Positions 1 to 47,298 of a stretch of DNA of 47,298 bases are shown here, one piece after another (position 1 is the stretch's first letter; every line of letters begins with the position of its first letter). The notes below the pieces were generated by a model. It saw only the letters and a program-made list of their open reading frames with translations. It was not told where the DNA came from and did not search any database. The DNA comes from an uncultured SAR116 cluster alpha proteobacterium (GTDB lineage Bacteria > Pseudomonadota > Alphaproteobacteria > Puniceispirillales > Puniceispirillaceae). The position numbers were made by a program, and so were the translations under genes. The DNA lies in contig CACGLE010000007.1 of assembly GCA_902573725.1 (NCBI GenBank), positions 1 through 47,298 on the forward strand, written 5' to 3'.

Positions 1-295
1 CAACCATTAATTTGAGACCTAAAGAATGTACCGTCGATAAAAGCCTTTTAAAGTCATTTAAGGTTCCATATTCCGGAGCAATATCACAATAATCTGAGAC
101 ATCGTATCCAAAATCTTTTTGTGGTGATTTAAAAAATGGACTTATCCAAATGGCATCAACGCCCAAGTTTGCAATATAATCAAGACGAGATGTAATGCCA
201 TTAAGATCTCCAATACCATCTGCATTAGAGTCTTGAAAAGAGCGGGGATAAATTTGGTAGATTACCGCTGTTTCCCACCATTTAAGCTGAGACAT
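1..295 (-). CDS. aglA: Alpha-glucosidase, GH13 family (AglA-like), N-terminal part only
   Basis: Translating the minus strand from the ATG at 293-295 gives 98 open codons that run off the left edge. The protein begins [20 protein letters not shown] and continues with [27 protein letters not shown] and FGYDVSDY. These are the first conserved blocks of the GH13 (beta/alpha)8 barrel of oligo-1,6-/alpha-glucosidases. An AGGAGG ribosome site lies inside the last codons of aglG, seven bases before the ATG, so translation is probably coupled. In rhizobia aglA follows aglG and hydrolyses imported alpha-glucosides such as sucrose, maltose or trehalose in the cytoplasm. The catalytic Asp and Glu residues lie outside the window, so activity and exact substrate cannot be judged. 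Confidence 0.9.
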
Positions 296-298
296 TTA

Positions 299-1525
299 TT
301 AGCCTCCTTTTACCGAACCAGCAAGCAACCCACGAATAAAATATCGTTGCATAGCAAGAAACACTAAAACGGGGATTATCATTGAAATAACAGCTGACGC
401 ATTCAAAAGATGAAGCTGATCTCCAAAAGTACCTAACTGCTGCTCTAATAAAATTGGAAAAACACGTTCATCTGAGTTACTGGGACCAATATAAAGAGCT
501 ACTAAAAGGTCGTTCCATATCCATAAAAATTGAAAAATAGCGAAAGATGCTAGTGCGGGAACAGATAAAGGTATTATAATCTTGAGGAAAATTTGCATAT
601 GAGAAGCGCCATCTATCCTTGCACTCTCAAGCAGCTCTTTAGGAAGTCCAACTATATAATTTCGCAAAAGATAAATAGCAAGAGGTTGCCCAAATGCGGT
701 ATGAGTAATCCAAAGACTTGCAAAAGACTTTGAGGGAACAGAGCAACTATCTGTTATCTCGCAATCTGTAAGCAACTCTTGGAGCGCCATCATCCAAGTA
801 GCTATTCCATTAAATCCCTGCAAAATCGGTAAAAAAGCTAATTGGGTTGGGACGATCATCAATGTCACAACTGCAATGAATATCCAGTCTCTTCCTGGAA
901 ATTTCATCCATGCAAATGCATATGCAGCAAATGCTGCTATTGTTATAGGAATAATAGTAGCGGGTATCGTGACAATAAATGAGGAAATAAGGGCATTAGG
1001 CACATTTTCATTATCAATTAGGACCTCAACGTAAGCCTCCGGCGCAAATACGGGGTCCTGATTAATAAAAACATCTAATTTTTTTGGTTTTAGCTCAGAG
1101 TCCTGAGGGAAGGTCCATATAAAGTCTCCGTTTGTCTGAAAAATAAAATCACCACCCCTTACTTTCATGACTTCCCCAACAGGTACGAGTTTTTTTTGTA
1201 AAACAGTTTTTCCAGGATTATTAGGATCTGGCACACGGCCTTTAAACATAATGGACTCAACGCTACCGGAAACAGGAAACCACTCTTGCTCTTTATTTAT
1301 TCTTTTGAATATATTTCCGGTTAATTGGTCTGATTTTAACACTTCATTCTTGTCATGAGTGCTAAAACGATGCCCTAATATGGTTGGTGTAAATGAGGTC
1401 CAAAAACCAGAGGTTTTTGTAGCCATCTCAGAACGGAGCGAGGTGGCAACAAGCGCTATGAAAGGAACAACCCAAATTACCACTATTAAGCTCAGCACAA
1501 TATTACTCAAAGTTCGGTTTATCAT
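299..1525 (-). CDS. aglG: Alpha-glucoside ABC transporter permease AglG
   Basis: This is an inner-membrane permease of the MalG type, 408 aa. TM1 lies at about residues 8-28. About 145 mainly polar residues follow before the next membrane segment, predicted to be a periplasmic domain. Then comes the usual five-helix permease core. The EAA loop that docks the ATPase is visible as GLPKELLESARIDGASHMQI near residue 295. A second extracytoplasmic insertion (LLTDCEITDSCSV) carries two cysteines. The gene starts 13 bases after aglF and ends three bases before aglA, so all are probably one transcript. Its partner permease is AglF and the binding protein is AglE. No ATPase (AglK) gene is visible; in rhizobia it follows aglA and would lie beyond the left edge. 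Confidence 0.93.
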   Translation of the reverse strand: MINRTLSNIVLSLIVVIWVVPFIALVATSLRSEMATKTSGFWTSFTPTILGHRFSTHDKNEVLKSDQLTGNIFKRINKEQEWFPVSGSVESIMFKGRVPDPNNPGKTVLQKKLVPVGEVMKVRGGDFIFQTNGDFIWTFPQDSELKPKKLDVFINQDPVFAPEAYVEVLIDNENVPNALISSFIVTIPATIIPITIAAFAAYAFAWMKFPGRDWIFIAVVTLMIVPTQLAFLPILQGFNGIATWMMALQELLTDCEITDSCSVPSKSFASLWITHTAFGQPLAIYLLRNYIVGLPKELLESARIDGASHMQIFLKIIIPLSVPALASFAIFQFLWIWNDLLVALYIGPSNSDERVFPILLEQQLGTFGDQLHLLNASAVISMIIPVLVFLAMQRYFIRGLLAGSVKGG

Positions 1526-1538
1526 GGTGTCAATATCC

Positions 1539-2792
1539 TCAATTACCTAATTCTTTTTGCTCTTTTCTGAGCCGCCAAGCGTTGAATATCATGTGAGGTA
1601 TAACGGTTATCATTAACATAATCGCTATTGAAGCAAATAAATTATCTACTGCATCACCGCCAATTGACCAGGTATTTTTTGCCGCCTCCATCATTGTTGC
1701 AAGCAATAATTTATCATCATCATTTGCAGATAATGCGTATGGGATGTCAAAGACTTTAAGGACCTCTGTCACCATGTATGTCCAAACGACAACTACTGTA
1801 GAATAAATTTGTGGTAGTTTGATTTTAAAAAAAAGTTGCCATGGATTTGCTCCATCGATAATCGCGGCCTCTACCGTTTCCTTTGGAACTCCTCTTAGTG
1901 CCGCAGAAAAAATGACCATAGCAAAACCAGTCTTAATCCAAACCATAATCCACATCAAAAAGAAATTACCCCAAAATTTTAAATTATAAAGTGGTTCATT
2001 GTATGATGGAGGATGCCCGAGCAAAGATTTTAATAATCCAGTTTGATAAGAGGGAGTAAAACCATTTATAACTTGTTGAGCTTCGATGCCACCGCCAGCA
2101 AAAATATTTCTCCATATGACAGCAGCACCAACAAAAGAGATAGCCATGGGGACAAAAATAAATGTTTTTGCAACAACACCCCACTTCAATGAATCAGCCA
2201 ATACAGCAACTGCAAGCCCAAATATAATGCAAAATGTTGGCACAAGAATTAGCCACATTAAACTATTTCTCATTGCAAATCTAAATTGGATGTACCCTAA
2301 TGCTTTCGGATCCCATATGAATGAATAATTATTAGTTGTAAAATCTCCATTGGCCTCCTGAAATGAAATTCCCAGTGTTATAAAAGCGGGAACGACAAGG
2401 AATAAGGTGAGCAGGACAAGCGCTGGCCCAACAAAAATCCAGGGCTGAATGGCCTCTATAATAGCAGATTGGCGGCCGATGGACTTTTGCTCTCGTGCTC
2501 TAGCTAAACCACTATTAAGCCAATTAGTAATCCAAAAATATAAACACGAAATGCCAACAGCAATTAACACTGAGCGAACTGCAAAGCTAATTTTAGCAAA
2601 TCTTAATTCTACATCTATCGCTGCTAATGACCAATCTCGACTTTCACGCAACCATAATCCCAAATTGGAAAAAAGATTATCAAGTGGTGCAGTAAGAGAG
2701 TATGCGAAGATGGCTGTAATAGGCAATACACAGATAATCGTCAACAAAATAGCCAATCCGTTGCTGGCAACTATTTTCATAATTGGTCGCAT
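1539..2792 (-). CDS. aglF: Alpha-glucoside ABC transporter permease AglF
   Basis: This is the MalF-type inner-membrane permease of the same importer, 417 aa. An N-terminal segment of about 120 residues carries two hydrophobic stretches (about 8-30 and 72-92). It precedes the binding-protein-dependent permease domain, which begins near PWIFVGPALVLLTLFLVVPA. The EAA loop is GVPKETVEAAIIDGANPWQL, close to residue 310. It lies between aglE and aglG on the same strand, 79 bases after aglE (a gap filled by a hairpin) and 13 bases before aglG. The start used is ATG at 2792; an ATG four codons further in (2780) cannot be excluded because neither has a good ribosome site. Family assignment is firm; the substrate is inferred from the AglE match. 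Confidence 0.92.
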   Translation of the reverse strand: MRPIMKIVASNGLAILLTIICVLPITAIFAYSLTAPLDNLFSNLGLWLRESRDWSLAAIDVELRFAKISFAVRSVLIAVGISCLYFWITNWLNSGLARAREQKSIGRQSAIIEAIQPWIFVGPALVLLTLFLVVPAFITLGISFQEANGDFTTNNYSFIWDPKALGYIQFRFAMRNSLMWLILVPTFCIIFGLAVAVLADSLKWGVVAKTFIFVPMAISFVGAAVIWRNIFAGGGIEAQQVINGFTPSYQTGLLKSLLGHPPSYNEPLYNLKFWGNFFLMWIMVWIKTGFAMVIFSAALRGVPKETVEAAIIDGANPWQLFFKIKLPQIYSTVVVVWTYMVTEVLKVFDIPYALSANDDDKLLLATMMEAAKNTWSIGGDAVDNLFASIAIMLMITVIPHMIFNAWRLRKEQKELGN

Positions 2793-2818
2793 GTCTTAAT
2801 TACCTTGATTTAAAAATA

Positions 2819-2850
2819 ATTGGAGCACAGGAATAAACCCGTGCTCCAAT
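2819..2850 (-). promoter_or_regulatory. Intercistronic hairpin between aglE and aglF
   Basis: There is a perfect 10-bp inverted repeat, ATTGGAGCAC at 2819-2828 and GTGCTCCAAT at 2841-2850, with a 12-base loop. It lies just after the aglE stop codon and before the aglF start. No run of T follows it in the direction of transcription, which argues against a simple terminator. By analogy with malE-malF and other binding-protein operons, it may protect the 3' end of aglE mRNA so that binding protein is made in excess over permease. That role is inference. Confidence 0.7.
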
Positions 2851-2871
2851 GCTTAACAAAACTGGATGAAA

Positions 2872-4206
2872 TTACTTAATAGCATCCCAAGCTGCTTGTA
2901 TATTATCAGCAGTTGTTTGAGCGTCTTGGCCATTAGCAAACGCAGTCATTTCACTCCAAAATGCACCAGCTCCGATTGCGCCTGGCATTAAGTCTGAAGC
3001 ATCAAAACGAAAAGTTGTAGCATTCACCAAAATTTCGCCTTGTTTGCGAAGTAATGGAGTTGCATAGGCATCTAGACTTGCCCCTTTATGCGCAGTTAAA
3101 AGCACTCCTTGTTGCATCCAAGCTTCATGGGCTGAGGCTTCAGTTAGAAACTTGAAGAAAGCACGTGTAGCAGGCGAATCTTTAGTCATTGTGTAAAGAG
3201 TTCCTGCACCAAGAACAGGATTGCCTAAATTTTTAGACGCATAAGGTGGAAAGTAAAATGCATCTGCCTCACCATCTGCAACTTCTTGTCCTTTTTTCGG
3301 GAAAAATCCAGAGATAAAGGATGCTTGACGATGCATCATACAGCTTGGTGGAGATGTAAATAGACCTTTCGGAGCATCACCAAATGAAGTTGTCGCGACT
3401 GAAGATGCACCACCTGCAACATAATCGTCGTTTCTCGAAAACTTTCCAAAAACTTCCATCGCATTTATAACCTCTGGACTATTAAATGGTAATTCGTTTG
3501 AAACCCATTGGTCATATTTTGAAGGTGAAGCTGTTCTGAGCATAAGATCTTCCATCCAATCTGTCGCCGTCCAGCCAGTCGCGTTACCAGACTCGATGCC
3601 GATGCACCAAGGTGTGTTTCCATCAGCAACCATCTGGTCGGATAGCTCAATTAACTCTTCCATTGTTTTTGGAATTTCATAGCCATTATCTTCGAATTGT
3701 TCTGGAGAATACCAAACTAAAGACTTAAGGTCCATTTTATAGGCAAAACCATAAAAATTCTCTTTGCCGTTTGCATCAGCATAAGTTCCTAAGTCAACCC
3801 ACGAAGAGCCTGCCCCATAATTCTCGGCCATCCAATCAGCCATGTCATCACCAAGAGGAACTAAATGTCCTTCTTTTGCCATATCCGCTGCGAGACCAGG
3901 CTGCGGGAAAATAGCGATGTTTGGAGCATTGTTAGAACGTAAATCCGCAACAACCAACGCTGCAAAATCTCGAGAACCCGAATATTGAATAGTAGCACCT
4001 GTTGCTTTCTCAAAACAACTAAATGTTGCTTCAAGCATTTCTTGGTCGGTACCCAACATAGAACCCTGCATTGTGATAACCTCACCAGGAAAACTTCCTA
4101 AATCACCCAATTTTGATGGTGTATCGCAAACATCTGCATATGCAGACCCTGCTAACAAGAATGATGCAAAAGTGGCTGCACCAATCATATTACGAGTATA
4201 TTTCAT
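2872..4206 (-). CDS. aglE: Alpha-glucoside-binding periplasmic protein AglE
   Basis: This is a periplasmic solute-binding protein of the family-1 extracellular type, 444 aa. It opens with a clear signal peptide (MKYTRNMIGAATFASFLLAG, cleavage after SAYA). The body matches what I remember of rhizobial AglE throughout, for example PNIAIFPQPGLAADMA, DLKSLVWYSPEQFEDNGYE, PWCIGIESGNATGW, LGNPVLGAGTLYTMTKD and ATTFRFDASDLMP. The start is supported by a strong AGGAGG seven bases upstream of the ATG. It is the first gene of the agl operon. A hairpin sits in its leader and a second follows its stop codon. It delivers alpha-glucosides to AglF/AglG; the true ligand in this organism could differ, since ligand specificity cannot be read from the sequence by eye. 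Confidence 0.93.
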   Translation of the reverse strand: MKYTRNMIGAATFASFLLAGSAYADVCDTPSKLGDLGSFPGEVITMQGSMLGTDQEMLEATFSCFEKATGATIQYSGSRDFAALVVADLRSNNAPNIAIFPQPGLAADMAKEGHLVPLGDDMADWMAENYGAGSSWVDLGTYADANGKENFYGFAYKMDLKSLVWYSPEQFEDNGYEIPKTMEELIELSDQMVADGNTPWCIGIESGNATGWTATDWMEDLMLRTASPSKYDQWVSNELPFNSPEVINAMEVFGKFSRNDDYVAGGASSVATTSFGDAPKGLFTSPPSCMMHRQASFISGFFPKKGQEVADGEADAFYFPPYASKNLGNPVLGAGTLYTMTKDSPATRAFFKFLTEASAHEAWMQQGVLLTAHKGASLDAYATPLLRKQGEILVNATTFRFDASDLMPGAIGAGAFWSEMTAFANGQDAQTTADNIQAAWDAIK

Positions 4207-4224
4207 TTATTTCCTCCTAAAAAT

Positions 4225-4248
4225 TTTTGACCCATTAAAGGATCAAAA
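4225..4248 (-). promoter_or_regulatory. Leader hairpin just upstream of the aglE ribosome site
   Basis: TTTTGACCC at 4225-4233 and GGATCAAAA at 4240-4248 form an inverted repeat around a six-base ATTAAA loop. In the minus-strand RNA the single mismatch becomes a G-U pair, so nine pairs form. It ends about five bases before the AGGAGG of aglE. It could be an operator for a sugar regulator, or a 5' stem that stabilises the mRNA. No regulator gene is adjacent. Confidence 0.45.
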
Positions 4249-4465
4249 TTTGAAATACCAATCCCCTTAATGACCAAAACCTTACACATATTTTATTTAA
4301 ATACACAAGTAGCTAAAATGTATTTTAAAATTACCTGATTAAATTTCTCAACAAACAATCGACTTAATGATAAAAATGTTTTTAAAAAATTTATATAAAA
4401 CAGATAATTAATAAATGGAAAGGTAAGTTTTTTTAGATATATAAATTTTGATTTTTAATAGAAAA

Positions 4466-5356
4466 TTAAGGCACCTCGTGACCCATAGCAGTTTCATAAA
4501 TTCTAAACCAGCTTTGTTTGTCTAAATTTATGTCACATGCCTTAGAAAGAGTCCTGATTCGTGGTAGAGAGTTAGTGCCCATAACTGGCAAAATTTTGGC
4601 TGGGTGAGCAAGCAACCAGGCAATTGCGATAGCTGCCGGTGTAGTGTCGTAAATTTTTGAAATCTCTTTAAGGAGATCGATTAAAAATTTATTATCGCTA
4701 TCAAAGAGTTTTCCACCAGCCAATGGAGACCAAGCCATTACTGGCAATCGTTTTTCTTGCATGAATGCTAGATCACCATTTGTAAAACAATCATTCGACA
4801 TTATACTTATTTCAATCTGATTTGTTACGAGTTTTTTGTGCATAAATGATTGCAATAAAGAAAAATCATAGGGTTTAAAATTTGAGACCCCTACTTCTCT
4901 AACTTTTCCCTGCTCAACCAAACTATCTAACGTAAAACCAGTTTCTTCCGGATTCATAAAGGGATCTGGACGGTGTAGTAAAAGTAAGTCGATATAATCT
5001 ATATTCATCAGCTTCAAAGATTGCTCAACTGATTGGTTAATATGTTCTTTCGAAGTATCATAATATTTAACTGGTGATTTCTTAAATCTGCCAACCGGAG
5101 CAATAATTCCACATTTAGTTACGATTTCGAGCTTATCTCTATAACCGGATTCTTTTAAGGATACTCCTAATAATTTCTCTGCTTCATACCCACCGTAAAT
5201 ATCAGCCTGGTCTATAGTTGTGATTTGCTGTTCAAGACAAGCCTCTAATTTTTTTGTTATGTGCGACGAGCTTGTATCCTTATCATCTGTTAATCGCCAC
5301 ATTCCATAAATAATTCGAGATAAGGAAACATTTTCGCTTACTTTTATTCGTTCCAT
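4466..5356 (-). CDS. Aldo-keto reductase, YdhF-like
   Basis: This is a cytoplasmic NAD(P)H-dependent aldo-keto reductase, 296 aa from the ATG at 5356. The catalytic tetrad is visible: D49 and Y54 in TIDQADIYGGY, K81 in IVTKCGI, and H128 in LLLLHRPDP. The HRPDP block and the end SWFRIYETAMGHEVP closely resemble E. coli YdhF. A TTG 24 bases upstream keeps the frame open, but the ATG sits one base after the stop of the monooxygenase gene (TAAAATG), which suggests reinitiation. Coupling to an SsuD-type monooxygenase is notable. In the sulfo-SMO pathway an aldo-keto reductase (SmoB) reduces the 6-oxoglucose released by SQ monooxygenase. That function is inference here; another carbonyl substrate is possible. 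Confidence 0.85.
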   Translation of the reverse strand: MERIKVSENVSLSRIIYGMWRLTDDKDTSSSHITKKLEACLEQQITTIDQADIYGGYEAEKLLGVSLKESGYRDKLEIVTKCGIIAPVGRFKKSPVKYYDTSKEHINQSVEQSLKLMNIDYIDLLLLHRPDPFMNPEETGFTLDSLVEQGKVREVGVSNFKPYDFSLLQSFMHKKLVTNQIEISIMSNDCFTNGDLAFMQEKRLPVMAWSPLAGGKLFDSDNKFLIDLLKEISKIYDTTPAAIAIAWLLAHPAKILPVMGTNSLPRIRTLSKACDINLDKQSWFRIYETAMGHEVP

Positions 5357-5357
5357 T

Positions 5358-6515
5358 TTAGTATCTGTCTCCAGCTGCAAGCGGTGTTAACGGTGAGGAA
5401 TCAGGCACTCTCCCATAAAGATGGGGTAATGAGCAAGTATTCAAATTACTAATTACTTTTTTTCCAAAATGTTTGCACTCATCTATATGTGGATAACCAG
5501 ATAGAATGAATGCTCTAATGCCCATTTTTTGATATGATTCGAGTTCGGATAGCACTTGGTCAGTTGATCCAACAAGAGCTGCCCCACATCCAGAGCGGGC
5601 TCTGCCAACCCCAGTCCACAAATTCGGTTCTATGTACCCATAACGGTCTGCATTCTCACGATTTTTTGTCTGATTAGCCACTCCTAAAGAAGTGCTATCT
5701 AATGCACGTCCTCTTATTTCACTTCCTTTTCCATCGTCAAGTTTTGAGACTAGGCTCTCTGCGTATTCCCTTGCTTCTCTTTCTGTGTCTCTTACTATTA
5801 CATGAACGCGCAATCCATAGTCTAAAGTCCGGTTATGCTCTTCTGCCAAATTTGATACTGTCTTCATTCTATGTGCTAGCATCTCCTTTGTTTCAGGCCA
5901 CATAAGATATATGTCACAAAACTCAGCACATAGAGCTAAAGCAGATGGAGAATAACCTCCGAAGTATAATAATGGTCCACCGTTTTGCTGATATGGTTTT
6001 GCTGGATCCGTAGTTATATTTTCAAATTGATAAATGTTACCTTTAAAATTAATTTTATCTTGAGTCCAAGCTTGCTTTAAAATCTGTACAACTTCTTTAG
6101 AACGCTGATATCGGTAAGCGCTATCTTCTATTTGACCAGGAAAATCAGAAGAGATGATATTTACTGTCAAGCGCCCTTCAAGCATATGGTCCAATGTAGC
6201 AAGCGTTCTCGCTAACATAATCGGTTGCATCTCTCCACATCTCACTGCAGCGAGTAAATTTATTTTTGAAGTTATAGGTGCACAGCCGGCAACAAAAGTT
6301 AGAGTATCCTGGCCAACTTGATAAGAGGACGGACACAAAATATTTCGGAACCCTTGTTGCTCTGCAGTTTTTACAATCTCGGAGCAGTGCTGCCAAGATG
6401 ACTTCAGAGAGGTATCAGGCACTCCGAGATAGGCATAATCATCTGAACATAATGCTGAAAACCACGATACCTCTACCGCATTTGATTCCTGTGAAGTAAC
6501 TTGAACTACAGTCAT
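5358..6515 (-). CDS. SsuD-family FMNH2-dependent (sulfonate) monooxygenase
   Basis: This is an LLM-class flavin monooxygenase of the alkanesulfonate monooxygenase branch, 385 aa. It matches SsuD along its length: LARTLATLDHMLEGRL, PLLYFGGYSPSALALCAEFC, DIYLMWPETKEML, YGLRVHVIVRDT, NLWTGVGRARSGCGAALVG and FILSGYPHIDE. Members use reduced FMN and O2 to cleave a C-S bond and release sulfite. The ATG at 6515 is preferred over 6542 because GGAG lies five bases before it. No flavin reductase gene is nearby, so FMNH2 must come from elsewhere. Its coupling to an aldo-keto reductase and position beside a sugar importer favour a sulfosugar such as sulfoquinovose (SmoC-like), but simple alkanesulfonates remain possible. 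Confidence 0.88.
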   Translation of the reverse strand: MTVVQVTSQESNAVEVSWFSALCSDDYAYLGVPDTSLKSSWQHCSEIVKTAEQQGFRNILCPSSYQVGQDTLTFVAGCAPITSKINLLAAVRCGEMQPIMLARTLATLDHMLEGRLTVNIISSDFPGQIEDSAYRYQRSKEVVQILKQAWTQDKINFKGNIYQFENITTDPAKPYQQNGGPLLYFGGYSPSALALCAEFCDIYLMWPETKEMLAHRMKTVSNLAEEHNRTLDYGLRVHVIVRDTEREAREYAESLVSKLDDGKGSEIRGRALDSTSLGVANQTKNRENADRYGYIEPNLWTGVGRARSGCGAALVGSTDQVLSELESYQKMGIRAFILSGYPHIDECKHFGKKVISNLNTCSLPHLYGRVPDSSPLTPLAAGDRY

Positions 6516-6537
6516 TTTTTCTCCAAAAGTTTTATGT

Positions 6538-6551
6538 ATCATTATAATGAT
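6538..6551. promoter_or_regulatory. 14-bp perfect palindrome in a divergent promoter region
   Basis: ATCATTATAATGAT is its own reverse complement. It lies 22 bases upstream of the monooxygenase start and 128 bases upstream of the Gfo/Idh/MocA start, in the only non-coding gap between these divergent genes. It is a candidate operator that could also contain a -10 element (TATAAT). In an AT-rich background a palindrome of this length could arise by chance. Confidence 0.35.
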
Positions 6552-6679
6552 GACTGCGAAAATAAAAAAGCCTATGAGAAACGCTTAGGATCTGTTTTAA
6601 ACTCTATTATATTTCAAAAAAATTTTTAAATTGGTTAATTTAATTGCAAATAAACTCACAACTGTAAAGGTACTTTTTA

Positions 6680-7783
6680 GTGGCTAAAAAATTGAATTAT
6701 GGGTTTGTCGGTTGCGGTATGATGGGCCAGGAACACATTAAAAATATTAATTTGATTAAAGGGTCTAATGTTGCCGGGATCTTTGAACCAGATAAGAAAA
6801 TGAGAGAAAAAGCCTCTATTGTCGCTCCAAACGCGTCCCATGTCGAATCCATTCAGGGATTATTAGGAATGAAATCTTTAGATTGCTTGTTAATTGCATC
6901 ACCTAACAACTTACACCTAGAACAGTTTGAAGAAATAGCCGCAACTCATCCAATACCCTTGATGATTGAAAAACCACTATTCACAAATCCCGAAGATGAC
7001 AAACGTATCTCCAAACTTATATTAACCTATCCTGAACCAGTATGGGTTGCTATGGAATATAGATACATGCCCCCTATAGCGTATCTTTTAGAGCAAGTAG
7101 AACAAGTCACAGATGGTGTCTCCATGGTATCTATTAAGGAACATCGGTTTCCGTTCTTAACTAAAGTGAATAATTGGAACAGATTTAACAAAAATTCTGG
7201 TGGAACATTTGTTGAAAAATGCTGCCATTTTTTTGATTTAATGCGGCTCATTACGAAAAGCGAAGCAAAGAAAGTAATGGCTTTCAGTGGTCAAGCTGTC
7301 AATCATAAAGATGAAAAATATGACGGCATGACCCCTGATATAGATGACCATGGATATGTTATAATAGAATTTGAAAACGGAATTAAAGGTATGCTTGAAT
7401 TGTGTATGTTTGCTGAGGGCTCTCGATATCAAGAAGAGATTTCTGTTGTGGGCAAATCTGGAAAAATAGAAGCTTTAGTGCCTGGTCCAGGGCGTTTTTG
7501 GCAGCACAAAACTCAACCTCAACCAACACCGCAAGTTGTTATATCACCTCGCGAGGGAGAGCCAGTTCAATTTATAGATACTCCAGTAGATACAACTTTA
7601 TTGAATGTCGGAGACCATAACGGAGCAACTTATTTCCAACATGCAAATTTTGCAAAGATGCTCAAAGAACAAACTCAACCCGAGGTTAGCTTAAAAGACG
7701 GATATGCTGCAGTTAAAATAGCTCTTGCTGCACAAAAAAGTGCTACGACTGGAGAGACAGTAGATATGCAGCACTTTTTCTAA
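6680..7783 (+). CDS. Gfo/Idh/MocA-family NAD(P)-dependent oxidoreductase
   Basis: This is a 367-aa sugar oxidoreductase of the Gfo/Idh/MocA family. The Rossmann motif GFVGCGMMGQEH is at residues 8-19. The EKP motif is at 97-99 (lysine 98), EHRF begins at 154, and CCHFFD brings in H183 and D186; these are the usual nucleotide and active-site blocks. The start is a GTG nine bases after AAAGG. It faces the SsuD-type monooxygenase/aldo-keto reductase pair across a 164-base gap. Plausible roles are oxidation of a sugar or polyol or, because some members are NAD-using glycosidases (GH109, GH188), oxidative cleavage of sulfoquinovosides. The exact subfamily cannot be fixed by eye. Confidence 0.85.
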   Translation: MAKKLNYGFVGCGMMGQEHIKNINLIKGSNVAGIFEPDKKMREKASIVAPNASHVESIQGLLGMKSLDCLLIASPNNLHLEQFEEIAATHPIPLMIEKPLFTNPEDDKRISKLILTYPEPVWVAMEYRYMPPIAYLLEQVEQVTDGVSMVSIKEHRFPFLTKVNNWNRFNKNSGGTFVEKCCHFFDLMRLITKSEAKKVMAFSGQAVNHKDEKYDGMTPDIDDHGYVIIEFENGIKGMLELCMFAEGSRYQEEISVVGKSGKIEALVPGPGRFWQHKTQPQPTPQVVISPREGEPVQFIDTPVDTTLLNVGDHNGATYFQHANFAKMLKEQTQPEVSLKDGYAAVKIALAAQKSATTGETVDMQHFF

Positions 7784-7805
7784 CTTTATCTATTTGTCTA
7801 CCTTT

Positions 7806-8777
7806 TTACGATTTCGTTAAACAATTCTTTATGGAAGAGGCCATATTTCTTATTAGTTTGAAATATAGATCTGGACCATTTTCAATTGAAGCTCCTAGAG
7901 GATCTAAGACACCTGTCCCCACCCCGGTTCCCTCAACCAAAGTATTAACAATCTTGGGCTCAAATTGAGGTTCAGAAAACACGCAACTCGCCTCTAAGCT
8001 GACAATTTTTTCCCTTAATTCTTTGGTTCTCTCTATACCCGGTAGTATTTCTGGAGACACTGTAACCGAACCAATAGCTGAGACGCCGAAGCGTTTTTCA
8101 AAATACTGATATGCATCATGAAAGACGATATAACCCTCATTACTAAGTGGTTTTAATTCAACCGTTATATCCTCGACTAGTTGATTCAAATCACCTTGAA
8201 TTTTTTTGGCATTATTTGCGTACTTAGTAGCATTAGATGGATCAATTAAAGATAATTCATCTGCTATTTTCCCAACCAATATAGATGCATTTTTTGGATC
8301 TAACCAGACATGTGGGTCGTGTTCCCCATGGTCATGATGATCATCATGGTCATCATGGTCTTTATGATCATCATGGTCGTCATGGTCTTTGTGATCATCA
8401 TGGTCATGTTCAGAGAATGGTCCCCCCTCACGAAATTCTAACTTTAACAAACCATCTGTATCTAGAAGTTTTACAACGTTTGCTTTTGATGAAAGCGCTT
8501 CAATTGGTTTTTCAAGAAATGTCTCTAGGTCTCTACCAAACCAAAACACAGCATTAGCTTCCTGCAATTCCTTAGCCTGCGATGGCTTTAAAGAATATGA
8601 GTGCGGAGAACCAGCCCCATCTACAATGATGTTTGGTGAACCTACCCCCTTCATAACACCTGCAACGAGAGAGTGAACAGGCTTTATAGAGGCTATAACG
8701 CTAATTTCAGCTTGAGCTGCAGAGATGTTTGTTGCAAAAGCAGTAGATGCCATTAATATAAATTTGTTTATACGCAT
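7806..8777 (-). CDS. znuA: Zinc ABC transporter substrate-binding protein ZnuA
   Basis: This is a periplasmic zinc-binding protein of the cluster A-I family, 323 aa. It has an N-terminal signal peptide (about residues 1-23, ending near SAAQA), the KPVHSL zinc-ligand motif (His35) and FWFGRDLETF. A long His/Asp-rich loop runs from about residue 122 to 152, immediately before DPHVWLDP. FHDAYQYFEKRFG and FSEPQFEPK are typical ZnuA blocks further on. AAGGAAA lies five bases before the ATG. It is transcribed away from znuC across a Zur-type palindrome 37 bases upstream of its start, so it is probably repressed by Zur when zinc is plentiful. The gene is intact, unlike znuB. Confidence 0.95.
   Translation of the reverse strand: MRINKFILMASTAFATNISAAQAEISVIASIKPVHSLVAGVMKGVGSPNIIVDGAGSPHSYSLKPSQAKELQEANAVFWFGRDLETFLEKPIEALSSKANVVKLLDTDGLLKLEFREGGPFSEHDHDDHKDHDDHDDHKDHDDHDDHHDHGEHDPHVWLDPKNASILVGKIADELSLIDPSNATKYANNAKKIQGDLNQLVEDITVELKPLSNEGYIVFHDAYQYFEKRFGVSAIGSVTVSPEILPGIERTKELREKIVSLEASCVFSEPQFEPKIVNTLVEGTGVGTGVLDPLGASIENGPDLYFKLIRNMASSIKNCLTKS
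8337..8408 (-). repeat. 27-nt tandem repeat encoding the ZnuA His-rich loop
   Basis: Two near-identical 27-base units (8337-8363 and 8364-8390, one base different) are followed by a partial third unit (8391-8408). They encode repeated KDHDDHDDH-type nonapeptides in the zinc-binding loop of ZnuA. The period is a multiple of three, so unit gain or loss would change loop length without breaking the frame. Confidence 0.85.
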
Positions 8778-8814
8778 GATGATTTCCTTGGAATATTATC
8801 TAGACTTAAATGTT

Positions 8815-8831
8815 ATGTTATAATATAACAT
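8815..8831. promoter_or_regulatory. Zur-binding site between znuA and znuC
   Basis: ATGTTATAATATAACAT is a perfect palindrome with eight-base arms around one central base. It matches the core of the proteobacterial Zur box (ATGTTATANTATAACAT). It lies 37 bases before the znuA start and 41 bases before the znuC start, well placed to control both divergent units. A zur gene lies at the end of the znuC unit, which supports the call. Confidence 0.9.
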
Positions 8832-8872
8832 TTTTATTCCTTTTTCAATAAATAACCTGTGTTCTAAAAAAA

Positions 8873-9619
8873 ATGTCTAAAAAAGAAAATGCACTTATAA
8901 AATTAACTAATGCTGGTGTCAGAAAGAATAGAAATTGGCTCGTAAGAGGCGTTACTATGAGTGTGCATAGTGGGGAAATTGTTACATTAATAGGACCGAA
9001 CGGCTCAGGTAAAACAACGACCGCTAAAATGGCTCTTGGTCTTTTGGGTTTAAATGAGGGAACAACTAGTCGAAAAAACAATTTACGCATTGGCTATGTA
9101 CCTCAAAAATTACAAATCGATTGGACTGTTCCTGTAAAAGTTAAACGATTCATTTCGCTAACAAAAAAAATTTCGAATAAAGAAATTGAATTTGCATTAT
9201 CTTTAACAAATACATCCCATCTTTCTGATAAAGAAATACGCGTGCTTTCTGGCGGAGAATTACAACGTGTTATGGTTGCAAGGGCAATTGCATTATCACC
9301 AGAATTTTTAGTTTTGGATGAGCCAGTGCAAGGGGTAGATTATAAAGGTGAAGATGCTATTTATAATTTGATTGAAGAAACACGAACTAAGCTAAATTGC
9401 GGCATATTGCTTATATCCCATGACTTACATATGGTAATGTCTACGACAGACAAAGTTATCTGTTTAAATGGTCACATATGCTGCTCTGGAACACCTGGCG
9501 TTGTCACAACTAGCCCAGAATTCAAAGAGCTTTTCGGTGAGAGAATGGTAACAAATTTAGCTATTTATCAGCATAATCACGATCACGAACATTTAATGGA
9601 TGGTAGTATAAAAAAATGA
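8873..9619 (+). CDS. znuC: Zinc ABC transporter ATP-binding protein ZnuC
   Basis: This is the ATPase of the ZnuABC zinc importer, 248 aa. Walker A is GPNGSGKTT near residue 42, the signature is LSGGELQRV, Walker B is LVLDEPVQGVD, and the switch histidine is in ISHDLHMV. The C-terminal tail QHNHDHEH is histidine-rich, as in many ZnuC proteins. The start ATG has no clear Shine-Dalgarno sequence. It is the first gene of znuC-znuB-zur, downstream of the Zur palindrome. The reading frame is intact, although its membrane partner znuB next door is frameshifted. Confidence 0.95.
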   Translation: MSKKENALIKLTNAGVRKNRNWLVRGVTMSVHSGEIVTLIGPNGSGKTTTAKMALGLLGLNEGTTSRKNNLRIGYVPQKLQIDWTVPVKVKRFISLTKKISNKEIEFALSLTNTSHLSDKEIRVLSGGELQRVMVARAIALSPEFLVLDEPVQGVDYKGEDAIYNLIEETRTKLNCGILLISHDLHMVMSTTDKVICLNGHICCSGTPGVVTTSPEFKELFGERMVTNLAIYQHNHDHEHLMDGSIKK

Positions 9620-9717
9620 ATTTAAAAAAATTACTCGAATGTCTTAAAATAACTTACGTTTCAAAAGACAAGTGTTTCTGAGGTTTGATATAGACACATT
9701 AATAATTGGACAAAAAC

Positions 9718-10517
9718 ATGCTTGACGATTTTTTTATGCGTTCAATTATCGGAGGAGTTGGTGTTGCCACGGTTGTGGGCCCACTCGGATGCTTTGTTGT
9801 ATGGCGCAGACTAGCTTATTTCGGAGATACGCTATCACATTCCGCCCTTTTAGGCGTAGCTCTAGCACTGCTTTTTCAGATAAATATCACTCTATCAGTA
9901 TTCATAACAAGCGTATTTGTGGCGTTTGCTTTATTATTTTTGCAAAAAGGTCAAAAATTATCATCCGATACTTTACTTGGATTGCTAGCCCATTCCACTA
10001 TTGCTCTTGGACTTATCGCTCTTTCATTTATGACCTGGGTAAGAGTAGATTTAATGGGATTTTTATTTGGAGATATATTATCCATTACAAAACAAGACAT
10101 TTTAATTATTTGGGTTGGCGGTTTATTAGTTTTGATTTGTCTTATTTTGGTTTGGAAAAAGCTTTTTTGCTGCCACAGTTAGCCCAGAAATTGCTGAGGC
10201 GGAAGGACTAAACCCCCCAGCGTTCTAACTTTTTCTTTATGATCATGTTAGCTCTGGTCATCGCCATTTCTATGAAAATCGTCGGTGTTATGCTGTTGAC
10301 AGCATTATTGATTATCCCTGCTGCATCAGCACGTCATTTTTCTACCAGCCCAGAGCAAATGGCCATTATATCAATACTTTTTGGCATTAGTTCAGTTTTA
10401 CTTGGACTTTTTAGCTCTTTGGAATTTGATATACCAGCAGGCCCCAGTATTATTGTCGCCTCACTTATTTTATTTTTATTTACCATCTCAAAAAATTTAA
10501 TTTTCAAAGATACTTAA
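9718..10517 (+). pseudogene. znuB: Zinc ABC transporter permease ZnuB, broken by two frameshifts
   Basis: Frame 1 runs from ATG 9718 (GGA seven bases upstream) through WRRLAYFGDTLSHSALLG to a stop at 10180-10182. Removing one T from the six-T run at 10163-10168 opens AATVSPEIAEAEGLNP until a stop at 10226. Removing one C from the six-C run at 10213-10218 then joins PQRSNFFFMIMLALVIAISM and the rest. The repaired gene has 265 codons plus a stop, the normal ZnuB length (E. coli about 261 aa), with multiple membrane segments throughout. It would be the channel of ZnuABC. Two extra bases in homopolymers may be sequencing errors or true inactivation; the otherwise intact coding favours error or a very recent lesion. 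Confidence 0.88.
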
Positions 10518-10556
10518 AAATGTAAATCTGATATCACACTATATTTAGAGTTAAAA

Positions 10557-10967
10557 ATGAAACAAAATTTAATTTTAAAAAACAAACTTACTAAAAATCA
10601 AACCTTAGTCTTAAATGTCCTTTTGAAAGCAGGTCTACCCTTAAGCGCTTATTCTATTCTTGAAAAGTTGAGAAAACATGGTTTTAAAGCGCCACTTCAA
10701 GTATATAGAGCACTTGAGAAACTTGTTGATACTGGACAAGTCCATCGCATAGAAAGTAAGAACGCTTTCATAGCTTGTGAGCATTCGTCATGTGAAATAA
10801 GTCAAATGACAGCATTTACCATTTGCCAAAAGTGCGAGAAGGTATCAGAAGTGATGGATGAGGAACTGTCAAATTATGTAAATTTACGAGCGGAAAAGCT
10901 TGGGATTAGTATGACAAAAACAAACATTGAGTTTCATGGATTATGCGATAGATGTTTAAGTGCATAA
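10557..10967 (+). CDS. zur: Fur-family zinc uptake regulator Zur
   Basis: This is a 136-aa Fur-superfamily repressor. The N-terminal winged helix includes LSAYSILEKLRKHGFKAPLQ and VYRALEKLVDTGQVHRIES, followed by AFIACEH. The dimerisation domain has two CxxC pairs, CQKC (about residue 91) and CDRC (about residue 130), that form the structural zinc site. Location at the end of the znuCB unit, and the Zur-type palindrome upstream of that unit, identify it as Zur rather than Fur. It is predicted to repress znuA and znuCB-zur when zinc is sufficient, and so to control its own synthesis. Confidence 0.93.
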   Translation: MKQNLILKNKLTKNQTLVLNVLLKAGLPLSAYSILEKLRKHGFKAPLQVYRALEKLVDTGQVHRIESKNAFIACEHSSCEISQMTAFTICQKCEKVSEVMDEELSNYVNLRAEKLGISMTKTNIEFHGLCDRCLSA

Positions 10968-11093
10968 AAACGAAAATAAAAAAGTTATTTGTTTTCAGTT
11001 TTAAGTTATAACCTTAGCTTAATTACCTGAATCTAATGAAGTTTTAAAAATTTTTAGATTGACCTTTCGAGTTTTGACTCTTAATAAAAAGAT

Positions 11094-11122
11094 AGTGATT
11101 TTTCAAACTCGCGTTTTATAAT
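11094..11122 (+). promoter_or_regulatory. Possible sigma-70 promoter for the M23 peptidase gene
   Basis: A perfect TATAAT (11117-11122) lies 40 bases before the ATG at 11162. The matching -35 region is weak (AGTGAT at 11094-11099, 17-base spacer). The surrounding 194-base gap after zur contains no gene and no full Zur palindrome. Confidence 0.3.
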
Positions 11123-11161
11123 GGTTTTTTCAAATAAGCAACCCGGCGATTGAGCAAATCT

Positions 11162-11393
11162 ATGTTTCAAGTAGTAAGAACGATAATTCGAAAATGTCAT
11201 TTAGTTATGGCGTTTCTTGTTTCTATTAGTGCGTTTGTGATATCCCCGAATATAAACCCCGCTTTTTTCTAATACTGACAAAGTTAAGAACCACATATAT
11301 CAGAAAAATCAATCGGATAGAAAATTAGAGACTAACATTGCACCAATACCAAAACCAGATCTTATTTTACTTTTAGGTGGTAATTTAGTCGAA
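11162..11393 (+). pseudogene. 5' part of the M23 peptidase gene, out of frame (signal peptide)
   Basis: ATG 11162 opens a frame with a basic start and a hydrophobic core (MFQVVRTIIRKCHLVMAFLV, then SISAFVIS), a clear signal peptide. It stops at 11270-11272 just after a six-T run (11263-11268). Removing one T continues SNTDKVKNHIYQ without a stop for 41 codons straight into the M23 frame at ATG 11394. So the true gene is probably 11162-12605 with one extra base. The downstream frame alone lacks any export signal, which such a peptidase needs. Confidence 0.8.
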
Positions 11394-12605
11394 ATGGAAG
11401 GACCAGTTGTCCGGCCATCCATTGAAGATGTTCTCCCTGTATCTGCTTCTACACTCGGCGGACTATTGGCGAAAGAGGCCAATCTTTTTATAAAAAGAGA
11501 AACGAGTCTAACACTAAATAAAAATGAAACATTGGCAGATATTCTAAAACGTGCACAATTTTCTTCCAACGACCTTTATCAAATTGCAGAAATTGTCTCT
11601 CAAAAAATAAATGTTAGAAAACTTGGCATTGGTATGAATTTCATATTTGGGTTTGACGATTACAATCACCCTGTAGCCTTGAAAATAAATCAATCAGAAA
11701 AATTAGACTATTTCATTTTTAAAAATGAGCTTGGTTCTTGGAAAGGATTACAAGCAATAAGGCCAATCGATGCGGAATTTATCCATGCCTCAGGTATAAT
11801 CAATGCTACATTATATGAGGCCGCGGTAGCCGCCGATGTTCCATTATCTGCCCTAGACAATTTTATGCGCGTAATGGGTTTCTCAGTAGATTTTCAGCGA
11901 CAGCTACAAGAGGGAGACGAGTTCGAGTTAGTTTACAAAAAAACAACAGATAGGATAACAGGAGAAACTTTATCGGTTGGTGATGTACATTATGTCGGCA
12001 TGGTGTTATCTGGTAAACCAATTGGATATTATAGGCATAAAAATAATAGCGGTAGCATTGGTTGGTATGATAAAAATGGGAAGTCCGCAGTAAGAACACT
12101 AATGCGTACTCCTGTAAACGGTGCAAGACTTTCTTCTAGCTACGGGATGCGCAAACATCCAATATCAGGATACAATAAACTTCATAAAGGAGTTGACTTT
12201 GCTGTTCCAACTGGAACACCTGTTTTGGCTGCAGGCAGTGGCCGTATAGAAATAGCTGGTTGGAACGGTAATTATGGACGATATATACGAATAAGACATA
12301 ATAACACTTATCAGACAGCATACGCTCATTTATCAGGTATAGCAAAAGGAGTTTACGGTGGTGCACAAGTGGATCAGGGGCAGATCATTGGCTTTGTCGG
12401 ATCAACTGGTCGGTCAACTGGTCCCCATTTACACTATGAGATTTTGGTTAATCGTAGACAGGTAAACCCCATGACCATAAATCTACCTACGGGTAAAAAT
12501 CTACCTGAAATTGAGTATGATAAGTTTCAGAAAACGGTTAAAAACGTAGAAAATTACATTGAAAAAAATAATGTTAAAAGTTACGCAGGAACTTCTTTGA
12601 ATTAG
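11394..12605 (+). CDS. M23-family peptidoglycan endopeptidase (MepM-like)
   Basis: The open frame of 403 aa holds most of a cell-wall LytM/M23 metallopeptidase. A LysM-like segment with LNKNETLADILKRAQF is near the start. A central domain follows, then the catalytic domain with zinc ligands in HKGVDFAVP, the YAHLS motif, and HLHYEI near the end. M23 enzymes cut D,D-crosslinks in the periplasm and need zinc. The first ATG here gives no signal peptide; the missing start lies in another frame upstream (11162-11393). The gene follows zur on the same strand. In E. coli mepM adjoins znuA, and some Zur-regulated M23 peptidases are known, so a link to zinc starvation is plausible but unproven. Confidence 0.9.
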   Translation: MEGPVVRPSIEDVLPVSASTLGGLLAKEANLFIKRETSLTLNKNETLADILKRAQFSSNDLYQIAEIVSQKINVRKLGIGMNFIFGFDDYNHPVALKINQSEKLDYFIFKNELGSWKGLQAIRPIDAEFIHASGIINATLYEAAVAADVPLSALDNFMRVMGFSVDFQRQLQEGDEFELVYKKTTDRITGETLSVGDVHYVGMVLSGKPIGYYRHKNNSGSIGWYDKNGKSAVRTLMRTPVNGARLSSSYGMRKHPISGYNKLHKGVDFAVPTGTPVLAAGSGRIEIAGWNGNYGRYIRIRHNNTYQTAYAHLSGIAKGVYGGAQVDQGQIIGFVGSTGRSTGPHLHYEILVNRRQVNPMTINLPTGKNLPEIEYDKFQKTVKNVENYIEKNNVKSYAGTSLN

Positions 12606-12678
12606 CTTTTTGAAAATTTGTCCTATTTAAACAAAAATAAAAACATGAGGATTTCTCCAAAGAGATAGACCCTGAGTT

Positions 12679-13437
12679 ATGTTGATTAAAAAAATTCAGT
12701 CAATACATTTTTTTCCTGTAAAGGGGATGCAAGGATTTGAAAAAGAAAAATGTATTTTAAAAAAAAATAAATTAATCAAGAATGATAGGCAGTTTGCGCT
12801 TATACAAATACCAAAACAAAAAACTAGTTACTCAACTCCTTGGCTCCCAAAGACACATTTTAAACAATTAGTAAACCAACCAACCCTCGCTAAAATAGGT
12901 CTTAAACTACTAATAACAAACCCTCTTATTTTAAAAATAGATAATTTCGAAGAACAATATAATCTCACTGATTTTGATAGAAGAGATGTTTTTGCTAAAA
13001 AAGTTGGGGATCTCTCAAGCCCTGAAAAAAAATTAAACCTTAGTCTAATTGAAGCTGAAAAAGGTGGCTTAAGTGACACACGAGACCAATGGATAAGTAT
13101 TGGAGCCACAGCTTCTGCAAAAGAACTAATCAATGTGTTTCAACTTGATCAGTCCTATTTCAGGTTTAGATTAAACTTATGGATAAAAACAAATTACCCA
13201 TTTGAAGAATTTAGTTGGATTGGCCGAAAAGGAAGAATTGGAGATGCTGAATTAGAATTTTTATCGCCAGTAGGTCGGTGTAATGCCATAAATTTAAGTG
13301 CTGAAACAGGCCAGAGTACAAATGAGTCACTCCCACAAAAAATGCGATCGTATTTTGGGCATAGTAACCTTGGGGTTTTTGCTAGAGTGATAAAAACTGG
13401 CACAGTGCATAGAGATGACCGATTGATTTTGGCTTGA
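12679..13437 (+). CDS. MOSC domain-containing protein
   Basis: This is a 252-aa protein with an N-terminal MOSC_N beta-barrel segment (IQSIHFFPVKGMQG) and a C-terminal MOSC domain. The latter includes FLSPVGRCNAINLSAETG, with the conserved cysteine in GRC, and a final barrel strand near GVFARVIKTGTVHRDDRL. Relatives (YcbX, YiiM, the mARC C-terminus) handle molybdenum cofactor or sulfur transfer. No molybdoenzyme or reductase domain is fused or adjacent here. The ribosome site is weak (GAG three bases before the ATG). It stands between the M23 gene and the convergent DUF4167 gene. Family assignment is good; the substrate is unknown. Confidence 0.8.
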   Translation: MLIKKIQSIHFFPVKGMQGFEKEKCILKKNKLIKNDRQFALIQIPKQKTSYSTPWLPKTHFKQLVNQPTLAKIGLKLLITNPLILKIDNFEEQYNLTDFDRRDVFAKKVGDLSSPEKKLNLSLIEAEKGGLSDTRDQWISIGATASAKELINVFQLDQSYFRFRLNLWIKTNYPFEEFSWIGRKGRIGDAELEFLSPVGRCNAINLSAETGQSTNESLPQKMRSYFGHSNLGVFARVIKTGTVHRDDRLILA

Positions 13438-13495
13438 TTGATAGCAGATTATTTTAACAATAGGAAGGCTCACAAGTCGAGACTTATGAAATATT

Positions 13496-14035
13496 TTAAG
13501 CTACTGCGTCATCCGATTTTGGTTGAACATCGGCATTAGTTTTAGAATTGGATGCACTATCAAGAACAGCTGTGGATATCTCTTCACTTCCTCGCTCAAC
13601 ATTTACATCAGCTTCCGATTTTTCTTCCTTTTCTATTGCTAAATTATTGATGTCTTTTTCATTGAGACCTTTATTAGCTTCATTACTGTTATTGATGATG
13701 GATTTATCAACATCTGTAAGTTTTTGTTTGTCATCTGATTTATTGTCAGGAGAATTACGTTTTTGTTCTATGCTGGCAAGAATAGTCTGATGAACTCTAT
13801 AATAGTGGTCGGCAAACTGGCTAAAAGCTTCTGCAGAAATTCTCTCACTAGATGAGTTAGCATCCTGTGCAAGAGCAGTATATTTTTCGTATAGCTGCTG
13901 AGCATTTCCTCTCAACTTACCTTCGGGGCCATTCGACTCAAATGTTGTATTTCTGTTAACATTTGGTTGATTAAAACCGCTAGGACGGCGACCGCGCCCA
14001 CGTGAGCGCTTTCCGTTTTGATTGTTTGGTCTCAT
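13496..14035 (-). CDS. DUF4167 family protein
   Basis: This 179-aa protein begins with a basic, Arg/Gly-rich stretch (MRPNNQNGKRSRGRGRRP) followed by LRGNAQQLYEKYTALAQDA and FADHYYRVHQTIL, the DUF4167 core typical of alphaproteobacteria. The last 80 residues are acidic and low in complexity. The basic head suggests RNA or ribosome contact (inference); the function is unknown. It follows prmC on the same strand after a 170-base gap, the usual alphaproteobacterial position, and probably has its own promoter. Confidence 0.85.
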   Translation of the reverse strand: MRPNNQNGKRSRGRGRRPSGFNQPNVNRNTTFESNGPEGKLRGNAQQLYEKYTALAQDANSSSERISAEAFSQFADHYYRVHQTILASIEQKRNSPDNKSDDKQKLTDVDKSIINNSNEANKGLNEKDINNLAIEKEEKSEADVNVERGSEEISTAVLDSASNSKTNADVQPKSDDAVA

Positions 14036-14205
14036 TAAATATCCGTTGCCAATTAAACCAGATTTATACTGGAGTTCCGTTCTTTTTTCGGAGATTAGCT
14101 GTTATAATATAGTACTCTCAGTACCTAAAATTAATGTATATAAGACACGACTAAACGCAAATAACAAGTAAAAATTACCAAATTTTTAGAATTTTTTAAA
14201 TTTTT

Positions 14206-15078
14206 TTATAAAACTGTGCTATTTGGGTGACAAAGTATCATACAACGAGGAATCCCCTGTAAATCTTTAAAAACGTTGTGAACATGCAAATTTGACAGAC
14301 GTGCCAAGTCAGAAACCCTTTCTAATTGATTATATCCAATCTCTATTAATGCAATACCATTTGAATTTAAATGTTTTGCTAAATTAGAAAAAATTATTTC
14401 ATAGTCTGCTAACCCTTTTTTATCTGAAAACAATGCTTGCTCTGGGTCAAATATCAAAACTTCATCCTGTAAATCTTGTTTTTCCTCACGTGAGATATAA
14501 GGTGGATTACACAATATTATATCAAATTTTAAATTTCTAAGCCCCCCGAACCAATTAGATCTAAAAAATTCTGAGCGTTCCTTTAATTTTAATAACTGAG
14601 CGTTTTCTCTAGCTTGAATTATAGCATCTCGGCTTATATCAACCCCAATTCCTACTGCATACTCTAACTCACTAAGACACGAAAGAAGCAAGCATCCGCT
14701 TCCTGTTCCAAGATCTAATAGCCGAAGATTTTCATATTTATGTAAAAGTTTAGACTGAGCAAAAAAAACCGCCTTTTCAACTAAAAGTTCACTCTCTGGG
14801 CGTGGATCTAGAGTTGATTCATTCAATTTAAAACGGTGCGACCAAAATTCTCTCCACCCTCTAATTCTGCTAATCGGCTTACCATTAATTCTTTCAACAA
14901 TTAGTCTGTAAAATTGTCGTTCTTGTTTTTCGTTAATTTGAATATTCATATGAGGATAAACAGCTTCTTGGTTACCAATCGCAATACCAAGCAATACACG
15001 TGCTTCGAATATTGCCCTATCTCCACATCTTTTACTAAGCGCAATTGCAGCATTCTGAATAATGCTATTCACTAGCAT
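14206..15078 (-). CDS. prmC: Release factor glutamine methyltransferase PrmC
   Basis: This is an S-adenosylmethionine-dependent N5-glutamine methyltransferase, 290 aa. It methylates the GGQ glutamine of release factors 1 and 2. Visible motifs are SRIRGWREFW, a SAM-binding LLDLGTGSGCLLL and the catalytic NPPYIS near residue 190. It lies eight bases downstream of prfA on the same strand, so enzyme and substrate are co-transcribed, the conserved bacterial arrangement. Confidence 0.95.
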   Translation of the reverse strand: MLVNSIIQNAAIALSKRCGDRAIFEARVLLGIAIGNQEAVYPHMNIQINEKQERQFYRLIVERINGKPISRIRGWREFWSHRFKLNESTLDPRPESELLVEKAVFFAQSKLLHKYENLRLLDLGTGSGCLLLSCLSELEYAVGIGVDISRDAIIQARENAQLLKLKERSEFFRSNWFGGLRNLKFDIILCNPPYISREEKQDLQDEVLIFDPEQALFSDKKGLADYEIIFSNLAKHLNSNGIALIEIGYNQLERVSDLARLSNLHVHNVFKDLQGIPRCMILCHPNSTVL

Positions 15079-15086
15079 ATTACAAT

Positions 15087-16163
15087 CTAACTCTGACCAT
15101 CTGCTAGCTTTTGAGCTTGCTCTTCAGCTAAAAGGGCATCAATAATTTCATTTAAAGACTCCCCCAACAAAACTTTATCTAGCTTATAAAGTGTCAAATT
15201 AATTCTATGGTCTGTAACTCTTCCTTGAGGAAAGTTGTAAGTTCGGATACGCTCTGACCTGTCTCCGGAACCGACTTGCCCTTTTCGAGATGCTGCCCTT
15301 TCTGCATTTTGCTTCGCTCTCTCGGCATCATATAACCTTGAGCGGAGGATTTTCATGGCTTTAGCTCTATTTTTATGCTGTGATTTCTCATCTTGCTGAC
15401 TAACAACAATTCCCGTTGGCACATGTGTTATACGTACTGCCGAGTCGGTTGTGTTAACCGACTGTCCTCCAGGTCCTGACGAACGGAAAATATCTATCCT
15501 GAGGTCAGTTTCCTTAATATCAACATCGACTTCCTCTGCCTCTGGTAATACAGCTACTGTTGCTGCAGAAGTATGTATTCTGCCACCTGTTTCTGTATCA
15601 GGAACACGTTGAACACGGTGCACTCCAGATTCAAACTTAAGCTTAGCAAATACCTCCTGTCCTGAAATATTCGCCGCCGCCTCTTTGTAACCCCCAATGC
15701 CGGTTTCTGAAATCTCCATTATTTCAAAACGCCAGCCTTGCTCTGATGCAAATTTTTGATACATACCAAATAGGTCAGCTCCAAACAAAGCTGCTTCTTC
15801 ACCACCAGTTCCCGCTCTAATTTCCAAAATTGCATTTCTTGAGTCATCTTTATCTTTCGGTAGAAGAAGGAGTTTAAGCATATGTTCTTCTTCAATAATT
15901 TTTGGACGAATTTCTTTTATTTCTTCATCTACCAGTGATTTCATATCTAAGTCTACTTCTGGGTCTTTTAATAGTATTAATGCACCGTCAAGCTCAGTTT
16001 TCAACTTCTGTAACTTTACAGCTTGCTCCACCACTGGACGTATTTCTGCCAGCTCTTTAGATAAATTCATCAGTTCTGATGGGCTCAATGAAGAAGAAAC
16101 TAATCTTTCTTCAATTTCAACTTTTCTGGACAATAATCGAGAGATATTTTTTTCAAGACTCAT
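15087..16163 (-). CDS. prfA: Peptide chain release factor 1
   Basis: This is a 358-aa class I release factor reading UAA and UAG. The domain-2 tripeptide appears as PDT in [19 protein letters not shown], which keeps the PxT form of RF1 rather than SPF of RF2. The peptidyl-hydrolysis motif GGQ is in [17 protein letters not shown], near residue 230. Length is normal for the family. It is followed closely by prmC and preceded by hisS, 19 bases away. No frameshift is present, as expected for RF1. Confidence 0.97.
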
Positions 16164-16182
16164 TTAGCTGTATGTCCTTTGC

Positions 16183-17433
16183 TTAACTCTTCAAAAGCCG
16201 TTCGACGAACGCAATCGCTTCAGATTTTGCAATTTTTTTCTGCTCTCCACTTTCCATAAATTTAATTTGAAGCGTATTAGTATTAATTTCATCTTTTTTA
16301 ATAATCAAACTCAAAGAGCACCCCAAGGAATTTGCACGCTTTAACTTTTTACCAAGTTGAGATGCAAATGGGATATCTACTTTTAATCCAACAGACCGCA
16401 ACTTCTGTGCAAGTGCAAAAGCGTCCATTGATGCCTCATCATCTGCGATAATAACAGCTACGTCATATTTAAATTCTTCCGTTTTTTCTATTAAAAATGA
16501 TAATCTTTCAACTCCGGCAGCAAATCCAACAGCGCCAATATTTGGACCCCCCAACATCGAAGATAACCCATCATAACGTCCGCCTCCAATAACAGTGCCT
16601 TGAGACCCCAATGTGTCTGTAACAAATTCGAATGCAGTATGAGAATAGTAGTCAAGCCCTCGCACCAATTTTGTATCTAATTGCCAATTAATTTCGGAAT
16701 TTTCTAGTGCATCAGTGACTCGGTTAAAATGCTCTTTAGAATTTACAGTTAAAAATTCATTTAATTTTGGAGCATTTTCAATAATTTCTTTATCTTCTAT
16801 TGCCTTAGAGTCAAGTATTCGAAGGGGATTCAAGGCTAGTCTTCGCTGACTATCTTTCGAAAGTGACGCGCTATAGTCTTTTAAATAAGCTATTAAAACA
16901 GAGCGGTATTTATCTCTACTTTCAGCATCTCCTAGTGAATTCAAGTATAATTTACATTTATCCAAAATACCTAACTCTGACAATAAATGGGCAGCGCAAC
17001 TAATCACTTCTGCATCTGCCAAAGGCTCAAAAGTTCCAATAAATTCGCACCCGATTTGATGAAATTGCCTCATCCTACCTTTTTGGGGCCTTTCGTACCT
17101 AAACATAGGTCCAGAATAAAAATATTTTTGAGGTAATGTTTGTGTAAGACCGTTACTTATTAGTGCTCTCATAACAGAGGCTGTCCCTTCAGGCCTAAGC
17201 GTTAGACTAGTACCACCCCTATCCTCAAAACTATAGGTTTCTTTCGCCACCACATCAGAACTCTCTCCAAGTGGCCTACTAAAAACCTCTGTAAATTCAA
17301 AGATTGGGGTTTCCATTGACTGGAAGCCATACCTGCCTGCTATCATAATAGCTCTCTCAACAACAAAATTCATTTGTGATTTTTGTCTTGGCATCAAATC
17401 AGCAGTGCCTCGAACAGGTTGTATCGGTTTCAT
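16183..17433 (-). CDS. hisS: Histidyl-tRNA synthetase
   Basis: This is a 416-aa class II aminoacyl-tRNA synthetase charging tRNA-His. Motif 2 includes FRYERPQKGRMRQFHQIGCE. Histidine-binding blocks include LVRGLDYYSHTAFEF and GGGRYDGL. Motif 3 is GFAAGVERL. The C-terminal anticodon-binding domain begins near residue 320 (YDVAVIIADDEA). It sits between ispG and prfA in a same-strand run with gaps of 36 and 19 bases. Confidence 0.96.
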   Translation of the reverse strand: MKPIQPVRGTADLMPRQKSQMNFVVERAIMIAGRYGFQSMETPIFEFTEVFSRPLGESSDVVAKETYSFEDRGGTSLTLRPEGTASVMRALISNGLTQTLPQKYFYSGPMFRYERPQKGRMRQFHQIGCEFIGTFEPLADAEVISCAAHLLSELGILDKCKLYLNSLGDAESRDKYRSVLIAYLKDYSASLSKDSQRRLALNPLRILDSKAIEDKEIIENAPKLNEFLTVNSKEHFNRVTDALENSEINWQLDTKLVRGLDYYSHTAFEFVTDTLGSQGTVIGGGRYDGLSSMLGGPNIGAVGFAAGVERLSFLIEKTEEFKYDVAVIIADDEASMDAFALAQKLRSVGLKVDIPFASQLGKKLKRANSLGCSLSLIIKKDEINTNTLQIKFMESGEQKKIAKSEAIAFVERLLKS

Positions 17434-17469
17434 TAACCAAGCCTTTCTAATGCTATGCCAAAGCTAACT

Positions 17470-18582
17470 TTATTTTTTTCCTTTTTCCAATAAAGTTACC
17501 CGTTCTTCAACAAGATTTACAACATGTTCAACAATGTTATTATCCTTTAAGCGATGGTCAGCCATACCTGATATATATATTTGATGAGTGCCTCTTCCAC
17601 CGCCCGTTAAGCCAATATCTGTTTCTTTTGCTTCACCAGGACCATTAACAACACAACCAATAATGGATACCGTTATTGGTTTATTAATATGTGACAGTCT
17701 TTTCTCTATTTCGGCTACAGACTTAATCACATCAAATTGTTGCCTAGCGCAAGATGGGCATGAGATGACTGTAACGCCTCTTCGTCTTATCCCAAGTGAT
17801 TTTAAAAGCTCGTAACCAACTTTAACTTCTTCTGTTGGATCTGCAGATAAAGAAACTCTTACAGTGTCACCAATACCAGCCCACAATAAATTTCCTAAAC
17901 CAATTGAAGATTTGACCGTTCCTGCTCTAAGTCCACCTGCCTCAGTTATGCCAATATGAAGTGGGCAATCTATTACCTCTGACAATTGCTGATAAGCTGC
18001 AACCGAAAGAAATATATCTGATGCTTTAACAGATATTTTATAGTTTTGAAAATTATGCTTTTCTAATAATTTTGCATTATCCAACGCAGACTCAACCAAT
18101 GCTTCTGGGCATGGTTCTGCATATTTTTCTAGTAAATTTTTTTCTAAAGAGCCAGCATTAACGCCAATACGAATTGAACAATTATTTGCTTTCGCCGCTG
18201 CCACTACTTCTGCAATCCTGTTAGCATTACCTATATTGCCCGGGTTAATTCTTAAGCATGCCGCTCCTGCATCTGCTGCCTCAATTGCCCTTTTATAATG
18301 AAAATGAATGTCAGCAATAATTGGTATTTGGCTCGCATCACAAATTTTTCTGAGAGCATTTGTGCTATCTTTATCAGGACATGAGACTCTTACCAGGTCT
18401 GCACCTGCCTCTGCAACTGAACTAATTTGCTCAATGGTCGCTTGAGCATCTGATGTCATTGTATTGGTCATTGTCTGAACAGAAATAGGTGCATCACCAC
18501 CAACAGGGACATCACCGACCATTATTTGCCGAGTTTTACGACGTTCTATCATTCTAAAGGGACGATTATACGAGAGTGTCAT
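17470..18582 (-). CDS. ispG: 4-hydroxy-3-methylbut-2-enyl diphosphate synthase IspG (GcpE)
   Basis: This is an Fe-S enzyme of the MEP isoprenoid pathway, converting MEcPP to HMBPP, 370 aa. The N-terminal TIM barrel starts at [20 protein letters not shown]. The cluster cysteines lie in [12 protein letters not shown] and [11 protein letters not shown]. The frame is open 15 bases further up to a GTG, but the ATG at 18582 gives the standard alphaproteobacterial N-terminus ([18 protein letters not shown]); neither has a good ribosome site. It lies between the RodZ-like gene and hisS. Confidence 0.95.
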
Positions 18583-18714
18583 CAGACAATACACCACACA
18601 TTGGTTTTCACTATTGATATTGATTTAGAGCAACAGGTATAAGAAATTATAGCTAAAATTAATCATTTAATCAGATATTAGTCTTTTTTTCACTTAAGGC
18701 TTTATTAAAAAAGC

Positions 18715-19824
18715 TTAATCAAACTTTCTACTGATAATGCTATCAGCACTCAATGGTAAATCTCTTATTATCTCACCAATTTTACCAATTTTAAAAGCAG
18801 GCATATCTATCATTTCAAATATCAACGCACCAGCATTACCAGTTGTAAAATATAATTTATCTCCTAGATTTGCAGCAATACTATCTCCTGGTTTAAGAAG
18901 TTTACTTGTGATTACATCACCATCCGTATTTACCATTTCAATCCAAGAAGAAGCCGTCGCTTTTATTGTTAGGGTATCAGAAAGTTCAATACCTTTGGCA
19001 ACTGCAGAAGAAGGGTTAGAAGATTCAATTATCTGGTCAAATGCTAATCCATTTTGACTATCACTTGAATTATTTTTATTTTGTAAAACATTTAAACCTT
19101 CGATTTTTGCAGTCTGTGTTTCACTTTCAAAAGTTTTATCCAACATTTGCAACTTATTTTCATTTTTAATTTCTTCACTAACTGATAATTCTTCAAGATT
19201 TGACGTAATGTTTTTTGAAATCTGCGCGGTTGGTGTGCTTGAAGACATAGAACTATCCAGTGCGGTTGCCTCAATAGTTTTTGATTTAATAGTCTCGCTT
19301 ATTTGTTTGCCTTCAGAGTTATTTAATTCTGAATTTGCTTCATTCAATGATTCCATTTCCATCGGCGCGTTTTCAAGCAATGATGGTGTAGATGCTATTT
19401 GGTCTGGTTCATCTCTTAAAAAGACAAACCAAGACGTATATCCAGAAACAACAAGTAAAACAGCAATCATTGCAATTGAACTTTTAGATAGCTTCGGAAC
19501 TAACGCCTGCCCGGGAACATCATAAATTGGTAAAACTTCATCTTCTTCCACTGAAGCAATATATGCTGCTACAAGTGCTCCACTATCTATACCTGTAGCC
19601 TTGCAATAACTGCGAATATATCCGGGGACATAAGCAATACCTGGTAAATTTGCAAAATCAGAATTTTCCAAATATTTTAGATACATTTTAGGAATTCTCA
19701 GACTATCAGATAAATCCTGCAACGAAATATTTTTGTTTCGTCTAGACGATGCCAGTATAGCACCTATTTCGGTGGAATTAATTGAACGGATATTCACGTC
19801 CATTTGTTCAGAATCACTAGTCAT
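18715..19824 (-). CDS. RodZ-like helix-turn-helix membrane protein
   Basis: This is a 369-aa inner-membrane protein of the RodZ type. The N-terminal HTH_25 domain (about 17-85) includes EIGAILASSRRNKNISLQDL and LPGIAYVPGYIRSYC. One transmembrane helix is at about 115-135 (SSIAMIAVLLVVSGYTSWFV). A Ser/Glu/Asn-rich periplasmic linker follows, and a C-terminal DUF4115 beta domain (LTIKATASSWIEMVNTDGDV) begins near residue 285. RodZ links MreB to the elongasome and helps keep rod shape. Position just upstream of ispG-hisS is the conserved alphaproteobacterial setting. The cytoplasmic HTH binds MreB rather than DNA in studied relatives. Confidence 0.87.
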   Translation of the reverse strand: MTSDSEQMDVNIRSINSTEIGAILASSRRNKNISLQDLSDSLRIPKMYLKYLENSDFANLPGIAYVPGYIRSYCKATGIDSGALVAAYIASVEEDEVLPIYDVPGQALVPKLSKSSIAMIAVLLVVSGYTSWFVFLRDEPDQIASTPSLLENAPMEMESLNEANSELNNSEGKQISETIKSKTIEATALDSSMSSSTPTAQISKNITSNLEELSVSEEIKNENKLQMLDKTFESETQTAKIEGLNVLQNKNNSSDSQNGLAFDQIIESSNPSSAVAKGIELSDTLTIKATASSWIEMVNTDGDVITSKLLKPGDSIAANLGDKLYFTTGNAGALIFEMIDMPAFKIGKIGEIIRDLPLSADSIISRKFD

Positions 19825-19965
19825 ATCACTTATATGTTTCTTTGTTTTTTAAAAAAATAAATATTTTTTAAGCTCACTTTAAGCTTGTTACCACAATTTT
19901 TATCAGTAACGGCAAAAAAAATGAAAAAAATAGATAAAAATAGTCATTTATAGCATTTTTTTGGT

Positions 19966-21189
19966 TTAATCAGATGCATCTAAACCAAAAGCGTCATGGA
20001 GGCTTCTAACTGCCAGTTCCGCATAATCCGCCTGTATCAAAACTGATATTTTTATTTCAGATGTCGATATAACCTGCATATTTATCTTTTTCTCAGACAG
20101 TACCTCAAACATACATTTTGCGATACCAGGTTGCGTACGCATAGCTGTACCTATAACAGATATTTTTGCAATGTTATCGTCATGCACAAGTCTTTCGAAA
20201 GCCAACTCATCTTTAAGGCTTGCAATGTTTGTAACTGCTGTGGAAAGATCTAACCGTGCCAGCGAAAATGTAATATCAGTTTTTTGTAAGTTTACCGATG
20301 CACTTTGAACGATCATATCAACATTGATATTAAGTTCTGAAAGCACCCCAAATATACGAGCTGCTATGCCAGGTTTGTCAGGCAAACCTACTACTGTGAC
20401 CTTTGCCTCCTCTACTGAATATGCAATACCACTTACTTTTTGCTTTTCCATTTGCTTTTCCTCATTCTGAACCAATGTTCCAGGGGTATCATTAAAGCTC
20501 GACAAAACTTGAAGATTTACACGATGTCTCATGGCCATTGCAACAGAACGTGTTTGTAACACTTTAGCGCCAGCAGAGGCCATCTCAAGCATTTCTTCAA
20601 AAGTGATATAATCTAACTTTCTTGCCTTTGACATAATGCGTGGGTCTGTAGTATAGACTCCATCGACATCAGTATAAATATCACACCTATCAGCCTTTAT
20701 TGCTGCAGCAAGTGCAACTGCAGAGGTATCCGAACCACCCCTGCCCAAAGTCGATATTCGGCCATCTGGTGCAATGCCCTGAAAGCCCGCGACAACAGCA
20801 ACCTGGCCTTTTTCAAGTCTTTCTATTATATTAAGCGCTTTAATTTCTTCAATTCTTGCTGTACTGTGAATTTCATCTGTTTTAATTGGAATTTGCCAAC
20901 CAAGCCAAGAGCGAGCGTCCACCCCAATATTTTGCAATGCGATAGATAAAAGGCCTACTGTAACCTGTTCTCCTGTTGAAACTATTGTATCATATTCTCT
21001 TGCGTCATGCATTGGTCCAATCTGTTTTGCCCACTCAACAAGTTGGTTTGTGGTACCGGCCATAGCAGATACCACGACTGCAACTTGGTTACCTGCATCA
21101 ACACATGACCTAACTTTTTGCGCAACCTGTCGAATTCTATCTAAATCACCAACAGATGTGCCCCCAAATTTTTGAACTATACGTGCCAT
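19966..21189 (-). CDS. lysC: Aspartate kinase
   Basis: This 407-aa enzyme phosphorylates aspartate at the entry to lysine, threonine and methionine synthesis. The N-terminus IVQKFGGTSVGDLDRIR is the kinase ATP/aspartate block; FQGIAPDGRISTLGRGGSDT and DIYTDVDGVYTTDPR follow. Two C-terminal ACT domains (about 265-405, with VVGLPDKPGIAARIF and VIGTAMRTQPGIAKCMF) imply feedback control by end products. It is divergent from ubiG across 99 bases and transcribed toward the RodZ-like gene after a 141-base AT-rich gap. Confidence 0.96.
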   Translation of the reverse strand: MARIVQKFGGTSVGDLDRIRQVAQKVRSCVDAGNQVAVVVSAMAGTTNQLVEWAKQIGPMHDAREYDTIVSTGEQVTVGLLSIALQNIGVDARSWLGWQIPIKTDEIHSTARIEEIKALNIIERLEKGQVAVVAGFQGIAPDGRISTLGRGGSDTSAVALAAAIKADRCDIYTDVDGVYTTDPRIMSKARKLDYITFEEMLEMASAGAKVLQTRSVAMAMRHRVNLQVLSSFNDTPGTLVQNEEKQMEKQKVSGIAYSVEEAKVTVVGLPDKPGIAARIFGVLSELNINVDMIVQSASVNLQKTDITFSLARLDLSTAVTNIASLKDELAFERLVHDDNIAKISVIGTAMRTQPGIAKCMFEVLSEKKINMQVISTSEIKISVLIQADYAELAVRSLHDAFGLDASD

Positions 21190-21288
21190 TCTTATTTATA
21201 ACTTTAAACTTTAGACTATATGCTATATTTGGTTATTAATGAACTCACCACAAACACACAAGTAACAATTTTAATTCTGGAAAAGAAT

Positions 21289-22035
21289 ATGGCAACCAAT
21301 ACAACGATTGATCTCGAAGACAAGGATCAATTTGACGCAATTGCAGAACAATGGTGGAACCCTAGTGGCTCACTAAAGTCCCTTCATCAATTTACACCAA
21401 TTCGCATAGAATATATTAAAAACTCTATCAAAAGACATCATTTTGGTGAATGGGAAAAATTAAGACCACTTTCTAATCTGCAAATATTAGATATTGGGTG
21501 TGGTGGTGGACTTCTGGCAGAGCCTATGTCAAAATTAGGAGGAATAGTAACAGGTATTGATAGCTCTTTATCTACTATCGAAATCGCTAGACAACATGCC
21601 GAAACTTCTAAACTTGAAATCGATTATCAGGTAACTACTGCAGAGAGGTTAGCTGATGAAGGCACTAAATTTGATGTCATATATGCATCAGAAGTCATTG
21701 AGCATGTTTCTGACAGGCGGCTGTTTTTAAATTCTATCCAACGGCTTCTTGAACCAAAAGGAGTTCTTATTATTACAACGATTAACAGAAATTTATTCTC
21801 TTTTGCTTTAGCAAAAATATCAGCTGAATATATATTTGAATTAATACCTAAGGGAACTCATGATTTCACCAAATTTGTAAAACCGTCGGAACTTCAAAGT
21901 GAAGCAAAAGAAGAAGGTATAATACTTGATGATTTTATTGGGTTCAAACCGCTTTTGGATGGACGATTCAAATTTACTTCAATAACCACCGTAAATTATG
22001 GTGCTTCAGGTAGTTTAGCTAGACCAAATATATGA
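21289..22035 (+). CDS. ubiG: Ubiquinone biosynthesis O-methyltransferase UbiG
   Basis: This SAM-dependent methyltransferase performs both O-methylations of ubiquinone synthesis; 248 aa. It shows FDAIAEQWWNPSGSLKSLHQ, the SAM motif ILDIGCGGGLLAEPMSKLG, and YASEVIEHVSD. The frame is open 69 bases further upstream, but ATG 21289 gives the normal UbiG start (MATNTTIDLEDKDQFDAIAE), with GGAAAAG just before it. It is divergent from lysC, a common alphaproteobacterial pair, and convergent with the DUF1178 gene 10 bases away. Confidence 0.95.
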   Translation: MATNTTIDLEDKDQFDAIAEQWWNPSGSLKSLHQFTPIRIEYIKNSIKRHHFGEWEKLRPLSNLQILDIGCGGGLLAEPMSKLGGIVTGIDSSLSTIEIARQHAETSKLEIDYQVTTAERLADEGTKFDVIYASEVIEHVSDRRLFLNSIQRLLEPKGVLIITTINRNLFSFALAKISAEYIFELIPKGTHDFTKFVKPSELQSEAKEEGIILDDFIGFKPLLDGRFKFTSITTVNYGASGSLARPNI

Positions 22036-22045
22036 AATATCTGTT

Positions 22046-22576
22046 CTAATTATCTTTTGGTAATAATGGAAGTTGGGCAAACTCTACACCCTCTTCTTCA
22101 AGTTTGTCTCCCTCTTCAGGTGTGCAGGTTCCATAAATTAAATCTGGCTCTTTTTCACCGTAATGTATTTTTAATGCTTCTTCTGCAAACTTATCTTCGA
22201 CATTACGTCCATTCTTCTCAAAATAACTCCGGATATTTCGTAGCATAGTGACTACCTGCTGCGGACCCAATTGCTTGTTAGATCCAAGGTTTAGCCTCTC
22301 AGGTGATGTAGAAGTTCCTCGAAAACCGCGCACATCATTTATTTCTGCTTCTATGGACACAGAGTCTAATTTTGCTACTTCGGATGACAAATTAGACTGT
22401 CTTTTGTATTCTCCAGCATTAAGATTCGGTGTCATCAGTGCCCGTTTTACTTTGCTATTTCCGCACTCAGGACAAGAGACTAGGTTCAAGTCACATTGCT
22501 TTTCGAAGCTAGCAGAATCACTGAACCAAGCTTCAAATGAATGTAAAAATTCACAATTCAACCTATATTTTATCAT
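22046..22576 (-). CDS. DUF1178 zinc-ribbon protein
   Basis: This 176-aa protein has the DUF1178 start MIKYRLNCEFLHSFEAWFSD and a CPECGNSKVKRALMTPN block. C8, C27 and the CPEC pair could form a zinc ribbon. The C-terminal half has the conserved helical part IRSYFEKNGRNVEDKFAEEA and IHYGEKE. It lies 45 bases after secA on the same strand. In many alphaproteobacteria this gene sits beside the nitrilase/glutaredoxin pair, which here is 7 kb away. Function unknown. Confidence 0.88.
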   Translation of the reverse strand: MIKYRLNCEFLHSFEAWFSDSASFEKQCDLNLVSCPECGNSKVKRALMTPNLNAGEYKRQSNLSSEVAKLDSVSIEAEINDVRGFRGTSTSPERLNLGSNKQLGPQQVVTMLRNIRSYFEKNGRNVEDKFAEEALKIHYGEKEPDLIYGTCTPEEGDKLEEEGVEFAQLPLLPKDN

Positions 22577-22621
22577 TATCTTTACTTCTCAGACGAATGC
22601 TTCTTATTTTTTCAAATAGCA

Positions 22622-25243
22622 TTATATCCTTCCATGGCAATGTTTGAATTTCCTTCCAGAACCGCAGGGGCAAGGTGCATTTCTCGGCACTTTTTCGTTC
22701 CTGATTTGTGGATTGACCGGTGAATTACTTAATTTTTGATCCTTTTTTTTGCTTTCATTTCTCTGCCTTTCTCCGTCAAGAGTGGGCTGTATTTCAACAT
22801 TAGCGAGAGCCATGGTTACAGTTTGCCTCATCTTGTCAAGCATTCCTTCAAACATTTGAAAAGCTTCTCTCTTATATTCATTTAAAGGGTCTTTTTGTGC
22901 ATATGCTCTCAAATTTATTCCCTGACGTAAATGATCTAGATTGAGCAAATGCTCTTTCCAATTCTGATCAAGTATCTGAAGGACAACAGATTTTTCAATA
23001 TTTCGCATCATGTCTCGACCAAAAACTGTTACTTTTCCAGCCATATGTTGATTGGAGGCTGATTTTAATCTGTCAACTATTTCAATATCGCTTACACCAT
23101 CCTCTTTTATCCATTGTGCTGCTGGCACTTTAATACCTAGATGAGATTTCGATAGTGAGGCAAGTAATTCACCATCCCACATATCTGGAAAGCTGCCGGA
23201 AGGTATTGACTCATTGACAATCCATTCTATTGTCTCCTCTCGCATACTTAATATTGTGTCGTGTACATCATCTGTCTGCATTATATCCTTGCGTTGGCTA
23301 AATACGACCTGACGCTGATCATTCATTACATCGTCATACCTTAATAATTGTTTTCTAATTTCAAAATTGTGGGACTCCACTTTTGATTGAGCTTTTTCAA
23401 CGGCTTTGTTAATCCAGTTGTGTGCAATCGATTCACCCTCTTCAAGACCGAGTTTCTGTAACATTCCATCCAGTTTCTCTGAACCAAAAATACGCATTAA
23501 GTCATCTTCAAGGGAGAGAAAAAACTTTGACGAACCAGGGTCTCCTTGTCTCCCAGTTCTACCCCTAAGCTGATTATCGATGCGTCTTGACTCATGACGT
23601 TCTGTTCCAAGAACAAACAAGCCTCCAGCAGAGAGCGCTTTTTTCTTCTTATCCTCAATTTCTGTAGCAATTTTTATTGCCTCACTAGAATCATGGGGAA
23701 GTTTTTTTTCCCTTAATTTCATTTCAAGATTTCCTCCAAGCTGAATGTCTGTACCTCTTCCTGCCATATTCGTTGCTATTGTTACGGCACCCGGTATCCC
23801 AGCATTTGCGATAATTTGAGCCTCTTCTTGATGAAATCTTGCATTTAGAACATTGTGCGGTATTTTTTTTCTTTTAAGTGCTTCTGAAAGGGATTCTGAT
23901 TTTTCAATACTAACGGTTCCCACCAAGATGGGTTGTTCTTTTTCACGGCAATCAAGAATTAAATCTATGATAGCTGCATCTCTCTCTTTTCCCGTCCGAT
24001 AAATAGCATCATCATCGTCTTTTCGGAGAACGGGCATATTTGTTGGAATAGAAATAACATCAAGTGCATAAATTTCAGAAAACTCTCCTGCTTCTGTTAA
24101 TGCTGTGCCTGTCATACCTGATAATTTATTGAAAAGCCTGAAATAATTTTGATAGGTTACGGACGCAAGAGTCTGATTTTCTGGTTTTATAGATAAGTTT
24201 TCTTTTGCTTCTAAAGCTTGGTGCAATCCATCTGAGAAGCGCCTACCTTGCATTGCTCTTCCAGTGAATTCATCAATTATAAGAAGATCTTCATTTTTAA
24301 CCATATAATGTTTATCCCTGATAAACATCTTATGCGCTCTTAGTGCCTGGGAAATATGATGTAATAAATTGACGTTAGCTGAGTCATATAAGGTGCCTGA
24401 TTGCAATAAACCTGCTTGTGTCAGCAATACTTCCGAATGCTCAACACCTATTTCAGTAAGATTGGCAGAACGGGATTTTTCATCAATTTCATAATCATCA
24501 GAATTAAAATCGGGAATTAGTTTATTCACCTGCTCATATAATTCGACAGATGCCTCTGAAGGACCGGAAATTATAAGGGGAGTTCTTGCTTCATCAATCA
24601 AAATTGAATCTACTTCGTCTACAATCGCAAAGTGATGTTCACGCTGCACCATTTCTGCCAGTGAAAATTTAAGATTGTCCCTTAAATAATCAAAACCATA
24701 TTCATTATTAGTTCCATAAGTGATATCACATTTATACGCAACTCTGCGCTCATCATCACTCATCTGACTTACAATGCACCCTACACTAAGCCCTAAGTAA
24801 CTATAAATTTCGCCCATCCAACGAGAATCTCTAGTGGCCAAATAATCATTTACTGTGACTATATGAACACCCTTGCCTGACAAAGCATTTAGATATGCTG
24901 CTAATGTTGCAACGAGCGTTTTACCCTCGCCGGTTCTCATCTCAGCAATATGGCCTTTATGCAAAGTAATACCACCCATTAACTGGACGTCAAAGTGTCG
25001 CTGACCAATTGTTCTTTTTGCTGCCTCTCTAACCAATGCAAAGGCTTCGGGCAAAAGTTCGTCTAAATCTTCCCCTGCAGTTGCACGATCACGCAACACT
25101 TTAGATTGTTTAACAATTTCATCCTTATCGAGAGCCTCTATTTTTTGTTCTAGCGAGTTTATTTGTTCAATAACTGGGTAAAATTTTTTTAATACTCGCT
25201 CATTCGAGTCACCAAATAACGATTTTGCAATGGAAGTGAACAT
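22622..25243 (-). CDS. secA: Preprotein translocase ATPase SecA
   Basis: This 873-aa motor drives proteins through SecYEG. Walker A is [15 protein letters not shown] (about residue 104), the DEAD motif is [16 protein letters not shown], and motif VI is [15 protein letters not shown]. The wing/scaffold domains contain [20 protein letters not shown]. The last 20 residues, [19 protein letters not shown], form the zinc-binding SEC-C tail that contacts SecB or ribosomes. It faces the parvulin gene across 359 bases and precedes DUF1178. Confidence 0.98.
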
Positions 25244-25602
25244 TATTGGATTTTCCGTTTCTGCGCTAAATCTTAGCCCTTTTCACTCAAATGATAACGT
25301 TTTTTTAACACATTGAACGCACATCTTAATTAACCAAAAATGGGAGTGCGAGCAAGGAATTTCAAGATTTGAAAAAATCTTATCTATCTGAAAAAAGTAA
25401 CTTTAGAGAAAAAATTAAAGTTAATTACGTACCAATCAAAAAATGTTTGCTAGACAATAATTATTTTCATTTAGGTATTCGTATAAGACCCTTAAAATAA
25501 AAATTTTTCTGAGATTTCTTGCTGTTTGTGTAATATTTATGATAACTAATCTTTTATTTTTAAGTGCATTTTTCAAGTTAATACTAAAAGTAGGCAAACT
25601 TA
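25244..25602. other. 359-base non-coding gap between secA and the parvulin gene
   Basis: This is the only gap longer than 300 bases. It is very AT-rich and must hold the promoters of the divergent secA and parvulin genes, but I cannot pick convincing -35/-10 pairs. The only structure seen is a 7-bp stem with a GAAA loop (25364-25381). I see no RNA gene. A 79-codon minus-strand frame crossing its right end overlaps the parvulin start and looks spurious. Confidence 0.6.
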
Positions 25603-26496
25603 ATGAAACATTCTTTAAATAATTATCAAATATTATCATTTTTGATGGGTTTCTGCATTTTTTTAAGTATAACAAACGACTCAGATTTAATTAATAATGC
25701 TAATGCACAAATGAGTGAAGAAATAGTAGTTGCAAAAGTAGATGGTGATGAAATTCAACTTAATGAAGTTCTTGACATTATTGACCAACTTCCTTCAGAT
25801 TATCGAAATCAGCCGTTAGCAAGTTATTTTGACCAAATCGTAGATGAAGTTATTAATACAAGACTAGCCGCGAAAGCTGGTGAGAAAAGTGATTTACCAG
25901 ATGACCCCACAGTGATTGAAGCTATGCGAATTGCAGCTCAAAAAGTACTTGCTGAGAACTGGCTACGAATCGAGCTTGCAAAATCTGTTACGCAAGAAGC
26001 GCTCGCAAAAGCATACGACGCCTATGTCGCAGACGTGACATCTAGAGAAGAAATTAGAGCATCTCATATTTTATTAGAAGATGAAGAAACCGCGGTAAGT
26101 GTAATTAAGAAACTTAAAGAAGGATCGGACTTTGCTCAACTTGCGCGTGAGATGTCCACTGGTCCTTCTGGACCTAATGGAGGTGACCTCGGCTACTTCG
26201 GACGTGGGGCGATGGTACCTATTTTTGAACAAGCTGCCTTCGGTCTTGAGGTTGGGAGCTTTACAGATATCCCCGTTCAATCACAATTTGGCTGGCATGT
26301 CATAATGCTATTTGATAAGCGCATCTCTGATGCAAAGTCAAAAGAGGAAATGTCACAACAATTAGCACAAAACATAACCAAAATTTCTTTTGCAAGAATC
26401 ATCGAAACACTGCGAGCGAATGCTGAAATAGAGAAAATACCTCTCTCTAATATTCAGTCAGAATGGCAAAGAACGCAGGAAAATATGTTACAATAG
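25603..26496 (+). CDS. Periplasmic parvulin-type peptidyl-prolyl isomerase
   Basis: This is a 297-aa exported protein with an N-terminal hydrophobic segment (about 10-24) and probable cleavage near NANAQ. The SurA/PrsA-like helical region contains VAKVDGDEIQLNEVLDIIDQ. The rotamase domain (about 150-255) shows IRASHILLEDEETA, FAQLAREMSTGPSGPNGGDL and VPVQSQFGWHVIML-type blocks. It should assist folding of exported or outer-membrane proteins. It lies upstream of argJ (67-base gap) and divergent from secA, a conserved alphaproteobacterial setting that joins secretion with periplasmic folding. Confidence 0.92.
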   Translation: MKHSLNNYQILSFLMGFCIFLSITNDSDLINNANAQMSEEIVVAKVDGDEIQLNEVLDIIDQLPSDYRNQPLASYFDQIVDEVINTRLAAKAGEKSDLPDDPTVIEAMRIAAQKVLAENWLRIELAKSVTQEALAKAYDAYVADVTSREEIRASHILLEDEETAVSVIKKLKEGSDFAQLAREMSTGPSGPNGGDLGYFGRGAMVPIFEQAAFGLEVGSFTDIPVQSQFGWHVIMLFDKRISDAKSKEEMSQQLAQNITKISFARIIETLRANAEIEKIPLSNIQSEWQRTQENMLQ

Positions 26497-26563
26497 ATAA
26501 CTGGAGAAAATTAAACTTTAAGTATAATTAGGCAATTATGTTTATTTCAAAAAAATTCATGAC

Positions 26564-27793
26564 ATGACAATTTCAAAAATATCCCCGCTTGCTCCTAAAA
26601 ACTCTCCTAATATGCCCCTTTTAGCTGGGTTAGAAATGGCAACTGCAGCCTCTGAAATAAAATATAAAAACAGGGATGATTTACTATTAATGGTTTTTTG
26701 TCCTGAAACAACTGTCGCTGGTGTTTTTACCAAATCCACAACGGCTTCTGTAAGTGTGTTGCTTACTAAAAAGGTAATAAAGAGTAATGATGCTAGATGT
26801 TTACTTGTAAATGCTGGCAATGCTAATGCATTTACAGGTAAAAAAGGAGAACGTTCCGCTCTTTCTATACTATCATCTTTATCCAAAATATCCGGCTTAC
26901 CATTAAGTTCAATGATGATGGCATCAACAGGTGTTATTGGTGAACCGCTTAATGATGATTTGATAAAATTTCATTTAAAAAAGTTATGGGATACGAAAGG
27001 TGAAGCAAATTGGTATCAAGCAGCTTCTGCAATCCAAACTACAGATACGTTTACTAAAGTGTCCAGCCAAGTAATCAATATTGATGGTGAAAATGCTCAC
27101 ATTTGCGGAATTGCAAAAGGCTCAGGAATGATAGCACCAGATATGGCGACCATGCTAGGTTTTATTGTTACAGACGCAAAAATTGAAAAAACCCTTTTAC
27201 AACAGATGCTTTCAGAAACAAATGACAAAAGTTTTAATTCTATAACCGTTGATGATGACACATCTACAAATGATATGGTCCTTATGGCTGCGACTGGTGC
27301 TAGCAAAGTTAGCATCCTATCTCAAGGGCCAAATACGGATAAATTTATTTTAGCGCTACAAAAAGTTATGACCTCCCTTGCTCATCAGATAGTAAAAGAT
27401 GGGGAAGGTGCTTCAAAATTTATTACAATAAATGTAATGGGAGCAGTAAGCAATATTTCCGCTCATAAGATTGCTAAGTCAATTGCAAATTCACCGTTGG
27501 TTAAAACAGCAATTGCAGGCGAGGATGCAAACTGGGGCCGAATTATAATGGCAATTGGAAAAGCAGGTGAGCCAATAAGAAGCGATTTACTAACTCTTCG
27601 TATTGGAGGGGTGTTAGTTGCCGAGGATGGTAAAAAATCAGAGGGCTTTGTTGAATCTATGTTAGATAAACATATAAAATCAAAAAATATTATAATCGAC
27701 GTTGATTTACAGACTCAAAATGGAAATGCGACTGTTTGGACATGTGACTTAACGCATGATTATATATCAATTAATGCTGATTACCGTAGCTGA
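26564..27793 (+). CDS. argJ: Arginine biosynthesis bifunctional protein ArgJ
   Basis: This 409-aa protein is ornithine acetyltransferase, possibly also N-acetylglutamate synthase, in the cyclic arginine pathway. The self-cleavage site is in KGSGMIAPDMATMLGF, where threonine becomes the nucleophile of the beta subunit (about residue 190). Other blocks are CLLVNAGNANAFTGKKG, TVDDDTSTNDM and AGEDANWGRI. The C-terminus NADYRS is close to the family's conserved end. It is followed after 24 bases by mutT, as in many alphaproteobacteria. Confidence 0.96.
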   Translation: MTISKISPLAPKNSPNMPLLAGLEMATAASEIKYKNRDDLLLMVFCPETTVAGVFTKSTTASVSVLLTKKVIKSNDARCLLVNAGNANAFTGKKGERSALSILSSLSKISGLPLSSMMMASTGVIGEPLNDDLIKFHLKKLWDTKGEANWYQAASAIQTTDTFTKVSSQVINIDGENAHICGIAKGSGMIAPDMATMLGFIVTDAKIEKTLLQQMLSETNDKSFNSITVDDDTSTNDMVLMAATGASKVSILSQGPNTDKFILALQKVMTSLAHQIVKDGEGASKFITINVMGAVSNISAHKIAKSIANSPLVKTAIAGEDANWGRIIMAIGKAGEPIRSDLLTLRIGGVLVAEDGKKSEGFVESMLDKHIKSKNIIIDVDLQTQNGNATVWTCDLTHDYISINADYRS

Positions 27794-27817
27794 ATATGGA
27801 AATAGAGTTTTGTAGAA

Positions 27818-28210
27818 GTGAAAGTTGTTGTTTCTTGTGCTCTGATTGACATAGATGGGAGAATTCTTCTATCAAAGCGTCCTAATGATACGACGATGGG
27901 TGGTTTGTGGGAATTCCCTGGAGGAAAAATCGAGACAAATGAAACCGCAGAGATGGCTATTGTACGTGAACTTAAAGAAGAATTGGATATTGACACGCAA
28001 GAAAGCTGTCTTGCACCTGTAAATTTTAGCTCATATCAATACCCCGATTTTCATATTCTTCTCTTATTGTTTATTTGCAGAAAATGGCAGGGAATACCTC
28101 GTCCCCTGTTCGCATCAAAAATTAAATGGGTTTTCGCAAATGATTTAAGAAAATATGATATGCCAAAAGCAAACAAAGATTTTATTAGTAACCTTCAGGA
28201 TTTACTCTGA
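27818..28210 (+). CDS. mutT: MutT-type Nudix hydrolase (8-oxo-dGTP diphosphatase)
   Basis: This 130-aa hydrolase has the Nudix box from GGKIETNETAEMAIV to RELKEELDI (about 33-56) and the MutT landmarks LLSKRPNDTTMGGLWEFPGG. It removes oxidised dGTP from the nucleotide pool. The start is a GTG with no good ribosome site; the ATG at 27796 is in a different frame, so translation may depend on coupling to argJ. It is convergent with the methyltransferase gene. Confidence 0.9.
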   Translation: MKVVVSCALIDIDGRILLSKRPNDTTMGGLWEFPGGKIETNETAEMAIVRELKEELDIDTQESCLAPVNFSSYQYPDFHILLLLFICRKWQGIPRPLFASKIKWVFANDLRKYDMPKANKDFISNLQDLL

Positions 28211-28230
28211 CCCTAATATAACTTAATACC

Positions 28231-29133
28231 TCAACCCTCTTTATTAGAATCGGATTTCAGATACTCTAAAAGAGAGTTTCTTGCACTTCCAGGGCGCATT
28301 GGTTTTTGCTGACTTTCGTCTGGGACCCACCCAGTAAGGGTGACAAGCTCAAAAGTTGCAATTATACTTTTATCATTATTTGAAAATTGTTGCTGGTATA
28401 TCTGGCCTGCTCTTTGAAATAATTTTTTCGATGTAAACTGCCTACTTCTTGAAACAAGAGCATTGGCCTCGCCCATTCTTCTTAAGTCTAACATTAATTC
28501 AAAAATTGAAGGGTACAAAACTTCTATTATATCTGAGTCACATACCGGGAGAGCAAAACCAGCACGCTGAAGTAACCCACCAGCAGCCTTTATGTCAACC
28601 ATCGGAATACATCTTGTATATGCTCCTTTGCTTAACTCCATCTCTGCCTGAGTAAGGCAGGCTCGTAATTCTTGAAGGGTTCGACCTCCAAAAAAATTAG
28701 CTAGCAAAAGCCCGTCTGGTTTCAATTTATTACGACATTGGGTTAACATTCCCGGAAGATCATTTACCCATTGAAAATATTGTGATGACAAAATTAGGTC
28801 AAAAAAATCCATTTCCTGAGGGATTTTCATTTCGGGGCTGTGAGTAAATTTAGCCTTCGCATGCGCAAAAATACCCATTTTCCTCGATAAATCGATCTGA
28901 TGCAGCGTAAAATTTTCGGTATGCTTAGCTGGTGACATTGATAATAGTTGTTTTGCAAGTGTGCCGTTAAAACAGCCAATATCTAGAATTGAGCTAAAAT
29001 TCCGATTTACATCGTATAATCTGTCAAGTAATCGGGTAATAGAAGCTTGGCGCAAAAACATTGTATCCTCTGGTTGGAACAAAGCCCTTATGCGGTTATT
29101 TGCAAGCATTTTGTTATCAAAAAGAGTTTTCAT
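28231..29133 (-). CDS. Class I SAM methyltransferase, BioC/NDUFAF5-like
   Basis: This 300-aa methyltransferase has SILDIGCFNGTLAKQLL as the SAM-binding motif and FDLILSSQYFQWVNDLPG, typical of the BioC-like group that includes mitochondrial NDUFAF5. The latter hydroxylates a complex I subunit. Further blocks are LKPDGLLLANFFGGRTLQEL and VDIKAAGGLLQRAGF. It keeps the alphaproteobacterial position between mutT and grxC, but comF, which often lies between, is absent. Whether it acts in biotin synthesis or complex I assembly cannot be decided. Confidence 0.82.
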   Translation of the reverse strand: MKTLFDNKMLANNRIRALFQPEDTMFLRQASITRLLDRLYDVNRNFSSILDIGCFNGTLAKQLLSMSPAKHTENFTLHQIDLSRKMGIFAHAKAKFTHSPEMKIPQEMDFFDLILSSQYFQWVNDLPGMLTQCRNKLKPDGLLLANFFGGRTLQELRACLTQAEMELSKGAYTRCIPMVDIKAAGGLLQRAGFALPVCDSDIIEVLYPSIFELMLDLRRMGEANALVSRSRQFTSKKLFQRAGQIYQQQFSNNDKSIIATFELVTLTGWVPDESQQKPMRPGSARNSLLEYLKSDSNKEG

Positions 29134-29375
29134 TTATATTTCTAGGCGATCAGCCATGAGTAAGTTCATTAAATATATTTTCTTTTTAAACTGTTTTAAT
29201 AGGGAATGATTTAACAAAATTCGTTTAAAATAATAATAAAAATAATTTTAAGCACTTTTTTATGAAATTTGTCGTTTAGAAATTTTAAATATTTAAAAAA
29301 GTATGTGTTAAATTGCAATGATTGGAAATTGAATTTAAATAACATATAAATCAATCAAAATAAAAAGAGATAAAA

Positions 29376-29636
29376 ATGCATAATCAAGTTGAAATTTACA
29401 CAACAGATTTTTGTGGTTATTGTTATCGTGCACTACAACTATTAAAAAGCTATAATATTAGCTATAGACAATATGATTTAACTCTCGACAAAGAGGGAAG
29501 AAAAGCAATGTCAAACAGAGCTGGTGGCAAAACTTCTGTGCCACAAATTTTCATCAATAACATTCATATTGGGGGCTCTGAGGAATTGATTGAAATGTCG
29601 TTAAACGGTAAACTTAAAGAATTGCTTAATTGCTAG
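29376..29636 (+). CDS. grxC: Glutaredoxin 3 (GrxC-type)
   Basis: This is an 86-aa cytoplasmic dithiol glutaredoxin: EIYTTDFCGYCYRALQLLKS with active site CGYC at residues 14-17, then SVPQIFINNIHIGGSEEL with the cis-proline and GG glutathione-binding block. The usual active site is CPYC; glycine replaces proline. The ribosome site is AGAGAT ahead of the ATG. It is followed after only seven bases by the nitrilase-family gene, a conserved pairing. Confidence 0.92.
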   Translation: MHNQVEIYTTDFCGYCYRALQLLKSYNISYRQYDLTLDKEGRKAMSNRAGGKTSVPQIFINNIHIGGSEELIEMSLNGKLKELLNC

Positions 29637-29643
29637 GAAATGA

Positions 29644-30447
29644 ATGATGCTTGTTGCAGCGGCACAATTTTGTGCATCAAATGAGATTTCTAAAAACCAA
29701 TATATAATCGAAAAACTGACTCAAAACGCGAGCTTAAAAAACGCCTCCTTAATTTGTTTTCCTGAATGCGCAAATCTAATTGCTAAAGATCGGCAAGATC
29801 TTGAAGAAAAAGCGGAGCTGGCAGACAATTCAGAAACTATTAAAAAAATTAAGTGGCTAGCAAGACAATACAGTATTATGATATCTGTTGGCTCACTCAT
29901 ATTAAAAAAATCAGGTCAAGAAAAAATATTAAATCGTGGTTTTTTAATTGGCAAATACGGGGAATGCCTTGCTACATACGACAAAATTCATATGTTTGAT
30001 GCAGACGTTGGCGATGGAAAAATCTACCGTGAGTCTGACTACTTTTACACTGGTAATCAACTAGTAACAGCTCAAACAGAAATAGCACATATTGGGCTTT
30101 CAATATGCTATGATGTAAGATTTCCTGAAATGTATCGTAAAATGTCACAGGCTGGAGCAGAAATAATAGTAACACCTGCGGCTTTTACGGAAAAAACTGG
30201 TAAAGCACATTGGCACGTTTTACAACGAGCTAGGGCAATTGAGACGGGCTGTTTTATTATAGCTGCTGCCCAATCGGGAACACATGCAGATGGTCGCCAA
30301 ACTTATGGTCATTCACTTATAGTTAATCCTTGGGGTCAGATTATTGCGGAGGCAAAAACTCTTCAGACTGAACTAGTCATAGCAGAAGTTAATTTAAAAG
30401 AAGTAGATATTGCCCGAAATGCCATCGGAGCCTGGAAATCAGATTAA
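29644..30447 (+). CDS. Carbon-nitrogen hydrolase (Nit1/omega-amidase-like)
   Basis: This is a 267-aa nitrilase-superfamily amidase. The catalytic triad can be placed: Glu in ICFPECANL (about residue 41), Lys in ATYDKIHMFDADV (about 115) and Cys in LSICYDVRFPEMYR (about 154). The FDADV and YDVRFPEMYR blocks match the Nit1 branch, whose members repair deaminated glutathione or act as omega-amidases. Pairing with a glutaredoxin fits a glutathione-related job. AGGA precedes the two possible start ATGs (29644 or 29647). Confidence 0.88.
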   Translation: MMLVAAAQFCASNEISKNQYIIEKLTQNASLKNASLICFPECANLIAKDRQDLEEKAELADNSETIKKIKWLARQYSIMISVGSLILKKSGQEKILNRGFLIGKYGECLATYDKIHMFDADVGDGKIYRESDYFYTGNQLVTAQTEIAHIGLSICYDVRFPEMYRKMSQAGAEIIVTPAAFTEKTGKAHWHVLQRARAIETGCFIIAAAQSGTHADGRQTYGHSLIVNPWGQIIAEAKTLQTELVIAEVNLKEVDIARNAIGAWKSD

Positions 30448-30490
30448 TCTTCTAAGTTTTTTTAATGATTATAATAAGTGTGCTATTATT

Positions 30491-31408
30491 CTAACTATCT
30501 TTCTGAGAAAGTGGATGATTTGTAGAGACTAACCCATGAAGACGTTCTGGACGTGTTTTGGTGTAAATTTGTGTTGTGGAAATGTCTGCATGCCCGAGCA
30601 TCATTTGTAAACTTCTTAAATCTGCTCCCCTGTTTAGCATATGAGTTGCAAAGGAATGCCTTAGCTTATGAGGACTAACTCGAGCCGGATCAATTTGTGC
30701 TATCAAAGCAATTTTTTTTAAAAGAGTAGAAAATTTTTGCCGAGTTAATACAGGTTCACTAGGTAATGCTAGGAGTTGCTCATGATGAGTATCAGGACCT
30801 GCGACATCCCTTTTTTCCAGCCAGTTTTTTATTTTAACTAACGAAACATTTGTCAGTGGCACCAAACGCTCTCTCCCACCTTTACCACGAACCAAGACTA
30901 AACTTTTTATAAAAATTATATCAGCTCTTCTTACCTGAAGCAGTTCTGAAATACGCAATCCAGCTCCATATAAAATTTCAATTCCCGCTGACATTCTTAA
31001 ATTGTCTGGTGGTGATAGCTTCTCTGCCGCTTCTAAAATAGAATATATTTCGGTCTCCAACAAACTTACAGGGATAGTTTGAGGAAGTTTAGGATTATCA
31101 AGCCAGGTAGTAGGATTATCTGTTCTATAGCCATCAGACACTAACCACTTCATCATTTGTTTAAGAGCACTAATCCTTCTTGTAATAGTTTTTGCCGATT
31201 TCCCTTGTTTTTGCCAACGGGATAGGCAGGAAAGTAATTCCCGCTCGTTGGCGGAAGAAAGATTTTTCTGAAAAATTGACTGAGTATGGGAGTCAGCTAA
31301 AACCAAATCTTTTTCATATGCTAATAATGTGTTTTTAGATGCACCAGTTTCAGCTGCTAAAACCTGCAAAAATATATTAATTTTCTGGTCTTTTTTTATT
31401 ATGGACAC
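30491..31408 (-). CDS. Tyrosine recombinase, XerC/XerD-type
   Basis: This is a 305-aa site-specific recombinase. The N-terminal SAM-like core-binding domain (about 1-100) is followed by the catalytic domain with Arg in GAGLRISELL, Lys in VRGKGGRERLVPL, HxxR in HKLRHSFATHMLNRG and His/Tyr in LGHADISTTQIYT. Length and motifs fit chromosome-dimer resolution by XerCD at dif. In alphaproteobacteria the XerD gene is often near aroK, as here. No integrase-associated element, att site or phage gene is nearby, so it is not an element integrase. XerC versus XerD cannot be decided firmly. Confidence 0.88.
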   Translation of the reverse strand: MSIIKKDQKINIFLQVLAAETGASKNTLLAYEKDLVLADSHTQSIFQKNLSSANERELLSCLSRWQKQGKSAKTITRRISALKQMMKWLVSDGYRTDNPTTWLDNPKLPQTIPVSLLETEIYSILEAAEKLSPPDNLRMSAGIEILYGAGLRISELLQVRRADIIFIKSLVLVRGKGGRERLVPLTNVSLVKIKNWLEKRDVAGPDTHHEQLLALPSEPVLTRQKFSTLLKKIALIAQIDPARVSPHKLRHSFATHMLNRGADLRSLQMMLGHADISTTQIYTKTRPERLHGLVSTNHPLSQKDS

Positions 31409-31511
31409 CCTATAATCCTAATGTTACCGGAAGGCTAACGAACCAAAAAATAAGTCTAATTTAGTTTATATATACTGTAACTAGGCGAAGTTAGGTTTCA
31501 AGCCCAAAAAA

Positions 31512-33710
31512 TTATGCTTCTTGCTTCCAAAATCTTTCTAACAAATGTGACGTAACAATTTCCTTGACTAAATCTTCAGCTGCTTCATTAAAACCTATTT
31601 CTTTTAACGACTTTACAACTAAAGCCAAATCGTTTGCAGAAATATGATTTAGCTTATGCTTCTGAAACAATGAAGATATAATTAAAATTGTCTCTGCGGT
31701 GCGTTGACTAGCCGATGATGAGAGTAACGCATTTTTCAACATTGGTTCTAATTCTAAGCTCTCGTGGGCTGTTGGTTTAGCCGTCTTCATCGAGGCTGAC
31801 TCAAGCCAATCAAATGGCTCTTTAATCATTGATGCTTGATCAAAAACAGGTAAAAGATGCCATAACCCTAATTCTTGAAGCACATCAAAGGGTGATTTTT
31901 CAGCTTTATCAATATTAAACATAAGGAGTAACGGATTAATATCTTCAGATGTGTCTAGCATATTTTGGATAGACATTTTTTGTAAGTCATCAAGTAAAAT
32001 AATTTGCTCAAATTGTGTTTTTAATTCAATTGGTATGATAGGCAATGTGTCAGCGCCTAGTCGTGTTCTGGCCAGTTCAGCATAAAATGGTAATAATGCT
32101 TTACCATTCCCAAACTCAACCTCCTCCTTAAATGAGGCTAAGAAAAGAAGATCATAATCTCTTTGGATTTCTGCTTGAAACATATTTCCAGCCAACGCTG
32201 CATAAATTTCCGCACTAGCTATTAGCCTTAAGTCACCTTTTGTGTTTTGTAATATACTGAAATCTGTCTCCATTTGACGTTCAGGATCATACAAACTACG
32301 AATAAGAGCTGAAGCTTCATATGCTATATCACTCTGTTGTAAAATTTGCCTCATAGCAAATGCCAATCTTGCTTCTCGTGTCGTATTTTTAATTAGATTG
32401 CTAGCTTGCATCATTGAAAGTGGAAGTTCTGAAATTTGATGCCATTCAATAGGAGCTTGCGCTAAATCCATTAAAATTAAATGAAGCGGTGTTAAAGAGG
32501 GCTGTGTTGGAATGTTATTAATTGATTGAGAAGATTGAAAATTTTGAAGTAATGAAAAAAATAAGGGGTCCTCTTCTCCGCTTGTACTCATCAACTCAGC
32601 TAAAAACAGTGCATCCTCGTACGCTCCATCTATAACTCTGCATAATATCTGTACCTTAAGCCAGAAAGTATCAATTTCCTGTGATACTTTTTTATCTGCT
32701 TGGGCGCAAGTTTGGGAATCGTTATATGACAATAAATTATATGCGCCAAGCCATCTCTGCCAATTTTCCCATCCCTTGTCATCCTCAGGTAACTTTCGAA
32801 TAAGATCAGCTAAGGCTTCCGATCTGCCTGCTCGCGCCAGCCATTCCATCCGAGCAAAAACCAATGATTGTGACAACGCAATATTACCAGTAACTCCGCT
32901 GGGAGGCGCTGACTTTCTGATTATAGAGGAATAGACCAGTGAGTTTATTGTTTTAGATGAACCATAAGGCTCACTCACTTGATATAAATATTCAATATTT
33001 TTTGGCTTAGATCCGTTCCAAAGTAATATATTAAATGGCATTTCTCTCTGCTGCCAATCAGATATTCCAGTTGTTACCAATCCCACACCAGATAACTCTC
33101 GCAGGTCTACATTAACTGCAGGCGTCACAAGATTACCACTTTGTTGGCTTTGTTCGTCGGCGCTGTTCGTAAATTTTGGCTGAAATGAACTTTCATCAAT
33201 CTGCATATTGGATTTAGTTTCTGATTCAACAACTTTCGCAGGAAATAGCTCGCTGATGAGCTTATCAATATCAGATGTGTTATCCTTAGAAGGAATAATG
33301 CTCCTCTCAGATGCATCATTATTAAAAACATCACTATCTATTAACTGTTCGTTTGAAATAGACTGACTAGTGTCATTATCATCTTTAATATTGGATATTT
33401 CAGCACTATTTTCAGTAAGAATCTCTGTTTGGTTGTCATTTTCTTCATCTACAATAGTTGCGGTTAAATCAAATAAATTTAATACTGGCTGATTATTTTT
33501 CTGAGTTACGATGGGCGTGGTGTATTCTTCCATTGGCACTTGAGTTGGCGGAAAAAATGATTGCAGTGAACCCTGAGGTAAATTTTGAGGAGAGTTTATA
33601 TTACCTTCCAAGTTAGAATTTCTGCTATAAATAACGTCTTGAGATAATCCTGATTGAGGTATAATAAACAAGAAAATACTTGTTAAAAAAAACCTTGCCC
33701 AAACTGCCAT
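31512..33710 (-). CDS. Large exported protein of unknown function
   Basis: I do not recognise a named family. The 732-aa protein starts with a signal peptide (MAVWARFFLTSIFLFIIPQS, then GLSQ). A low-complexity Asn/Asp/Ser/Glu-rich stretch follows to about residue 195, then a long, mostly helical Leu/Ala-rich part that looks like a repeat solenoid. A cysteine pair frames QTCAQADKKVSQEIDTFW and KVQILCRV. The ATG at 33710 has AGGA six bases upstream; an in-frame ATG at 33734 has none. That AGGA lies inside the end of the small upstream gene, whose stop is one base before this start, so the two are translationally coupled. Location between the Xer gene and aroK suggests a conserved envelope role (inference). 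Confidence 0.8.
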   Translation of the reverse strand: MAVWARFFLTSIFLFIIPQSGLSQDVIYSRNSNLEGNINSPQNLPQGSLQSFFPPTQVPMEEYTTPIVTQKNNQPVLNLFDLTATIVDEENDNQTEILTENSAEISNIKDDNDTSQSISNEQLIDSDVFNNDASERSIIPSKDNTSDIDKLISELFPAKVVESETKSNMQIDESSFQPKFTNSADEQSQQSGNLVTPAVNVDLRELSGVGLVTTGISDWQQREMPFNILLWNGSKPKNIEYLYQVSEPYGSSKTINSLVYSSIIRKSAPPSGVTGNIALSQSLVFARMEWLARAGRSEALADLIRKLPEDDKGWENWQRWLGAYNLLSYNDSQTCAQADKKVSQEIDTFWLKVQILCRVIDGAYEDALFLAELMSTSGEEDPLFFSLLQNFQSSQSINNIPTQPSLTPLHLILMDLAQAPIEWHQISELPLSMMQASNLIKNTTREARLAFAMRQILQQSDIAYEASALIRSLYDPERQMETDFSILQNTKGDLRLIASAEIYAALAGNMFQAEIQRDYDLLFLASFKEEVEFGNGKALLPFYAELARTRLGADTLPIIPIELKTQFEQIILLDDLQKMSIQNMLDTSEDINPLLLMFNIDKAEKSPFDVLQELGLWHLLPVFDQASMIKEPFDWLESASMKTAKPTAHESLELEPMLKNALLSSSASQRTAETILIISSLFQKHKLNHISANDLALVVKSLKEIGFNEAAEDLVKEIVTSHLLERFWKQEA

Positions 33711-33711
33711 T

Positions 33712-33849
33712 TTAATTCCTGAAATTACTATCATCTATCACTTCAGACACTAATTTAGTTGGTGCTGGTATATTCCAATTAGACAAAAACACAGAACCTA
33801 AAACTACGCTAACTATAATTAGGATTATAACTGTGAAAAACATCTTCAT
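33712..33849 (-). CDS. Small single-pass membrane protein (45 aa), unknown function
   Basis: A short minus-strand frame encodes a start MKMFFTVIILIIVSVVLGSV, one hydrophobic helix, then FLSNWNIPAPTKLVSEVIDD and SNFRN. A GAGG sits six bases before the ATG at 33849; in-frame ATGs at 33861 and 33870 have poorer sites. Its TAA (33712-33714) is separated by one base from the next gene's ATG, and its last codons contain that gene's AGGA. This tight coupling, plausible ribosome site and N-in helix with a proline-bearing WNIPAPTK tail argue that it is real. It may anchor or assist the exported protein encoded next. Confidence 0.72.
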   Translation of the reverse strand: MKMFFTVIILIIVSVVLGSVFLSNWNIPAPTKLVSEVIDDSNFRN

Positions 33850-34064
33850 TTTTGGCCTCATTACCTTCATTCACTTGCAACTCGAATTAGCACTTTGAAC
33901 CCTGAGATCCATACTAATCTAAAATTCAAATGGCCTTTCAATTGATTTAGAATATGATTATGGCGTGAATGCGGCACAAAAAAATTGTAGGTGCCATTTA
34001 TTTTTCTCCTTTTTAATTAAGTTCTTATTTGCCGAAAGCTTGTAAGGTCGTTAAAAAGTATATT

Positions 34065-34640
34065 ATGAAAAACAAAAAAAATTTCATTTTATCGAATACT
34101 GTAGCGTTTATAGGGTTAATGGGCGCAGGTAAAACAACGCTTGGTAGACAGTTTGCCAAAACTATATGTGCAGATTTTGTTGATAGTGATGAGGAAATTG
34201 TTCAGCGTGCCGGAATATCAATTCCAGAAATTTTTGAGCTCAGCGGAGAAGAAAAATTTCGAAATATCGAAAATCGTGTAATAGCCGATATTCTTGGGCG
34301 TTCCCCAGTTATTTTATCGACAGGCGGAGGGGCATTCATTTCTGATGAAATTAGAGAGATGCTAAACAATACGTCAGTAACAATATGGCTTCGTACAAAA
34401 CCAGAAACATTATTAGCTAGAATGGAAAATCTAAACAATCGTCCCTTACTTGCAAACAGTGACCCGCTTTTAACGTTGGCGAACTTATATGAAGAGCGAG
34501 AACCTTTTTATAAGAAAGCTCATATTGTTATCGATACAGACAACCTATCTACCACCCAATCCTTAAATTTAATAATAAAAGAACTTAAGGATAGAAAAGT
34601 ATTAAGGTTAAAATCATCTCGGTTTGAGGACATAAAATGA
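34065..34640 (+). CDS. aroK: Shikimate kinase
   Basis: This 191-aa enzyme phosphorylates shikimate in aromatic amino-acid synthesis. The P-loop is GLMGAGKTTLGRQFA, then DSDEEIVQRAG (shikimate-binding Asp), FRNIENRVI, and STGGGAFIS. The frame is open back to a TTG at 34029, but ATG 34065 gives the normal N-terminus. Its TGA overlaps the aroB ATG by four bases (ATGA), so the two are coupled. The 215-base gap upstream lies between divergent transcripts and should carry both promoters. Confidence 0.94.
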   Translation: MKNKKNFILSNTVAFIGLMGAGKTTLGRQFAKTICADFVDSDEEIVQRAGISIPEIFELSGEEKFRNIENRVIADILGRSPVILSTGGGAFISDEIREMLNNTSVTIWLRTKPETLLARMENLNNRPLLANSDPLLTLANLYEEREPFYKKAHIVIDTDNLSTTQSLNLIIKELKDRKVLRLKSSRFEDIK

Positions 34641-35758
34641 CCAAGGCTGAAAAATTAAATGTTGGCTTAGATGATAGATCCTACCCAATTTTAATAGGAC
34701 CTAATTTACTCAAAGCTGCTGATACTTATCTTTATGATTTTGTGTCTAACAGACATTGTATCATAATCTCGGATACTACTATTGGCCCTATTTATCAAAA
34801 TTTACTTGCTGAAACAATTTCCCCAATTTGTGGCAAACTAAATAATTTGCGAGTTCCTTCAGGTGAAAACTCAAAATCTTTATCCGTCTTCACTGAAATT
34901 TGTAATGACATTCTTAATATCGGAATTGACCGTAACACAATTCTTATCGCTCTCGGTGGCGGAGTTATTGGAGACTTAGTTGGCTTTGCCTCTGCAAGTC
35001 TTCTTAGAGGCATTGAATATATTCAAATACCGACCAGCCTTCTTGCTCAGGTTGATAGTTCTGTGGGAGGTAAGACTGGGATAAATGCGCAAGCAGGTAA
35101 AAATTTGATTGGCGCATTTCATCAACCAAAAATAGTCCTTACTGACACTAACGTATTATACTCTCTTTCAAAAAGAGAATTACTTTCAGGTTATGCGGAA
35201 ATAGTTAAATATGGACTTCTTGGCGACGCTAATTTCTTTAACTGGTTAGAAAAAAACTGGTCCGATATATTAGACTTAAAACAAGATAAAGTAATATATG
35301 CTGTCAAACGCTCTTGCGAAATGAAAGCAGAAATTGTTGCTTCAGATGAAACGGAAAAAGGAATGCGTGCTTTGCTTAACCTTGGTCATACCTTTGCCCA
35401 TGCATTTGAAGCTATTGCCAAGTATAACGGAGAGTTATTACATGGAGAAGCAGTTGCCGCAGGTTTAGGACTAGCATTTGATCTCTCTCATACAAAACAA
35501 TTGTGTTCAAAAGAGGATGCGGAACGTGTCCACTCTCATCTTGCACAGGCTGGTTTACCAGATAATTACGCATCTCTTCCAGCTGGAAAAGCTCCAATTT
35601 CTCAAATCATTGAACAAATGAAAAAAGATAAAAAAACTGTTTCCAACAAATTAACCTTTATTCTGGCAAATAGAATTGGAAGAGCTTGTGTTGTCCCAAA
35701 TATATCAGAAGAGGAAATTTCATCATTTTTTATTGCTAAGGGAGTCAATCATGTTTGA
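34637..35758 (+). CDS. aroB: 3-dehydroquinate synthase
   Basis: This 373-aa NAD- and zinc-dependent enzyme makes dehydroquinate from DAHP, the second step of the shikimate pathway. Key blocks are the nucleotide-binding LIALGGGVIGDLVGFASASL, PTSLLAQVDSSVGGKTGIN, and zinc ligands Glu in SGYAEIVKYG and His in NLGHTFAHAFE and LLHGEAVAAG. It overlaps aroK by four bases and the following CorC gene by eight, so all three form one transcript. Confidence 0.97.
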   Translation: MTKAEKLNVGLDDRSYPILIGPNLLKAADTYLYDFVSNRHCIIISDTTIGPIYQNLLAETISPICGKLNNLRVPSGENSKSLSVFTEICNDILNIGIDRNTILIALGGGVIGDLVGFASASLLRGIEYIQIPTSLLAQVDSSVGGKTGINAQAGKNLIGAFHQPKIVLTDTNVLYSLSKRELLSGYAEIVKYGLLGDANFFNWLEKNWSDILDLKQDKVIYAVKRSCEMKAEIVASDETEKGMRALLNLGHTFAHAFEAIAKYNGELLHGEAVAAGLGLAFDLSHTKQLCSKEDAERVHSHLAQAGLPDNYASLPAGKAPISQIIEQMKKDKKTVSNKLTFILANRIGRACVVPNISEEEISSFFIAKGVNHV

Positions 35759-37034
35759 ATATTGGACTTTGATTGTTTCAATAATTATTTTGATTTTTGC
35801 ATCAGGGTTTTTTTCGAGCTCTGAAACTGGTCTCACAGCTGCTTCTGATGCAAAAATGCGTCAACTTGCTAATAACGGAAATAGAAATGCGTCGTTAGTA
35901 GAAAAACTTAAAAATGACAAAGACTCCCTTATAAGTGCAATACTTATAGGAAACAATGCTGTAAATGTATTAGCATCGGCACTCGCGACTTCAGCGGCGA
36001 TAGCATTTTTTGACGACTCAGGTGTTTTCATAGCAACTTTAGTGATGACGATTCTAATCACTATTTTTGCTGAGGTATTACCTAAAACTTACGCTATTAA
36101 AAATGCAAATCAATTCGCTTTAGTGGTTGCAACTCCAATTAGATTTATTGTTCTAATTTTAACTCCTCTCACAATGACAATGAGATGGATCTCTCTTATT
36201 TTTCTTGGGAGAACCTCCGAAATTTCTGAAGATAGAGAAGAAGAGCTCAGAGGTATGATTGACCTTCAAATGGGAGAAAGCACTTCAGAGCTAAAAGAAA
36301 CAAAAGCGATGTTATCTTCAGTTTTGGATTTATCCGAGCTGACTGTAGATGAAATAATGACACATCGTGGCTCAGTATCTATGGTAAATGTAGAAGACAA
36401 ACCAGAAGATATTGTCTCATTTGTTCTTAACTCACCTCACACTCGCTTACCTGTATACTCTGGAAAACCTGAGAATATAATAGGTGTTTTACATGTAAAA
36501 GACCTATTAAGAGCTCTGCAAAACTCTAACAACAAAAACAAGAAAAAGTTCGACGTAGCCAAAATAGCTAGTCCCACTTACTTCGTTCCAGAAACAACAT
36601 TGCTTGCTAATCAGCTTCAAGCATTTAGAACAAGGAGGGAGCATTTTGCAATCGTAGTAGATGAATATGGTGATTTTAGAGGCATTGTGACACTAGAGGA
36701 TATCATTGAAGAAATTGTAGGTGACATTGATGATGAACATGATGTAGAACTAGCGGGTTGCACCGCGCAAGCTGATGGTTCATATGTGGTTGATGGAAAT
36801 GTAACTATTCGAGATCTAAACAGGATACTAGATATTAATCTGCCTGATAGTGATGCATCCACAATAGCTGGGTTATTGTTATATGAAACCAGAACTATTC
36901 CTCTCCCAGGAGGAGAATTTAATATTCATGGAATACGCTTTCGCGTTATTCATAGACAAAATAACCAAATTACAAGTCTTAGAATATGGACGAAACAAAA
37001 ACACGTTGGCCAAAAAAAATCATTTTCTATGTAA
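35751..37034 (+). CDS. HlyC/CorC (CNNM) family membrane protein with CBS domains
   Basis: This 427-aa protein has an N-terminal DUF21 domain of about four membrane helices (residues 5-150, with GFFSSSETGLTAASDAKM). A CBS pair follows (about 205-325, including TRLPVYSGKPENIIGVLHVK and FAIVVDEYGDFRGIVTLED), then a CorC_HlyC domain (about 340-420, GSYVVDGNVTIRDLNRIL). Relatives bind Mg-ATP and take part in magnesium efflux or balance. The ATG at 35751 has GGGAG six bases upstream and lies within the last codons of aroB; an earlier in-frame start at 35676 would overlap aroB by 83 bases and is unlikely. Confidence 0.93.
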   Translation: MFEYWTLIVSIIILIFASGFFSSSETGLTAASDAKMRQLANNGNRNASLVEKLKNDKDSLISAILIGNNAVNVLASALATSAAIAFFDDSGVFIATLVMTILITIFAEVLPKTYAIKNANQFALVVATPIRFIVLILTPLTMTMRWISLIFLGRTSEISEDREEELRGMIDLQMGESTSELKETKAMLSSVLDLSELTVDEIMTHRGSVSMVNVEDKPEDIVSFVLNSPHTRLPVYSGKPENIIGVLHVKDLLRALQNSNNKNKKKFDVAKIASPTYFVPETTLLANQLQAFRTRREHFAIVVDEYGDFRGIVTLEDIIEEIVGDIDDEHDVELAGCTAQADGSYVVDGNVTIRDLNRILDINLPDSDASTIAGLLLYETRTIPLPGGEFNIHGIRFRVIHRQNNQITSLRIWTKQKHVGQKKSFSM

Positions 37035-37081
37035 TCCGATTAGAAAATTCTTCATAACTACTAAAAAAATTGAGGTTTAAG

Positions 37082-37615
37082 ATGAATCTGCAGAACCCAA
37101 GAGATCGTAAACTCGTCCACAATAGAAATATTCACTGTATGGGTTATATAAGAAAAGATGGAGATTTTGATATCGAAGCTGTGCTTACTGACAGTAAAAC
37201 CTATGATTTCCCGTCTGACACACATGGCATGGTCAAAAAAGATACGCCCTATCATCACATGAAAGTGAGAATAACGGTTGATTCAAATTTAAGAGTCAAG
37301 GATGCTCATGCGATAACAATTTCGGGACCTTATCAAATTTGTCCAAAAGGAGCAGAAAACTTTAAAAACTTGATTGGAATAAAGATAGGCCCCGGTTGGA
37401 AGCGACGCGTTCAAGAAAGGATTGGGGGACCTTCCGGATGCACACATATCACTGAATTAACCGGGCCTATTGCAACCACAGCCTATCAGACTATCGGAGG
37501 CGAAATATCTCGTCAAAGAAGGAGGGGAATAGAAGCAAATAATTTACCAGAAATTAATCAAGAAAATAATCTAAAAAATAGCTGTATAGCCTATTCAGAG
37601 GCTAACAATAAATAA
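37082..37615 (+). CDS. DUF2889 family protein
   Basis: This 177-aa protein has YIRKDGDFDIEAVLTDSKTY, HHMKVRITVDSNLRVKDAHA and GCTHITELTGPIATTAYQT, which I recognise as DUF2889. The GAGG six bases before ATG 37082 fixes the start; the TTG at 37070 is less likely. Proteins of this group have no settled function. It lies 47 bases after the CorC gene on the same strand and is convergent with bolA. Confidence 0.8.
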   Translation: MNLQNPRDRKLVHNRNIHCMGYIRKDGDFDIEAVLTDSKTYDFPSDTHGMVKKDTPYHHMKVRITVDSNLRVKDAHAITISGPYQICPKGAENFKNLIGIKIGPGWKRRVQERIGGPSGCTHITELTGPIATTAYQTIGGEISRQRRRGIEANNLPEINQENNLKNSCIAYSEANNK

Positions 37616-37627
37616 AATTGTGCTGAT

Positions 37628-37888
37628 TTAAATTGATTTAACATTCAAAGCTACAGCATGTACTGAAGTATCTAATAAGGGCTTTAATACCCCATAGATC
37701 AATCGATGAGATTGTACTCTGGTTTTTTCGGAAAATGCCTTAGCTTCTATATCAACTTCAAAATGACTTTCACCCCCCTCTTTTGCACCTGCATGACCAT
37801 AATGAGCCGCACTCACATCTCGCACTTCTAAAAAATTTGGAGAAAATGCATCAGTTAATAAATTCTCTATTAGGCTTCTAGTTGACAT
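37628..37888 (-). CDS. bolA: BolA family protein
   Basis: This 86-aa protein of the BolA/IbaG type has NFLEVRDVSAAHYGHAG, SHFEVDIEAKAF and TRVQSHRLIYGVLKPLL. BolA proteins pair with monothiol glutaredoxins in Fe-S cluster handling and stress response; the conserved His in the QSHRLIY block is present. It is divergent from the J-domain gene (115-base gap), a conserved alphaproteobacterial arrangement with cobS and cobT following. Confidence 0.9.
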   Translation of the reverse strand: MSTRSLIENLLTDAFSPNFLEVRDVSAAHYGHAGAKEGGESHFEVDIEAKAFSEKTRVQSHRLIYGVLKPLLDTSVHAVALNVKSI

Positions 37889-38003
37889 CTTCTTTACTCT
37901 TTCATTGCAACTTGTAATTTATTTAAATAATTAAATTAAGATTTAATCTGTAAATTTAATCTATCACCTTGTCTTAATAAACTTATAACCTTAGTTTACA
38001 AAT

Positions 38004-38597
38004 ATGACGAAAGCAAAGATACCAGAAATAAGAGGACTCAAAGAGGAACCCTCGCAAACCAAAAAATGTGAAGCGGAAGATTGTTTAGAAGATGGCATTT
38101 ATCCCGCACCACGTAACCGTGACGATTTACGTTCCTATGTCTGGTTCTGTCTTCAGCATGTGCGCGAATATAATAAAGGTTGGAATTACTTTGATGGTTT
38201 AAATGGAGATGCACTTGAAGCAGAAATAAGACGCGCAACTACCTGGGAGCGGCCAAGTTGGAGATTCGGAACTGGCGGAACGGATTCCTATTTTAAGAAT
38301 TCCAGTAATTTCACTTCAGGGGATATATTTGGTTTTTTTCCAAATAATAATAAAGGAAAAAAAACTAAAGGTCAGCAAACAATGCCCCCTGACGAAAGAT
38401 GGGCTTGGGAAATTTTTGACATGGAACCCTGTTCTGAACAAAAAAAAATAAAACAGCACTATAAAAAATTGGCAAAGTTAAATCACCCAGACAAGAATCA
38501 GGGGGACACAGGAGCTGAAGAACGATTAAAAGATATTAATATTGCCTATAGCATATTAAAACAATTATATCCCGAAGCTACTTCAAAATTGAAATAA
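38004..38597 (+). CDS. J-domain protein (C-terminal DnaJ domain)
   Basis: This 197-aa protein carries a J domain at its C-terminus (about 130-190): the HPD motif is in LAKLNHPDKNQGD, followed by LKDINIAYSILKQLYPEA. The N-terminal 120 residues contain CEAEDCLEDGIYPAPRNRDD and WFCLQHVREYNKGWNYFDG; three cysteines and the His in that region could bind a metal. It should stimulate DnaK on a specific client. The family is typically encoded between bolA and cobS in alphaproteobacteria. Gene-specific function is unknown. Confidence 0.9.
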   Translation: MTKAKIPEIRGLKEEPSQTKKCEAEDCLEDGIYPAPRNRDDLRSYVWFCLQHVREYNKGWNYFDGLNGDALEAEIRRATTWERPSWRFGTGGTDSYFKNSSNFTSGDIFGFFPNNNKGKKTKGQQTMPPDERWAWEIFDMEPCSEQKKIKQHYKKLAKLNHPDKNQGDTGAEERLKDINIAYSILKQLYPEATSKLK

Positions 38598-38627
38598 GTA
38601 ATAAAAAATTTTTGGGTGGATTTTATC

Positions 38628-38640
38628 ATTGATTATCAAT
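38628..38640. promoter_or_regulatory. Palindrome ahead of cobS
   Basis: ATTGATTATCAAT has six-base arms about one central base. It lies 80 bases before the cobS start and directly ahead of a TTGACA at 38644-38649, so it could be an operator overlapping a promoter. The matching -10 box is poor, and no cobalamin riboswitch is seen. Confidence 0.3.
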
Positions 38641-38720
38641 AAATTGACACAGATTTATAACATTTAATAGTACTGTATAAAACTTAAGCCCATCTTCAAT
38701 AATTAGAAAGGTGAACTCTT

Positions 38721-39725
38721 TTGTCTGAAATTATCAATAACGGCATTGACGCACATTCGATACCAACTCCTGATACCAATTATAATGTAAGGGAAACATT
38801 TGGATTAGACTTGGATATGGAAGTCCCTGGTTTTTCTGATATTTCTGAATATGTTCCTACATTGGACCCAGATTATCAGTTTAACCATGATACTACTCTT
38901 GCAATCTTAGCTGGGTTTGCATTCAACCGGCGTGTAATGATTCAAGGGTACCATGGAACGGGTAAATCAACTCATATTGAACAGGTAGCAGCCAAGTTAA
39001 ATTGGCCTTGCCTGCGGATTAATTTAGATAGCCATATAAGCCGAATTGATCTCATAGGTAAGGATGCTATTGTTTTAAAAAACGGTAAACAAGTAACAGA
39101 ATTCAAGGAAGGTTTATTGCCGTGGGCATTAAGAAATCCGGTTGCTTTAGTATTCGACGAATATGATGCGGGAAGAGCTGATGTAATGTTCGTTATACAA
39201 CGTGTTTTAGAGGTGGATGGAAAATTAACGTTACTTGATACTAATAAAGTCATTCACCCAAATGCTAGTTTTAGATTATTTGCGACTGCAAATACAGTTG
39301 GTCTCGGTGATACAACAGGTCTATATCACGGCACTCAGCAAATAAACCAAGGCCAGATGGATAGATGGTCGATAGTGGCTACCCTAAATTATTTACCGCA
39401 TTCTGATGAAGTAGATATAATTGTCGCAAAACAAAAAAGTTACGATACAAAGCAGGGTAAAGAGCAGGTCTCACAAATGGTTCGTTTAGCTGACCTAACC
39501 AGAAAGGGTTTCATGGCTGGTGACTTATCCACTGTTATGTCACCTAGAACAGTTCTCACTTGGTCTGAAAATGCTCGTATTTTTAATGACATAACTCTCG
39601 CTTTCAGATTAAGCTTTTTAAATAAATGTGATGAAGTAGAGCGACCAATTATAGCAGAATATTATCAGCGAGTATTTGGTGTCGACCTACCTGAGTCATC
39701 CAGCTTCTCAACCATATCTTCTTGA
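38721..39725 (+). CDS. cobS: Cobaltochelatase subunit CobS
   Basis: This 334-aa AAA+ ATPase is the motor subunit of aerobic cobaltochelatase (with CobN and CobT), which inserts cobalt into hydrogenobyrinate a,c-diamide. Walker A is [13 protein letters not shown], Walker B is [14 protein letters not shown], and [19 protein letters not shown] is typical of CobS/MoxR. The start is a TTG with AAGGTGA seven bases upstream. Its TGA overlaps the cobT start. CobS-CobT pairs also occur in genomes without full B12 synthesis, so the metal and substrate are not certain from this window. Confidence 0.94.
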
Positions 39726-41617
39726 ATCAGAAACGGTCTGTCATAGTGAGCAAACCTGTAGATGAAATATTTTTGAAAGCAAATGCAGCAAGCTTGCGAG
39801 CGTTAGCAGGTGGTACCCAACATGAAGTTAGATATGTTGGTCAGGATAGCCTTATATCCAACGATACCGTAAGACTGCCAACGCCGCCATCAGAGCGTTC
39901 TACTAACTCGGAAAACCAGCTACGAGGGGCCAGTGATGCTGCTGGTTTATGGCTTGCACATCACAATAAGAAAACCCATCAAAGAGTTAGTCCAAAATCA
40001 TCTGCTGCCAAAATAATATTTGAAGCTGCAGAAAAAGCTAGAGTTGAAGCTATCGGAGCCAATAATATGGCAGGTGTCCGGAAAAATCTGACTGAACGCC
40101 TTGAATCACATTACACACTACACCCTTTAGGTGTTCCCTCACCAGAGGCATCTGACCAAATAGAAAACGGCTTATCAGAAGCTGTACGACTGATTATCCG
40201 AGAAAAATTAACCGGTGAAGCTCCACCTTCCGCGGCTGGCATGGCAATGGATTTGTGGAGGCCGTTCATCGAGTCTAAAGCTGGAAATTTATTGGAAAAG
40301 ATGAAGACAGCTACTCAAAATCAAATTGTATTTGCAGATTTCGCCAAACAATTAATCGGTGCATTACAAAGTGACCTTGGAGAAAATTCTGAGGGTGGAG
40401 ACGAAGGCGAAGGGGATGATGATGGGAGTAATCAACAAACTGAAGATGAACAGGAGAGCGAACAGGAAGCTCATTCTGCATCGGGAGAGGAGGAGTCAGA
40501 TGGAGATGACTCACAATCTATAGAAACGGAAGGTGATGCCGCAGCGATGGCTTCTGATGATGGATTAGACGATGAAGCAGATCAGGAGATGGATGGACAT
40601 GCAGAGGGAGATTCGCCAGGGGGAGACCCTAGAGATTATAAATCAGTTGATAACATCCGAAACCATGAGTATAGAGTGTTTACAGATAAGTTTGACGAAG
40701 TAATAGAGGCTTCGGAGTTATGTGACTCTGAGGAGCTTGATAGGCTAAGAGGGCTTCTTGATAGGCATCTTGAAAGCCTAACTAGTGTAATTGCGAAATT
40801 AGCCAACAGACTGCAACGTAAACTAATGGCTTACCAAAATCGATCTTGGGATTTTGACCTTGAGGAAGGTGTGTTAGACGCGGGTAAACTACATCGTGTA
40901 GTGACTCAGCCCCTATCTGCGTTATCATTCAAACAAGAGCAAGACACTAAATTTAGGGATACAATTGTTACCTTACTATTGGATAATTCTGGTTCTATGC
41001 GTGGTCGACCTATTACAATTGCCGCCGTCACCGCAGATATTCTTGCCCGCACTTTAGAAAGGTGTGGTGTAAAAGTTGAAATCCTTGGCTTTACAACAAA
41101 AGCATGGAAAGGCGGACAGGCAAGAGAAGAGTGGCAAATTGAAGGAAAGCCAGATAAGCCTGGAAGATTAAATGACTTACGACATATCATTTATAAAGCA
41201 GGTGATATTCCCTATCGCCGAGCAAGACGTTCATTAGGATTAATGCTTCGTGAAGGTATTCTTAAAGAAAACATAGATGGGGAAGCCTTAATGTGGGCTC
41301 ACAACAGGTTACTTGCTCGTCATGAAGATAGACAAATATTGATGGTTATCTCAGATGGCGCTCCTGTAGATGACTCCACACTTTCTGCAAATAGTGGAAA
41401 TTACCTTGAAAAACATTTACGACAGGTTATCTCACTAATACAAGAACGTTCACCTGTCGAATTACTGGCAATTGGTATTGGCCATGATGTTACCCGTTAC
41501 TATGAACGAGCTGTGACCATAACCGATGCAGAGCAATTGGGTGGTGTCGTAATGTCTCAGCTCGCAGATTTATTTGATGAAAACACTAAATCGCCACGAA
41601 GGATTTTTGCTGGTTGA
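39722..41617 (+). CDS. cobT: Cobaltochelatase subunit CobT
   Basis: This 631-aa protein forms the second ring of the CobST complex. An N-terminal helical domain is followed by a strongly acidic Asp/Glu/Ser-rich linker (about 222-300). The C-terminal von Willebrand A domain begins around 415 with the MIDAS motif [14 protein letters not shown] and contains [13 protein letters not shown] and [12 protein letters not shown]. The TTG start used overlaps the cobS stop by four bases; a GTG eight codons later (39746) is an alternative. No cobN is in the window. Confidence 0.93.
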
Positions 41618-41655
41618 AATAATCACAAAAAACGATTGAGAGAATGTTAAGAAAT

Positions 41656-41940
41656 TTAACTCTTTTGAGCGGCAATAATTTCTGACTTCAATGCACGCGC
41701 TTCATCTGCCAATTCACTATTCCTAGCCTGAATAAGATAAGGGTCTATACCGCCGTGTTTTTCAACAGAACGAATAGCACTGGTTGATACCCGCAATTTT
41801 ACAGAGCGACCAAGGATCTCCGATTGCATAGTTGTTACCTGTAAATTTGGCAGAAACTTTCTACGCGTTCGATTGTTAGCGTGACTAACATTATTACCAC
41901 TCATAACGGTTTTACCTGTAATCTGACAACGTTTAGACAT
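41656..41940 (-). CDS. rpmB: 50S ribosomal protein L28
   Basis: This 94-aa ribosomal protein begins MSKRCQITGKTVMSGNNVSH and shows NNRTRRKFLPNLQ and VSTSAIRSVEKHGGIDPYL. The ATG at 41940 has AAGGGA six bases upstream. The frame is open 57 bases further up, but that extension is not part of the family. It is convergent with cobT. The 276-base AT-rich gap upstream, back to pyrD, should carry its promoter. Confidence 0.96.
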   Translation of the reverse strand: MSKRCQITGKTVMSGNNVSHANNRTRRKFLPNLQVTTMQSEILGRSVKLRVSTSAIRSVEKHGGIDPYLIQARNSELADEARALKSEIIAAQKS

Positions 41941-42216
41941 CGAAAATCCCTTAAAAAAAATTTTATTTATATCTTTAAATTGAAGCGTATAAAGCAATAT
42001 AGCTAATAGGTCAACTCTTCTAGATTAATACAGCTTTTAAGTTTTTTTATGTTGTAATTTGAAAATTTGTTTGGAAACGCCATAAAAATCAATAAGGATA
42101 ATCTTTTTTTTCTCTGTTATGTTTTTCACGAATTCAAGTCAGTAACTATCTTTGCCGATAAATAAAATCATCTAGATACTTTATTCCATTATTATAAAAA
42201 TATTTAATTCAAAATC

Positions 42217-43329
42217 TTAATAGTAAGGTTTGTTTAGATGTGCTTTTATAGAGTGTTCGGCATGTCTTTGAGCTTTGGAAAAAGAATTAAAACTACCGCA
42301 AACCTCCTTTAAATTATTTATCCCTTCGCCAACACATAATTTGGCAAGGCCAATATTAATTTGGTTCGCTATATGAGGCCCTTTTAGAGCAAGTGAGGAA
42401 TATAATTGTAAGATATCAGCACCAAGTAATATTTTAGTATATGCATCCTTTATCGAGGAAATACCCCCCACTCCAATAAACGAAATATGTCCTTCGGCAA
42501 AAATATACGCCTCTGATAGTTTTTCGCTGGATAGCCTAAATAAAGGTACCCCAGACAACCCCCCCGTCTGTTTTATATTTTTTCTATTTTTTAAATTATT
42601 CCTTGAAAGTGTTGTATTACTGATAATTACACCAGCAATTCCCTCATTGATCATTACTTCAATAGCAGAAAATAAATCTGATTTATTTAGATCAGGGTCT
42701 AACTTTATGAAAATAGGTTTTACCAAATTTGCTTCTACCAATGCCAGTTTTACACTCTTGATTATTTGCTTTAAAAATGAAGCTTTTTGCAAATCTCTGA
42801 GCCCGAAAGTGTTAGGTGAACTGATATTTATCGTTAAATAATCTGCTAATTCAGCAAGCCCCAAGCAAGCGGAAAAATAATCTTCTACTTTATTTTCTGT
42901 TATATTATTCGCACCTATATTCACACCAATTAATTGTTCTGTTTTATTGCATTTACGCCATTTGGATAAACGCGCCGCTACGGCCTCCATCCCATCACTA
43001 TTAAAACCATATCTATTAATAAAAGCACCATCTTCAGGTAGTCTGAAAACTCTTGGTTTAGGATTACCGGGCTGCGGCAACGGGGTTACAGTTCCTATTT
43101 CCACACTTCCAAAACCGAGCGCAAAACATCCAGAAATAGCCTCTCCATTCTTATCAAAGCCTGCTGCTAATCCGATTGGATTAGGAAATCGAAGACCGCC
43201 TATTTCAGTTGGTATTTGAATAGGCGAATATCTTGGGTAAATTCCTTTTGACAAAGCAGCAACCGTTACTTTATGTGATGCCTCGCCTGGAAGGGCCTTT
43301 AAAACATTTGCTAGCATTTGCCAGATCAT
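42217..43329 (-). CDS. pyrD: Dihydroorotate dehydrogenase (quinone), class 2
   Basis: This 370-aa flavoenzyme oxidises dihydroorotate to orotate, passing electrons to the quinone pool. The N-terminal amphipathic part (MIWQMLANVLKALPGEASHK) is the membrane-binding class-2 extension. NPIGLAAGFDKNGEAISG, the catalytic serine in TINISSPNTFGLRDLQ and GGLSGVPLF are seen. A C-terminal tail of about 35 residues (QRHAEHSIKAHLNKPYY) is basic. It starts two bases after the lysyl-tRNA synthetase stop, so the two are co-transcribed. Confidence 0.96.
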   Translation of the reverse strand: MIWQMLANVLKALPGEASHKVTVAALSKGIYPRYSPIQIPTEIGGLRFPNPIGLAAGFDKNGEAISGCFALGFGSVEIGTVTPLPQPGNPKPRVFRLPEDGAFINRYGFNSDGMEAVAARLSKWRKCNKTEQLIGVNIGANNITENKVEDYFSACLGLAELADYLTINISSPNTFGLRDLQKASFLKQIIKSVKLALVEANLVKPIFIKLDPDLNKSDLFSAIEVMINEGIAGVIISNTTLSRNNLKNRKNIKQTGGLSGVPLFRLSSEKLSEAYIFAEGHISFIGVGGISSIKDAYTKILLGADILQLYSSLALKGPHIANQINIGLAKLCVGEGINNLKEVCGSFNSFSKAQRHAEHSIKAHLNKPYY

Positions 43330-43331
43330 TT

Positions 43332-44945
43332 TTAATTTTTTTGTCCCAATCTATCGTTAAGTGCATCTTCAAGTAATTTAAGACTTGGTTGCAGACCATA
43401 TAATTTGAAAAAACTGCCCATACGAGGTCCTTTTGTCTGTCCTAGGAGAATTTGATATAAGCAACTAAACCAGTCTTTTAAATTTTCAAATTTTGCCTGC
43501 TTGCCTATGGCATAAATTTGATTTTGTATTTCTTCAGCAGTTGCATCTTCTGGTAATTTAGAAAGAGCATCTTTTAGGTCTTTGAGATGAGTTTTTTCTT
43601 CGGTGTTAGCAAACCGATATAATTTATTTGGGCGCACTCTATCCTTATAAAAAGTAACTGCATATTTAATTAACTTATCAAGATGGGGATGTGTCTCGGG
43701 GGTCACACCAGGAGCATATTTTTCGACATAAGACCACATAACCTCATTATCCTCTGCTACACACACACCAGCAAGATTTAATAGCAGATTAAAACTTACC
43801 GGCAATTTTATTGCCATAGGAGTGCCCTTGTGAATATGCCATGCTGGGTTCTCAAGTAGACTTGCATCATCACATTCAGCTATTTTACCTAAATAGGTAA
43901 AATATTCATCCACCGTTTTTGGTATCACATCAAAGAACAATCTTTTTGCTCTTCTTGGCTGCGTATACATAAATAGTGATAAAGACTCAGGACTGCCATA
44001 GTTAAGCCATTCTTCAACGGAAAGTCCATTGCCTTTCGATTTAGAAATTTTTTCTCCATTCTGATCTAAAAATAGCTCATAGGAAAAACCAGCGGGGGGA
44101 ATTGATCCCAGAGTCCTCAAAATTTTTGACGACAACGCTACCGACTCTATCAAATCCTTTCCCGATATTTCATAATCCACACCCAGTGCATGCCATCGCA
44201 TTGCCCAATCAGCTTTCCACTGTAGTTTGCAGCATCCCCCAGTGACTTTGGTTACTCTTTCGCTACCTGTTAGCGGGTCAATATAACTTATCTCTCCAGC
44301 TCTTTTATCGTGCCCAGTAAGAGGTACTTGCAACACTTTTCGGGTATCTGGACAGATTGGCAAAAATGGACTGTAGGTTGCTCTTCTATCTTCTCCTAAA
44401 GTTGGTAAAATAATATTTATTATATTCTCGTAATTATCCAATACATCTAACAAAGCTCTATCGAACTTCCCAGATTGGTATAGTTCAGTAGCACTTAAAA
44501 ACTCGTATTTAAAACCAAAACTATCCAAAAATTTCTGTAATCTTGAATTATTATGTGCCCCAAACGAAGTATGTGTCCGGAAGGGATCGGGAACCTCCGT
44601 TAAGGGCATTTCAAGAAAATCAGCCAACTCTTCTTGATTTGGAACATTTTCTGGAACCTTTCGTAGTCCATCCATATCATCTGAAAAACAAATAAGGCGT
44701 GTTTTTCTGCCTGTTAGTACCTCAAATGCATGACGGATCATGCTAGTTCTGACCACTTCTCCAAATGTACCAATATGAGGCAATCCAGAAGGTCCATAAC
44801 CTGTCTCGAATATTACCTCTTTTCCCGCATTATCTGGTTTGGACTCTAGTCTTTTAATAAGATTTTTTGCTTCCACAAAAGGCCAAGCTTTTGCTTCATC
44901 TGCAAGACTGGCTAATAAGTGATTAAAATGTGGCTTATTTGACAT
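43332..44945 (-). CDS. lysS: Lysyl-tRNA synthetase, class I
   Basis: This 537-aa class I enzyme (LysK type) is unrelated to the class II LysS of E. coli. The HIGH-type motif is GPSGLPHIGTFGEVVRTS and the KMSKS-type motif is GEKISKSKGNGLS. FSDDMDGLRKVPENVP is the lysine-binding block. Class I LysRS is common in alphaproteobacteria and archaea. The C-terminal alpha-helical cage (about 370-537) binds the anticodon. It is divergent from the DinG-like helicase across 235 bases. Confidence 0.95.
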   Translation of the reverse strand: MSNKPHFNHLLASLADEAKAWPFVEAKNLIKRLESKPDNAGKEVIFETGYGPSGLPHIGTFGEVVRTSMIRHAFEVLTGRKTRLICFSDDMDGLRKVPENVPNQEELADFLEMPLTEVPDPFRTHTSFGAHNNSRLQKFLDSFGFKYEFLSATELYQSGKFDRALLDVLDNYENIINIILPTLGEDRRATYSPFLPICPDTRKVLQVPLTGHDKRAGEISYIDPLTGSERVTKVTGGCCKLQWKADWAMRWHALGVDYEISGKDLIESVALSSKILRTLGSIPPAGFSYELFLDQNGEKISKSKGNGLSVEEWLNYGSPESLSLFMYTQPRRAKRLFFDVIPKTVDEYFTYLGKIAECDDASLLENPAWHIHKGTPMAIKLPVSFNLLLNLAGVCVAEDNEVMWSYVEKYAPGVTPETHPHLDKLIKYAVTFYKDRVRPNKLYRFANTEEKTHLKDLKDALSKLPEDATAEEIQNQIYAIGKQAKFENLKDWFSCLYQILLGQTKGPRMGSFFKLYGLQPSLKLLEDALNDRLGQKN

Positions 44946-45180
44946 CCTCGAATTCCCGATAGTTGGAGATAAACATTTATGCTTTTTTGTTTTGTGTAAA
45001 CTGTAACTAAACTGTTTTCTAGTAGAAATTATTTATAAAAAAAAACCTTTTTTTAGGCATCTAAAGAACCAAAAAATTATTACCCGGAAAAAATATTATT
45101 ATAATCTTCAAAGTTACAATTTTTACCAATATAAGGGAATACACCTAGCGCGATTTAATTCCAATCCCTATGTTAGAATT

Positions 45181-47298
45181 ATGCCAATTTTCAACTACCT
45201 TAGCCCTGATATTGCTGATTATCCAATTTTATACCCTACTATTAATAAAAATAACTGGGTTTCTACTGATGGAGAGATTTGCACCCCCTCTAATAAAGAA
45301 CTAATTGAGTTTTTAGCTAATGAAAACCCTCCACTAATTTGTCACAGAAAATGGACTGAAAAAAAAATTGGCATGAAACTTAATAAGGCCTTGGATATAC
45401 TTGAACTTTTTGCCTTTGTTAAACCAGCTGAATTTTGTGTTCCAAACCCTTCCGGGCTTGCCATTGTTACGGGCCTTGCCCGTCCAAAAACAAATATTGA
45501 TAAAACTATTTTTTTACGAACTATTACGCAATATTTGTTAAATAATTTATCTGAATTTGTAATAGAGAATCCTGAGAAAAATTCTTTATATTCGTCAAAC
45601 AATCTCGGAAATATTGCAGAAATGATGGGAAAAGGAGGATGGCTTTGGGCTGCGCTTATTCTACCTCTCTTAGGAAGAAACAAAATATCAACAGGTCCTC
45701 CAAATCCTGCGCATGCAGCTATTTGGAATAATTTGAAGGAGACAAAAGATTTACCCCCAAAAGGAGAACCTGGAACAAAGCCAATTCCACCCGATATGAC
45801 AAAAAGTAGATTATCTGAGATGCTTGGCCCAAACTCAGAAATTAGGAAAACACAAATAGATTATACAACAACAAATTGTAAGGTTTTTGATCAGACTGAT
45901 AACAGACCAAATCCAATACTCTTATTATCTGAAGCCGGGACTGGGACAGGTAAAACTCTTGGTTATCTCGCCCCTGCTAGTCTATGGGCGGAAGTAAATG
46001 ATAGCACTGTGTGGATATCTACCTATACACGAAATCTACAGCATCAAATTGCAGATGAACTCCGAAGACTCCCAGAAAAAAATGAGTCTACTAGTTCCAA
46101 TTCAATTAACAAATCAAAAAGTGAAGAACATAAAAGAGTTGTAATTCGAAAGGGTAGAGAAAATTATCTCTGCCTTCTTAATCTAGATGAAGCACTATTT
46201 CAGATGCCGGGAAAACCAAAAAATGCAATTGCCCTTGGTCTAATGGCTCGCTGGGCAAGTGCATCTCCAGACGGAGATTTAACAGGAGCAAATTTTCCAG
46301 CATGGCTTGTAGACCTTATAAATAGTAGATATACTCTCGGCCTTGCAGATAAGCGAGGTGAGTGTATTCATTCTGCTTGTCGTCATTATAAAAAATGTTT
46401 TGTAGAAAAATCTATTCGAGAGGCACGTCGAGCAGATATTGTTATTGCCAATCACGCACTATCAATAATCCAGTCTGTTTTTTCACAAAAAGAAAATCAT
46501 GCCCTATCGACTAGAATAATTTTTGATGAAGGTCATCACGTATTTGACGCTGCAGACATTGCCTTTAGTAGCGCTTTGACAGCTATCGAAACATCAGAAA
46601 TGCGCAGATGGATAAGAGGTGATGAAGATGGCCTAAAAGGCCGCATGCGCGGTTTACGAAATAGAGTTTCAGATTTGATTAATGGAGATGAGAACGCATT
46701 AAGTATAATGGACCTAATAATTGGTGTTGCTCGTGAATTACCAAGCAGCGGTTGGCAAAAACGTATATCGTCCTCAAATAAATTTGGTACAGCAGAGATA
46801 TTTTTTTCAGCGCTAAGAATGTGTTTATATAGTCGAGTTACAAATATAGATAGTCTCTATGACATCCAAAGTGAAATTTATCCAGTACCTTTTGATATCC
46901 TAGAAGCTGCCCAAGATTTTTCAAAAAACCTAAACTCACTTTTGACTTTAATTAAACAGCTAGAAGATATCTTAATATCCACAATGGATAAAAATTCTGA
47001 AAATTTAGAAAGTCAGACTAAGTCTCGTTTTGAATCAATCATAAAAAGCCTTCAGCAACGCGCTATTATGCCCTTATCTTCTTGGTCATTACAATTGCAA
47101 GACTTGGTATCTTCAGAGAATGATAAAATAGGCAGAGACGGATTCATTGACTGGATGCAAATTAGCAGAATAGAGGGCGAGGATAGGGATATCGGACTTT
47201 ACCGACACTGGCTAGACCCAACTATTCCATTTAGCGAGTTTGTATTGCAAAAAGCAAAGGGCGTTGTAATCACATCAGCCACTTTGCGAGATACAAAT
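45181..47298 (+). CDS. DinG/XPD-type ATP-dependent DNA helicase, 3' end missing
   Basis: The frame is open from ATG 45181 to the right edge (706 codons) and incomplete. Walker A is EAGTGTGKTLGY at residues 251-262 and the DEAH-like Walker B is DEGHH at 449-453. Between them lie cysteines C331, C395, C400 and C406, spaced as the 4Fe-4S ligands of XPD/DinG helicases; IVIANHALSI follows. The sequence ends at the helicase motif ITSATL. Such 5'-3' helicases unwind R-loops or damaged DNA. The first 240 residues are an extra N-terminal region not typical of E. coli DinG. The start has no clear ribosome site. Confidence 0.9.
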   Translation, partial: MPIFNYLSPDIADYPILYPTINKNNWVSTDGEICTPSNKELIEFLANENPPLICHRKWTEKKIGMKLNKALDILELFAFVKPAEFCVPNPSGLAIVTGLARPKTNIDKTIFLRTITQYLLNNLSEFVIENPEKNSLYSSNNLGNIAEMMGKGGWLWAALILPLLGRNKISTGPPNPAHAAIWNNLKETKDLPPKGEPGTKPIPPDMTKSRLSEMLGPNSEIRKTQIDYTTTNCKVFDQTDNRPNPILLLSEAGTGTGKTLGYLAPASLWAEVNDSTVWISTYTRNLQHQIADELRRLPEKNESTSSNSINKSKSEEHKRVVIRKGRENYLCLLNLDEALFQMPGKPKNAIALGLMARWASASPDGDLTGANFPAWLVDLINSRYTLGLADKRGECIHSACRHYKKCFVEKSIREARRADIVIANHALSIIQSVFSQKENHALSTRIIFDEGHHVFDAADIAFSSALTAIETSEMRRWIRGDEDGLKGRMRGLRNRVSDLINGDENALSIMDLIIGVARELPSSGWQKRISSSNKFGTAEIFFSALRMCLYSRVTNIDSLYDIQSEIYPVPFDILEAAQDFSKNLNSLLTLIKQLEDILISTMDKNSENLESQTKSRFESIIKSLQQRAIMPLSSWSLQLQDLVSSENDKIGRDGFIDWMQISRIEGEDRDIGLYRHWLDPTIPFSEFVLQKAKGVVITSATLRDTN

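Follow-up and report, generated by a model that had tools for sequence, protein, structure and literature searches.

Known systems and the locus

KdpF and CydX are tiny single-pass membrane subunits encoded beside a larger partner. Proteins of this kind have 30-60 aa and one helix, and their genes are adjacent to or overlap the partner gene. Helical-repeat proteins of the cell envelope form a second point of comparison, including the LbcA-type TPR adaptors and other periplasmic scaffolds; repeat solenoids often bind short tails.

Here we describe a small gene and a large gene in the window, the 47,298-nucleotide stretch of SAR116 cluster DNA that was analysed as a whole (Table 1). Compared by description, the small gene resembles those of the KdpF and CydX kind: the large gene directly follows it in 54 of 60 family loci and has its first in-frame ATG inside it in 47 of these 54. 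It differs in that the partner is an exported, soluble-looking repeat protein rather than a polytopic membrane enzyme, and in that the small gene also occurs without this partner. The likeness of the large protein to the LbcA-type adaptors and other periplasmic scaffolds lies in its being a predicted exported helical-repeat solenoid, while the scores against the LbcA-type adaptors (Foldseek E 1.7-2.0, VIA Z about 7.2-7.3) are at the level of generic repeat matches. The small gene is ordinary in kind, but belongs to a broad family that has no name in Pfam and NCBIfam.

Table 1. Features of the small gene, the large gene and their neighbours in the window
Feature	Position	Strand	Basis
Small gene, 45 aa, MKMFFTVIILIIVSVVLGSVFLSNWNIPAPTKLVSEVIDDSNFRN	33712..33849	-	sequence; coding constraint; conserved family
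GAGG, ribosome-site-like, 6 nt before ATG 33849	33856..33859	-	sequence; 10/10 congeners
Hydrophobic helix, codons 4-22, predicted transmembrane	33784..33840	-	inferred from sequence
Tail, codons 25-45, WNIPAPTKLVSEVIDDSNFRN	33715..33777	-	35-member alignment; periplasmic side inferred
Large exported protein, 740 aa from ATG 33734 (732 aa from ATG 33710)	31512..33734	-	sequence; fold models
ATG of large frame inside small gene, offset -23 from end of small stop	33732..33734	-	homologous ATG in 47/54 families
Alternative ATG of large frame, AGGA at 33720-33717	33708..33710	-	9/10 congeners
XerC/XerD-type tyrosine recombinase, next gene on same strand	30491..31408	-	NF001399 above cut-off
Shikimate kinase aroK, divergent neighbour	34065..34640	+	NF010552 above cut-off
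3-Dehydroquinate synthase aroB	34637..35758	+	TIGR01357 above cut-off

The small gene and its coding constraint

The short frame pointed out in a sequence-only reading of this DNA is confirmed and lies on the minus strand, which that reading did not give. It runs from ATG 33849-33847 to TAA 33714-33712, and an upstream in-frame ATG at 33870 would extend it up to 52 aa. The GAGG ribosome site named in the same reading is present, with a spacing common to all 10 same-genus loci listed. A short, basic N-terminus leads into the predicted helix, followed by the tail beginning WNIPAPTK, so that the anatomy described earlier can likewise be read from the sequence. In the 35 aligned members L22, W25, I27, P28, A29 and P30 are invariant (35/35), and the class consensus of the C-terminus in the 35-member profile, GGxVFLAxWDIPAPTxxVEKVIPDDRFPR, reaches the stop. 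No Rfam matches were found in 33500-34200, and a promoter scan gave 2 sites against 2.3 expected.

In a dN/dS-type comparison, which the sequence-only reading had proposed as a check, codons 1-37 of the small frame gave a pN/pS of 0.25 among 10 congeners (45 pairs). The remaining forward frames gave 0.80 and 1.87, with stops in 10/10 and 9/10 sequences, and the variable columns at codon positions 1, 2 and 3 numbered 14, 10 and 31 of 37. Low in-frame pN/pS, stops elsewhere and third-position variability together argue that the small frame is a protein-coding gene, and from these comparisons we consider it close to certain that the gene is real. The three reverse frames gave 0.64, 0.30 and 1.74, of which the 0.30 is read as a mirror of the same third positions. 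In four disjoint close pairs, 17 of 29 changes were non-synonymous, compared with 77% expected (p 0.018).

Family identity

Neither the small nor the large protein of the window matches a Pfam or NCBIfam model at the curated cut-off. For the small protein, the candidates DUF5367 (17.5 of 25 bits), DUF3139 (13.6 of 27.3), FixS (11.1 of 23.1), DUF2116 (10 of 26.8) and SosA (13.8 of 60) all fell below cut-off, and a scan of 35 small proteins gave only scattered matches (E 0.04-0.1, 1-2 members each). Literature searches found no paper on either family; among the matches listed, a search by motif strings returned fluorochemical papers only. CydX and SEP20 are named in a study of the Sinorhizobium small proteome (PMC10117765), from the main text of which xerD and aroK are absent.

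Distribution and genomic neighbourhood

Searches of 61 genomes, the window's own and those of 60 relatives, located the large protein in 57 and, with E relaxed to 10, the small protein in 49. Within the window's family (37 genomes, including the window's own) every genome has a small match on the same contig as the large gene and close by. In the 30 best loci the small frame precedes the large frame in 30/30. A profile of 35 members found the small protein in 212 of 387 alphaproteobacterial genomes (E <=0.01), of which the weakest matches may be due to chance, and a narrower profile found it in 208/387 (E <=0.05). Named records with the small gene include SAR116/Puniceispirillum, Sneathiella, Curvivirga and Aestuariispira. 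In a sample of the phylum 12 of 249 genomes matched, including two outside the class (E 0.0018 and 0.0067), which are taken as chance because they are weak and lie inside frames of 362 and 343 aa. One small homologue and one large homologue gave no match in a plasmid collection.

The neighbourhood was compared at 60 loci, each standing for one family and drawn from those of the 212 matches with a listed place; this sample leans to well-conserved copies, because it was picked from mostly strong E-values. Upstream, on the opposite strand, AroK is encoded in 58/60 of these loci and AroB in 56/60, while a XerD-like gene lies downstream on the same strand in 50/60, with five of the ten lacking loci cut by contig ends. 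As judged from these comparisons, the small gene is a real, widespread alphaproteobacterial gene with a constant place between aroK and xerD, in agreement with the earlier impression that similar tiny proteins occur at this place in other alphaproteobacteria.

The XerD-like recombinase of the window passes the general tyrosine-recombinase model, and it scores below the NCBIfam cut-offs for XerD (266 bits, cut-off 329.6) and for XerC (236 bits, cut-off 335.15). Elsewhere in the window, a frame at 9706-10182 (+), which we take from its sequence to resemble a zinc-transport permease, stops early and a second membrane frame at 10212-10517 (+) continues; the two adjoin what are presumably an ABC ATPase (8873-9619) and a Fur/Zur-like frame (10557-10967). 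The split permease-like gene at 9706-10517 is a broken gene or a sequencing error.

Pairing of the small and large genes

In the six family loci in which the large gene does not directly follow, either xerD stands directly after the small gene (L173, L197, L216, L225) or the contig ends (L195, L228). Among the 387 genomes the large protein is present in 250 (E <=1e-4); 180 genomes have both proteins, 32 only the small, 70 only the large and 105 neither, the thresholds differing between the large protein and the small (E <=0.01). The co-occurrence has a Fisher P of 1e-20, a value inflated by shared ancestry. Of the 32 small-only genomes 16 were inspected. In eight, xerD comes right after the small gene and the large gene is lacking (the four loci above and L245, L271, L276, L278). 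Three (G086, G195, G386) carry a divergent large gene missed by the whole-genome search, which therefore undercounts the large gene. Two (G384, G437) end at contig ends, and three (G239, G314, G392) have neither large gene nor xerD nearby.

These counts show a usual pairing of the small gene with the large gene for a putative exported protein. The suggestion of a conserved unnamed pair is supported to this extent, but the pair is not obligate, and the one-base gap that was part of the suggestion is probably not usual.

The start of the large gene

In the sequence-only reading, a gap of one base parts the small gene from the start of a 732-aa frame, and the window does have this arrangement: the small stop ends at 33712, base 33711 intervenes, the ATG begins at 33710, and its AGGA lies inside the small frame as described. 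The large frame also has the further ATG at 33734, and with a start there the two genes would share 23 nt. Counted in nt from the end of the small stop, the earliest in-frame ATG of the large gene lies at -20, -23 and -26 in 43, 3 and 1 of 54 families, respectively; in the other 7/54 it lies elsewhere or no such ATG turned up within the range searched. In 27 of the 30 best loci, the large frame has an ATG at -20 or -23.

The embedded ATG arises where an N or D codon has T in its third position and the following codon begins with G. Of 47 sites with an N/D codon and such a G in the matching frame, 46 have the T, compared with 22.8 expected from N/D codon usage in the large genes at these loci (P 7e-15), and even in loci that avoid T elsewhere T is used in 15/15 (4.7 expected). 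A ribosome-site-like stretch stands ahead of the embedded ATG in 20/47, against a background of 3% at randomly chosen positions of that region. Of the eight loci in which xerD directly follows the small gene and the large gene is lacking, one has the embedded ATG. The T excess argues that the overlap is selected, and together with the ribosome-site-like stretch and the near absence of the ATG where the large gene is missing, it points to a start under selection for the large gene. On this codon-level evidence, selection on the overlap is close to certain, and the large gene probably starts inside the small gene in most lineages, the one-base gap not being the usual arrangement. In the window's genus, the ATG at -23 is present in 10/10 and that at +1 also in 9/10, both preceded by a ribosome-site-like stretch; the window's own two genes may overlap by 23 nt.

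The large exported protein

The large protein begins with a signal-peptide-like sequence, followed by a variable stretch that is disordered in the model and by ~500 residues of helices. Residues W239, C343 and C365 of the window's protein are invariant in 40/40 sequences. Modelled alone, the helical part gave a pLDDT of 86.5 and a pTM of 0.86, and the predicted architecture is a helical-repeat solenoid preceded by a disordered stretch. The solenoid model consists of helical pairs; the TPR-domain match Pex5 (3r9a_D) has a Z of 8.3 with 147 aligned residues at 3.6 A, and the Foldseek E is 0.14 at best. Fold searches with the whole protein and with the solenoid gave no significant structural match, only a general helical-repeat likeness, and sequence searches against solved structures gave nothing below E 0.13. 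The Campylobacter flagellar scaffold 9hmf and LbcA were matched at insignificant E and are not claimed as relatives. TPR models found 0 families in the window's protein by sequence, while among 40 relatives TPR_19 was found in one (E 0.0037), LB_289_fam in one (6.2e-5) and T7SS_EccC_a in one (0.0044).

Divergent small frames

Where the large gene is present and the profile finds no small match, 14 loci were inspected: ten have a short membrane frame in place, three have none and one is at a contig end. The 35-member profile thus undercounts the small gene. The expectation of a small frame upstream of the large-protein homologues holds for the loci with direct succession and for these 10/14 profile-missed loci, but not for the 3/14 without a recognisable frame. 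The short membrane frames (L231, L234-L240, L242, L243) have drifted nearly beyond recognition, some keeping traces of the tail (examples of drifted tails are VEEQLPNDRFF and EPSPPNQPIDQPISKEITP); size and place of the small frame outlive its sequence. In family f2, of the same order, 10 of 11 genomes have no small match in the search at E of 10, which may reflect loss or strong divergence of the small gene there; one f2 locus (L233 in G037) has the large gene and no small membrane frame was found.

aroB was sought in 20 genomes without a small match and found in 19, and 18 loci were inspected. Nine of the 18 have a short membrane frame of one type ahead of the XerD match (e.g. MPSLFRFL...NPKPREMTVTIPPDKF), with no large-gene match in any of the nine; one (L267) carries a frame containing IPSPSK, without an XerD match, one (L261) is doubtful and seven show no frame. 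This divergent type (e.g. in G362, G296 and G516) shares with the main family its place, a similar length, the helix, and IP and K/R-F-like tail residues; it differs in having no WxIPAP and no large-gene match. Five of the nine frames were aligned, and comparison with the main family profile gave a probability of 85 (P 6e-6, 38 columns). We take the type to be the Rhizobiales protein often labelled 'histidine kinase' in databases.

Possible roles of the small protein

In the model that we propose, the N-terminus of the small protein would be cytoplasmic and its single helix would span the inner membrane, placing a tail of ~20 residues (consensus WDIPAPTxxVEKVIPDDRFPR) in the periplasm. Ribosomes finishing the small gene would feed translation of the large gene, so that both proteins are made together at the membrane. 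In the last and least certain step, binding of the tail would hold the exported helical-repeat solenoid at the inner membrane. Docking of the tail in the solenoid is the leading guess, since short tails are common ligands of solenoids and the conserved tail extends as far as the C-terminus. The small protein is accordingly named here as a candidate inner-membrane anchor whose tail docks the solenoid, a prediction to which we give a probability of roughly 0.4.

Alternatively, the small protein may work alone or in another inner-membrane complex, the overlap reflecting operon packing and coupled translation with no binding. The eight inspected loci in which the small gene stands next to xerD and the large gene is absent suggest this, as do the nine divergent membrane frames before XerD, five of which match the main family, and the partial conservation of the tail where the large gene is missing (L197, L216, L245, L271). 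Against it stand the strong co-occurrence of the small and large proteins and a weak co-variation of their distances that exceeds what AroB and XerD account for (partial r 0.18, permutation p 0.011, 45/60 loci), as well as locus L172, where the pair stays together and aroK, aroB and xerD are not beside it. Because the small gene has a life without the large gene, we rate this independent role as equally probable with docking. At loci that lack the large gene the tail must bind some other partner, so that the small protein probably also takes part in a separate envelope assembly. A broader version of the docking reading, in which a nearly class-wide envelope module has the periplasmic tail dock an exported scaffold, the two proteins are synthesized in step because the scaffold gene begins within the tail codons, and the microprotein is the older core, with very divergent forms surviving in lineages that have no scaffold, appears rather unlikely.

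The small frame could also be a leader that controls only translation of the large gene, its peptide having no job, as might be suggested by the large-gene start codon and the frequent ribosome-site-like stretch inside it. This is very improbable given the protein-level constraint over codons 1-37, ahead of the overlap, the invariant W-x-I-P-A-P far from the start signals, and the eight inspected loci with the small gene and no large gene; a regulatory leader peptide drifts freely and occurs only with the gene it regulates, and the small gene does neither. Short frames are common in this region (92 of >=30 aa within 28000-40000), but a chance open frame is already contradicted by the conserved sequence, place and codon pattern across many genomes and deserves practically no weight.

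Implications

The small and large proteins represent two families spread through a bacterial class, for which no model at cut-off in Pfam or NCBIfam and no paper was found. With a family model for the small gene, annotation pipelines could call it. The small gene has a constant spot and is under protein-level constraint in groups as far apart as SAR116 and Sneathiella, and its product probably matters for the cell envelope.
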